Below are positions 1 to 64,000 of a DNA stretch of 64,000 nucleotides, piece by piece. The translations under genes were made by a program, and so were the position numbers. The DNA lies in NCBI GenBank assembly GCA_016800925.1, contig JABCPU010000143.1, positions 1 through 64,000 on the forward strand, given 5' to 3'. This DNA is from Suillus spraguei (lineage: Eukaryota > Basidiomycota > Agaricomycetes > Boletales > Suillaceae). Each line of letters starts with the position of its first letter. Position 1 is the first letter of the stretch. Below the pieces are notes generated by a model. The model worked only from the letters and a program-made list of their open reading frames with translations, was not told the DNA's origin and ran no database searches.

Positions 1-58
1 CTCCATCAAAACCAATCGGTTGTCCGATCTTGTACTCAAATTCTTTGGTGGACGACAT
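1..58 (-). CDS. LTR retrotransposon gag, N-terminus only (runs off window)
   Basis: The minus strand opens with ATG at 58-56 and reads MSSTKEFEYKIGQPIGFDG up to the window edge with no stop. It lies about 200 bp inside the LTR at 256-730, on the side and strand where gag is expected. The short N-terminus ending in a P-x-x-F-D/S-G motif is common in fungal gypsy Gag proteins. Only 19 residues are visible, so Gag identity rests mainly on position. A host gene captured next to an LTR cannot be excluded. Confidence 0.5.
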   Translation of the reverse strand, partial: MSSTKEFEYKIGQPIGFDG

Positions 59-255
59 GGTTAATGGTTCTTCTGATGAGTTATACTTTCTCAGTGCCTA
101 CACGCGCTGTCTTGCTGTCCGTTAGGGCTTTCTTCTGTCAGAGGGCTCCTCTTGACAATCTGCTCAGCATACGCGTACGCTAGTCTACTGATCTGAGTGA
201 TCAGGGTTCAGGGTCGAAGACTGGATAGTCGACGATCAAATTGACTTTAATCTTT

Positions 256-730
256 TGTTACGAACTGGGGTGGCATCACCAGTGACAGTGAAAAGACGCA
301 GACGGTCTGCCGGGAAGTTCTTACAATGTCCAGAAGAGGACAAGGTGAAAGTACAAGGAATGCGTTCCGAGTACGATCAAGGGTCCGGCCTCGATGACAA
401 GTCAAAGAGGTTCTGTGAGAATAGAGACTAAGGCTAAGGAGTGCTTAGACTTAGAGACGATTCAAGACGACTTAGGTTGGAGACCTAAGCGAAGGAGATT
501 CCAGGTAAAACCCAGTAAGATTAAAGTAGCGAATCTACTACAAGTACACTGTGCTTAAATAGGCCAATATGTGCGCACAGACCAAGAGAGACGTGAGAAT
601 ATAAGTGCGTATCCAAAGAAGGAAGGCAACTATAGTACAGATGCGTTGAGCATATGGGTCAGAATCATGTTATGTAATATACAAGGTAAATGAAGTAATA
701 GAATGAATAGGGGCACGTACGATTGTAACA
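256..730 (-). mobile_element. Long terminal repeat, 475 bp, upstream of the gag at 1-58
   Basis: The segment begins TGTTAC and ends GTAACA on the plus strand, a perfect 6-bp inverted terminus of the TG...CA type. The gag-like start at 58 faces away from it, so this is the 5' LTR of a minus-strand element whose body lies left of the window. The leader between LTR and gag (59-255) shows no tRNA-primer complement that I recognise. The second LTR and the target duplication are outside the window. Confidence 0.65.
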
Positions 731-862
731 GGTGGGCCCAGACACATATTAAATTAGACGGGTATTAGACAGGTGGGCTGAGAGTGATATATCAATATTT
801 ATTAGATGGGTGGGCCGAGGGTGGTATAAAATATAGACAGGTGGGCCCATGTGTATGATAAT
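728..862. repeat. Imperfect tandem repeat, period about 35 bp, keyed by ACAGGTGGGC
   Basis: The core (A)GACAGGTGGGC or a close variant recurs at about 728, 766, 805 and 835. Each core is followed by an AT-rich stretch of about 25 bp, giving four diverged units. The array starts at the outer edge of the LTR at 256-730. No coding role is apparent. Confidence 0.6.
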
Positions 863-940
863 TGTAGACATGACGGAGCTGAGGGAGTTGCATATCATCT
901 GAATCAGAGGAGGTAATAAATCACAGTTATTGAGTTCCCA

Positions 941-1318
941 GAGCAGCAGGTGCTCTCTTGACATGGCCCTTTATGGCACTTGGTTGTCTTGTAGAATGTG
1001 GAAACTGGGGTGCGAGGCTTGTGTTGCCCTACAAGACACCCAGTTCCGACCCCTGAAAATCAGATGAAGCATATCAAGTTCCAAGTTCCAAGACCCGGGT
1101 CTCGACACATAATTCAGTCAATACTTTCCATGATAATGGCCAACCAAAGTTGAGATTCTTCTGAAGAGAGCAGCATGTGCTCGCTTGACATGGCCTTTTA
1201 TGGCACTTAGGTTGTCTTGTAGAATGTGGTGCAAAAATTGGTTGCCCTATGAGATGCCAAGTTCCGACCACCAAAATTTGAGTTAAGGGCACTGAGTTCC
1301 GAGACCCAGGTCTCAACA
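941..1318. repeat. Tandem duplication of a ~165 bp segment
   Basis: Positions 941-1110 and 1159-1318 are related copies. Both contain CTTGACATGGCC, TATGGCACTT, TTGTCTTGTAGAATGTGG and GTTCCGACC in the same order and spacing. Both end in a GTTCCGAGACCC-type block. The two copies have accumulated many substitutions and small indels. There is no recognisable coding content. The duplication lies just upstream of the TET/JBP-like gene. Confidence 0.7.
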
Positions 1319-1507
1319 AATGAATATCTGATATTCAGCACACATCCAATCATCTGGTATTTCATTGAGCAATGGATGATAATACATCTTTAAAAGCCAA
1401 CATCATCCAAGGCTCCCTTATCTGATCCTCGCTATCTCCACCCCCTTTAACACCAAAGTCTGGACATCCAGCATTCAGCGTCTGATTTCCCAATATCAAC
1501 TTCCAAC

Positions 1508-2812
1508 ATGAACATTTCTTCCATGTCCACTTCTGACATAAAAATCTGGCGCACTTGGGCCCTGGCCATCACTTATGAAGCAGGGGAATATACCGAACAG
1601 AAATTCAATGCAGAGAAGATTGGAGGAGACCCAGTTATACCTTCTCCGAACCTGGACACTGATCTGGTGATGGCGTGCGATTGCTTGGCTGATGTACTCA
1701 TAAAGGCATGTAAAAATTGCAGTGGGTCTTCCTGCAGATGTTGAAAATTTGTTTGATCATTCAAATTCCTTCATGACAGTTAAGATGCAGATCGATATTG
1801 CAAGATATAGCAAATTGATATCCCCAAAGAACACTGGGCATAATGACGAGAAAGAGGAGAAGTTGCTTGAGAGGTGTTCTCCTGGCCATGAGGGCACAAA
1901 TTTGGTGGACAAACCTGCCACAATTCTCGATGCTTCCAGTACCATCATCACATGGTACCTCCCAGACGCCCTGACCGAGACCACCCAGGTGCGTAATGTA
2001 GATTGTTACTCAATGGATATTGAATATCAAATGGTACCTACAGAAGGAAATTAGGGCAGCCACCAATTTGCTGGGTCCAAGCCTTGAAAAAAGTGTAAAG
2101 GCTGATGGCAATTGGCAATATAATCAAGAATGGTTCAAACAGGGCTCGGAAAATGTTGGGTCAACTCCTGGATGCATCAATTTATCTCTGGCATGGTTTC
2201 AACAGGGCCACGAGGTAGGATCTGATGAGATGGTGATTTCTGGAGTCAAACTCACCAATCCCATAGAATCTGTCAGATCCAGAGGTATCTGCATCATTGA
2301 AGGGACCCTCCTCTGAGAATATCCTCAAAGCTATCGCAAGGCCAGCAGCCATTGCATTGGCGGCACTCAGGGTCATGCATCCTCAGCAGTACTTTGCAGG
2401 GTTATGAGCCTTGTCACACCTCGGAGATAAGGCAGTGAGCAAGGAACTGCCACAGATGCCAGAGACCCTGCAGTACTGGGCATCCGTGTTTAACACCCTC
2501 TCCATCATTTCCAATCAGGAAACCCCCAATCATCGAGACCATTTATCCATTCCTGAATGCTTCAATATTCTCACCACCGTGGGGAACTATTCTAATGCTC
2601 GGATGAGTATGCCAAGCCTTCAGCTGGAATTCAGGTATGATTCCGGCTGTATGATTGTGTTTTCGGGAAGGATTGTCAGACATGGGGTTCATGGAGTGGA
2701 AGGGGATCAGATTGCTTGGGCATGGTATATGAGGGATTCTGTTCACATTTATGCCGTGGTTCCCTCATGTGGATGGGCTAGGGTTGATGGCCGCATACTA
2801 ACCATGGTGTGA
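1508..2812 (+). pseudogene. TET/JBP-like 2-oxoglutarate/Fe(II) oxygenase, decayed
   Basis: The reading continues through introns 1989-2043 (55 bp) and 2215-2266 (52 bp), both phase 0. The product matches the fungal TET/JBP-type 2OG-Fe(II) dioxygenase family, whose better-known members oxidise 5-methylcytosine or thymine in DNA. Landmarks are LAWFQQGHE, RVMHPQQYFAG, NHRDH (HxD iron ligands at 2531-2539), then RIVRHGVHGVEGD (distal His) and AWYMRDSVH. Two lesions break it. One is an extra base in the A5 run at 1712-1716, where a one-base shift restores the family reading. The other is an in-frame TGA at 2405-2407, where homologues carry Arg. Catalytic ligands are still present. Members of this family are known to occur with KDZ transposases, as here (4.9-8.2 kb, converging). 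The start upstream of 1508 is uncertain. Confidence 0.85.
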
Positions 2813-2879
2813 AAGATCAAAGAAGTAGAAAGAGTTGTTACCAATGTTAGTAGCAACACACGAATACCATGTACCAATT

Positions 2880-3850
2880 AGAGCATCAACATTTCCAGAA
2901 CTCAATTCGGAAGTCGAGTTCCATGAATTGAGTCCCAAACTCTGAGTATCTCGGCACTTGGGACTCAATACTCGAAATTCGAGACTCAATAATCAGAATT
3001 CAGCACTCGATAGTCTGAATTCAGGTTCGACACTCGGGACTCAGCAAAATGTGAGGCAGAACAATGTGAGGCAACAGACTTTGATCCACACATTTTGAGT
3101 GTTGAACCCTGAACCCCAGCAGCCGGCACTCAGGACTTGGGACTCATAACAATGTGAAAGATATGAATTCACACATGTTAAGTGCCAAATGCCAAATGCC
3201 AAACCCCGGAACCCAGAACTCAGGACTTGGGACTCAGAATAATGTGAAAGATATTGATTCACACATTTTAAGTGAATATGGGGCAATAAAAAGATTTTAA
3301 TCCACAAATGTTTGGTAGGTATCATTGTGGTCTGGAATCTCGAGTGTCAAATTTTGGGACTTTGCACCCAGCACCTGGCACTCGGGACTCAGAACTAATA
3401 AAGAGACTTTGACCCACACATTGTTAGTGCTGAACCCCAAATCCAAAAATCCGGAAGTCCACAGTTTCGGAGTTTGGCATTCGGGATTCTTCACTCAGGA
3501 CTCAGAAAAATGTGAGGCAAAGAAAAAACTTTGATCCACACATTTTTGGGAGATATCTATTTTGTCTTGAATCTTGAGTGCCAAACCCCAAACCCCAAAA
3601 TCCGGTAGTCCACAATTTCGGGGTTCAGGGTTCGGTACCTAAGATTCGTGACTCAGCACTCAGAAAAATGTGAGGCAATGAAAAAATTTGCTCCACACAT
3701 GTGTGGTAGATATATGTTTCATCTCGAATCGAGAGTTGCTAGTTTCAGGACTTTGCACGCGGCACCCCACATTTGGCACTTGCCATTCGGAAGTCAAGTC
3801 CCATGAAGTGAGTCCCAAACTCTGAGTACCTTGGCACTCGGGCATTCAGG
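2880..3850. repeat. Degenerate repeat array (about six 90-160 bp units) flanked by a ~60 bp direct repeat
   Basis: Units start near 3043, 3150, 3239, 3393, 3507 and 3665. Each opens with AATGTGAGGCAA or AATGTGAAAGAT, followed by TTTGATCCACACAT or a variant, and closes with CACTCGGGACTCAGAA. Between them are runs built from the words CCAAACCCC and TCGGGACTC. A block containing GAGTCCCAAACTCTGAGTA occurs at 2900-2962 and again at 3784-3842. There is no open frame of note. The array separates the TET/JBP-like and KDZ genes, so it may be the internal or terminal region of the same transposon. Confidence 0.7.
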
Positions 3851-3975
3851 ATTTAGGACTCTACATCCGGAACTTGAAATCCAGTCCTTGAAATCTGGAA
3901 CTAAATATTCAGGAGTCAAGACAATCATTTGGATGGAATATAATATTTTACATCATGTATGAAATGAAGACCTCT

Positions 3976-4287
3976 CTATTCTGAACACAGTGAAGAGGAC
4001 TCCACTCCCCTGCCTCTCTTCAATCTCTGTAGCATGTCAGTGTACATCTTCACCTCTGCCATCTTCTCATGGATACCCTCATCTTGCTCCTCCATCAATG
4101 CTACCAGGTGTGCTTGAATCATCTTAAGTCCCATCACTGATGGGCCTGATGAGTCATTTACCTCCTCAGGAAGAACCAAGCCATCATCCTCAACTCCATT
4201 TTCCATCCAATGCTGGTAGTGAACGACACAGGACCTCATGATTTGACCCCATTGCCATGGTTCATTTGGAATTTCAGTGTGTCCCAT
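3976..4287 (-). CDS. Unrecognised ORF downstream of the KDZ transposase
   Basis: An open frame of 103 codons reads from ATG at 4287. Its C-terminal half is predicted helical and rich in Glu, Met and Lys (GLKMIQAHLVALMEEQDEG and the stretch after it). It is on the transposase strand, about 650 bp past the transposase end. The intervening minus-strand DNA (4290-4930) has several short coding-like stretches in different frames. It may be the last exon of a second transposon gene or a decayed C-terminal extension. I do not recognise a domain. Confidence 0.3.
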   Translation of the reverse strand: MGHTEIPNEPWQWGQIMRSCVVHYQHWMENGVEDDGLVLPEEVNDSSGPSVMGLKMIQAHLVALMEEQDEGIHEKMAEVKMYTDMLQRLKRGRGVESSSLCSE

Positions 4288-4935
4288 CCACCATGGAGTA
4301 TTATAGCTGGGAATAATCCGGGATGGATGTCCCGGAGCTGCGACATCATCAAACTGACATAGGTGGGATGAAAAGATGTGGTCTGGAACAGTGTTCTAGG
4401 TGAGCATGGGATACAATGTCAGGATATGAGTGACCAGGCTTGGAACAACAGAAACGATGTTCCTTGCAGCTGAGTACTGCAGGAGTGGTGTAACAAATGT
4501 CTGTCAGAAATCTCAGCATTGCCCACCAAAGTCAGCTGGTCATCCAGTCATCAGTCACTTACATTGATCTCCCATTGCAGCCCAGCCTTAAAGTACATGA
4601 TCCGGGCAGAAGAGGGAGGGTTGTTAGCAGCCTCCATCTGATATTGAGAGATACATGCGCGGATGCACGATGCAGCCATATCCAAAGTACAAGAAATATC
4701 TTGAAGGTTCAGCTCCATGGGTTGCCAGTGATTTCCAGGATGTGGATGCAGGAGTTTCAGGCATGGCTAATGCAAGAGTGTGACACTGGCAGTGAAACTG
4801 ACAGATAGTCAAGAGGTGATGATATGAGTCACTGATGGATAGATAAGAAATTCAAACTCCGACATAGGCTGACCCAGACAATTCCCAGGACTCAATGTTT
4901 GGGTGTCAAATATGGAGTTCATCAGCAAAACAAAT

Positions 4936-7900
4936 TCATTCATGTGCACCATCAATCAATGCGGGCTGCAGGTCTTGAAATGCTGCCTGTGCATCCTGAG
5001 CTAGTAAGGAATACATTTGAGACTGCCTTCCCACATAGCATGCATGACCCGGAAGTTGTTTCAACAATGATTCCCACATCTGGTCACCCCATTGGTTTCC
5101 CTTCCACAAGAAAAAGTTGCATGTCCAATCCATCTCTGATTGGACCAATGATATTTCTTCCTTCCATTGATCCCATAGTGCCTTTGCCTGAAGCCAATGA
5201 ACTCGGTAAACTTGGGATGGGTCCTGTCAGCTCACCACAGGATATATCAAGCATGCCCAAACTCACATTCCTCATTCCACGAATTATCTGGACTGTCCAT
5301 GTCGACTTCCATGGACCAGAACCAAGTGAGGGACTCATTTCACTGACCTCGGGCATTTGGATCGCCGATGGCAGTGCTGAAATTTGTATTTCTGAAGCTG
5401 GTCTGGCCCCAGCTCAAGTTGTATCATTTGCTTCCTGGTTTTTGTATATATACTGGCATGTAGGGATACTGCCTGCTGCACTGATATCACCTGGGACCAC
5501 ACTCGAGTTTTCAGGGCTTGAGATTTGGCTTGCCTCACTGTTGTTCGGAACAGGATAGCCTTGTTGCACAAGTGAATGTGGAGATTGTGCAGCACATCAT
5601 TGGCCTGCCCTTCACAAAGCAACATCTCCAACAGAATCAGATCCTCTGCCATACAGCGTCTGCAATGATCAACCCTGAGGTTTGATGGCAATGGAATTAT
5701 GGTGAGCTCAGGAAAGTTTGTCCATGCATCAGATGTCTCGGTGAAATCTGCTGGGTCATCATTGAGATCATCAAGAATATCTATGTTCAAGTCATCAGGA
5801 TCGTCATGTGCATCAAATCCCTCTCCGACATGGGTAAGAGCAGACCAAGTGAATTCATCTATCTGGCCTTGGAGACGATCGCGTTGCCAGGCAATATCTA
5901 ATCTCTGTGTCTCTGTCGATTGTCTTCCAATTCTTCAGACCTCAATGAGCAATGCAATTGAGCCTCTTCAATTGCCAACCCAATTGATATTCATGTTGCC
6001 ACAGATCTGTAAGAGGGTGCTGCATTATGGGCATTACCCACTTCTAGTAGTCTAAGCTTGATCTCCTTTTTGCTTGGTGCTAAGTGCAAAATTAATTTGG
6101 AGCTCCACAGAGACAAAGAATGTCAACTTACCCTTCTTGATATTGATTTCATATAAATCCATCGCCGCAGGATCCCTGATTCTCCTGGACTGAGCGACCA
6201 TCTCGCTGGCTAACCATTCTGTCTTGAAATTGCCGGGTGCAGCTTCATCAAGTCTGTCGAAAGCCTTGCCACTTTTTGTGATGCCATTCTTTGCCAGCTT
6301 ATATTTCCGGCAAAGAGTCCTTCTCATGCAGATCATCTTGCAGAAATTGGAATTGTTCATCTGATAATCAAGACATTCCTTTCGGTGCAGGGATGACATT
6401 CCCCGAGCAGCAGGGGAAATCAGGTTGAGATGTGCCCATAGGGTCTCCATGATCTCTCCATCAATCCAGCCAATGCCTTCAATAAAATTCGAAGCATATC
6501 GGACATAGCAACTGTCCTGATGTCCATGCACATGCCACAACCCGATTCCAGGAATGATGGTCAGTTCCAGTACCATGTCAAGGTATCAGCTTTGATCCAC
6601 CTGAACCCAAAAGTGCTTGTTGTATTGAGAGTTGATGTCATAGAAGGTGACAGCCCTGGTAATGCCTTCCATGTTGTGCTGGGCAGCCTCACAAAGGGTG
6701 TAGTCCATGTTCATTTGTCTGCAAATGATGCATGGTCAACTAGTGAATGTCGAATGGCATGTTTGGCTTGCCTTTCCCCTTTCTGAAAATCAACCATCGA
6801 GTGAGGGACAAAGCAACCATGCCAGGTGCAGGCAACTCCCCTGATGCCTGTGGACTCGAGCTTGTGCTGTGCCGCATTTGCTTGATTTACCGCCCGGTGA
6901 TTGTTGCAGCTCAATTTTTCCACCATGTCAGCAGCCTCCGCAAGATGCATTTTATACCTGTCCTTTCCAATCCAAGCTCATCTGAAAGCCAAACTTTATC
7001 GAGGGGATTAATGGGATGCAGGTGTTTGGCTTTGAAATTTCCGTCCATCACAAATGACTGGGTGTATTTCCAGCTTGGAGTTCTTATCATCGCCAAGTTC
7101 ACTTCGGTATTGAAGAGGACTCACTCATCAAGTGATTCATCCCCTGACAACGATGAATTAATCCCAGGCTGAGGACATGCCGGGCAAAATAATGCAAGAT
7201 CTCCTGTGTTCGGGATGTCAGAACAATGGCCATAGCCATGTCATTTCATGGTCTTCAACTGCCTCCACTGTCGAGTGACTCTCATGAGCTCTCTGTATCG
7301 ATCCTTACCATGGCCTTTGTCAACATAATGTCCTTTAGATGAAGCAAGAATAGCATTACCAGAACAAGGTGTGGAAACATGCTCGAGGTCATTCGCCGGA
7401 GCTTACTGTAATAGTTCATCGCGGAGGTGCTGCATTCAAGGTTGTCCAATAGAAAATCATCCAGCACTCTGAAGGTAAACATGGTCTTCGGCCTGTTAAA
7501 CAATGCAGGGAAAAATCCATGCCGAAACATTTGAATGTCCGGACTCATGGCATTTGGACAATCACAGCATCAAACCTCGAGGCGGTGAACTCCAGACTTG
7601 TCAATGATGACCATGGTGTTTTCCTTCAGCTGGAAATCAGGTCCCGACACAGATGGAAGATCTTCGGGCTCAAGCTGGTCTTCAGGTTCATCTCCTTCAA
7701 ACAAATCCCACCTATCTGTGAGCACCGGACATTGTTTGCCATCATGCCCAAGGTGTATGATGAGTCCCACATGAGTGAGACAACTCCACTCGAAGAATTG
7801 ACCATTCCATTGACTGATTCAGTGGACTTGACATTTGTAGACCCCATCCTGGTTGCAGATGATGCATCTCCTGTCTTCTGGTGGAGCTTCTCGATCCAGG

Positions 7901-8183
7901 AGGTGATGCAGATATGATTCCTGCCTTGGCAGCCATTGCCTGAGGTAGTCATTTTGACTCTGCATTTGTTATATTTAGCTAATGTTTGAATGACACTCCA
8001 ACATTTAACATGAACTTGCCATGGTTTTTGGGAGTTGCAATGGCTCAAATGAGCCTTGGTCTTGCTCATAAGTATTGTCAGGAAAGTCATCCCAAGGAGG
8101 TGGTGCCTGAACAGGCTGAAGTGTTGGTGATTCTGGGGGAGAGCGAGGCATGGACCTGTAGGCTCATCATCTTGTGCTTGCAA
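4936..8183 (-). pseudogene. KDZ-class DNA transposase, decayed
   Basis: On the minus strand the family order is complete. An N-terminal cysteine-cluster region (near 7850) is followed by WNGQFFEW, LIIHLGHDGK, MFTFRVLDDFLLDN, LALFCPACPQPGIN, WKYTQSFVMDGNF, CNNHRAVNQAN, HGCFVPHSMVDFQKGERQ, FYDINSQY (catalytic Asp near 6637), HVHGHQDSC, IDGEIMETLW, QANDALH-like and FRTTVRQAKSQA motifs, and RVHWLQAKALWDQW. Several GT-AG introns of normal size fit the family reading. In-frame stops occur at 7821-7819, 7572-7570, 7243-7241, 6588-6586 and 5342-5340, with at least one frame change near 6960. Most stops replace conserved Arg or Trp. It is therefore a fossil. KDZ elements are eukaryotic DNA transposons that are expanded in agaricomycetes and often linked to TET/JBP genes. 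Terminal inverted repeats were not found by eye. Confidence 0.88.
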
Positions 8184-8511
8184 GTGGGACCTTGACCCAA
8201 ATCTTTCTACCTTTGCTGCCCCTTGCTTCTACCCTGTGGGATTTTTGCAATGGGGTGCATCTACCTATCTTCATCTTATTTTCTAAAGCTAATGTTGCAA
8301 GCAAAGCATCTGCTCGGGTGGAATGAATTTTTATTACATTATGGTGTCATACAGTCCTGCTGGCTCATTACAAATTTATGTCCATTTATGGCTTCGGGAC
8401 AAATATAGCTCAATTAAGCTACTGTTAGGCTTTTCTCAAAGTTCAACTTCTGACAATTCATTAATACTTCCACCTTGCTTATCCTCAGCCCATTCTGCAA
8501 TCAGATTCACC

Positions 8512-10979
8512 ATGGCAAGGATGGGTCATTCCACTCACTTGACTTCCGGCAGAAATAGGGCACATCAACCACAGACACAGAAGCTCACAGAAAATGAAAT
8601 TTCAGAGTTGAAGAACTACCTGCCTGAGTGGACCACAGCCAAAAGGGGTGAGAAGCGAGGGGTTTTCACTGCAATTGCCAGGGCGGCCAGGTTGTTTGCT
8701 CCTAAAGTCGACCAAGGACAATGGAAAAAGAGGAAGCAGGTGATGTGTCTTCGTTGTGTTGAAAAACTACAATTTTAACATCTTATTCTTCCATCAACTC
8801 TCAGATGTATAAGACTTGGTTGTTCAACAACAAGAAAAAGAAGGAAAGGAAGGACATGATAAAGTATGGGAAGAAATGGACGCCTAGGATGGTGGTCTAC
8901 CAGCAGAACCGCAAAGAGGTGCTAAAGAGGATTGAGGACGAGTCTGGGGCAAAGCCAGGAGATCCTGGTATGTTCAAACATTATCAGGAGGCTGTGAAGA
9001 GAGTCATGGCTGAATTGGATGACAACGAGTTGGAGAAGGCAAAAGAAACAGCAGAAGAATGGTCAATATATGGAGCACTTTTTGAAAGAGATGTGGAGGC
9101 AATGCGGTGTAAAGATACAACCTAGCCTGGGCTGTAGATAAACCACTGCCTAAACTAGTATGTGAGTCTTGCGCTCCATCTAGTCTGCTTCACTTGTAAG
9201 AACAAGAGTGTTCAACCCTAAGGGGGATGCCTATTAGTATGGTCAAGTTCAAGTCTAACTTATGTGCGAAACAAGCGTTGTGGTCAGTGGTAAGTTGCCG
9301 TGGTCAGCGATGATACTGCCGGAACTAGCGTCATGCATAGCGGTGCTACCATGGTCAAGATATGATCAGTAACAGTTGCGTTGAGCGATGGTATCAGCGG
9401 TAGCGGTAAGGTTGCGAGCAGTGCAGGGAAACAGTAAAGAAGTCCATGGTACTTTCAGCAGTAAAGTAGCAGTGTGTGAGAAGTTCAGTCAAATTAACTG
9501 TCAAAAGTCCAGCGGTAACGGAGAACAAGCATGATAGATTAATGAGCAATAAGGAAACTTTAAAGACTATGTCCACTACTGGGTAGATCCAGAGCTAGAC
9601 AATAATCCTGACCTATAGTATGTATGTGCAATGGTGTAAAATCAGGTACTTCTATCGTGCGGGGTACGCAGTGCTTGTATCCTAAATTGTATGTACTCGG
9701 AATACTCTAGGTGAGATCAGTAGTGCTGGAGTGTAGTAACTGCCATAAGTAAACATAGTGTGAGGCGCTGCAGCACGAGGCAACATGTAATAAGGCTTGC
9801 TGTGGAATCAGTGATAACAAACATAAAACAAACGACACACCAAATGGAGCTATGCGGACGCGGCAAGGACATGGAAGGACATCAGTATGTGGAATGAGGT
9901 GCGGCAGTTGGTATGGTGTGCGGTAAGCGTGGGATGCCGCCAGTACTGCTAAAGGGGTAAGACGGCCTTGGACAAGTGGTAACTCCTGTAGACGTGAGAC
10001 GAGTGTCAAAAGGTGGGGTTTTAAGCCCAGCGTCGATATGTTCGTTACAGTGGGATGAGAGTGTTTGTGTTGTCAGCTTGGAAGAATGAACAGGGAGAGG
10101 TTCTGTTCAGGATGTAAGACAATTGTGTCTGTCATCGCCAATCTTTTATCTCAATATATGTATGTGTGCAGGCATGATGATAATGAGGCATTAGGAGATG
10201 GGGACAGCTTCATGAAGACAAAGGACTGGGAGGACATTGAGCCAGTATGGCAGGAGTACGCCCAAGAACAGTTCGGTGAGTGTTTGAACTTTGGATGTGA
10301 GAATGAATTCGTTGATCATCTCAATGATAGGTGCTGGGCATGGGATGGAGGACAACAGGTGAAGGGAGGTTGCAAAAAGTCAGAAAACCAGCTTTCAAAC
10401 TTGACACGGATGGGGATGGGATGCCGTTGCTTCCAGACATCACGGAAATGGAACTTGAGGAGAAGAAGGCCATAGTCAGGGCTTTTCTTACATCACACTA
10501 TTGTGAGTCTTTCATGGCAACATCCGAGACATGGTTGAATGCATGGACACAGGAATATGTTCTGGGAATGACAAGGCTGTCATGCCATAGAGTGCCATCA
10601 TACAAAGTCAGGATGACTTTGTGGCAAGGAAGTATCTTCTGGCAAATATTGACCTGAAGGAGCCTTCGAAGTTGCAAAACTGGGACACGACAGCCTTGCT
10701 CAATTTCTGGTATGCTCAGCAGGAAACAGGAAAAGATTCAACATTCCTGTTCAAAGCATGGAAGAATAAAGATGGGGACTTGGTACCATCTGTGGTATCT
10801 GGCAAGTCGCCATCTCGTCAGACTCGTAAAGTGAGAATGCAGCAGAGGGAACTCTCCAAAGGCCCCAGGATTCATCAACAGAAGCCGAGAGTGATACCGA
10901 CAGTGACACTCATCACAAGGAGGATGACATTGATCATGACTTGGCTGACGGTCGATCCCCGCTGAAGAAACCCAGATGA
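8512..10979 (+). pseudogene. Basidiomycete repeat-associated hypothetical protein, split by a solo LTR
   Basis: Exon 1 (8512-8739) and exon 2 (from 8805) join in frame across a 65 bp intron. They encode a basic protein containing QGQWKKRKQ, KYGKKWTPRMVVYQQNRKEV and KPGDPGMFKHYQEAVKRVM. Reading is cut at about 9107 by a 942 bp LTR and resumes at about 10054 with MRVFVLSAWKNEQGEVLF. Further exons contain DTDGDGMPLLPDIT, ARKYLLANIDLKEPSKLQNW and an acidic tail ending near 10979. A TAG at 10588-10590 sits where relatives read P-W-S, and a one-base frame change precedes the acidic tail. I recall this family as common in Agaricomycetes and often near KDZ genes, but its function is unknown. It lies head-to-head with the KDZ transposase, about 330 bp from its visible N-terminus, so it may belong to the same element. 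Confidence 0.7.
9108..10049. mobile_element. Solo LTR, 942 bp, TGTAA...TTACA
   Basis: The segment begins TGTAA and ends TTACA (5-bp inverted terminus) and contains no open gene. It splits the coding region of the gene at 8512-10979. Removing it together with one flank copy joins AGGCAATGCGG to GATGAGAGTG and restores the frame R-Q-C-G-M-R-V-F. The flanks are GCGG (9104-9107) and GTGG (10050-10053). This is consistent with a 4-bp target duplication in which one copy has undergone C to T. The interior has degenerate GCGGTA/GTGGTCAG words. Confidence 0.72.
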
Positions 10980-11197
10980 ACAGCACATCCATCTTCAGCA
11001 CCCAAGGAGACAGAAGTTCCATGTTCAATGCTGAAGCCCTGCCCAGCCAAGCCAGCCAAAACAGGTGCACTTTTGACATCATGAATGGGCGACCTCCTGG
11101 CCAGGTTGACTGAGGAAGTGGAAGAGAGGAACATGTCGCTGGAATTAAGGAGCATACAGGGCAAGAAAGCTGTGATTGGACCATCCGCAAGGACCAC

Positions 11198-11967
11198 TGT
11201 TAAGACTGTACTCAAGGGTAGAAAGATCCGAAGGGCTTTTGGCCTCAGTTCGTACACTGTGCCCCTTTCTCGAGTAATGCCCCTTATTTCTGGGAGGAGT
11301 TATTCGTCCAAAGACCCAGAAGGGTTTGCGTGACGGATCCGGGTGTCCGAAGGTGTTGGATATGATACGTCCGAAGGTAATTCGGAACGTAAGGAGAGGA
11401 CAGAGATTAAGGCTAGTTTCGGAACGAGTTCCTAACTAGAAACTAATGGAGATGGACTATCCGAAGATAGAGTCGGAGGTATAGGCTATAGGAATCAATC
11501 CTAAGTCTCAGAAGGTGACTTTAAGCGGAGAGTGACTTAAGTCCGGAGGAGGCAGAATGAGTAGAATCTAAGATGATATTCGAACTAAGGTTCTACGGAG
11601 ATCTACAAGTGGTTTATATACAGTAAGTATCTAAGATGGATAATCAGCAAGTCCGGGACTGAGGGCTATGTACGAAGTGTAACGGAAGTCTATTAGTTAT
11701 TGCACAGCGGATCAGTAAGCATGAATCGGAAATGAGCACAGGAAACGGATCAGTAACACAGGACGGAAATATAAACAGCCGGAGTACCGGTAGTAGGAGA
11801 AATGACGAAAGGAGATAGACGCAGATGTTCACCAGGGAGTTAAGGTGCGAGAAGTGAGTACATTCGGATGGGTGGTCCGGACAGGATCTGTGGACCGGAC
11901 GGATATGGAAATGATCGGATCTGGACGGATATGATCGGATCTGAGATTAGAAGTATGGTATATGACA
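11198..11967 (-). repeat. 3' LTR of the chromovirus, 770 bp
   Basis: On the element's strand it runs from TGTCATATACC to CAGTCTTAACA (TG...CA ends). It is collinear with 18326-19067 plus 19842-19867, and with the solo LTR at 19068-19836 in reverse. Near its outer part it contains CGGATATG/GATCGGATCTG direct repeats. It truncates or abuts the 3' end of the gene at 8512-10979. Confidence 0.9.
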
Positions 11968-11970
11968 GTA

Positions 11971-11980
11971 TCCCCCCCTT
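11971..11980 (-). other. Polypurine tract of the chromovirus
   Basis: On the minus strand AAGGGGGGGA lies three bases from the start of the 3' LTR. This is the position where the plus-strand primer of a Ty3/gypsy element is expected. Confidence 0.75.
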
Positions 11981-12162
11981 AGGGCCAAACCCCTGAGGCA
12001 CAAGAAGCGTCGATCCAGATCGGACAAGATTAATGTGAGACGATGGGGAAGTTTGATGGTTGTAGTGCTGAGTCTGTAATCCAACAGATATACGGACGTC
12101 AGACGTCCGAAATGATTCCTACCCCCACTTCATATCCTTGTTAACAAAACTTGTCTCCTAAC

Positions 12163-13141
12163 ATGTCTGGAAAGAAATCCGATGCCCCTAAGTCTGCTGC
12201 TGACCTTGTGGTGGATCTGGAGCAACAACTGGCGGCTGCTAAGGCTGCAGCGGAAGCCGAGGCGGAACGGAAACGGAAAGAGGCGGAGGAGTTGAAGCAG
12301 ATTGAGTTGGCGGAGATCCGGAGGGAAATGGAGGAAAAGAGGCGGAGGGCACTGATTGAGGCTCGGGTGAGTGCTGTGGACTCTCCCAGATCCGGATATT
12401 AATGGATTGGCAAAGGCCAAGGCTGCTCCTGCATCTGGAGCAAAGGATGGGTACTGCTCTCGTTGCGTCACTAAGGGCCGGATGTGCCAGTGGGGTGATG
12501 CTGAGAAGAATGCCATGGTGAGTCGTCCGAAAAACTTTGGATCCGCTGATTTCGACGTTTCGTAGATTAAGTCCTGTGACGTCTGCCGGAAGGACAAGGC
12601 CACTTGCACTTGTCCTGGACGGCCCGGATTCGTTAAGGGGCCTAAGGGCCGGAAGAGGCAGCGTCCTGCTGGTACTCCGTCTCCGAAGGGCAAAGGCAAG
12701 CGCCGTCAGAGGAGTCCTACTCCGGATGTGGCGGACGCGGATGTCTTCTCTAATCCAGTCACTATCAAAGGTACGGATGAGGATTTTGTGGAGTACGATG
12801 ATCAGGCTTGGGTGGCCGCTGCTAATGGCATCATTGCTGAGTTGGCACGGACCAACGGACTTCTCCAAGATGGTATTGCGGCGGCGGAAGGGAGTCGGAT
12901 TGCCATGGAGCGGATGAGCTCCACCATGGAGGCCTTCCTCCAGCAACAGAGGGAATTCCAGGCCCTGCTCATCGAGGAAATCCGGACCGGATTTAGGCTT
13001 TCCGTTTCTGCCGGATCCGACAAGGATGGCGCTGGTGAGGAGATTGGGGAAGAGGTGGCGGATGAGAATGGAGGGGAGATGGCAGATGGGACTGGGGAGG
13101 AGACTGGGGGCGCCGGAGGTGAAATGGAGACTGGTGCTTAG
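12163..13141 (+). CDS. Antisense accessory gene in the chromovirus; coiled coil plus Zn2Cys6-like cluster
   Basis: Three exons (12163-12366, 12416-12517, 12566-13141) join across 49 and 48 bp GT-AG introns, both phase 0. They give 293 codons and a stop with no frame break. Residues 14-68 form an Ala/Glu/Lys/Arg-rich coiled coil. Cysteines at about 82, 85 and 92 and at 106, 109 and 116 give CX2CX6C-X13-CX2CX6C, the layout of a fungal Zn2Cys6 cluster, with the second intron falling in the linker. A Lys/Arg-rich stretch (possible nuclear signal) and an acidic Gly/Glu C-terminus follow. It is convergent with integrase, with stops about 57 bp apart. The surrounding gag-pol is broken while this gene is not. 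The role could be DNA-binding, Gag-like or regulatory, and none is proven. ATG 12163 was chosen because no upstream ATG is in frame. Confidence 0.75.
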
Positions 13142-13198
13142 TCCAGATCCGGATTTCCGCTACTGCCCTCAATGTACTTATATTTCGTTATGTACTCT

Positions 13199-14667
13199 TC
13201 AAGCAATGGGACCAGGCTTGTCCGGATATGCTGAGTGGAAATCCACTACGAGATCTGATGCATTTCCGAGTTCTGTGGCCAGTAGCCAGGAAGTTTCTTC
13301 GTCCGTTCCTTCGTATCCGGACCAACGGACGAGGTATAGAAGTTGGCAGTGGTGCCTACGACGGTCCAGTTTAGAGTCCAGGATTTCGGATATCTTGTAC
13401 TCTGGTTCTCCGTCGACTTCGACTGGTGGCGGAGGAGGTTGGATGCGATTGGGGATGGTGTTCGGAACTGCTGGCTCTAACTGCGAGACATGGAAAACAG
13501 GATGTACGGAATGCATAGAATCCGGAAGTCGGATGGCGAAAGAATGAGTACCCGGGCGGGATATAATTTCGAATGGTCCCAAATTCTTCTCCGAAAGTTT
13601 CTTCGATGGACGAGTGGAGCGGAAGTACTTGGCTTTGACGAAGACTTGTTCTCCAATCTGGAAGTCTGGAGCAGGCTGTCTTTTAGCATCCACGGGTCCT
13701 TGATAGCATTTCTGAGCTTCGGACATCTCATCTCGGAGGAACTGGTGAAGTTTGTTAAGGTCTAGGGCATATTCCTGGGCACGGATGGAGGATAGGTCGC
13801 GTTCCGGATGGATGGAAATGTTCGGATGATAACCTTTATTGGCGAAGAAAGGTGAAACTCCGGTAGTGGCACTTGGAGCATTATTGTATGCAAACTCTGC
13901 GAGGGGCAGCAGCTCAGACCAGTTGTCCTGCTGATAGTTGCAGTAGATCCGGAGGTACTGTTCCAGCATTTGGTTGGCACATTCGGTTTGTCCGTCTCCT
14001 TCGGGATGATATCCGGATGTGAAGTGTAGGACCATGTCCAATGCCTTTCCTAGGGAACGGAAGAAGTGGGATACGAACTCTGTTCCTCGATCCGAGGTTA
14101 CATGGGATGGGACTCCATGCTTAGAGAAGACATGGAGGAGAAATAGGCGGGCAGATCAGGGGAAGTAATGGTATCGTGGGTCGGGACGAATATGGCTTGC
14201 TTGGATAAACGATCTATGATGACGAGGATGGCTGTAAAGCCGGATGAGTCCGGAAGTTGTTCAATGAAATCCATAGAGATGGAATTCCATGGTTTTTCTG
14301 GGACGGGAAGTTGCTTGAGTAGACTGTAGGGCTTATGTCTCGGAACTTTGGCTCGGGCGCAGGATGTGCAGGATCTGACATACTCTTTGACAAAGGCTCG
14401 TACTCCGGGCCAGGTATAGTTGCGTCGGATGAGCTCGAGAGTACGATTCTGTCCGAAATGTCCGGATAGGGGGTGGTCATGGCAATTCCGGAGGATGTGA
14501 AGTCGTAGATCATTGGTATCCAGAATGTAGATGCGGTTGTCACAACAAAGGAATCCACCATCATCTATTGTCCATCTCGGATCCGAAGGAACCGGAAAAT
14601 GTGTTTGTGCAACGGGGTCATTAGGGAGTGCTATCAGAATGTCTTTCCGGAGGTGTTCGGTGTCCAT
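13199..14667 (-). pseudogene. Chromovirus integrase with HHCC finger and chromodomain
   Basis: The minus-strand reading shows an HHCC zinc-binding domain (HDHPLSGHFGQ, then SCTSC), the core SMDFIEQLP (Asp), TSDRGTEF (Asp) and YHPEGDGQTE (Glu), and the GPFEI/HPVFHVSQL region. It ends in a chromodomain containing YKISEILDSK, YLVRWSGYEG and ETSWLLATEL. The first block (to about 14140) and the second block (from about 14120) are in different frames. A one-base change near TATTTCTCC separates them, so the protein cannot be made intact from this copy. The chromodomain in such elements can direct integration to particular chromatin. A further frame change separates it from RNase H upstream. Confidence 0.9.
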
Positions 14668-14723
14668 AAGAACAGCTGCTCTAAGGACCGGAGTTGCTAA
14701 AATGGAAGCTCGTAGGGACGAAG

Positions 14724-16145
14724 CTAATTGTTCTGAAGCAAATATTGGACGGAGGTTGTGAGGGTTAATCTGAGCGTAGCCTTATCCCCCTCTTTAGGGT
14801 AGACGTCCCATCGTCTAGTGAGGGAATCTGGCTTGACTCCGAGTCTTCCAGGACGGTAACGGATAACGAGGTTGAACTGATGGAGGAACTCGGACCAGCG
14901 GGCCTGACGACGGGATAGCAGTTTGGTGGTAGAGAAATACTCAAGGTTCTTGTGGTCCGTGACAACATCTATAGGCTCGGACGAGCCTTCTAGGTAATGG
15001 CGCCAGGTTCGGAACGCAGCATAGATGGCTAGTAGTTCCTTATCATGGACATCATAGTTGAGTTCTGCACCGGACAGTGTCCGGGAGTAAAATGCCACCG
15101 GACGAAGTTCCGAGTCTGGGCACACAATGGATAGTATTCCAGCGATAGCATAATCCGAGGCATCAGTTTCCACAACTATAGGAACATTCGGAATCCAATG
15201 CGTTAGCACCGGAGCGGACGTGAAGCTTTCTTGAGTGCGTTAAATGATTTCCGGCATTCCTCGGAAAAGTCCCAAGTGACGCCCTTGCGAGTGAGTCGAG
15301 TAAGGGGAACCACGATATCCGAGTAGTTGAAGATGAAACGACGATAGAAGTTAGCGAATCCGAGGAAAGATTGGATGTCCTTGACTTTCCGAGGTTCTGG
15401 CCAGTCTATGATAGACTGGATCTTTTCGGACGACATTGTCAAGCCATCCGGAGATAGGAGGTAACCAAGATATTCGACGGAGGATGAATGAAATTCGCAT
15501 TTCTCGGGTTTGGCATATAGTCGGTGTTTACGGAGACGTCGCAAAACTTCTCGACATGTTCCTTATGACTTGCAAGGTCTTGGGAATAGATAAGGATGTC
15601 ATCCAGATATACAACAACACATACGTCCAGCATATCGGAAATACGCTATTGACAAAGCGCTGGAAAGCTGCCGGAGCATTCGTGAGGCCTTCCGGCATCA
15701 CCAACCATTCATAGGAGCCATAGCGCGTACGGAAGGAAGTCTTCCACTCGTCTCCTTCTGTTATCCGGACGAGGTGATATGCAGATCGGAGATCAATTTT
15801 GGTATAAACTTTAGCGCGGCTCGGGGAGTCTAGTAGGTCGGCAATGAGGGGTAACGGATATCGGTCCTTCTTGGTGATGTGGTTAAGGCCGCGGAAATCC
15901 ACACAAAGGCGGAGGGATCCATCCTTCTTTTTGACAAATAGGACGGGGGCTCCGTGGGGAGAAGATGAGGAACGGAGGAGTCCGGACGAGATGTTTTCAT
16001 CAAGGAACTTCCGGAGGGCCTCAGCTCCACCGGAGAAAGAGAGTATATGGTTCCGAGGGCGGACTAGCCCCTTCTTCCAACTCAATCTTGAGATCGTAGG
16101 GTCGATGTGGGGGAAGTTGTCCGGCTTTGCCTTTGTCGAAGACAT
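14724..16145 (-). pseudogene. Chromovirus reverse transcriptase and RNase H
   Basis: RT landmarks are present in order: [38 protein letters not shown], the catalytic [10 protein letters not shown] near 15600, KPEKCEFH and [12 protein letters not shown]. RNase H follows with VVETDASDYAIAGILS and DKELLAIYAAF. The blocks sit in three different frames. Breaks lie near 16063 and 16020 (start of RT), near 15650, near 15545 and near 15210. The last is one T short in a run of three between AAAGC and CACGTC. Many breaks fall in short homopolymers, so assembly error cannot be ruled out for some, but five are unlikely all to be artefacts. Confidence 0.9.
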
Positions 16146-16985
16146 CCGCGAATTCGTGGTAATCGGAAGGGATTCTGGAGAGGTCTGGAGGATCGGATGA
16201 TACGGATGCGGATCGAAGGTTTACTTCGGAGGGACGGAGGTAGATGCTGAACTGAGTAGATCCTTCTAACTTGCAGGCACGGCAAAAGGCCACTGCGTTT
16301 ATCAACGATATGTTAGGGACTGGAGTACCAGCGGAGGGTTCGGATTTGGTCAGAGGCGGAGCCTCTGCCATGGATGGGGTGCTCTGAGGCGACGGAGATA
16401 TTGGAGGGGAGGAATCTTCCTTGGGTGGAATACCCGAAGGTAACAGAGGTGTCGGATTGGATTTTCCTGCCATGGACAGTGTGTCCGGAGGCAGCGGTGA
16501 TGCGGATGGGGTTAATGGCTCTCCCTGTTCAGTAGTTCGGAACTCGATGCTGCCCAATACCCAGTCAATCAACGGATTGTGTCGGGTGAGCCAGCTATAT
16601 CCGAGAACGATATAACATGAGGAATCCAAAGGGGTGACGTAGAACGTGTCGGAAGTGATTACACCGGAGGAGAATCGGACGGATAAGTTTATGGCCTCGA
16701 CAATATTGTTATTGCATGTACCATCAAATAAATGGAGTGGAAGCGGAGGAATCTGATAGGTAGGAATTTTATGTTTTCGGACGAAATCAGTGTCTATGAA
16801 GCAGTGGGAGGAACCACAGTCTATGAGGGCCGGAAAGTCAGATATATTGGAGAAAGATGGAAGAGAGACATATGGACACAGAGAGTTCGGATCAGGAAGA
16901 GTTACAGCGTTGAGTCGTAGTTCCATTGCACGGGTTGGGCCAATGCGACCCTCATCCCGTACGGAGTCAGGAGGGTCGCGGACTA
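16021..16985 (-). CDS. Chromovirus protease and linker (start of pol)
   Basis: After the gag stop the -1 frame is open. It reads through [14 protein letters not shown] into a retropepsin-like domain with the active-site motif [13 protein letters not shown] and the later [10 protein letters not shown] Pro/Ser-rich linker leads to the RT domain, reached by frame changes near 16063 and 16020. Expression would depend on frameshifting at the slippery site at 16986-16992. In this copy the reading ends at 16021. Confidence 0.8.
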
Positions 16986-18275
16986 ATTTTTTGCCTCATC
17001 CGAGGCTTCCGGTTCCGTTTCCGGAGTGAGCACAGTGGCGCGGCCTTTGGCAGCGCGCAAAGTGGATTTGGTGCATTCCCGGGCAGTGTGACCAGGTCCG
17101 CCGCAGAACATACAGAGCTTTTTGTCAAAACGTCTCTGACGCTCCTGGGTGGTTAGCTTTCCGTCTGTACCAACAACACTAGGGAGATCCGAAACTTTCG
17201 GGGTAGAGGATGTTGTGGAGTATGTGGGTTTATTGAATCTGGGCGTATCGGATCCGGATGAGTTGGAGTTCGTCCGGTCGGATGTTGACTGCCTGGGAGG
17301 ATTGGAAGAGGTGGTTCTACTCTCTCGGGTGACTTCGCCCCTCCGTTCCCAGTAATGGGCGTCGATGGTCTGGGCGAGAGTCTTGAACTCCGAAAGGGTA
17401 GTGGGCTTACCCATGCGACTAATCTCATCTTTGATTCGAGCCGGAAGTCCATTGTAGAATTGGCGTCATAGGGCTCCGTCTCCCCATTCGCGTACTTGGG
17501 AGGCAAGTCGCTGGAATTCTACAACGTACTTGTTGATGCGTTGTCCGTCACGCATGTGGAGTTGTTCTAACTGCATCTCTGCGTCTCCAGAGGGATCATG
17601 TGGTCCGAAATTGGTTTGGAGCTCGAGCATGAACTCGGAGTAGTCATCCATCCAGTCCGGATGGTCGCTATATCCGTCCGAAAGGAGGTCTGGTTCAAAC
17701 CACTTGAGAGCCATACCCTTAAGGTAGGATTGGGCGAAATTGACTTTAGCGCGTCCGGAACGGAAAGCGCTAGGTTTGCTCTGGAAGTTGAGCTCACATT
17801 GGACGAAGAATGCCCGGAGCTTGCGAGGTTCGGACCCATCAAAGGTATCTGGCTCACGGACTTTGACTTTGCTATCATCCGAGGTGGGGGTGCGACGGCT
17901 ACTGCGAGCGAGGTGGTTAATGGCTACGGATAGTTGGGCTAGGACCCGGTCCTGAGGGTTTAGGTGGATTTTATCTTCTTCATCCTCCAGGTCCTCGTTG
18001 TCCAGATCATCAACTTCATCATCTGGTAGGTTACTGCGCAGCTCATCATCAAAGCGAATGGTCGGGCGCGAATTGGAGTCTGGGTTATCCGGGTTCCGAG
18101 TTGGTGTTATCGGATCCAGTCTGACTTGTCGGGCGGAGATACTTTGACCTATGTCGCTCATGCTTGCGCGGCGTTGAGAGAAACTGGTAAATGTTTGGAC
18201 GATGGGTGTGGGATCTCGTTGGATCGGACCAAGTCCGGCTCCTCGGAGTGTGTTCTGAGCTTTACGGGGAGGCAT
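16983..18275 (-). pseudogene. Chromovirus Gag with CCHC zinc knuckle, one premature stop
   Basis: Reading starts at ATG 18275 with MPPRKAQNTLRG and crosses the retrotransposon Gag fold (FDGSEPRKLRAFFVQCELNF, then FAQSYLKGMALKWFEP). After a Ser/Thr-rich stretch it ends with the nucleic-acid-binding knuckle CMFCGGPGHTARECTKS (CX2CX4HX4C). A single in-frame TGA at 17468-17466 interrupts GDGAL-(stop)-RQFYNGLPARI, where an Arg (CGA) would be the simplest ancestral codon. The frame is otherwise open to the stop at 16983. The start was chosen as the first ATG after the 5' LTR and short leader. Confidence 0.88.
16986..16992 (-). promoter_or_regulatory. Gag-pol -1 frameshift slippery heptamer (A AAA AAT) overlapping the gag stop
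   Basis: On the minus strand the gag frame ends GCA AAA AAT TAG. The heptamer A AAA AAT fits the X XXY YYZ rule for -1 frameshifting. Slipping back one base moves reading into the pol frame (next codons TTA GTC CGC GAC), which stays open into protease. I did not compute a downstream RNA structure. Confidence 0.65.
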
Positions 18276-18325
18276 GATATGGGATGGTTGCTAAGTTACT
18301 CGGAAAGGTTTGAGTTCGAATATAC

Positions 18326-19867
18326 TGTTAAGACTGTACTCAAGGGTAGAGAGATCCGAAGGGCTTTGGCCTCAGTTCGTACACTGTGCCCCTTTCTCAA
18401 GTAATGCCCTTTATTTCAGGGAGGAGTTATTCGTCCGAAGACCCGGAAGGGGTTGCGTGACGGATCCGGGTGTCCGAAGGTGTCGGATATAATACGCCGA
18501 AGGTAATTCGGAACGTAAGGAGAGGAAAGAGATTAAGGCTAGTTTCGGAACGAGTTCCTAACTAGAAACTAACGGAGATGGACTATCCGAAGATAGAGTC
18601 GGAGGTATGGACTATAGGAGTCAATCCTAAGTCTCGGAAGGTGACTTAAAGCAGAGAGTGGCTTAAGTCCGGAGGAGGCAGAATGAGTAGAATCTAAGAT
18701 GATATTCGAACTAAGGTTCTACGGAGATCTACAAGTGGTTTATATACAGTAAGTATCTAAGACGGATAATCAGCAAGTCCGGGACCGAGGGCTATGTACG
18801 AAGTGTAACGGAAGTCTATTAGTTATTGCACAGCGGATCAGTAAGCATGAATCGGAAATGAACACAGGAAACGGATCAGTAACACAGGACGGAAATATAA
18901 ACAGCCGGAGTACCGGTAGTAGGAGAAATGACGAAAGGAGATAGACGCAGATGTTCACCAGGGAGTTAAGGTGCGAGAAGTGAGTACATTCGGATGGGTG
19001 GTCCGGACAGGATCTGTGGACCGGACGGATATGGAAACGATCGGATCTGGACGGATATGATCGGATCTGTCATATACCATACTTCCAATCTCAGATCCGA
19101 TCATATCCATCCAGATCCGATCATTTCCATATCCGTCCGGTCCACAGATCCTGTCCGGACCACCCATCCGAATGTACTCACTTCTCGCACCTTAACTCCC
19201 TGGTGACCATCTGCGTCTATCTCCTTTCGTCATTTCTCCTACTACCGGTACTCCGGCTGTTTATATTTCCGTCCTGTGTTACTGATCCGTTTCCTGTGTT
19301 CATTTCCGATTCATGCTTACTGATCCGCTGTGCAATAACTAATAGACTTCCGTTACACTTCGTACATAGCCCTCGGTCCTGGACTTGCTGATTATCCGTC
19401 TTAGATGCTTACTGTATATAAACCACTTGTAGATCTCCGTAGAACCTTAGTTCGAATATCATCTTAGATTCTACTCATTCTGCCTCCTCCGGACTTAAGC
19501 CACTCTCCGCTTTAAGTCACCCTCCGAGACTTAGGATTGACTCCTATAGTCCATACCTCCGACTCTATCTTCGGATAGTCCATCTCCGTTAGTTTCTAGT
19601 TAGGAACTCGTTCCGAAACTAGCCTTAATCTCTTTCCTCTCCTTACGTTCCGAATTACCTTCGGACGTATTGTATCCGACACCTTCGGACACCCGGATCC
19701 GTCACGCAACCCCTTCCGGGTCTTCGGACGAATAACTCCTCCCTGAAATAAAGGGCATTACTCGAGAAAGGGGCACAGTGCACGAACTGAGGCCAAAGCC
19801 CTTCGGATCTCTCTACCCTTGAGTACAGTCTTAACAGGATCTGAGATTAGAAGTATGGTATATGACA
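18326..19867 (-). repeat. 5' LTR of the chromovirus, interrupted by a nested LTR
   Basis: Positions 18326-19067 plus 19842-19867 together rebuild a 768 bp copy of the LTR at 11198-11967. A solo LTR of the same family sits between the two pieces, flanked by GGATC on both sides (19063-19067 and 19837-19841). Confidence 0.9.
19068..19836 (+). mobile_element. Nested solo LTR (769 bp), same family, opposite orientation
   Basis: It runs TGTCATATACC...CAGTCTTAACA on the plus strand, opposite to the LTR it entered, with a perfect 5-bp target duplication GGATC. With the host LTR it forms an inverted repeat with arms of about 742 bp (18326-19067 and 19094-19836) and a 26-nt spacer. Open frames at 18955-19206 on the two strands mirror each other for this reason and are not genes. 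Confidence 0.92.
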
Positions 19868-19869
19868 GA

Positions 19870-20345
19870 TAGCAATAAAACTTGGGTACCAGAGAACGGC
19901 CCATTAAATACAAAATCTTGCTTTGACGCTTTACTCTTCAGGGTAAGTCAGCTTGAACATGGTGCAGAGCAGCGCAGTGAGGATAGAGGATCAGTGAGAC
20001 TCGGCCCGATTTACTCTTCAGGTAAGAACATAGTCCTGGAGATAGAGGATTTAGTGAGACTTGGCCCTTAATCCAGCGATGCCTTTGCAAGACTTGGTGA
20101 CATTGTGCCTTCAAACTTCATGATCAGCCAAAGTAGATAGCTTAATTTGCATTTCAATTGTGAAAAGACCTGCTCGTCGGGTGACGAAAGTACTAGCAGA
20201 GATAGAGGATCCGGTGAGACTCCGCCTGATTTACTCTTCAGGTAAGTCAGCCTGAACATGGTGCAGAGCAGCGCAGTGAAGATAGAGGATCCAGGGATCC
20301 AGTGAGACTCGGTCCGACTTGAATTTACTCTTCAGGTAAGAACAT
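19870..20345 (+). repeat. Interspersed short repeats with TTTACTCTTCAGGTAAG
   Basis: The word TTTACTCTTCAGG(G)TAAG occurs at about 19930, 20010, 20230 and 20324. GATAGAGGAT(C)...GTGAGACT(C/T)GG precedes the later copies. A 75-bp block containing AACATGGTGCAGAGCAGCGC is present at about 19950 and again at about 20250. This looks like an older tandem duplication. There is no coding content that I can support. Confidence 0.6.
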
Positions 20346-20532
20346 AGCCACCGACATTCTCAACTCTGAAGACAGGAATCTCACCAGCTGCGGACACGTA
20401 ATTATTGTTCTCTGGCTTGGAGCCTCAGTCGCTGCAGATATGCTTCGTCCTCGGTGGCCTTGGGAACTAAACGCTTTAAGTATTTTGTGTTTCTCCTTAG
20501 TAGTATTAGCACTGGCTGATTCATACCAGGTA

Positions 20533-22443
20533 TGCCCAACCAATACAAACCAACTCGTGCGTATCTTTTTGATGATTTCAGACTTCGTCATTGACAATCG
20601 GCCCTAGCACCCCTTGATGAGATTGCACCTCACATCCTTCAGTTATGGAAGGCACGTCAAACAGACAAACAGATTGTAGATGGTTTGCGGAAACATTTTG
20701 ACACTGAACGTTATGGACTTGGGTGAGTACTTTCTACACTATCTCAGACATTCCAAGTCACAGCACTGACTCGCTCGCTCAAGGCTTACAAAATTTGTAG
20801 AGATCCGTCTTAGCATGGGTCTTCGACGAACTCATCAGCAAGGGCACACCATTGAATCCATTCGCGAAGCCATGCTTGACCTACGTCAATTTTATCCCAA
20901 TGCCGGAGCAAGGGAGATGATCAGCCTCCTGTTCCATGAAAAAGGCATGAGTGTAGCCAGGTACATATGTTTCGTTTTTTGTCACTTCAATGGCAGCAAG
21001 CGCAACTCATTTGGAACTTATACAGGACTGTAGTACGAGCTTATTTCGCAGCTTATGAGCCAGACCTTGTGCGGGAGCAGAAGGCACAACGTTTGAAAAG
21101 GAAACGTTTTTGGGCTGCAGGGGTCAACGACTTATTTGCCGTAGATCAACATGATAAATGGTTAAGATTCGGTCTCGCACTGCACACTGGAATTGAGCCA
21201 TTCTCAGGGCGCATCCTCTGGATCCATGTCTGGCATTCTAACAGGAACCCACAGCTTATCCTCAGTTACTACTTAGATACCATTCAGACTCTCGGTCGTA
21301 AGTATTTCTATCCTATTAGTCACTTGAATGATTCACAAGATTATTTTAGATATGCCTATGGTAACACAAAGCGACCCAGGTACTGAGAACTACGGTATTG
21401 CAAATGCCCACACCATGCTACGGCAATGGCATGACCCTGCATTGCAAGGCACACTTCAGCATCGTTGGATGCGAACGAAGAAGAACGTAATGCCTGAGAT
21501 TACATGGTCGCAGCTACGTAGACGTTTTACTCCCGGCTTCGAATCAATACTGGACCGAGGAGTCAATGAAGGTTGGTATGACAGTAGCAACACGCTCCAA
21601 GTGTAAGTTTTCTGTTCATGATGCTGGTGATATATTAAATATTAATCATTGCCACTTCAGAATGGTATTCCGTTGGGTCTTCATTCCTTGGCTACAGCGC
21701 GAACTTGATGCATACCAGGACCGCGTGAACAACACAGCGAAGCGGCGTGATCACAACAAGGTACTTCCCCATGGTGTCCCCAATCTCATCTACAACACGC
21801 CCGAAGATTTCGGGGCTCTTGACTTCAAGGTACGTCATCATGTATCCTCCTTCTAGGTTTCTTTTCCTCACGTTTTTGTTATCATCAGATCACTGTCGAA
21901 CAAGATGCTATTGACCACGTTTGGGGAGTCTACATTAATCCAAGCCATCCCGTCTTTGACCTTGTGCCTCCCAACCTGAACGATTATATCCAACTGTGCT
22001 ATGAAGAAATAGGCTGTCCCATCGTTGACTGTGACTCAGCATGGACTGTCTATCATGATTTGCTCGATAAGCTCCAGCATGGCAACAACTCCGCGCTCCT
22101 TGATGTCTCTGATGAATATTCAGATGAGGAACTGGAGGATTTACCGCTGCTCAATAACCATCAAGATCTGCCATTCAACGAGGATGGCTACTATATGGGT
22201 GGTGTTGGCGGTGGATTAGGGCTGGGTAAGACACTGCATGACTCTCCTTTCGACACTCTCAATTGACATCTCATATCAGATACGGTACACCATCAACAGT
22301 TGGATAGCCTCATCGAAGAGGATGAGCCTGATGTTTCTGTTGATGGAGATGTCGACCTTATAGGGCTCGATCACAATGGTCTTGTTGTTTGGGATTTCTC
22401 CGATAACGAAAGTGATGAGATTAGCATCGCTGATCAATGGTAG
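20533..22443 (+). CDS. Integrase-core (DDE) domain protein, probable domesticated or transposon-borne gene; one premature stop
   Basis: Seven exons join across GT-AG introns 20723-20783, 20961-21025, 21298-21349, 21603-21660, 21830-21888 and 22226-22279. The product belongs to the basidiomycete 'integrase core domain' family. A helix-turn-helix-like N-terminus (WKARQTDKQIVDGLRKHF, then SIREAMLDL) precedes an RNase H-like fold with VNDLFAVDQHDKW (Asp) and VTQSDPGTENYG (Asp). RWMRTKKNVMPEI, VFIPWLQREL and NNTAKRRDHNKVLPHG follow. The acidic C-terminus ends DNESDEISIADQW. A TGA at 20592-20594 lies in frame after DFRLRH. Either it is a C-to-T lesion or translation starts later. All other exons are open. 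Members resemble IS3/retroviral-type integrases, and their activity in fungi is not established. Confidence 0.8.
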
Positions 22444-22790
22444 CCTACAGACTACATTTTATATATAAATCTACATCATGTGACGCACTAAATGGACGCA
22501 CAGGGTGTTCGCATGTTTGTGAATGGCTGGTTTGAAGTTGATTCTGTAGATGAAAGTTACGACACTGAGTGCTATGTTTGTTCATCGTCTGTTCTTATAT
22601 TTCTTGCAGCCGAAGCTCCTGCGCACGCATTATAATTAAAGGTCGATGAAATTTAGATTTTTGAACAGTCGTGAGTCGCACGGGGTGTCCGGAGGCCAAC
22701 AGAAGCTACTTGCCTTACTAGGAAGGTTCTGAGAAGTAGAAGACTTGGAAACAGAGCACGGTGGTCTGGCTTTCCATAGTGTACAGTACA

Positions 22791-23030
22791 CTACGGCCCA
22801 TCTAGCGCGGAATCTATCGTAAAGCAGCGTTGTTGTATTCTGCTTCTCAACTTTACGACTGTGATCCTATGTAACCCAAAATATACATTATCAAGCACAC
22901 CATACAACACTAGTGTTGTGTCAATATGCTTGTGCCCTGCTTCAAGCGCAGTCAGCAGCCAAGAAGACGCTTGTGCTAGCTCTTTCAAGTCGGTGCTGGG
23001 ATCAATCCATAATCCGATTGCTAAAAACAT
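22791..23030 (-). pseudogene. Aldo-keto reductase fragment (N-terminal exon)
   Basis: The minus-strand stretch reads AIGLWIDPSTDLKELAQAS and ends TALEAGHKHIDTTLVLYG. This resembles the first strand-helix unit of aldo-keto reductases, whose usual form has GLGTW and a GYRHIDTA motif carrying the catalytic-site Asp. No later AKR motifs follow downstream on this strand, so it appears to be a truncated remnant. The match is short and could be fortuitous. Confidence 0.38.
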
Positions 23031-23781
23031 CAGTTCATATCACATTAGGTATGTCTATGAACCCACCGATGCATGGCTTACTTTCCCCGTTATTCAACTG
23101 CAGTAACTTCATTCACTTCAAGCAATTTGAAAATGAATCGTGACGTGGCAGTCCGACTGCCACGCACAGTCTGGTCCGATATATACGGGTCGCTACATAT
23201 AGCATAAGCTTGATGAAGCTTCAAGCTCAACGTTGCAACCACCAGCCAGCGCTCACCGGTGCACCGGCGTTCACCACAGTACACCCCCCGGCCAGTGCTT
23301 ACGTGAAGTGGAGAACTGCGCAGCCATGGTGCCACATATTTTAATCCATATTCAAATGTACTAGCAAGTAATTCTGGATGGCAGGAGAGTAACAAATCAA
23401 AATGCAGGCACTCATCAAACGCAGTGCGACATAATACCATATCTCGTGGCTGCGACGATAAAGGGGTACCCAACGATAGATAAGCAGGAATAAGCCCCGA
23501 TGCATATAGAGCTTAGGGTCTACGACCCCCAAAAAACAATAAAGTGGTAATGAAAAAGGTACCCAAATAGTGAGCGCTGTTCCCCTAAACACAACACAGA
23601 GAGGATGACACTACGCGGAGTGCAAAGACACAAATGCACGATTTTTCTCTTTCTCACTGATAGATAACAAATCGGGTTGAACTTCCCCCACACCGAGCCG
23701 AGCTTTGGTTTCGGCATCGAGGTTGGACATGGGTCCATGATAATGCCGATGCGCGCTGGATGGTCGTAATTTGTGAGATTG
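23031..23781. other. No gene recognised
   Basis: Several short open frames are present on both strands, but none shows a domain, splice structure or composition that I can support. The stretch lies between the aldo-keto reductase fragment and the 3' end of the minus-strand permease. Confidence 0.5.
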
Positions 23782-25976
23782 TTAAACATACACCACTGAA
23801 TTAACAACTTGCCTGAGAACATACCACACCCTAGCCCGATGTCATGCGACAATTAGTCATACTAAACTTGAAACAAAATTAGTTTGTACTCACCCGCTAA
23901 GAAAAATAACTCCGGCGACAATCACGGACGCGTAATTCATGTTGATCTTAGTGACAGGGAACTCTGTGGGCAGCGAGAAAATGACGCTGACAAAAAGCGT
24001 CCAGCTTATGCAAGTAACATTTGCTGCCAAACCAAGGAGACCTGGTCCCATGTAAAACGGTCCCGGGCGGAAATTCACGTCCGGGTGATTTGCGTAGACA
24101 CGACGCCTAAAATTTTGCCCTTGGTTAATCAACCGATATGAACGATGAAACCTTCTCACAAGAATATCGGAATGATATAACTCAAATCGAGCGCAATAGC
24201 AGTGAGCGCAAAGATGGCATTCGCGGCAATCGGGGAAGCTAGGTCGAGGAGACCTGGAATGATGGACAAGAGAGTAGTCAACAAGATAGCACGCAGGGGT
24301 GTTTTTGTAAAATCGGCTACATGACCAAAGTATCCGTTGTCGGGGAGACCTGAGGATATAATTAGAATATGTAATATTAATATTTCCCGGACACTGTTTG
24401 TTACTCACCGTGATCACGACTGAAAGCGTAGAGCATACGAGAGCATGCCTGCAGTGCCGTCTGTACAACGAAAAATGCTGTGAGGCACACAAAACTCTTG
24501 TTACGCAATCAGCCTGATCCAGCAGTACGTATCAAATAAAGAGAATAACTACCCAAAGGAAAAGCGCCACTTTTGTGCCCATGCGCAAAGCCATGATCTG
24601 TGACGTAGTGAGCTCATCCGCTTACAATCCATAACTCATGCCATACCTGCAAGAATGCAGATCCAGATACTCCTGGCAGATTTTCTCTGATTGTATTCAT
24701 GAAAGGTGGCAAGGGTAAACAATGTGTGAAACTTACATTGGACCTGAACACAGCATGAGGACAATATTCAATAGCCATCCCAATATCCCGGTCCCAATGA
24801 CTGGATTTTTGTTTGATACTGTTACGAATTATCTGAAGGTCCAAGCTTACCAGCAATGAATATTGCAGCAGGCGCTGGAAGGCAAGGTATGAGAACTCTA
24901 TGGATGTTCTGCAATGATCCGACGTACCTGCGTACGCAGCACGACGAACTTCTTCGCTGAGATTGAAGATGCATTAACTAGGTACTAAACGTTCATGAAG
25001 AGTACATACGAAATATGAGCGGTCGCGTCGTAATCCTGTTACATGATTCAAATCGAAATCGAAATTCAGAAATTGTCTAATCTTACCGTCATCTAATTAC
25101 ATTTTGGGGTAAGTAAGGGTTATGAATGATTGCCTTGTCACGCACCGTCCACTGTACGCTCAATAAACCCAGCAAAAAAGCGATGCCATTATTCCAACCC
25201 CCCGTTTGATTCACAATTCCTTGACTTCCAAACACGTAGGCCGCTGAATGCATCTCTGAACGAGGCGTGATCGCTAGCAAAACAATGATGATAACGATAG
25301 TTGCACCGAGGTTCACGAACACAAAGCTTCTGGTAGCGAAAGCCAGGTACCGTGTCGCAAACGTATTCAAGAATCCATGGACAACAAGAAGACCAGCGAA
25401 CAATCCAACTGTCTTCCCTTGCGTCAACTGAAATGTCGGAGAAGATAGTGACACTGCAGCCCATATCATGTTTGCAAGTCCGAATTCCGTTGATGATATT
25501 CCCGCAATCTGACCAAGGAGGTTTAACCACCCAACAATCCAGCCTACTATTGCGCGATGGGATTTCGGACAGAGTTGAGCTGATGCTGTATAAAGCCCTC
25601 CGCATGTAGGAAATGCAGAGACTATCTCCGCGATGCTGGACCCAAGCATAAAGCACATACATGACCCAAGTAACCAGCACCATGTAACCTGGAATCGAGG
25701 TTCTTTCGACGCCTTAAAAAAAGTAGCCTTAGGTTACGACGTACGGAAGTAGGACCTCCAAGTAACAGTGGAGTGTTGAGAGTCGTAGCGATACTTGAAC
25801 ACAATCCCTGTAATTTAAATTTGAAATAAGACTGGAACCATGAAAACTGAACACACCATGATACTGAATGCAAAGCTGATAGTGGCAAGATTCGAGAACT
25901 CGCGCCGGAAGGAAGGCTTGTAGCCAAGGGCCTCCAGGCGCCGGTCATCATCATCCGAGTAAGTTGTGCTGGGCAT
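23782..25976 (-). CDS. APC-family amino acid/GABA/choline permease
   Basis: The start is ATG 25976-25974 (MPSTTYSDDDDRRLEALGYK). Reading continues through about a dozen GT-AG introns. The product has the LEALGYKPSFRREFSNLATI entry motif, the first membrane helices (SFAFSIMGLCSSIATTLNTP), CGGLYTASAQLCPKSHRAI, GLANMIWAAV and LLGLLSVQWT. After DYDATAHIS come LLNIVLMLCSGP, FVCLTAFFVVQTALQACSR, MLYAFSRDHG, ASPIAANAIFALTAIALDLS, ANHPDVNFRPGPFYMG and ISWTLFVSVIFSLPTEFPV, then a short tail ending near 23782. This is the layout of 12-helix plasma- or vacuolar-membrane APC transporters. No frame break was found. It belongs to a different subgroup from the permease array at 44-64 kb. The last exon (GVWYVLRQVV...) is less certain. 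Confidence 0.85.
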
Positions 25977-26827
25977 AGGAGTGCGTAAATGTAGAAGTTG
26001 ACCAGATGTAAAATGAATGAATGAGCCTTAAAACTTAATGAACTTCGGGGCTGTGTGGACCGTTATCCGATAAGGTGAAATTTGGTTACCATATGATATG
26101 CATGTATGATAAAAAATTCCTGGTGGATTTGGGGTGGATTATAACTTATTCCGCATGTAACACTTGCCAGCTGACCGCGGCGGCCATTCGATAAAGTAAT
26201 AGATATTTTAAAAGTGAGTGTAGAGAGTAGTGTGCCAGCAATATTAGGCGCTTGAATACTATGTGCCTGGAGATGGAGCAAATGATAAACGCTACGCTCG
26301 GAGGTACTGACTAAGCTGCGCGAATGATGGCAAAAGCACGCATCTCCCATGCATCAATTCTGTCCACCTTGTCATCCTCAGGTGCCGTGTATTTACCGGG
26401 CATACCTAGAATAAACAGCCGAGGGATATATTATGGTGTTCCGAACACGGAAAACGCGTCCCGTCATCGTGAAAACATCCAAGAACGATACTGTGCCCCA
26501 TTAGCCCACGGTGTGGTTTTTTATGGGGCACTTCGTCCTACAGGATTCTGCAAAAAAAAACAGCGTGCCCTACCGAACCCTCTGGACTCCCGTAAGGCAC
26601 AACATACTCATCCGAAACGCAGGAATGATTTTGTTCGCGGTCGACAGTCGACTCAAGCACACTTTCAAGTTAAATTAGTGTCGGCATTGATGTAAATCAG
26701 CGCACAAAGACTTACCAGGCGTGTTTTTGCGAAATCGTCTCGAAGCGCAGGGCAGATTATACTACGTGCTTCACGTAGCTAGCTACAATTTTTCCTTATC
26801 AAAAACGGCGCGAAGCCATTGTTTTCC

Positions 26828-26865
<38 letters not shown>

Positions 26866-27625
26866 TTCTTGGAATTCAACAATGATAAAGTTAAAGTACA
26901 AAGAGGAAGGCCAAGGGAGACTGCAAAAAGACAGTCAAAGGCAAGTGCTGACTTGCCGAAAATAGTAAGTTTGAATTGAAATTATTTATATCTTTTCGCT
27001 CACGTGAGGCCATAGCGAAAGCCCCATGTTGCCGTTGCTCCACCTCAATCTTATCTGCTCTACTCCGCCACGGTGTGCAGCACTGCAAAACACGTGTACT
27101 GACCTCCATTCTGTATTGAGTATTCAGAATGCGTCCATGTCATTTCTATTTGCTTTACCGGATGATGTCCCCATTTTTACATTTAGAACTAACACCATCA
27201 GCTTCCACCAAAAATAATATTTCTCTCACGCAATGCTTGCGCTGTAATTATATTTGATTGGTTCAGCAGTGACTCCCAGGACTCAAGGACTACTCTATAT
27301 TCATAACAGACCCTTTGATTATTTTGCGCAGTGTGAAGATGCATACCCAGCGATCAGGTGAAGGAACTGGAATGATTAACTGCACCGCTTTCACAGCAAT
27401 ATTGTATACTTAAGCAGGGCTCGTGGACGCTTGCCACTTGGTATATTTCCTTGACCAAGCCACTGTCGGTTAACCGGAGGTAGAAACATGTGCATCACCC
27501 TGTGATCCATGCAATCACCGACATGATTTATTGTGTTTGACTTCACCAGTCTCACCGCTCAGCCTGTCAGGTGACAATCAGAAGGTGTGTTCAAGGAGGG
27601 AGATGGTCTCACCATTGAAACCATG
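25977..27625. other. Intergenic, no gene recognised; contains a TTC microsatellite
   Basis: It includes the 5' side of the minus-strand permease. Positions 26827-26871 are a nearly pure (TTC)n tract interrupted by two CCTC steps. Scattered open frames (for example 26324-26695 plus) have no recognisable domain. Confidence 0.5.
26827..26871. repeat. (TTC)n microsatellite
   Basis: About 45 bp of TTC/CTT trinucleotides with two interruptions, in intergenic sequence. Confidence 0.9.
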
Positions 27626-29070
27626 CTAGATTACTGGTACAGCGCCGCCGGGTACGAAGGATGCCCTTTGTGACAATTCAAATTCCAAATCAGTTTGGTC
27701 GTACTCGGTCGAGTACGATATAGGAGCCACTTCCAGTGAGTGACGACTAAGCTTCCACAAGTCAAGTTGCATTCGAGTTGCAAGAAGACCCTGCGCCACG
27801 ATCTGTGACCTGAAAACAGTAGGTATGGACGAACTTCTCATTGAAGATATCTCACACTTCAAGCGCTGGGCCATAATAACCCTGTGGAACCACGAGGTTA
27901 TTTCATAAGTTGAGAATTCCTAGGCATTAGGGATACATACCGGAACAAAGCAGATTGTAGCGATGTTGACTACGGTGAATACTGCAAAAGATCAATTTTT
28001 ATATCAACGTTGTCGTATTTGCTCACATAACCCAGCAAGGATATAGCCCATACTGTATTGTGACATCAATGTTAAAAGCCGGCAGCCTTGTGTGGCACGG
28101 TAGAATCTGATCATTCTGTAAAAGGTGAGACCAACAATCTCTGCGCAAGAATTGTGGTTTTAGTTGTAATTCCAGGTTAGGCCATGCATGACGGACCAAT
28201 TTCAAGAAGCAACAAAACGATATAAGGTAAAATAATGAAATGGGCCGATATCGGAGTACTGGAGTAACAACTTGGTGTGACTGCAAGAGTCCTGAGATAA
28301 GTAGTGACTTGATCTTGGCCAAAGGACGTACAATTAGCCATTTTCAGTTGTAGCCCGTATTCCACTACTAGTATGACTGTCCCACAGAAAAAAATCTATC
28401 AAAGTTGAAAGTAAGGAGATTTTTAAAAACTTTTTCTTCTTTTATCTGGGAAATACTCACCAGATACATTACCAATAACGCTATTCGAACACGTCGATCA
28501 CAGTTCCATAACGCATACGTTCGTATGACAAAGATATCTAGATGTATGCTGACTTTAGTGATGTTTATCGGATAAAATGTATCCCTTACATTCCGCGCAT
28601 AGCAGGATAATCACAAGGAATACTATCACCATCGGTCAGCGGGCCAGTAGATTATGGAGACTCCGCGCACTAACGCATGTTAATTTCAGCAAGCCATGGG
28701 CAAGCCTCGCACAATCGTAAGTTAAACTTGTCTAGCGTTTTTTAGTCGCACGCATACCTCAACGTCCGGTGAAAGGGTCACTGCGAACAGTATGTCTCGC
28801 TCAGTGAGTTGCGAGATTAATACAACGATCAACGTACTTCGAATGTGCAGGGCGCATATTACGAAGGGTGTGTAACGACATCCAAGAAATAGCCCTTTCG
28901 CCAGTGTCATTCGAGAACGCAAGAGGTAGTCAAGCTGTTGGGGTTCTAGACCAACCGCACCACTACATGGGATATATTGCGTACCTCGTCGGCCAGGTTG
29001 GTCACCAAATCGTACACCTAGTCAGAGCGTACAATATTGACATCTGTTTCACTCTGTCAACATCATAGGA
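27626..29070 (-). CDS. DUF6533-type seven-helix membrane protein (fungal), gene model approximate
   Basis: Minus-strand exons in order read VYDLVTNLADE, then LRSRMTLAKGLFLGCRYTPF, then DIFVIRTYALWNCDRRVRIA followed by LLVMYL, then CAEIVGLTFYRMIRFYRATQ and GCRLLTLMSQYSMGYILAG, then FAVFTVVNIATICFVP. The end reads AQGLLATRMQLDLWKL followed by a polar tail that stops at 27626. The string 'YD.L..L.DEV ... W/R.R.TL.K.LFL..RY.PF ... RTYALW...RRV ... R.H' is characteristic of DUF6533 proteins. These are agaricomycete integral membrane proteins of unknown function with large families. Several introns are needed and not all junctions were resolved. Whether the gene is intact is unclear. Confidence 0.6.
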
Positions 29071-30429
29071 TAACGCACCACACTCATCACAAGGACGGCT
29101 TTCAGCAAGTTTTTTAAGCATGATGGGCTGCCCAAGATGGAACATCTTATTCACCTACGACATTCTGTGGACGCATTAAGGGCCGTCAGTTGGAGTACCA
29201 CGAGAAAGACTGGATGGCATTCACATTTAGACCTCGAGGTGCCGGCTGTGTAATTTGAACCGCAGCAGAGAGGGCGTAATAATGATTCATGGGAATAGAG
29301 TGAATGTGCGCGACACTCACAAGAAACTTTTATCGATTGCCAGCACTCAGGCCTGCAGGGTTGGGTGTTGAGGTGCAACTTCGCTGTGTATGGAATAATA
29401 AATTATGGTTTGCCAGACATGACACGGACAATCCGTCACGTAACATTTGTAGTCATGGGCTTAAGTTATTGCCTGAGTTACATCAGTGGCGTGGTCAACC
29501 AATTAAAATCGTTCATCATGAAGTTAGCATATTGTGTGATTCGCGACTGCTAGGCTTGATCAGAGAATCAAGCCGGCATGAATCAAGCTGAGTTAGCACT
29601 GCCAGAGCGGGCCATGGATCAAGTCACTGGTCCAATCCAGCATCGTCTCCACACGGAGAGTCAAAGACACCCAGTTGATCAGGGTTCCATGGTGGCACGT
29701 GGGTGAGTTTTAGGGTCCGGATATGCTAAAGGCCACCAGATCTAAGATTTTTGAAGTTTCTATCCCCTTCCCCAACCGTAAACTACCCTTCTGGTGGGAA
29801 GTTATGATAGAGGATGGGCGAAAATGTACGTGCAAGTGAATGGACAAAAGAAATGCTTGCCACTCAGCTGGAAGTGCATGACGATCAGGAACTGGCACCT
29901 TTCACTATATGTGGAGACCGGGTACTAAAAGATGATGGCATCATGGGCCGCCTAAGGTTTCTTGTGACCGGTTGCGGTAACTTTTATAGCGCGCAGCAGG
30001 GAGAGTCACAGGATAGAACTAGAGAATACAAGACAAAGTTTACCGGCCCTGGAGCCAAGGATCGAAATAAACATTTGACCTATTGCTCGACTGGTCTACA
30101 TCAGGAACATGTGATACCTTACGAACCTCTTCGACCACGTTGACAGGGATGTGAAAGGTCAACGAGTGGCCCGGATGCAGGGTCAATGTGCTGGCCACCA
30201 GAAACAAAGGAATCTCACTATGGTGTTGCTATGATTTTACAAGATACGTAGACGCTGACGAGAACAGGCACATGACTTGCATCATGGGTGGCCCACATGT
30301 CATTGGAACATCAGCAGTACTGCGAACAGGGTTCAGCACCAGTGAGAATTACACCAAAACTATGGACTGCTCCCCCTAAATAGTATTGCAATTAATTTAC
30401 TTTAATGTAGTATGGACGATAGTCACCTC
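29071..30429. other. Intergenic; one unrecognised ORF
   Basis: The longest frame (29814-30143, plus, 109 codons from ATG) is hydrophilic with no motif that I recognise and no supporting splice pattern. Other frames overlap each other on both strands. No feature is supported. Confidence 0.4.
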
Positions 30430-33234
30430 TCATTGGACATCCTCTCTCACAGGGACCCGTGCTCCAAGGACAGCTTCCCTACGAGTTCTCAGCGCTCCCT
30501 CATACGCCTTACACGCCCACTTGAGAAATCCCACTTCTTTGCCCCTACCCTGTTCCACTAAACGGGTATGCAACAATTCCACATCCGCAAAACTCAGCAA
30601 AGGTGGCACACGCTCGTCAGGTGGACCAACAGCTGATGTGAGGCGCACGAGAGGACGAGGCGTAGCAGATGAATTACTGAGAACCGTACGCGTCGAAAGG
30701 ATGGGTGGTTTTGCAAAGAGGGTAATTCTACGTTTTTTCGTGTCATCTTGGCTGGAAGCATCTACATGAGTAGACGATGGATTGCGGGCTGGAGGCAGTA
30801 GCCCGGTTGGAGGATAACGCGACATAAACGTGCGGACTAGCGCAATTGCACGGTCGACGTTATTATTTCTGGGCGAGGGAATTAGTATAACCATAAACGT
30901 TGAAAAATATAATACTAACAGGAGAAGAACTCTTCTGACAGCAGTATGTGCTCTCTCAACTAGTCTAGCAGTCATTGTTGTCTCTGTGACCCCATTGACC
31001 CACTTGCGCTCAAGCTCTTCCCAGTGCGCCCATAGCTCATCTGCCCATTTTCCTGCAATGTGACGTTCATGCGGCCTTGAAAGTGCGCACTTCTCGAGGG
31101 CATCAACATAAGTGCGTGAATCACCCACAAGGCCAATACCACGAGAAGACAACAGCCTCTCAAATATATCGCGCGCACTTTCGATACTCGCATGCGAGTA
31201 ATATACGGACATGTATGCATTGAGGAGGCGTGGTGTAAGTGTGACATTGAACTTTCCAGCGAGGGGGCCAGGAGGTATGTCAGATGATGAATGAGAGATA
31301 GGGTTGGTATCACGAAGAATTCTGTCGAAGAGAGCCCTGGCCTCTGCGATGACCTCACCCGGTGATTGGGGCGGGAGGTGTGTAAATGAAGGCATGGTAT
31401 CCGTATGCGATAAATCGGTTGGAACTGCATCGGAGTCGGAAGAAACATCTGCAGATACTGAGGGCAAGTCTGATGAACGCTCAGTAGCGCTTGCTAGCGG
31501 TTCCCCTTGGTCTGGGAGGACAGTTGGTGCCTCAACCGCTACGTCGTCCACGATCCTGGTTGCACCCCTTTTGAATGGGGGTCTATACGAGGCATAAGCA
31601 TGGAACATGTGCTGCATCATCTCTTCATTCAATCCCTCAGCTCTTACAGCTTCTGCCAGAATCCATCTGGCGCGCCCCAAATCACCCACACGCTTACAGC
31701 CATCCAGCAGAGCTGTCCAAGTACGCGGCCCACCAACCCCTTGAAGGTCCTCACCACCAATTTCAGAAGAGCCACCTCCGAAGCGGTCGCGCATTTGCCG
31801 CGCAAACCTGATAGCCTCAGAGACCCATTCTCCTCCAGCCTTCGCACAAGCGCGGATCACTGCGTCGTATGCCCCTTTGGTCGGCACAATTCCAGCGTCG
31901 AGCATCTCAGTCCACAGGTCTAGAGCACGCTCGGGTTCGGGAGATAAGGGAGCTGAAGCACAAGCGCGGATCATCAATGCGTAGAGATAAGCATCTGGGG
32001 TCGGGTGCACAACATAGCGCATGTGCGCAAAAAGGTCCCAAGCTTGTGAATATGCAGCCAGTCTTCCTAATGGTACATCCGGTGTTGAGGATATTGAAGG
32101 AGGTGAAGGAGAAGAACGGACGGAGAACAGGGAAGATATAATACGTGTATAGGACTTCATGGGGGCATGGAGCCCAGAAGTCTCATACATGTGCAGAAGG
32201 TCGATTGCACGAGTAGGAAATGCGCGCGACGCAAATACACCCGGGTCACGCAGGTACGACTTAATATGCAGATCTCGTTGAGTCTCAGAAGGTTTGCCTA
32301 TGTGTAACTACAGTCAATCACAGCTGTAAGTGCATGAATGGAATACGAACCGGTTAAGATATCTGCCATAAATCTTTCAAGTCGTTCTATATTTCCATGC
32401 AATGCGTGATATCCAAGTACCGTGTTGATGATATCTTCGGGCGGTGTGATACCGGAAAGCTGAGCTGTTCATGAGTATCTGGAGACGAGATAAAATTATG
32501 ATAACAACCTTCACAGACTCTACTGCACTTTCCGCGCTGCCCAAGTCTCCATCGCGTATCTATAAAGTCTGTAAGATGCTTGACTCCACCGTTGAAGTTT
32601 TAAAACGCACATAAGCGCAGACCTGTTGTCTCACTTCAATCATAGCTGGTGTATCTTCGTCTTCCTCAGAGGACTTCACGACCTCCACAGGTTCTTGAGC
32701 GAGTGGTACTTCCAGCAAGTCTTCATACACTGATAATAGCTCGTCATCCGTGTAACGAGGCGCTGCTTCTGACACCAGAGTTGCCTCCAACTGAACAAAG
32801 CATCAAAAAATGTACAGGGATAGTTGCATTCAAAAGTAAAGGCCCACCGACTGGGAGTCCAAGACATCTGATGGTACTTGTATGCTTTGTAACGCAAGAA
32901 CCCTCTTTTCGAGCTCGGACATTGGGGATGTAAAGCTTTTGGGCAACTTGAACACAGCAGAAGAGTCCAATTTTCTAGAGTCCCTGGTTGTCAAAGCGCC
33001 TGGTGTTCTGCGGCGTGCGCGCCGCCTGGGATGCATGAGCTTAGACGACTGATATAAAATGACAACTCACCTAGAAAAGACGTTTTTATCCTCGGCGGGC
33101 TCAAAAGACGGCGCAGGAGATGGCGCAAGGGCTATCGCCTGGTGTAAGTTCCGTGAGTGGCATCCCCACCTTACTGATTGGACATGAGCAAGGCTAAAAT
33201 CGAGTAGACCGAGGGGGAGGATAGTCTTTTGCAT
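30430..33234 (-). CDS. Pentatricopeptide-repeat-like (PPR) protein, probably mitochondrial
   Basis: The start is ATG 33234-33232. A basic N-terminus rich in Arg and Ser (QSVRWGCHSRNLHQ, then RRARRRTPGALTTRDSRKL) suits mitochondrial import. Later exons carry helical-pair repeats such as AAYSQAWDLFAHMRYVVHPT, PDAYLYALMIRACAS, RALDLWTEMLDAGIVPTKGA, YDAVIRACAKAGG and RTWTALLDGCKRVGDLGRAR. These have the PPR pattern of about 35 residues. The C-terminal part has LLNAYMSVYYSHASIESARD and FADVELLHTRLVEQGRGKEV. Introns include 30869-30919 (51 bp, GTTAGT...CAG), which is a multiple of three without a stop. PPR proteins bind organelle RNA, and the exact target is unknown. It is divergent from the HRI1-like gene, with 332 bp between starts. 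Confidence 0.75.
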
Positions 33235-33566
33235 GGCATATGTCACGCAAATCAGACACTACTTTAGATAAATGTCTAGCACGCGCTCGATATTTAAATG
33301 ATCGTAAGGGCAGCTTAAGTAGTAGAAATTGACCAGTGAGTTGGTGACCGCGCAAGAGCGCGAAAAAGTCTGGAGGTCACGTGACTATTAATTCAGAAGA
33401 TTATAAATAAACAATTCAACAAATATGTGCTGCTTAAGCCCCATATGGTGTCTTGATAAAAAGCCCAAGATCAAAGAATGTTACTTGCATGTGACTTTGC
33501 TCACTCGAATAATTGTGTCCTCAAATCACTTGTTCGGTTGTAGCCGGTCCTTGACTCTTTACAACG

Positions 33567-34385
33567 ATGGATAACCATGTGCCGAAGCAGCCTGAGCCTC
33601 TATTACATGGCACTCCCTCGATAACAATCCGTAAAAGTATTTCTAGGAATGGTGGACAACCATTCGAAGACTCCGATGTTCTCGTACTTTCCTCCAGGTC
33701 TACAAGTGACACGCACTGCGAAGATTCCAAGCAACTGTATGTCGACTTACGTCTCTCAAAGCCTTTACTACCAGATAGCACCATTACGTGGGGCTTTGCT
33801 GGAATCCGTGTCACTCTCTCATCCACTCCTCTACGTTTCCGCTGGAATCATTATATTGATTCTCAAGGACGAGATGGCCCTCCTGATGAAGGCACCATGA
33901 CCTCATGTGATGGGGAAGAAGTAGAAACTGGAATCGGGGTAAACCACGAGACGGGAGAACTGGAGCAGTATGAAGAGCGCTGGATGTGAGCTCATGATCA
34001 TTTCCCTGGATAATTGGCTTGATGATTTCTGGGTGATAGTGATCAACCTGTCCCACCAGGCACACCGTTCGCATTCCTCACTTCCTCTCGCGAACCAGGT
34101 GAATCGACCGGGTTTATCGCTATTCTGGGAGATCATGCGCTTGCAATGCGCCAGAGCGACACTGAATTTCAAGTAGTGCGCATGCGCATCTCGACTTCAA
34201 CGTCGTCCGAAGTTCTGTTCAAGCAGAACGCAGACACGCTCCTCCCACTATTAGAATCTGCGCTCTCTGGTTTTGATGATTGGAAAGGGTCCCCTTGGGA
34301 GCGTGGTCAAGAAATTACTTTACAGGAAAACCGCTGGACTGTGTGGGATGCCGGTATGACAGGGGGAAATGACTGTGTAATTTAA
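33567..34385 (+). CDS. HRI1: HRI1-family protein
   Basis: Two exons (33567-33985 and 34040-34385) with a 54 bp GT-AG intron give exactly 254 codons plus stop. The product has the Hri1 layout: an opening with SITIRKSISRN, then SDVLVLSSRS, VDLRLSKPLLPDSTITWGFA, FRWNHYIDSQ, PDEGTMTSCDGEEVETGIGV, NHETGELEQYEERW, PPGTPFAFLTSSREPGESTG, FIAILGDHALAMRQ and a C-terminal NRWTVWDAG. The acceptor at 34039 was chosen because it makes GTPFAFL continuous. The nearer AG at 34059 breaks the frame. Yeast Hri1 is a two-barrel cytosolic protein of unclear function. It shares a short divergent promoter with the PPR gene. Confidence 0.7.
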
Positions 34386-35362
34386 ATGGTAGGCGAAGGT
34401 ATTCATTGTGCTGCGATGCATTTATAACCTGTGTCCACCACGCTGCTTATCGCTTGATCTCTACTCTGCAAATATAGGACATACCTTTATTATAACACTT
34501 CTCCGGTGTGTAAGCACATCACGCGACTTCTGACAGTGCCGTCATTTTGTACGTCACGGTTGAGGTTGTTTCTGGTCCGCTGGAGCCTATCTAATTTATA
34601 CCGGTACCTGCAGTTCCCAGAAACATATACTTTGAGTGTTGCTAAATCCAAATACCCGTGCATCTGAGATGGGTTCTAACTTCCAAACATGCAACCTATG
34701 ATTTGGCAGCCTTCATGACCTAGATGCTGAGAAATACGCTATGTAGACTGACACAAGTTACGGAGCTGATCAGGTTCCGAGCGCACGTTCGACACTGCCC
34801 CGCAACGAGTCGATGACGGCCATATTTTAATGAGCCGAATTCGCTGAGTAGTATGACGTAGACCTGGACCGAGTATTACTTGATCAGATAATTCGGAGAT
34901 ATGTTCATGATATGTGTTTCAGTGCGCGTCAGGATTGCGTCGAGAACCTCACCAGTCAAATACACATAAATCAAAAATTGCCTAGAAGCCTCGAGGGAGA
35001 GAACGAGAACGAGAACAAACAAGATCTAGAATGAGGCTAGGCTAATGAATGATCAGATCATGGTGCGATACTGATTCGGATGGTACGATGCTAGCTCAGA
35101 AATTCAAGCCGAACGACGTCCGATGAACAATTGCATCACTTTTGATTGTACTTTGTCGTTGCTTGACCAAACCTGAGCACGAATGCACGTTTCCCAGTCT
35201 TACTAACTGGCAGCGGTGCTGAGAGAAGTACGGGTATACTTACTAACATATTTGCAGTGTTCGCGATTAGCAATCGCCCTAGTTTATTTTGGAGGGGTTG
35301 GCCGCAAAGTTGACGTTATCGTATCAGTACTGATTAGATTATTTAACCGGCCCAAATATTGG
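34386..35362. other. Intergenic region upstream of GAPDH, no gene recognised
   Basis: No coding frame with support. It presumably includes GAPDH upstream control DNA. A purine stretch of GAGAACGAGAAC type lies near 35000. Confidence 0.5.
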
Positions 35363-35370
35363 TATAAAAG
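35363..35370 (+). promoter_or_regulatory. TATA box of GAPDH
   Basis: TATAAAAG lies 79 bp upstream of the GAPDH ATG and is followed by a pyrimidine-rich stretch (CCTCCACTTCAACCC) up to the start codon. This is the usual layout of strong basidiomycete gpd promoters. Confidence 0.7.
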
Positions 35371-35441
35371 GTTCATCTTACCGTCCGACATATCCGTATT
35401 CCTCCACTTCAACCCATCACCACTATAATCACTCAGCCAAC

Positions 35442-36912
<1,471 letters not shown>

Positions 36913-37955
36913 AGGGAAAAGCCGTGAACATTCAGAATCTTACCTTCTTACCATTCAAAATAAATGTTGTATTTCTTTACGGACATGGTGCCTATAGATA
37001 CGGTTATGTTCTCCAACGTCATCATGTTTGAGTAATTATGTTAGTTGTACACGATTGTCACGGTCGGTGGGTGAACTTTCGCTTGAGAGCGGTCGAGAGC
37101 TGGGGTACGAAAGGCTCGTCCAAAAAAACACACAGGTATATCGGGAATAAGACGGACCCCAAGCTTTCAATTTCCAACGGTCAATCGCAGGGACAAAAAT
37201 GACAGCGCTGTCCTACACATCTAATCGGAAATTGAAATTCAGGCAGTGTTCTGGCAAAAGGCAGTGATACTGAAGTACTGAAAGTCTGCTTCAGTATCGC
37301 GGACAGTGTTTATGGAGATCACGGGAAATCTAGCCAGCATGCTTACATTAGCCTAAGTAGTAACATTATAACATATTGCAGTGCGCCTTCTGAACTATGT
37401 ATATGAACCCTGAATGCGCGCGCATGACAAATTTTCAGTTAGTGTGTACCATCTTGAGCATTACATTATATAACGAGAACGGATAGTGGACATACCATCC
37501 AGAACATTTGGTAACAGACACCACAAATGTTATTATTGACGATATGGGTAGGCATCTGATGTGACGGATCTGGTCTGACAAGTAGTCAAAATCAAAGTTC
37601 AGTACCTTCAGTCATGTGTAACGCTTGCATACCTGAGCGCTTCAGGGGTAACGGCGTCTGCTGAAGCGCTTTCACACGGCGGTATACAAAGTCTATTAAG
37701 CGACATTACGTCCAGCTTCACATGAGTATTAATTTTTATCGTGTGATCAGGTTGCACGTACCAGTCGGTTCTGCACAGTTGACACTCACAATTGAGGTAT
37801 AAACAAAATAATATTCCGACGAACAAAGATAATGAGATACATAGGCCCAATTTACTTGCCGAAAAGTTCCGCAGAGGACGACGACATATGAAACATGAAC
37901 GAGAACTATAGATATAACATCGCGTTAGAGTCATAACAAAGTTATAATGTGATCA
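36913..37955. other. Intergenic between convergent genes, no gene recognised
   Basis: AT-rich downstream region of GAPDH. A short minus-strand frame (37608-37934) has no recognisable motif. Confidence 0.5.
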
Positions 37956-38771
37956 CTAAAATACGCCCGGAATGAGTCTGTAGCGCACCCTCTTAGACCA
38001 CCGAACCCATTCCTCCCCAAAACGTTTGCGAAGCATTGCATCTTCAGTGATGGCCCGTGCGCTGCCTAGTACGCCGGACAGTATGAGTTGAAGTATCCAT
38101 GCTCCAAGTACAACACGCCCGAAATGAGTGGAGAGCCACCCAGATGTCCGCATGAACGATCCGGGACTCGCGTAGATGACCGAGATCCCAAACGAGGCAA
38201 CGAAGCTGGTTCCATAGCCGGGATGACGTACGATGCTGTACGGACCCGTGGTAACAAGGGAATGATCTTTGCGCAAGGTGAGCTCATGTGTGAAATGGCG
38301 TCCCATGACGCGAATGCACCACAGGCGCCCCAGACTACCCATGAAGGCGAAGATAGTTCCGAGTATGAAGTATGTATTTGGCACCATATCCGGAAGCTGA
38401 CCATTGTGAACTAGAGTAGCGAGGATTCTAGATGAGATTGGCGATGGAAAATAGGCCGCAAGTATGACTGCAATCTCTGCAACACAGGGTATCAAACCCG
38501 ACAACTGTGAAGGATGTTCATCACGGTGTCTAGACTTTGAAAATTCACGTACCCGTTGTAATATTGGGAAAATAGCTGGGCAGATACGCTCGTAGAGCGG
38601 GCCGCCGCTGATGACTTCATCACTATGGGGTGTTGGGTTCGGAGAGATATACGCATTATTGAAGACAATGACAGACGGCACAAGGAAGAGAAGTTTCACA
38701 AGGGTCATTGCGACAATCGTCCGAGTCACTGGTCGTGCAAAGGTTGTGGGTCTTGTCAATGGTCCACACAT
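37956..38771 (-). CDS. Isoprenylcysteine carboxyl methyltransferase (ICMT)-like membrane protein
   Basis: The minus-strand gene has one 48 bp intron (38505-38552, GTACGT...CACAG), which is a multiple of three and stop-free. Hydrophobic helices (VKLLFLVPSVIVFNNAY, AEIAVILAAYFPS) are followed by the ICMT/PEMT core: LGRLWCIRVMGRHFTHEL, LVTTGPYSIVRHPGYG, then EDAMLRKRFGEEWVRWSKRV and YRLIPGVF. The GPY..RHPGY and F.EEW..W...V.YRLIP motifs bind the methyl donor and membrane substrate in this family, which methylates prenylated C-terminal cysteines in the ER. The true start may be the Met at about 38708 rather than 38771, since the first 21 residues are polar. Specificity within the superfamily is not certain. 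Confidence 0.8.
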   Translation of the reverse strand: MCGPLTRPTTFARPVTRTIVAMTLVKLLFLVPSVIVFNNAYISPNPTPHSDEVISGGPLYERICPAIFPILQRVREFSKSRHRDEHPSQLSGLIPCVAEIAVILAAYFPSPISSRILATLVHNGQLPDMVPNTYFILGTIFAFMGSLGRLWCIRVMGRHFTHELTLRKDHSLVTTGPYSIVRHPGYGTSFVASFGISVIYASPGSFMRTSGWLSTHFGRVVLGAWILQLILSGVLGSARAITEDAMLRKRFGEEWVRWSKRVRYRLIPGVF

Positions 38772-39453
38772 TTCTTATATGTGTGTCCTCGCATAGATGC
38801 GCCACAGGTTGCCAGGTTATCGCAGTGAGGGTCCAAATTCAAGCGAGTCCACAAAGGGTAACTACACGTGAGGCGCAAATCATGCTAGTGGCTTCCCGAA
38901 ATTGATCAAAGAAGAAGCCGTATATATACGGAAGTTTGACCAAACCTAACGCTACGCCGAGGTTGAGATTGTTTAAAAAAGAGTCGGATGGCAAGCACGC
39001 GAGGGTAGTAAGTTGAGTTGCATTACGTTGTGGCCACTCGATAACCGCCAAGTCGGAACTTACCAGCATCATGATGCTGGGGAGGCTGCTGCATTTACGT
39101 TCACGGTTGCAGAGCTTGTGAAACATTACATGACCGAAAAGGCTAGCTATAGGATAGTCAATGAGATTCGCGCAGATAGTCGAGAGAGAAGATACTTATT
39201 ATGTGATCCGGGCCAGGACAAAGATTACGTTATCATTCAATGTAGATCGTACCTTGGCACAGTCCAATTCAACAGACTTTTGGATAGTGTCCTGCAGTGA
39301 TGCAGAGATATATATCAATATTTGTTGGGTGAACAGAATATTAGTTTCATTAGGATGAATGTGAGCGCAAATGTAGTGCTATGTATTAGTAAGCACTCCA
39401 TCATTTTTAAAAACGGATGGTAATAAATTATAATATACGCCACTAGTTTTTAA

Positions 39454-39550
39454 GGGTCTGAGAACTGAGACACGGTCAGAATACTACTAGTAAACTCTTC
39501 CCGAGATACGCTAGTACACTCTTTCTGACCGTGTCTCAGGTCTTAGACCC
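39454..39550. repeat. Short foldback: 28-bp inverted arms, 41-bp loop
   Basis: The left arm 39454-39481 begins GGGTCTGAGA and the right arm 39523-39550 ends TCTTAGACCC. The arms pair at 26 of 28 positions, including the uninterrupted core CTGAGACACGGTCAGAA. No clear target duplication is seen. It could be a small MITE-like foldback element or a transcribed hairpin. It sits in gene-poor DNA. Confidence 0.75.
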
Positions 39551-42500
39551 GGCCTGCATCAGGGTCACACACATCCCACAAATGAACAAAGTGCTGGTCT
39601 AACAAAAATGTATGTACGCCACTGATACGATTGATCTCTTTCACCTTGGTGACAGCATCTACGATGCGCTGTATACAATGTCCTCATCGAGCTCGAGCCT
39701 CCCTGGTAATCCGTAATAAGTCCAAGCAGTGCAAAGAGCTAAGTACTACAAGTCGGGCCCCGGTAGTGGTGACATAATGTTTGCACCAGTGTCACGCGAC
39801 CCTTGACGGCAACTCTTTTCGAACTTTCTTAATGACGCAATCTCTTCGGACGCAACCACAAGTAGAACAGAGATATATCTGTCTGTTTTACTACGATGTA
39901 CACTGATCTATCCCACGCTAGTTCGATCTTGCACCTCTATGAACATCCGAAACAGCTCCGTGGCGGTGATGCTAATAGGCACATAATATACTACTTATGA
40001 CTGCACTGGCACTCACAAACCCGCTCTGCGAAATTCGTGTGTATATCATCCAGCTATGTACCTATCAATTCTCAGAACGTAGTATCCAGATTCTCAATTT
40101 CGCAGATTGGCCCTTACATGAGCATGACTCCGTGACAACTGAGACATAACCAAAAAAGAGTCTGCAACAGATGCTGCTTAAAATGGGAGAACATAAAGTT
40201 CGAAACGGATACAGAAGTTCGAATGTCTCAGGATATGTATCGCATTTGTGCATAGAACTTTTCTGACGGTGTCTCTGACAGACGTGAATCATGTCCGTCG
40301 TGTCGTTCCATTTGCTCCTTAAATCCCATTTACTCATGCCTTTATGAACTCTGAATCCCAACTTAATCAAACAACGAGTGAATGTAGTCGATGTTCGGAT
40401 CGGCGGAAACGCAGGGATACAGCATATTACCACATTTGCAATTTTGGCTGGTATATGTCGTCGGTAAGCTCCGCGCCTATGTCACTCTCGGATATATAAA
40501 CATAGATAACGCTTCCCTGCAGGAGTATGGGTCTCTTTCCACTTGCTTTCGGGGGATAATCTCTTTGGATGACAAGTTACTACTGAATACGCAACGACTG
40601 ACTATGCCCCTTGTGCACTTATTTCATATCACCGGGAATCACGGCACCTTCACCATAATGAAGCCACCAGAGTGTGGACTTGCTTACTGGGTGCGCTCGA
40701 CTTGGGCGACATTGAAACCAGGTTGCAAATCCAAATCTCATGTACGAAGCACGGCGTTGGCACGCCACAGTCCCAAAAGCTAGTTTTCCACCTACCCTAC
40801 AAGATGCTACGTCTAGATCATGGGACTTTTCTTGCGATCCGCCAACTCGACATATGCTCGCGCAGCGGTGGGGAAAACCTGTAGATTTTCGGCGCATTTC
40901 CTGATTAGGAACTAGCGATACGAGTACCGAAAAAATTATTTCAGGCTTTGGCATTTTTCAATGTCTTATTGAGAGAGTACTCTATGGAGGACAATACGAT
41001 CTAGTCTAAGGGCCCCCAGTGCCCTGGGTGCATCTCCGCATCTGCGAATGCCGTGACCTAGTGGCTTTGGCATTATCCTGGCACACACAGGTTGCCGAAA
41101 TCATATACAACTTGTATGTTTTATCTACGATATGGCATCGTCCCAACGGACAATAAGTGCAGATTTTTTTAAAAACATATACACGAGTTATACGGTGTCA
41201 TTTTGGATGCCTCTATCATACGAAAATAGCCATCATCTAATTCGCGGTCCGTGTTGCAAGTCACTATGAAGGTGACCATCATGAGGGAGATATCATGATC
41301 AATCACGCGAAGGTGGTAGAATGCATGCAATCAAATATAATCAGGTTATGCAAACAAGAAGTTGTGGGCTTGGTTGAGTTGGATCACGGAGTACTTGCAA
41401 TAAATGTTAATTGTGACAGGGGTGTTCATTTTCTTAAAACGTGCCTTATGATTTTGACCTGACCTTAGGTGGCACCTAGGCTCAAGCACATACCAATACC
41501 GCGTACTCAATACTTGATGTAAGTTAGTCTTCTGCCATGTCTCCTGCAGGGGCCGACACATCTGTAGTTGTTTTCTGAAAGTCGATACGGGGAGTTACGG
41601 TACATCGGGAATAGTTGCCGATTTCTTAGTAATAACTTACTCATCTACTGAAGAACCCTAAGCTGCATTCTCACATCTTCCCACTTCTCACTGTCAGCAG
41701 CCAAGTACTGTGTCGTGGCTTGCCAAATTCCGAATATTCTGAAGATACAATGAATGGGGTTAGAAACACTCAGCCGCCGCGTGTATATCCTCTTGATATA
41801 TTGGTTCGATGTGTTCTTGTGACGTTGCACTGACAATATATTATCGAATTCTAACGGCGATGTTCTTCAACTTCGTGGCGCATTTCGGCGATATAGTCAG
41901 GCTCAGAAGAAGAATGGCTCTGGGGCCTCGGTGACGGCAAATGAATAGATGGTTCGACTACTATGATCAAGGTTCGGACTTCAAATCGAGTGCAGCACAT
42001 TGAACTGCAGGGTCCAACTTTTATTGGTTGATGCACCGTTAATGTATTCGATGACCATCCAATACTGGCATTGGGGCAAGTGCTACTAGCTGGTGAGTCC
42101 GCTGTCATTGTGAGATATATCTACAGTAACGGGCAGGTCTGCGTTAATCGCGGCAAATTTTTTATATCGCACTTCGTAGAGCGAGATCCTATTTCCGCAC
42201 TCAGATCCAACTTACAGCAATGTCGTATCTGGAGTACGGGTACAGATAACACCGCTCATTTTCGAATGTCGGGCGTTACTGCGGTCGACTGTACCTGCTT
42301 TCGATAACTGCCAACGAAGCAATATAGCTAAGAGTTCCTCAAGGGCCTATGTTTGCATATCCCCAACAGGCGTCCTATCGTTTTCCCCGACTGTTACTCT
42401 GCGCATGTTCGTTTGGCTGTGGCACCTTAAGCCCAAATGACCCATACGCTTCCGCCATTCGCAAGTGGTGTGGGAACAAAATCGTCTTCTGTTGCATTTA

Positions 42501-44118
42501 TTATGCTACCGTAATATTTCTATCGAAAAGGATGTGCCACTTTTCAATGGGCATCCCACGGTGGAGGCACCCGCGAAGTGCATGAATATGATAACAGTTC
42601 TCCGTCCCAAAATCGAGGTGCCACGAAAAAATGACCGAGATCAAACACGAGCAAAGATTCTGGAGGCCCTCATCATTCTCCGACACATTGAAAAATTGTA
42701 AAACGCAGCCTTGTTTCGAAAGAAGCCTTCCAGTGCCGCAATGTAGGGTTCTCCTAAAATGGAGCAGCAGGTCCAGAATACTTATTCACATGCCCCCAAG
42801 TATTCTAAGTGCGGCAAGAATTATTTGATTGTTAAGGGTTGACGTTCCAGGCCAAATATTCGAGCGGTTAATGAGGCTGCAGCTGTGGTGGCATGGACAA
42901 TGCACTATAATTATTAGATCTGCTCAAACAGTTTAATTTTTTTGGGCGTGCAGGCGAAAATGAACTGATCAATTGTCAGCTCTATTCCTGCCGCGGACTC
43001 GCCAAGGGACTGCCGCAAAGGAAAAACCCATATGCACGATAACTCAGTGTATCGACAATATCAGTGCCAACGGAGCACAAAAGAGAATCCACAACGAATC
43101 CCTTGGCGAGTAAGAACTTCTGCTGGCTATCTTCATTTCAGTAGTCACTCATATATGCATACTCAGTGTAATATGGTATTTTTTTGTAATATTTACACTT
43201 CGGCGGCTCGGCATACCATCACGCTGACATATCGATCTTGTTGACAACTTTACATACTAATAAAATAAACTGTTCTAACAGTTTATCTCTCTTTCATTCA
43301 GACACCACATAATCTGGTAAAATAAACTTCAATACTGCGGCCCGAAGGCAGCTGCAATTTCTTCACCTGTCACGTGACTCCGAGATCGAGCAGCAGTGAC
43401 GCCACTTAATTTGATTTATCTATGATAGTATAATGAGTCCAATCCAGAGGGTCAAAATGGATAATGGGTGGGAAGGATCCATGGAGATGTTGCAGGAAGT
43501 GGGGCATTTTAGTAATTAGATCCTGAAGCAGGGTTCTCTCTTTCATTTCATCTTTGAATTCATATTTATTGTCCTTTGGTCGAAAACCTTCTCGCTCAAA
43601 TATTGTATGTATGTATGCAGTTTGATCTATGTTGAACAGAAAACGCGTACTCCGTCTGTAGGGTGTCGGACAAAGGCCGACGTACAGGGGGGATAATGTG
43701 GCGAGATGCGTGGGTTGATAGAATTTCAAGTTTGGGAGTTTTCGTGTGATTCTTGCCAGTGTAGCAATATGGATGATTCTTGTTATTCAGTTTTTGTCTA
43801 TATGACCTTTAATACTCCCGAGAAGTACTGTTGGGGCCTAAGGTGCCCCGAATCAAAGGACGGCGGAGTGCCCCGCTTGCTTCCTGTCGTGCCGAAGGTA
43901 GTGGGTAGGGGGTACTAATAGATAACGGATCCCCTTGTGCTATTCCATTGCACACGTGTATCCAGTACGAATCACGTCGTTGAATTTGAGTATGAGCTTT
44001 TTTGAATGCGTCCTGTCAAAATTCGTTCGGTGAATTGTACTGTTTCCGATTGGAAGGGTACATAAATCCCCCCCTCGTTTATTAATCTGCCGCCTCATTC
44101 TTTCATTGTGCTGCTACG
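39551..44118. other. Gene-poor region, no gene recognised
   Basis: Only short overlapping frames occur. The minus strand near 41.9-42.5 kb has fragments vaguely reminiscent of copia-type polyproteins (MGHLGL; PDYIAEMRHEVEEHRR), which is not enough for a call. A 12-bp inverted repeat CTCGCCAAGGGA/TCCCTTGGCGAG lies at 42998-43009 and 43099-43110. The ORF at 43406-43729 (minus) is unrecognised. The right end holds the promoter of permease copy 1. Confidence 0.45.
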
Positions 44119-46581
44119 ATGGACTTCAAAGATGAAATCGATGTGGACGTTGTCGCCCAGGCTGGGCTGGAGAAGCTGGGCTACAAGCAGGAGATGACAC
44201 GGGTTCGTGCCTTTTCTTGTTCCTGTTCGATCAGCGTGTAATGGTCGTGGTCATTGCTAGTCTCGAGGACTAGTACAAATCTTGTTTAGTGAGTAGAGCG
44301 TTCCTTTTATTCAGCGTGCCGCAGACATTGAATTCCTCTCAACAAGTGACGCTAGGTCAGTCTTTCGGATCGAGTGAAGCTGCTTGCTGAGCTGCTGATT
44401 TGATTAGCAATTATGGCAGTCCGTATGTCTGAGCAATGATTGATTTTGCTCAACACCACGACTCACCCTCTGGTAGCCTTTGGCTTAGTAGCACCTATAG
44501 CAACGTCGCTCGTTGGAGGTGGTCCAGCGGTAATAATATGGGGGTAAATTTATCCTTTCCACCTTATATAGAACGTGATTTGACATGCTGTAGTTGGATC
44601 TTGGTTTCAGTCCTGACCCAAGCGCTCGCTTTTTCACTGGCTGAGATATGTTCTAAATATCCCACGTCAGCGGGGACATACTACTGGTGTTATCGACTGG
44701 CGTCCCCCCGGACGCGACTTCTTGCCTCCTGGATCAATGGCTGGTTGACAGTCGCCGGTAGTTGGATGGTTGATTTGAGTGCCAAATTTGGTATTTGTTC
44801 CTATGCATGTTACTTCCAATGCATCAGCGATCATGACACATTTTCCCAGCAACTGCTCAACTTGCTGTCGCCGGCGCCAGGATATATTACTCCGAATGGA
44901 ACCCGACAGCATTGCAAACATGTAAGGATCCGTGTAGCAATGTTTGCATTTGTTTGACTACTTAGTGCCCAAATGCAGACATGATTTTCCTCGGTGTGAC
45001 TGCTGTTGCTAGCATATTCTGCATATTCTTTAACAGGCTCTTACCAACCGTCGACGTAAGTCCTCACCTGTTTATTGTCTCAGAGATCCCCACAGGTTGC
45101 CAGATTATTTGTGCTTGCTGGACTGGTTTAGGCATCATCGGTACGTTTGATCCGCTCTTCGTCTGTTATCCTCTTAAATTTGTTTGAAGTTATCTCAATA
45201 TGCTTGTCGGTCAAGGCCGCAGCAGGACGTCGTTCCGTCTCTTTCGCGCTCGGGAACTTCGATCCATCATTTTCAGGATGGACACCTGGATGGTCGTTCT
45301 TCATAGGTCTATTGCCGGTATGATCACTATTACTTAACGAAACTCGTACTCAATATTACCACAATATATCAAAACAGCCTGGTAAGATATTTATCACGGT
45401 AGGGTTGGGCGCTGAACAACGTGTTATGTAGCATATACATACTCCGCTATAGGAATGAGTACGTCAATGCCTCAACATCTGGTCCACTTACTACTTACAC
45501 TATGAAACCAGTTACCAACATGGCCGAAGAGGTTCATAACCCTTCTGAAATACTCCCGAAGGCCATCGTCTCATCTATACCCATTGGCTTGTTAACTGGT
45601 GTGGTATTTCTTCTGCCAATCCTTTTCACGCTCCCAGATATCGCTACATTACTTCAAGGTCAGTTTCGCGCAGAGATGACTCGTGCTCCTCATGTATATA
45701 TGTCAACTAGTTCCTTCCGGTCAACCGATTGGTGTTATGTTCACTTTGGTCATGGGCTCTAGGGCTGGTGGTTTTGGGCTGGTGAGTTTGTCATGACCTT
45801 TCCACCCGGAACTGCATCTATGATTTGGCGGGGTATTTAGTGGTTCATTGGTACGTCGCAACTGGTCTCTGCCAATATGCCTGTCTTTCTCATACCACCT
45901 TGCAAAGTATTTGGTATCAGTATGTTTTGTTCAATCTCCACGTCTTGTGCCGGTTCTCGTGCAACATGGGCGTTCGCACGTGACAAAGCTGTTCCTTTTC
46001 ATCGATGCTTCTCCAAAATCAGTCCTTACCTTGAAGATGTCCCCGTGAATGCGTATGCACTCTCCACCGCGATTCAAGTTCTCGTTGGACTCGTCTACCT
46101 CGGCTCCTCAGCTGCATTCAACGCTTTTGCAGGAGTCGCCGTCATGTGTCTTGGAGCATCCTATGCCATGCCCGTTGCCCTCTCGCTAATGGACGCCCGG
46201 AGAGACATGCGCGACGCCCCATACAACCTTGGCATATTTGGTACTGTCATCAATGCGGTTGCAGTACTGTGGATCATATTCGTCATCGTTCTATTCTCGA
46301 TGCCTGCTGTCATCCCAGTGACGATGTGGTCTATGAGCAAGTGGCTTTTTCTCTCATGACTGCTAAGGCACTGACAGTGTGAGTTAGATTATGCTTCCGC
46401 AGTGTTTTTGGGATTTGGGCTGATCAGTGCAGTGTGGTATATTATCAGTGGGTTGTTTGCTTGCCGTTCGGGAACACCGTGTGATTAATGTGGTTCAGGC
46501 GGCCAGTATTACTATACAGGACCTCCAATCCAGGAAGAACCAACAGGCTCCCCCGGTTACTCAGACTCTGATTTGCATTGA
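44119..46581 (+). CDS. APC-family permease, array copy 1 (appears intact)
   Basis: The gene starts MDFKDEIDVDVVAQAGLEKL with the GYKQEMTR entry motif and is divided by many short introns. The following exons encode LAIMAVPFGLVAPIATSLVG, WILVSVLTQALAFSLAEICS, KYPTSAGTYYWCYRLASP, IICACWTGLGII, GWTPGWSFFIGLLP, PPAYTYSAIGM, NMAEEVHNPSEILPKAIV, SSAAFNAFAGVAVMCLGASY and a polar tail ending GYSDSDLH at 46581. Very small exons are needed: 44408-44422 (15 nt), 45378-45381 (CCTG, 4 nt) and 45841-45850 (10 nt). One donor late in the gene is GCAAGT rather than GT. The family moves amino acids, GABA, choline or polyamines, and the substrate cannot be inferred. It is the most diverged of the four copies and the only complete one with no lesion seen. 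Confidence 0.85.
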
Positions 46582-48540
46582 AATAAGTCTGACAGGAAAC
46601 CGTGATGGAGATACTATGCAATGGCGGTCGCGATCGAAAATAGGATAAAATCAAGTAAAATTTTACTGTTTTGTTGGTGTTGGCGCATGGTAGCTCTTGC
46701 CTCTTGCTTTCTCATATATTTGACTGTAATTATTATAGCCGTTGTGCAGAGTCTGTAGACATGATTTCAAGGCAGACTAAACTAGGCGTCACAGAGTGGT
46801 GAAGAACCCCATTTTTTCACAGGTGTAAATTTCCTAAGTAACCCCGACCGCACCTCAGAGTTCGCGAATACCCTGATGTGAGGGTACCCCCGTCAGTCCG
46901 CCGTCCCGCCGGCCGTTTTAGTTGCGCAACGCTTCACAGATGAAGTTGTACGTGCGGAACGGCAATGACCATGGTGGAGGGATAGCTATAGCGCGTACTC
47001 GTAGAATGAAAGGAATATAAAGGGGTAAGATGGTGCATGAGGATCCAAAGGGAGGTGTCTATCATTAGCGCATAAGCCTAAGGTGAGGGACCGTATCTTC
47101 ATTTGTCAATAGGCACTGCAGTGATGAGGTCTTTCTACCAAGTGCTTGCGAGAGGGTATCAGTCGTTCTTTCTGACAGTGGTTGCAGTTGAAGGGATATT
47201 GGTGGACTGATTGTACTGTTCGGGGGCAGTGGGGGCAAGGCGGTTGGGGATTTCTAGAGGCGGTGTAGGTGTTTATTGAGGGCGGCTATGTGTCTGCTGC
47301 GGAGGCTGATTAGTAGACCAGAAGGGGACTTTCTGGACCGGACCGACTCGTCGAGAAAGGAAGTAGTGTTAATGAACGAGTGGAGATAGAACAGGAGATT
47401 GTGCAGGTCCAAAGCATTGCCGGGGCGTAAAGAGGGTCCGACCGAGCCAGATAACAAGCTATTCCTTATGAATGACTAGAAAATATACTTGGTGAGTGGT
47501 GATTAAGGTCTTGACACACTCTACTGATACGTACCTCGTTTACTTTAAAATTAGGGAGCTGAACTATTTCAGAATAGGAAGAATTGTATTATTAGAGTTG
47601 GAAATGGAGTAGGGTTGCTGGGTAATAAGGTCGTGAGCTTCGGTGTCAGTTGCCAATGGAGAACTGAACTACTTAGCTAGCTTTGCTCTGGAGGGAATCC
47701 AGTTCTCAACGTGCTTCCTGAAAAGTTGCATCTGGCATCGGCTTTGCATGATATGACACTAGTTAGACTCGAGAACGATTAGTCCGGTAGATGGGACGCA
47801 AAGAGGAGAGAAAAGTGAAACCAGACCACAATGACAAATGCGGTTCGAACTATGAGTCGAATTTCTCTTCGAGGAGCCCGAACCCACATGAAACATAGGA
47901 AGAGACAATGGAGTATGACATATTCGCAAAGGGAAGAGGTAAGTAATACATACAGCGAGTGAAGAGGAATATTTTGCGCAATAAAAGGTAGAATTGACTC
48001 AATCTGACACCGATAGTCGAGAAATGCGCGTGACTCCCAGCATCCTTGCGTCACCACTGAGTGGGCCCCTCCAGAAGTAACTCCGTGGCACACCGGGTAT
48101 AGTTGGTTGGATGACTAGTAGTAACCCAAATGTCATTGCAGCGGGAAAGACCACATCTTTGTTAGAGCCCAGGAGACGTTAGCTGTTTTCCAACGATAAA
48201 AGAGGAACGTGAGAAGGTATATTGAAATTGTTTTCGAGATGAAGGACAAGGACTACGAGAGGATATATGGGGTGACTGCGTTCGGTAACGCTAATGTCAG
48301 CGCCCTCTGCCGGTGGTTTTTGTTCAAGGGATATGGGTTATAGTGCGATATACGTTGCGGGAGTCATGCACACTGATCAACAAGATGGAACGTAAGATGT
48401 GTTTGACGGCATCAAAGAAGTTGGAGCCAGGGGCGGTCCCCCAGAGGAAATAGTATATGGGAAGAGAGAAGAAAAGAAGTATGTATGTCTTTTCGGTTCG
48501 GGTTTCCTCGGTGAATGGGTTTAGGGTCTTGATGTGCTAT
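46582..48540. other. Intergenic, no gene recognised
   Basis: Short frames only. The minus strand at 47.8-48.5 kb has hydrophobic stretches in several frames interrupted by stops, possibly an old membrane-protein relic. Not supportable as a gene. Confidence 0.4.
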
Positions 48541-51500
48541 GGAACTGCGCCTTCATAAACCGATACACTGGTGTGTCACAACCAAACATTGAATCTCAGT
48601 GATAAAACGAAGGCGGGCAAGTAGGCGTGTAAGTGAATACAGTACTTACTAACTTTGCATATAGTATATTAATTACTAAGCAACCTCATGTTGGCCTCAT
48701 GCCCCACAAGTCAGCACTGCCGCGCATTGAAGCTCAAAACTATGACAGTGCAAAATTGTACTGTGTATTATAAGTTATTCTGAACTTCTATATATCTGTG
48801 TATCCATACTCAGGCTATGACATGTATTTTATAGAAACTCTTGAAAAGCCGTAACTTGAAAATCGCTGAGCGCTCAGGCTGCTTCTTCCCGTAGACTCGG
48901 ACCATGACGGTATGATGGTCAACTACCCGGTAAGTGCTAGTACCATTATGGTCACAACTCACAAGGGGTAGCATCGTGTGATGCCTGATAGCACACTCGC
49001 TTATCAGCCACTGATGGCATACCTAGCTCCACAAGATCACAAAGTGTATGACCATGATAGGCAATTTTTATTCTTGAGGTCGAGTTCTGTTCGCATCCGC
49101 AGCAATATATGCCAAGTTACTTCGCCCTTGCATGTGATCTGCTCCCGCTCTTTTTCACCGTACTACCACGATGAGCCTGAAAGATTCAGTCGATGTGTCC
49201 GACGCTGTTGCCCGTGTCGGGCTGGAGAAGTTAGGCTACAAGCAGGAGATGACACGGGTTTGTGCTTGTTCTTGTTCCTTGCGAATCGCATTTAATGCCT
49301 GTGGTCGTTGCTAGTCTAGGGGACTGGTACATATATTGTTCAGTAAGTAGCGCGTCTTTCTCGTTGCGTCGCAGAAATTAACATGCATTCCAAAAAGTGA
49401 CGCTAGGTCAGTTTGTCATTTCAAGCAAAGACACCCGCTGAGCTGTTGATTCATCAATTCAATTAGCAATCATGGCAGTTCGTACGTCTAAGCAACAATC
49501 TCAACCACCGCTATGACTGTGACTTACCCTCCTCGTAGCATATGCTCTTGCAGCTCCTATCGCGACATCGCTCATTGGAGGTGGTCCAGCAGTAATCATA
49601 TGGGGGTAAATTTACCCTTTCTAACTTAAACACGTTTTGACATGGTGCAGATGGATCCTGGTGTCAGTCTTAACCCAATCGCTCGCTCTTTCATTGGCGG
49701 AGATATGCTCCAAATACCCCACATCAGCAGGGGCATACTACTGGTGTTATCGGCTTGCATCTCCACGCACACGAGTTCTCGCCTCTTGGATCAATGGCTG
49801 GTTGACAGTCGTTGGTGTTTGGACGATTGCTCTGAGTGTTACATTTGGTATTTCTTGATGTGCATACCATTTATGAGTATAACTAACACAATCTGTCAGG
49901 AACCGCCGAACTTGTAGTGGCTGGTGCCGGAATATACCTCCCTGAATGGATCGCAACGACGTGGCAAACATGCAAGGCTTCATCTATAGTTTATAGATCA
50001 ACGCGGTTTTCTGACCTCAATCTAGATTTGATTTTCCTCGGCGTAACTGCCGTCGCCTGCTTGTTCTGTCTATTCTTCAACAAGCACTTGCCGGCCATCG
50101 ATGTAAGCTCCCGCTTATGAGTTTTCTCTGATATTGATATGTTGCTAGATTATTTGTGCTTGCTGGACTGGCTTAGGCATAATCGGTACGTTTTGCATGT
50201 TACTCGTCCTGTATGCTGAGTTGAGCTGTTTGAAGTAATCTTGATATGTTTGTCCGTCAAGGCCGCGGCAGGCCGCCATTCCATCTCTTTTGCGCTTGGA
50301 CATTTCGATCCATCTCATTCAGGATGGACACCTGGGTGGTCTTTCTTCATTGGTCTATTACCGGTATGATCACTGTTATTACATTGAATTTTTCGTTCAA
50401 TACTCATGATGCATTCAACAGCCTGGTGAGGATAACATTTATCAAGTTGTAGGACTCGGAACTGAACAACGCCCTAGCATATACATACTCTGCTATAGGA
50501 ATGAGTCCGTCAAAGCCTTTGCATCATGTTCACTGACTTACACTATGAAACTAGTTGCTAACATGGCCGAAGAGGTTCATAACCCTTCTGAAATACTCCC
50601 AAAGGCTATCACCTGGTCTATACCGATTGGCGCATTATCCGGCGTGATATTCCTTCTGCCAATCCTTTTCACGCTCCCAGATATTGAGACATTGCTTAAC
50701 GGTTAGTCTCACGTCGAGGTAACTTATGTCCCTCATGCATATATGTCAACTAGTTTCTTCCGGTCAACCGATTGGTGTTATGTTTACTTTGGTCATGGGC
50801 TCGCAGGCTGGTGGTTTTGGGCTGGTGAGTTTGTCACGATCTTGCATCCGGCGTTGCATATCTGATTTGGCGAGGCGTTCAGTGGTTCATTAGTACGTCA
50901 CAACTAGTCTCTACCAAGTAGCCTGACCCTCTGAACTCGCTTTTCAAAGTATTTGGTATCGGTATGTTTTGTGCGATCTCCATATCTTGCGCTGCTTCTC
51001 GCGCAACATGGGCATTTGCACGCGACAAAGCTATCCCATTCCATCAGACGTTCTCAAAGATCAGTCCGCGCCTTGGCGATGTCCCCGTCAACGCACTCCT
51101 GCTCTCTACCGTCATCCAGATTCTCCTTGGACTCATCTACCTCGGCTCAACAGCTGCATTCAACGCCTTCGTAGGCGTCGGTGTCATGTGCCTCGGAGCA
51201 TCTTACGCGATGCCTGTTGCCATCTCGCTCATGGATGGCAGGCAAGACATGCATGATGCACCGTTCAACCTTGGCAGGTTCGGTACCGCCATAAATGCAG
51301 TCGCAGTGTTTTGGATCTTGTTCGCCATGGTCCTATTCTCAATGCCTGCTGTCATTCCGGTCACCAGCGTTTCGATAAGTGAGTGTCTGTCTTGCGTGTG
51401 TGGGTTGAGGCACTAAATAGAGTCGACTAGATTATGCTTCGGTAGTGTTTGTGGGATTCGGGGTGATAAGTGCTGTGTGGTATTTGATCAGTAGGTTGTT

Positions 51501-51600
51501 TGTTTGCACTTTGGGACCTTGCTTACTGTAGTTCAGACGGCCGGTTTCACTATACAGGGCCTTCCATCCCAGAAGAGTCCACGGGGTCCAATCGATCGAC
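48541..51600 (+). repeat. Segmental duplication unit A (with permease copy 2)
   Basis: From GGAACTGCGC at about 48541 to the permease 3' end, the DNA matches 54009-57090 at an offset of about 5.47 kb. The upstream part has numerous indels and the coding part is nearly identical. Homology includes the promoter, all introns and the 3' flank. It breaks soon after the permease stop. Confidence 0.85.
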
Positions 51601-51647
51601 CTCCCCAGGCCATCTGAAAATGCAAGTTGGCGAGGATGTCCTTTAAG
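49171..51647 (+). CDS. APC-family permease, array copy 2 (possible frame break in exon 2)
   Basis: It starts MSLKDSVDVSDAVARVGLEK. The exon plan equals copy 1, with the same microexons, for example CCTG at 50422-50425. Landmarks are WILVSVLTQSLALSLAEICS, AGAGIYLPEWIATTW, IFLGVTAVACLFCLFF, VKAAAGRHSISFALGHFDPS, GWTPGWSFFIGLLP, NMAEEVHNPSEILPKAITWS, CAASRATWAFARDKAIPFHQ and VPVNALLLSTVIQILLGL. The tail ends GEDVL. One intron after WIATTWQT begins GCAAGG, where copy 1 has GTAAGG (a GC-AG intron). Exon 2 (after the intron at 49258) is 32 nt against 31 nt in copy 1, with an A5 run before GTGACGCTAG. Using the same splice sites this shifts the frame. It is either a pseudogene or spliced differently. 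Confidence 0.75.
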
Positions 51648-52200
51648 GTTCTTACAGTGTCCGTTTTAGTTAGACTAAAGTTTCGTTCGTAAATACCTTA
51701 TGTTTGGACCTGACTTAAGTTTCACAAGTTCATGGTACCCTGTTATCAGTCGGATCTTGCTCGGATCTTTCGAGTTTCTCCAAACCCTGCACACAAAAAG
51801 TCCGAACAGCCTCACGGCATTCACAATGAAAAGACCCCAGACTCAGAACATGTTCGCTTCAGTTTATTGTTGCAGCTATTATTGAGCGGTATATAATAAC
51901 GACCTCAAGATATCCTCACTCCTTTGACCACAACTTGAGTTCGAATAGCACATGTCGAGACACTCATCAAGCGAGCACATCCAAGGTTGCTGAGCAGCCA
52001 CAAATAATTGATCTCGTGCAGCTCATCAACCGCCCTGATCTTCTGTTGTATCATAATATGCAGTAATGACACCGATGAATGTATCTTGAACTTGAAGTCA
52101 ACCCCTTGCGAAGCCTGCTAGTGGCCGTAAAATAGGTCAGTGTCTTGTCGTCGGTTGGATTGGTTGAGATGGCACCTAAGCACACTGGTTGAAACAACGG
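51648..52200. other. Intergenic between permease copy 2 and the MITE
   Basis: No gene recognised. Short frames only (for example 51700-51885), no motif. Confidence 0.4.
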
Positions 52201-52202
52201 TA

Positions 52203-52405
52203 CAGTAGATTCGCTCATAATGCATAAATAAATTAAATCAAAACAAATCACTAGAAAATCATTCTTGGGCGCAAAAAATATACATTAACAGCAATGTATA
52301 GACCAGGTTCATTTCTATGGATGAATAGCTGTGTGTATCTTCGAAAGATTGGATCCTGATTGGTTATAATTTTTTATGCATTATGCAATATGAGCGAATC
52401 TACTG
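52203..52405. mobile_element. Mariner-like MITE, 203 bp, TA target duplication
   Basis: The left end is CAGTAGATTCGCTCATA (52203-52219). The right end is its exact reverse complement, finishing at 52405. Both sides are flanked by TA (52201-52202 and 52406-52407). The arms extend imperfectly through a GCATAA-type stretch. The interior is AT-rich and non-coding. TA duplication and terminal inverted repeats of this type fit a non-autonomous Tc1/mariner element. Confidence 0.78.
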
Positions 52406-52491
52406 TAGTGTGTTATATTATATTCATACAAGCGCCACGCTGGCCTGCGGACGGTGATTCTCTGTTCATTCCAGTAGTAACAAACTGTAAA

Positions 52492-53164
52492 CTACGTTTG
52501 CCGATTTTCTCTCGTCGACCACAACGCTCTAATATCACGCCTATTTCGCACTCTGGACAGCGCGGTATACAGTTGACCATGCGCAAATACATCTGTGCGA
52601 AGGTCCAGCACTGCACATCGCAGTGTCAATCCCTGCGAGCCATTGAACGTCGTCGCATATGCAGGTTGTAGCGGAAACTGTCTCCTATCGACAGTCCAAC
52701 TAGAACGCACTGGATTAAATGAGAAAGTGATATGGGGAAGACAATGAACCTACCTTGTCTGTGGAATTTGCACTTCGATGAACCTGGTGTGCAATGCAGT
52801 GACACGCATTGCGCACCAAACCTTTTTCGACTGATATGTTGTGCTGAACGGCACATATCGCATTCACTTTTAGGTCCAGGCGATGTAGTGGTATATTCGG
52901 ATGTGTGAGCATGGCGAGATAATCCAGCGTCTGCTCCGGTGCATCAGGAGGCGCTTGGTCTGTCTCTTTTAACACGTCTGAACTGAAGTAAGTATTTGTA
53001 GCGAGAGAGACGAAGCCGTCCATCCTCCAGAAGCGCTTCTTATCGAGTGAGTAGGGAGAGGCATTTTGAAGGCCTACGACACTGTGAAAAGAGCAGCTGG
53101 ATGCCATCGCGAGATGAGAGACGAGTTCGCACGCGCCACCATGACAAAGGGGTTGAAATTGCAT
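52492..53164 (-). pseudogene. Helitron Pif1-type helicase remnant (C-terminal part)
   Basis: Minus-strand pieces in two frames read ETDQAPPDAPEQTLDYLAML, then THPNIPLHRLDLKVNAICAV, NISVEKGLVRNACHCI and LQPAYATTFNGSQGLTLRCA followed by VLDLRTDVFAHGQLYTALSR and VRNRRDI. The PxHxLxLK...GLxNG/KGLVRNA region and the 'QGLTL...GQLYTALSRVR' helicase motif are typical of the Pif1-like domain at the C-terminus of Helitron Rep-helicase proteins. An intron-like gap (about 52720-52790) separates the pieces. No upstream helicase motifs or Rep domain are seen, so only about 200 residues survive. Confidence 0.75.
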
Positions 53165-54008
53165 AGAAGAATCAGCAAGCGATTGAAAGCGGAGCGTCAG
53201 AGGGGCTCCTGTGGGGCGCGCAATTGGAATTCGTCTCGTTCTTACAGTACGAGTCCACTACCCGTTATGCAGTTACATTTCAACGGCATGCAAACTCACC
53301 TAAACAACAGCTCATTGCAACCGTTTTCGCAAATCTCCGTTTTGGTTCGGTTCCTCGGTCGACGGCCGGGTGAGTGTCTCGATGTGCTAAAGGCCACGAG
53401 ACTAGCTTGAGGTCTACCTCCCACTAGAACCACAAACTACCCTGCTAGTGGGTCATGGTTACCAGATCCAGTTGGCCAGTCATCGGATGCATGGGACACA
53501 ATCTGTACTCCCACTAGTAGGTATATAGGCTTAGTAGCATTATCCTAAACAGAACAAGAAGGTCGACATGGTTGGGATAGCGGTAGCCCCATAATGAGAA
53601 CTTTCATAGGTTCGAAATCACTGCCATCCGCCATCCTCGCGTTCCTCTTGCCCTAGCTAACAGACCGGTATCGTAGAAGATGGGTGACTGCAGTGGATGC
53701 TAAGAATGTGGTCTGGCTCGCGGCACTCGGGGAGGCTTGCTGAACACTCTGGCTTGGGCTTCGCTTATCCAAAGACAGTTGCCAGACCGAACGGTGGTTA
53801 GCCTTGTGAACCCAAGTAGTTTGACTCCGAGTCGGAATGACTAAAAAGGACAACCGTACCAATTGACATTGAATGAAAGGTGAATGTAGGATTCCTACCA
53901 TTAGTAAACTTGGAAACCTAATTCATGAATGCGGCTACTAATTAAGTAGCAATTCTTTCCATCATGATGGCGTAGGCTGAAGAGCGGCTACATAATAGCA
54001 CTATGCAT
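53165..54008. other. Intergenic, no gene recognised
   Basis: Only short overlapping frames. It may include more Helitron-derived sequence, but no terminal hairpin was recognised. Confidence 0.4.
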
Positions 54009-57000
54009 AATGGAACTGCGCTTCATAGACCGATATGCTGGTATGTCACAGCCCAACAAAATCGGTTGTAAGGGTAATATCAGACCAGGTGAATTTCAGT
54101 GATAAAACGGAGGTGGAGAAGTACTAGGCGCGTAAGTACTTGCTAACTTTAATTAGCATATATTTACTAAGCAACTCATGTTGACCTCATGCACCACAAG
54201 TCGGCACCACTGTGTGCATTGAAACTCGAGACTATGACAGTGCAAGGTTAGTTCGAACTTCTATAGATCTGTGTATCCACACTCAGGGTAACTTGTATTT
54301 TATAGAAACTCTTGAAAAGCCACAACTTGAAAATCGTTGAGCGCTAATACTTCTTACCGTAGACCATGACGGTATCATTACCATTATGGTCACAAGGGGC
54401 AGTATTGTGTGCGAAAGGAAAAATCTTTCAATTTTGTTTTCACGCTGATGTGACAGGACACTTGCTTATCAGCTGACAGCCACTGATACATACTTAGCTC
54501 CACAAGATCCTAAAGTGCATGAGTATGATAGGTAATTATTATTCCCGAGGTTCGAGTTCTGTTCGCATCCGCAGCAATATATGCCAAGTTACTTCCCCCT
54601 TGCATATGATCTGCTGCCGCTCTCTTTCATCGCACTACCACGATGAGCTTGAAAGATTCAGTCGATGTGTCCGATGCTGTCGCCCGTGTCGGACTGGAGA
54701 AGTTAGGCTACAAGCAGGAGATGACACGAGTTCGTGCTTGTTCTTGTTCCTTTTGATTCTCATCTCATGCCTATGGTCGTTGCTAGTCTAGGGGACTGGT
54801 ACATATATTGTTCAGTGAGTAGCGCACCTTTCTCGCCGTGTCGCAGAAACTAACATGCATTCCAAAAAGTGACGCTAGGTCAGTTTGTCAGTTCAAGCAA
54901 AGACACCCGCTGAGCTGTTGGTCCGTCAATTCAACTAGCGATCATGGCAGTTCGTACGTTTAAGCAGTAATCTCAATCGCCGCTACGACTGTGACTTACC
55001 CTCTTCGTAGCATATGGTCTTGCAGCTCCTATCGCGACATCGCTCATTGGAGGTGGTCCAGCAGTAATCATATGGGGGTAAATTTACCCATTCTATCTCA
55101 AACACAATTTGACACGGTGTAGATGGATCCTGGTATCAATCTTAACCCAATCGCTCGCTCTTTCGCTGGCAGAGATATGCTCCAAATACCCCACATCAGC
55201 AGGGGCATACTATTGGTGTTATCGGCTTGCATCTCCACGCACACGAGTTCTCGCCTCTTGGATCAATGGCTGGTTGACAGTCGTTGGTGTTTGGACGATT
55301 GCGCTGAGTGTCACATTTGGTATTCCTTCTTGTGCAGACTAGTTCTGAATATAACTAACCCAGTTTACTAGGAACCGCTGAGCTTGTTGTGGCTGGTGCC
55401 GGAATATATCTCCCTGATTGGATCGCAACGACGTGGCAAACATGCAAGACTTCATCTATAGTCTAGATCAATCCGGTTTTCTGACCTCATTCTAGATTTG
55501 ATTTTCCTCGGCGTAACTGCTGTCGCCTGCTTGTTCTGTTTATTCTTCAACAGGCACTTGCCGGCCATCGATGTAAGCTCCCGTTTATGGGTTTTATCTG
55601 ATATTGATACATTGCTAGATTATTTGTGCTTGCTGGACTGGCTTAGGCATCATCGGTACGTTTTACATGTAAATCGACCTGTACGCTGAGTTGAGCTGTT
55701 TAAAGTAATCTTGATATGTTTGTCCGTCAAGGCCGCGGCAGGCCGCCATTCCATCTCTTTTGCGCTTGGACATTTCGATCCATCTCATTCAGGATGGACA
55801 CCTGGGTGGTCTTTCTTCATTGGTCTATTACCGGTATGATAACTGTCATTACATTGAAGTTCTTACTCAATACTCGTGATGCATTCAACAGCCTGGTGAG
55901 GATAACATTTATCAAGTTGTAGGACTCGGAACTGAACAATGCCCTAGCATATACATACGCTGCCATAGGAATGAGTATGTCAAAGCCTTTGCATCATGTT
56001 CACCGACTTACCCTAAGAATCCAGTTACCAATATGGCTGAAGAGGTTCATAACCCTTCTGAAATACTCCCAAGGCTATCACCTGGTCTATACCGATTGGC
56101 ACATTATCCGGTGTGATATTCCTTCTGCCAATCCTTTTCACGCTCCCAGATATTGAGACATTACTTAACGGTTAGTCTCACGCCGAGGTAACTTGTGTTC
56201 CTCACGCATATATGTCAACTAGTTTCTTCCGGTCAACCGATTGGTGTTATGTTTACTTTGGCCATGGGTTCGCAGGCTGGTGGTTTTGGGCTGGTAAGTT
56301 TGTCACAACCTTGCATCCGGCGTTGCATATCTGATTTGGCGGGGTATTCAGTGGTTCATTAGTACGTCACAACTGGTCTCTGCAAAGTAGCCTGACCCTC
56401 TGAACTCGCTTTTCAAAGTATTTGGTATCGGTATGTTTTGTGCGATCTCCATATCTTGCGCTGCTTCTCGCGCAACATGGGCATTCGCACGCGACAAAGC
56501 TATCCCATTCCATCAGACGTTCTCAAAGATCAGTCCGCGCCTCGGCGATGTCCCCGTTAATGCACTCCTGCTGTCCACCGTCATCCAGATTCTTCTTGGA
56601 CTCATTTACCTGGGCTCAACAGCTGCGTTCAACGCCTTCGTGGGCGTCGCCGTCATGTGCCTCGGAGCATCTTACGCGATGCCTGTTGCCATCTCGCTCA
56701 TGGATGGCAGGCAAGACATGCATGATGCCCCATTCAACCTTGGCAGGTTCGGTACCGCCATCAATGCAGTCGCAGTGTTTTGGATCATGTTCGCCATGGT
56801 CCTATTCTCAATGCCTGCTGTCATCCCAGTCACCAGCGTTTCGATGAGTGAGTGACTTTGTATTGCGTGTGGGTTGTGGCACTAAATAGAATTGGCTAGA
56901 TTATGCTTCGGTAGTGTTTGTAGGATTCGGGGTGATAAGTGCTGTGTGGTATTTGATCAGTAGGTTGCTTATTTGCACTTTGGGACCTTGCTTACTGTGG

Positions 57001-57090
57001 TTCAGACGGCCGGTTTCACTATACAGGTCCTTCCATCCCGGAAGCGTCCACGGACCCCTCGGGGTCCCATCGTTCGACCTCCCCACTTCA
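54009..57090 (+). repeat. Segmental duplication unit B (with permease copy 3)
   Basis: It is collinear with 48541-51600 (see unit A). Relative to A it has a small insertion near 54060 (after CACAGCCCAACA) and loss of some upstream sequence. The coding parts differ mostly by single substitutions. Confidence 0.85.
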
Positions 57091-57097
57091 AGGGTGA
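54643..57097 (+). pseudogene. APC-family permease, array copy 3 (frame breaks)
   Basis: It has the same exon plan as copy 2, from MSLKDSVDVSDAVARVGLEK, including the 4-nt exon CCTG at 55892-55895 and the GC-donor intron after WQT (GCAAGA). It shares the 32-nt exon 2 of copy 2. It also lacks one A in the exon encoding MAEEVHNPSEILP: CTCCCAAGGC near 56068 where copies 1 and 2 have CTCCCGAAGGC or CTCCCAAAGGC. This destroys the frame there. The later exons (from CAASRATWAFARDKAIPFHQ to a tail ending SPLQG at 57097) remain open. It is therefore probably a young pseudogene, unless the missing base is an assembly error. Confidence 0.75.
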
Positions 57098-57506
57098 TCC
57101 GAAATACCGAAGGTCTATTATGTTATGGTTTATACACCATAATTCTAAATTATGTACATACAAAATCTCCTGATCGCAATGAATCACATTCAAACTTTTT
57201 CCTCAACTTACACCTGATACACCCTGTGCAATAACATGACAGCACAATAAACGCAACAAAGGCTTGCGTGCAACGAACTCAGCAGGTACATCTGGACATC
57301 GGTTATCTGTTGGCTGGTATCAAGAGAATCGCTAACAACCGCACTGTCGAGAGGACTGTAAGGCCTAGCATCACTATGTGCTATACTCATCAAGAACAGT
57401 GATGGCAAGCCGCTCGATTATCCTGCGAATACAAGGCGCACATACCCTTCGGCATGTCATCAATGATCCTGTCCAACGTTTGATCATTTTTAATCACAAA
57501 ACATAA

Positions 57507-57995
57507 TCATGCGAAGGCGCCATGGCTTCCTGAGTAAGGCTTGAATATAGTATGTTCCACCTTAGTGAACAGTGATTGCGATGAGTTAGATACACCCTTA
57601 TCGGCGCCCTGTTTGCGCCAGATTTTCAAATTACCAATAGCTTTCTGCCTGTAACATTCTTTTTGATCTTCATCGTGAGTGCATTCTAAACCACCGCAAA
57701 TACTCAGCGCAGTAGCCCATAGATCAGCCCCTGATAGTGCGGACATCAAATCATCCAATATGCGGTCGACTAATCTAAAACCAGCAGCGACCTCAGTATG
57801 ATCATGACGCTTCGCTACTAAGTCTGAAACTTCTGTACTGACAATGTTCAAGTCAGAGCAGAGACCCCAAGATCGTAGAGCTGGCCGACCTATGCCTATA
57901 TGAACCGTGTCGAAGTGCCTAGCACATTGCTTGGTATGCGCGGCATAACGTATCACGAAGACGATGTTAATTGTCCAGTATGCGACAAGCTTCAT
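57507..57995 (-). CDS. Small hypothetical protein, N-terminal hydrophobic segment
   Basis: There are 162 codons from ATG 57995. The first 16 residues are hydrophobic (MKLVAYWTINIVFVIR), so it may enter the secretory pathway or be anchored. A conserved block FRLVDRILDDLMSALSGADL followed by WATALSICGGLECTHDEDQK recurs in the broken relative at 60.6-61.1 kb. No known domain was recognised. Its upstream minus-strand neighbourhood is AT-rich. It may have further 5' exons. It lies just downstream of permease copy 3 in convergent orientation. Confidence 0.5.
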   Translation of the reverse strand: MKLVAYWTINIVFVIRYAAHTKQCARHFDTVHIGIGRPALRSWGLCSDLNIVSTEVSDLVAKRHDHTEVAAGFRLVDRILDDLMSALSGADLWATALSICGGLECTHDEDQKECYRQKAIGNLKIWRKQGADKGVSNSSQSLFTKVEHTIFKPYSGSHGAFA

Positions 57996-58715
57996 TAACT
58001 ACAAGAGCATAGCATACTTGCAACTAGAATCTCAAGAAAGTCCTCAAAACATGCTAGTGGAAGAGATTTATATTCGAAGCGTATACTATCAACTATACAT
58101 GCACGAAATATAGGTAACAAGATTAATGAAATAAGTATACATCGCGAGAGAAGCTGATGAAACTAAATGAGCCAGTATCGTACCGGTAAATGGAAATACA
58201 AATCGAAGCAGACCTCTATGAAGAGAATGAAAGGATACATGAGCTAGAGAAATAAGTCCGTGATGAGATAATGAATTCCATGTCTGTCTCGTAAAGGTCA
58301 AGAGAAAATACAAATCAGAAAAAACTAAAGGAATGAAATATGCACACCAGAGATGAGCCTATGACAAAACTGACCAGTCGAGCCAGGAGAATACAAATCA
58401 AGTGAAACGAGAAGAGACTTGCTCTGATAGATGCGAGCGTAGTAATCGTGGCAGTGGCCATGGTAGAATGTCGCCTAGCATGGGGTAGCGCAGACCGATT
58501 AGTTTGTCGTCGAGACTGGGTCGTAGGGGACCTCTGGCGTCAAGGACACGCGACGTGGTATAGTATGCATAGACTGGAAATGGCCTTCAACTTCTTGGGC
58601 GATGAAGCTCCGGGTCGTAGGGGACAGAAGGAGGCCGTCATCCGGATTGGTCGTAGGGGACCTGACATCGGAGTTATGCTGTGTGTAGGTATGTTAACGC
58701 GGAGGTGGCCTTGAA
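57996..58715. other. Intergenic with a short repeated word
   Basis: GGTCGTAGGGGAC occurs three times (about 58519, 58613 and 58650) in 150 bp, with variable spacing. No gene recognised. Confidence 0.45.
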
Positions 58716-60001
58716 TTACTTTGGCTGTGGGGGAGCCCATATCGTCGGGTTCAGTGAAAAAGGCCAATACATCTGACTCCGCATTGCTGTTATGGATCTA
58801 GGCTGTCGAAGCAGAGGAGTTGCGAGAAGAGGTAGCTTGAAGTGTTTGGTGGCGTGCTTCGTAACCAGGATCAGAGGCTTCAGCTTCGAGGTGGAAGACG
58901 GGCGATCACCGAGAGAGAGCGCCTCCATGCTTCGAGTCAGCGCGTCGATGGGGCACTCGGATTCAAAAGGAGTGACGCCAGGATCATTAGATGGACTGTC
59001 GGAGAGAGAGCGCGCCTGCATATGTCGGGTCAATGCGTTCATAGAGTAGGTGGGTTCAGGGAGCGGAGGACAAGGAATGCTGGATGTCTTGCGATGGATG
59101 TTGACTAGAATGAGTGGTCGAAGCTTGGAAGGACGAGGCAGGTCACCGAGAGTGAGAGCGTTCATTCGCACAATCAGAATGTCAACTGTAGGTTCTGATG
59201 TGGGTTCCTTCCGAGGCTGTGATTCAGAATGATCGTCCTAGAAACTCGGATGTTAGATCATGTGGAAACTGAGGATACGCTGCATCTTACCTCGTGGACA
59301 GTGCTTTCTTCATCAAATGACTCACAGTCGTTAGCGTCCAGGGCATCGTCCGAGAAGACGTCTGTAACAGTGTCGTCATGGGGTGCAAGAGTGGTGCTGG
59401 AATCAATAGACAGGCGTTTGCAATAGAGGCCAGGCGAAGTAAGAGTTAGGCAAGATGAACAAGTATTAGAACATGTGATTGGCCCTGGGCCGGACGTTGT
59501 TTCCGTCGATTCGATTAAACGCAATGGAGATGGCTGCAAATGATACGCTTCAATGGGCTTAGACGCAGCGGAGTTGGTATTGTCATTAGGCGTGCAATTA
59601 TAATTTGGGGCAGATACTGTTTCCGTTGATTCGATTAAAGGCAATTGAGATAGAGACGAAAATGGCTGCAAACGAGACGGATCGACAGACTGAGGCGTAA
59701 CAGAGGTGGTGGTGGTATTAGCGGATGAAGGATTAGAGCCGTCGTCATCGTCCTTGGGAACGGTGGGCATATGCTTGGTCTTGTTGCTGAGGATCCTCTG
59801 TGCAGACTTGTCGGCGGCGAGAACCAACGTGATCGTTGACAAGCAGATAGAGTATACAACAAGACCAGCGGAAGCCTTCTCTGCTTTAAACAGGACTTGA
59901 GCGGTATTGTCGACGACAACTCGCTTGAAGCAAGAGACCGTAAGGAAGCCGGTGACGGCGACGCGGGCAGTAATGGTCATGGCGGTCTGAGAGAATGTCA
60001 T
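58716..60001 (-). CDS. Two-exon hypothetical protein, 410 residues, N-terminal membrane segments
   Basis: The exons are 60001-59291 and 59237-58716, with a 53 bp GT-AG intron in phase 0. Together they encode 410 residues. The N-terminus has two hydrophobic stretches (ITARVAVTGFLTVSCF, and GLVVYSICLSTITLVLAA) with a basic segment between them. The rest is polar and Ser/Thr/Pro-rich. A motif LIESTETxS is repeated twice, and a ~25-residue unit (NALTxGDLPRPSKLRPLIL, or ALTRSMEALSLGDRP...KLKPLILV) occurs about three times in exon 2. I know no family for it. The clean splice and long frame make a real gene likely. Confidence 0.6.
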
Positions 60002-60619
60002 GATGATAAATGTTGGTTGAGAGAGGTGAAGATCGTCAAAATATGTTGGTACGCTTAAAAGAGGGTAAACTGCGAGGGAGCAAAAGACTTATGAGAGCAC
60101 GTCGTATTTATACTCCTGGAATTTATCCAGAAGATTAAAGTTTGTGCGCGGGCGATAAACAGACTCGATCGCGACGCGCTCGTCACGTGTTCAGAAAATC
60201 AACCAGTATGTTAGTGTAGAGCATCTGAAGATCCTCAGAAAGTTGAGGGTGCATAGCATCGGTGTCCCCGCAAATGCCCCTGCGGAGTGGCTGCCCTCCA
60301 CCTGTATGTCAATCCTGCTAACTGTTTTGGCGTTGAAGTCTGGACTCTGCACTGTACAATGGTAAGCTACCCGAAACCCGGTTACCCTTGTGGACGTATT
60401 TTGTGGTGTCACTATCATGTGGAATGTAGTCCGGCCAGAGTAGCTGTGCAGTGGAGAAGGAGAAGGGTGAGCTGACAGGATGGCGGGGACAGCGATGGTC
60501 GAGACGTACGCGATAGGCGAGTCATGAGTTCCTTGTGATGGCTGTTCCGTAGCGTTCACTGTGATACTTGACGCCCATGAGATCCTTATCATCCTACAGA
60601 CTTTCACCACACAACGTCA
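60002..60619. other. Intergenic, no gene recognised
   Basis: The 5' flank of the minus-strand gene that ends at 58716 includes AAAAGAGGG and TATTTATACT near 60110. A frame at 60191-60610 (minus, 139 codons) has no recognisable motif or paralogue in the window. Confidence 0.4.
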
Positions 60620-61079
60620 AGCTCCCGTTAATACTCTCTCAAGTGACGCCCACATAGAGGCAACTTCCATCTTGATGAGGAGCACATTCCAAATCACTGC
60701 CAAATGCTCTGCACGATAGTCCAAAGGTCAGAACCTGATATTGCAGACGCGTCCGCAGATGTCAACTCATCCAATATGCAGTCAACTAACCTGAAGACAA
60801 ACTAAAACTGGTAGCGATCTCACCACATGCAGCATAACCGCGATGTTGCGAACCTGTATGCGAAGACACGCAGTCATGAAGTAGATGTGTTAACAACATC
60901 TGGCATAGCTCGACCAAGGCTTCAGTAGACTTTCCGAGTAGCAAACTGTGCAAAGCACACGCCCGGGCAAGCGACGCAACCAAAAAAATGTCATGGACAG
61001 TAGGTCTACGAGACGGTGAGGGGCGAAGACCGAGTGATAGTCCCAAAGTTGACAGGATCAATATGGTTGGCGCCAGCAC
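60620..61079 (-). pseudogene. Broken paralogue of the small gene at 57507-57995
   Basis: From ATG 61079 the first exon encodes MLAPTILILSTLGLSLGL, a signal-peptide-like start, and reads to CGEIATSF. After a probable junction the reading LVDCILDELTSADASAISGS, then DLWTIVQSI, matches LVDRILDDLMSALSGADLWA in the other copy. A stop or frame shift follows at SIWQ, and the remaining GSDLECAPHQDGSC lies in another frame. The family function is unknown. Two copies within 3.5 kb suggest local duplication. Confidence 0.5.
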
Positions 61080-61590
61080 TACATATACACAAATTTTATG
61101 AATATACAGAGCAAAATCAGCGCATGTAAAAAAATGCGAAGAGGCACTGTCGCCTTGAAAGTCAGACTGACTCTGACTGAGTCATTGTACAAGAACAAGG
61201 ATTAGCCACGGGACCGCCCAACAGCAGCAATCCAGTTCATTCCCAGCGCGGGGCGAATGAGCGATCAAAGAACCTGAAGAAACACGAGAAGAACAGGATT
61301 CGAGGTAGTGTCGAGGGCAGAAAGGAATTGGCAGAAGTCGGCAAAGTCTATTAATATTGTGAGCGTTTTTGGCTCTTTTTAACTATGTTTCTACTATGGC
61401 AAAAAATAGTCTTGACTACTACGTTGATGCTACGCCTTCTGATGTCAAAAGTGCATCAACTTGAATATTCCATTCTGGTGTACTCTCTGAGCTTCGATTG
61501 AGTTCATACGTCCATGCCTTCCATAGTTAACCTCAAGTTCAAATCATTATTTCATCACAGCACTGACATTAACATCTTTCCTGTGTATAG
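61080..61590. other. Upstream region of the GATA pseudogene, no separate gene recognised
   Basis: An ATG at about 61396 (MAKNSLDYYVDATPSDVKSA) is followed soon by a stop. It may be a damaged first exon of the GATA-type gene, but this is unsupported. Confidence 0.35.
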
Positions 61591-63170
61591 GATAACAAGT
61601 CCATTGTTGTTTTCAGCAACTTGAGCGACACCGAGTCACTCACGAAAACTTGGAAGGTAACTATCATTGTCATCATATTTAATCTCATTTAACTTTTTTA
61701 CTAACCCTTTTCATACTAGGTATGCACCATTGCAGCAATCTCGAGCAGGGCCAACGGCTCGAGAATCTCTCTTGGCGACTTGCAAAACCTAATGGTCGAC
61801 GCCGACAATGCAAAGTCTAAACGTGAATTCAAGAAGTTGTCAAAGAACATGGGCGACAAAATTGACAAGGAGAAGGGCCGGTATGTTTCCATTCACTCCT
61901 CTCACAGCAGTTTACATTAATCAAATTTCGTAGCGCTATCGAATCTCTCGAGGCTCCTGACTTCAAACGAAATGCTTCGACTAACCTCATTCGTCAAGGA
62001 GCAGTCGAACACGAACGTTCTCGGGAGGCTTCCCAAAATGCCCGGCCCGGTACCATTAAGCGAATGCAGTTTACATTCAGCATCGACGCTCCTCCCGACT
62101 CATTCCCTGCAACCTCTTCTTCGTCTTATACCTTCTCCAGCGAAGGCTCCACGCCCACCAAGCTAGACCTCAGGCCTAGCGCTGAGTTCAGATAGGGTCG
62201 CAGGCGCAGGAGAGGTGACGGAACCCCTGGTGCTAACCATGCCTCTTCCAACCCCGCATCCAACCGGAACGGCGTTTCCTCTTCTGCTACCAATGACTCA
62301 TCTTACGAAAGATTCGTCGCCTCTTACGAGAAACTTCATTTTCCTCCCATTTCCAGTACTTCGTTTGGCCCAACTGCTCTCCTCTATTCCACCCCCACCC
62401 TATCTAACCCTATGAGTCAAGGGGAAGGTGTCAGTGGTGGCTGCGCGACAGGCTTTAGCATTTTTCGTCTGACCATTGAACTCCGAGCTTCTAGGCGAGG
62501 AGTACGATGGCGAAGACGACCGAATGGCCGATGCTCCCATTGTGCAATCAGACGATACGAAAGAGGACAAGAATGATGAAGGTACATTGTTATGCGGTAT
62601 GACGAATACAGCAACAGCAACAATAGCGACAACAACGTCCCCACCCAACTAAGGGCGAGTCCCCCCTTTGCGGGCCTGCAGCATCTTCAGCCAAGCAAGA
62701 CGTCCTAATGAGCGATTCTCATCAGCAGCAGCAACCACAGCCATCCACTCCTGATCCATTTCCAGTCCCGCAAGTCCCTTCTCACTCTCACACTCGCACA
62801 CATTCGCACCCGCGTACTCGCTGCAAGGACCACTCCGGCAAGATACCAACTAACCGTCCCGTACTTATGGTGCAAAAATCTGCCACTAAGAGGCTGGCAA
62901 AACTGGACGGCATGCATCCGGGGGTGTTAAGAGTCCCTCATCTGCTGTCCCGTCAGCATCTGCTCCCAAGCACTCCGCTGCTGCAACCATGAAACATACT
63001 GCATCTGCTACCGCAACAAGCCTTAACCCACTTCTCACACTGGGAGGTGCTGCACCGGGTGGAGGGAAAGCAACACGTACTGCTCCCGGCGGCGTCAAGG
63101 CTGAGTGTAGTAACTGCGGGGCTACCCATACCCCACTTTGGAGAAGAGGCTTGAACGACGAGTTGAAATG
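61591..63170 (+). pseudogene. GATA-type transcription factor pseudogene
   Basis: Fragments follow the order of a basidiomycete GATA factor. First is VVFSNLSDTESLTKTWK (exon 61591-61656), then LEQGQRLENLSWRL, LQNLMVDADNAKSKREFKKL, EAPDFKRNASTNLIRQ, EHERSREASQ, RPGTIKRMQFTFSIDAPPD and a long Ser/Pro-rich stretch. Last is the finger start CSNCGATHTPLWRRGLNDEL at about 63106-63165. Frames change before LEQGQ and again between WRL and LQNL, where about 7 nt including the usual W-H codons are missing. A stop follows at AEFR. The finger's second half (CNACGLY) is absent. The gene is inactive and 3'-truncated. The intact parent would be a nitrogen- or light-type regulator elsewhere in the genome. Confidence 0.72.
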
Positions 63171-63744
63171 GTTAGACACGACTTTTCGGGCAGGACGGCC
63201 CTTGGACTTTGAGGTCATGATAAGTGCCAACTTGCACACTGAGATACATTCAAACATATGTCAAAGTTTCACTGAACAAATATTATGTCATCATATTTAC
63301 ATACGACCTACTGCCGGCAATTGCCACTGGCAGAATGGCAGCAGTCTGCCAACAACACTAATTCGAGGTCAAATGCAACAGATACCGGAAGACAACCGAT
63401 AAACAGGTCATGAATTGACAATTAATCATTGATCGGTGGCTACGATCAACGAAGCCAATTACTATAGAGTCTCGACAACATAGCCGCCACCACGAGGGCT
63501 TCATCGTCAGCAAAGCAGAGGGATATAACCTCTTTTTGCATGTTTCCACAACCTTTTATCTTCCACAAAACTTATACAACTACGTTTCTAACACATACAT
63601 TCTTGTGACAATGTACGGGATGTAAGAGACGTCTTTGGCATCATTTGTAAAAGTGTTCCACCAATCCCATTGCTCCATCACCAGCGCCGTAAACTCACCG
63701 CAAGCATCAAACTTTTTTTAAAAAGTCTTTTGTTGATAGGTTAA
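63171..63744. other. Intergenic, no gene recognised
   Basis: Sequence between the truncated GATA finger and the start of the next permease repeat. No supported frame. Confidence 0.45.
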
Positions 63745-63880
63745 TTCCACAAGATCCTACTGGTAGGTAATTATTGTTCCTAGCTTAGGTCGAGTTCTGT
63801 TCGCATCCCCGGCAATACTGCAGGCCAAGTTTGCCTTTTGTATATGATTGGCTCCTGCTCTCTTTCATTGTACTACCACG
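63745..63880 (+). promoter_or_regulatory. Upstream block shared by permease copies 2, 3 and 4
   Basis: CACAAGATC, GTCGAGTTCTGTTCGCATCC, GCAATA, GCCAAGTT, TGATCTGC/TGATTGGC and TCTTTCA-TACTACCACGATG recur in order before copies 2 (49030-49170), 3 (54500-54642) and 4. This conservation across paralogues suggests the basal promoter and 5' UTR of the array, though recent duplication alone could explain it. Confidence 0.5.
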
Positions 63881-64000
63881 ATGGGCTTGGAAGATTCAGT
63901 CGATGTGTCCGATGCTGTCGCCCGTGTCAAGCTGGAGAAATTAGGCTACAAGCAGGAGATGACTCGGGTTTGTGTTCGTTCTTGTTCCTTTTGATTCACA
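63881..64000 (+). CDS. APC-family permease, array copy 4 (first exon; cut by window end)
   Basis: ATG 63881 opens MGLEDSVDVSDAVARVKLEK with LGYKQEMTR, ending at a GT donor at about 63968 as in copies 2 and 3. One residue differs from copies 2 and 3 at a position that is Gly in all the other copies (Lys here). The rest lies outside the window. Confidence 0.8.

Follow-up and report, generated by a model that had tools for sequence, protein, structure and literature searches.

How does a retrotransposon whose gag and pol have decayed come to hold an undamaged, spliced gene on its opposite strand, and what might the product of such a gene do? This question is raised by a Ty3/gypsy element lying on the minus strand of the window (the whole stretch of DNA analysed, positions 1 to 64,000 of contig JABCPU010000143.1 of Suillus spraguei). 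Between the integrase stop and the 3′ LTR of this element, a plus-strand gene of three exons encodes 293 amino acids in 293 codons that carry no lesion (Table 1). Our best reading, to which as a whole we give a probability of about one half, is that the gene specifies a DNA-binding accessory protein that acts on its own element family from the antisense strand, most likely by lifting silencing or by driving transcription.

The structural features described in the initial annotation hold: three exons parted by introns of 49 and 48 nt, a lesion-free frame of 293 codons, a CX2CX6C-X13-CX2CX6C cysteine spacing, a location on the opposite strand between integrase and 3′ LTR, and at least seven lesions in gag-pol, which is read here as eight successive ORFs with about seven frame breaks. 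The cysteines of the window protein are C82-X2-C85-X6-C92-X13-C106-X2-C109-X6-C116, with a two-residue insertion at the cysteines that is particular to this copy, as a gap stands at the C116 codon in 37 of 38 copies, C118 replacing C116. The element has the order gag, protease, RT and integrase of a Ty3/gypsy chromovirus, and a Chromo match stands in its correct place after the integrase, though weakly (E 1e-4, 22.6 bits against a cut-off of 25.1); its LTRs differ at 23 of 708 aligned bases. At the lesion rate of gag-pol, 882 nt would be expected to hold 1.2 lesions, and the probability of holding none is about 0.30; because chance escape is of this order, the intactness of the single window copy is weak evidence.

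Table 1. Positions in the window of the antisense gene, its presumed control region and the parts of the surrounding element.
Feature	Position	Strand	Size, basis or remark
3′ LTR	11198..11968	-	polypurine tract just outside, at about 11970-11980
Leader and presumed promoter of the antisense gene	11969..12162	+	194 bp; assigned by position only
TATA-like GATATA adjoining the palindrome	12087..12092	+	sequence
CGG-N11-CCG palindrome, candidate binding site or operator	12093..12109	.	17 bp; kept among copies
Exon 1, predicted N-terminal long helix / coiled coil	12163..12366	+	68 codons; helix from the model of homologue P0016
Intron 1, GTGAGT..AAG	12367..12415	+	49 nt; kept in 39/39 full copies
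Exon 2, first Cys triad CX2CX6C	12416..12517	+	34 codons
Intron 2, GTGAGT..TAG, separating the two Cys triads	12518..12565	+	48 nt; kept in 39/39
Exon 3, second Cys triad, basic stretch, conserved YDDQAWVAAAN helix, acidic tail, stop	12566..13141	+	sequence and P0016 model
Integrase C-terminal part, SH3_Tf2-1 and weak chromodomain match	13199..14155	-	profile match
pol: protease, RT, integrase H2C2	14098..16995	-	profile match; broken, over several ORFs
gag: capsid and CCHC knuckle	16983..18290	-	profile match; over two ORFs
5′ LTR, outer end shortened	18326..19069	-	685/708 aligned bases as in 3′ LTR (96.8%)

Several further observations concern the surroundings of the gene. The TAG acceptor of intron 2 is in frame, such that retention of this intron would stop translation there and yield a protein with the first Cys triad only, a possible second product of the gene. 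A further LTR of this family, at 19067-19840, faces the 5′ LTR head to head; the two share 98.4% identity across 742 aligned bases, and the further LTR seems to truncate the 5′ LTR at its outer end. Together the two (18326-19840) form a near-perfect inverted repeat with 573-nt arms, 99% complementary and 22 nt apart. Short direct repeats of 66-73 nt, in two families 60-86% alike, occupy 3112-3689, and a run of minus-strand ORFs at 3976-8228 resembles, by eye, a large KDZ-type fungal transposase in a decayed state.

The antisense gene belongs to the element. In the genome from which the window was taken (86.2 Mb, 1256 contigs), at least 217 protein matches to the gene are present (134 of 459 candidates scored), and the best 40 of 220 candidate DNA copies, by match to the window, were read, among which younger copies are over-represented because the best matches were chosen. 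In all 40, the window included, the gene stands beside the integrase end in the same orientation, so that the antisense neighbourhood to gypsy elements proposed in the initial annotation is regular within this genome; an LTR lies on the other side of the gene in 39, the remaining copy (L040) being cut by a contig end. Among the integrase matches listed, 95 of 125 have a gene match within 2.5 kb downstream, on the opposite strand in 95 of 95 cases, as counted against 134 protein-match and 4 DNA-match rows with later rows (exon-1 pieces) left out. We read 12 of the 30 integrases with no listed gene and found all or part of the gene at 11 of them (in L060 short pieces only), L059 being the exception. 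The layout is also kept in seven of eight distant copies (L041-L048), with L041 showing no integrase in the 2.7 kb examined. The 40 loci fall into 36 distinct flank groups, and presence in most copies of the family, among the matches listed, is a property that the gene shares with the aORF-3R genes of plant retrotransposons. Diverged subfamilies occur in the same genome as well, with L041 about 57% and L057 about 52% identical in the matched protein stretch, and both are CpG-decayed.

The codons of the gene are conserved across the family far beyond chance, and purifying selection on them is about as strong as that on integrase. With L040 (cut by the contig end) and L027 (integrase cut off) left out of the codon counts, piN/piS is 0.101 (95% interval 0.061-0.163) for the antisense gene and 0.116 (0.075-0.177) for integrase and chromodomain, or 0.094 and 0.123 when one copy per flank group is used. 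The Nei-Gojobori dN/dS of the spliced frame, for which the initial annotation had proposed a comparison across copies, is 0.098. Read in its five other frames, the spliced sequence yields 0.15 (in the shadow frame, with common third positions) or more than 2, and the range over the six unspliced frames is 0.31 to 1.7. Non-CpG diversity at the three codon positions is 0.0025, 0.0024 and 0.0274, the third being about eleven times the first and second, and intron diversity (0.034 and 0.039) is similar to that of third positions. Where each of two alleles occurs in four or more copies, 24 changes are synonymous and 2 nonsynonymous; with all variants counted, singletons too, the numbers are 70 and 47, in a sequence where 204 of 879 sites are synonymous. 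All 39 full copies preserve the ATG, both donors, both acceptors and the stop; the frame is fully open in 24 of these and frameshifted in the other 15, and in-register stops are found in 0 of 38 copies. It is highly probable that the gene encodes a protein of the element that is under selection. Thus the initial annotation, which had suggested separate selection, was right as to selection but not as to its separateness, as the constraint is that of the propagating family and about equals that on integrase. The codon pattern fits splicing, which we infer to occur in vivo, and the retention of both introns in 39 of 39 full copies is as expected if copies arise from sense RNA, from which, as had been proposed, the introns are not removed.

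Other sources of this conservation were considered and ruled out. Coding on the sense strand is excluded, as all 38 copies have a stop at 12708 in the opposite-strand shadow frame; CpG decay is excluded as the source of the low dN/dS, as the third-position excess persists with CpGs masked; and allelic or segmental duplicates are excluded by the 36 flank groups among 40 loci and by the ratio obtained with one copy per group. An apparent contrast in which the integrase segment was intact in 1 of 38 copies was discarded, since it reflects a frame break of the window copy at the edge of the segment. One-base deletions are frequent in L001-L039, in exons and integrase alike (35 in the exons of 38 copies relative to L005), and caution is called for in counting the lesions of any one copy, as part of these deletions may stem from the assembly. 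The strictness of retention is itself a puzzle: since the RNA that is packaged is not the antisense mRNA, a protein acting purely in trans should be kept less strictly than integrase; the puzzle would be resolved if active source copies are few or if the protein acts locally.

As to what the protein may do, its cysteines offer a guide. Two CX2CX6C triads, or six cysteines, are present in 38 of 38 copies, and both triads are present in 12 of 62 database proteins scanned, the others having one or none and many of them being short. The inter-triad linker is 13 residues in the window protein and 13 or 14 in the 12 two-triad proteins; in Zn2Cys6 domains (PF00172) it is 5-12 residues, a range outside which the 13 residues of the antisense-gene protein fall. 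The window protein has no Pfam match, while five of eight homologues match Pfam Zn_clus at E up to 10 and one of the eight exceeds the cut-off (P0015, 21.2 bits, cut-off 21), the best stretch being always the second triad aligned on the first half of the model. Residues 97-136 of the P0016 model superpose on 1cld, presumably LAC9, at 1.7 Å over 33 residues, and a sequence search of solved structures returned one match, at E 0.38. No bZIP domain was matched by Pfam in the window protein or the eight homologues. The six conserved cysteines suggest, from the sequence, a Zn2Cys6-like module with swapped halves, and the protein is here termed Zn2Cys6-like and not filed as a member of PF00172. Such a module would be expected to bind zinc, and it probably binds DNA. 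Three protein searches gave at least 10, at least 62 and at least 100 relatives (only the top 7989 and 7991 candidates were scored in the first two, and the third had 2866), so that the search for homologues suggested earlier does find them in Suillus and Rhizopogon: those named among the matches listed are from Suillus luteus, spraguei, bovinus, cothurnatus, brevipes, decipiens, occidentalis, tomentosus, placidus, paluster, variegatus and hirtellus, with one from Rhizopogon vesiculosus. The listed protein matches include no named organism outside Suillineae and no host gene family, the named matches include no plant protein, and none of the 8 pattern matches found by scanning viral contigs is a relative.

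A possible target of the protein is written throughout the element. After TCCGG had been noticed by eye, every word of five to seven letters was counted, then every word of four, and CGGA/TCCG was found 264 times in the window element against 83 expected from dinucleotides, with 28 sites of TCCGGA against 3.6 expected; words of five and six letters are unremarkable under a higher-order model, as expected if the unit is the 4-letter word. The motif is present in the LTRs, gag, pol and the antisense gene, and the 194-bp leader holds no TCCGG. CGGA occurs in all three codon frames, at a z of 11.7 over synonymous-codon shuffles, which rules out codon usage as its source, and UNCG tetraloops are not favoured because the top 7-letter words are ATCCGGA and GTCCGGA. 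Its density is 33.7 per kb in the window element versus 2.4-10.5 per kb in 11 control loci, namely seven copia loci free of the window element and four other gypsy loci with integrases 35-37% identical (copia loci L066, L067 and L069, partly covered by the window element and with 7.0-13.9 CGGA per kb, were left out). Observed over expected, CGGA stands at 0.68-1.04 in the seven of these controls for which expectation was computed, and at 1.38 (1-11237) and 0.97 (19900-64000) in the rest of the window. In older, CpG-depleted copies it reaches 3.2 (L043), 2.7 (L046), 1.2 (L041) and 2.0 (L057) times expectation. The CpG-decay products of CGGA are TGGA and CAGA; TGGA stands at 2.1, 1.75 and 1.8 in L043, L041 and L057, against 0.6-1.3 in the seven controls and 1.4 in the window element, and CAGA at 1.7 in L043 and 1.65 in L041, against 0.9-1.3 in controls. 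Surplus TGGA is thus found in three of the four old subfamily copies counted, two of them also with surplus CAGA, and in L046 the surplus of decay products barely exceeds that of controls. The motif seems old because older copies either keep CGGA or show this surplus.

In front of the gene, the palindrome CGGACGTCAGACGTCCG, of CGG-N11-CCG form, ends 53 bp before the ATG and adjoins GATATA. It is identical in 33 of 39 copies and differs by one base in the other six, and it is found in six of the eight distant copies (L041-L048) with a pattern allowing C/T and G/A changes only; it is no less variable than its surroundings, and is one of five perfect inverted repeats with 8-bp arms in the element. 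CGG-N11-CCG is also the form of the GAL4 site. The usual binding mode of Zn2Cys6 proteins is as coiled-coil-linked dimers that recognise CGG triplets (PMC5559640). That the element encodes a Zn2Cys6-like protein and is itself full of CGGA suggests self-recognition, and the odds slightly favour CGGA as the target of the antisense-gene protein; the earlier proposal of an action on the element's DNA gains support from the saturation.

The alternative that survives best, although unlikely, is that the gene is real and selected while the CGGA saturation is unrelated to it, being an RNA-level signal, a codon-independent mutational bias or a host-factor site. The palindrome contains GACGTCA, a possible host bZIP site; the link between protein and motif is drawn solely from the published CGG preference of Zn2Cys6 proteins; and the population tests of motif constraint (35 copies, with L002, L008, L027, L039 and L040 left out) are not significant, as CpGs within the motif vary about as much as other CpGs (p 0.74) and the lower variation of the other motif bases does not reach significance by permutation (p 0.09 and 0.11). 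However, none of the 11 control loci of other families shows the enrichment, which in the element extends over LTR and coding DNA in all frames.

Taking the protein to be a self-directed DNA-binding regulator, a model can be constructed. This model proposes that the gene forms an integral part of a Suillineae chromovirus family as an accessory gene antisense to gag-pol, and that it would be transcribed from a promoter of its own, next to the 3′ LTR, with two introns spliced out. The product would be a DNA-binding protein of nuclear type, built of a coiled coil at the N-terminus, a swapped-half Zn2Cys6-like cluster, a stretch of basic residues, a conserved helix and an acidic tail. By recognising the CGG-containing sites that saturate its own element, the protein would act on its own family, most likely with silencing lifted or transcription driven as the effect, and the CGG-N11-CCG palindrome between the TATA-like box and the ATG would permit autoregulation of the antisense gene. 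Activation or anti-silencing as the direction of the effect is put forward tentatively, at somewhat less than even odds.

A brake on copy number is a less probable direction, in which the protein would bind CGGA and, in the manner of HBZ/APH, repress LTR transcription and its own gene. The palindrome lies directly downstream of the TATA-like box, and antisense retroviral proteins often inhibit LTR activity (PMC10186651). However, a brake that brings its own copy little benefit would not be expected to have a piN/piS of 0.10, and the acidic tail and coiled coil suit an activator equally well. More doubtful still is a structural role, in which the protein would coat the RNA or cDNA of the element through its CX2CX6C zinc modules as a second Gag or nucleocapsid-like protein. 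TCCG is about twice as frequent as CGGA on the sense strand of the element (173 versus 91), as would be the case for an RNA or single-strand target, though not in gag (17 versus 22), and selection is about equal to that on integrase. However, the partial Pfam match is to a Zn2Cys6 cluster, both strands exceed chance, the palindromic TCCGGA is strongly preferred, and CX2CX6C spacing is unlike that of CCHC knuckles, so that the second Gag-like role raised by the initial annotation is not favoured.

Capture of a host gene by the element, or domestication of the gene from it, is very improbable. The introns are host-like, and 40 of the 134 listed gene matches have no listed integrase alongside; however, the other 94 do have one, eight of the nine that were read among the 40 also show an integrase, all 40 DNA copies read sit in elements, and the listed protein matches point to no host family or lineage beyond Suillineae. 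Transposon antisense transcripts may act as RNA (PMC7264820), yet a role of the transcript with an incidental ORF, the pure antisense-RNA regulator once proposed, can scarcely be entertained and is refuted as a sole explanation, as divergence is mostly synonymous in a spliced frame that changes with the introns and the protein is conserved across Suillus species.

Antisense accessory genes as such are already known, from Boty, Grande and Retand among others. The aORF-3R genes, such as maize Grande gene23, rice RIRE2, Silene Retand ORF4 and bean PvRetro13, have the same place and orientation and occur in most copies, and several of their proteins are predicted to be nuclear or DNA-related (PMC7264820, PMC11963269); the first of these describes the function of antisense genes of LTR retrotransposons as not known (PMC7264820). 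Likened by description, the Suillus gene differs from them in its fungal chromovirus host, two introns, Zn2Cys6-like module, measured codon-level selection and self-motif saturation. The brtn gene of Boty-like gypsy elements of Botrytis cinerea (Zhao 2011, as represented in papers that cite it) is likewise an extra antisense gene of a fungal chromodomain gypsy element, the host here being an ascomycete and the likeness again one of description. Tcn1-like chromoviruses of fungi and plants occur in basidiomycetes too, and a figure legend mentions an additional ORF of unknown function (PMC2864245); the text of that paper contains neither the word “antisense” nor Suillus. The HBZ/APH proteins of HTLVs are antisense, spliced regulators expressed from the 3′ LTR end, and HBZ is of nuclear DNA-binding type (PMC10186651). 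These proteins are reported to damp their 5′ LTR, and HBZ to drive or damp LTR transcription (PMC10186651); HBZ differs, by description, in being a bZIP protein with no zinc cluster, of primate retroviruses (PMC10186651).

A parallel in logic may be found in the VANC proteins of Arabidopsis VANDAL elements, which are reported to lift silencing through family-specific motifs (PMC5735166, PMC10398659). As in the Suillus element, VANC is a protein encoded by its element and paired with a short motif that abounds in the element's own family but is scarce in other families (PMC5735166, PMC10398659), an enrichment confined to the own family being what was found here against the 11 control loci and the rest of the window. 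Likened by description, VANDAL differs in being a DNA transposon with its motif in non-coding tandem repeats; no such arrangement holds in the Suillus element, where the motif is dispersed over coding and LTR sequence. With fungal Zn2Cys6 factors (GAL4, PUT3, Leu3, Pho7), the protein shares two CX2CX6C triads, a nearby coiled coil and CGG-type candidate sites, and it differs in its linker of 13-14 residues, in having its second triad where Pfam has the first half, and in being encoded by a retrotransposon. By this analogy, the antisense zinc-cluster regulator and the CGGA sites spread over the element's entire length could, tentatively, form an independently evolved self-recognition or anti-silencing system of a retroelement with VANC/VANDAL-like logic, a proposal held with less than even confidence.

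Among the matches listed in open-licence PubMed Central papers, no earlier description of an antisense zinc-cluster gene in a basidiomycete retrotransposon was found; what is new is the lineage, the introns, the swapped-half zinc-cluster module, the codon-level proof and the self-motif. A gene under measured selection, with a recognisable module and a predicted DNA target, turns the question of function into a simple binding and reporter test. If the model is true, retrotransposons too would carry sequence-specific self-recognition systems, with the address written in their own coding sequence.
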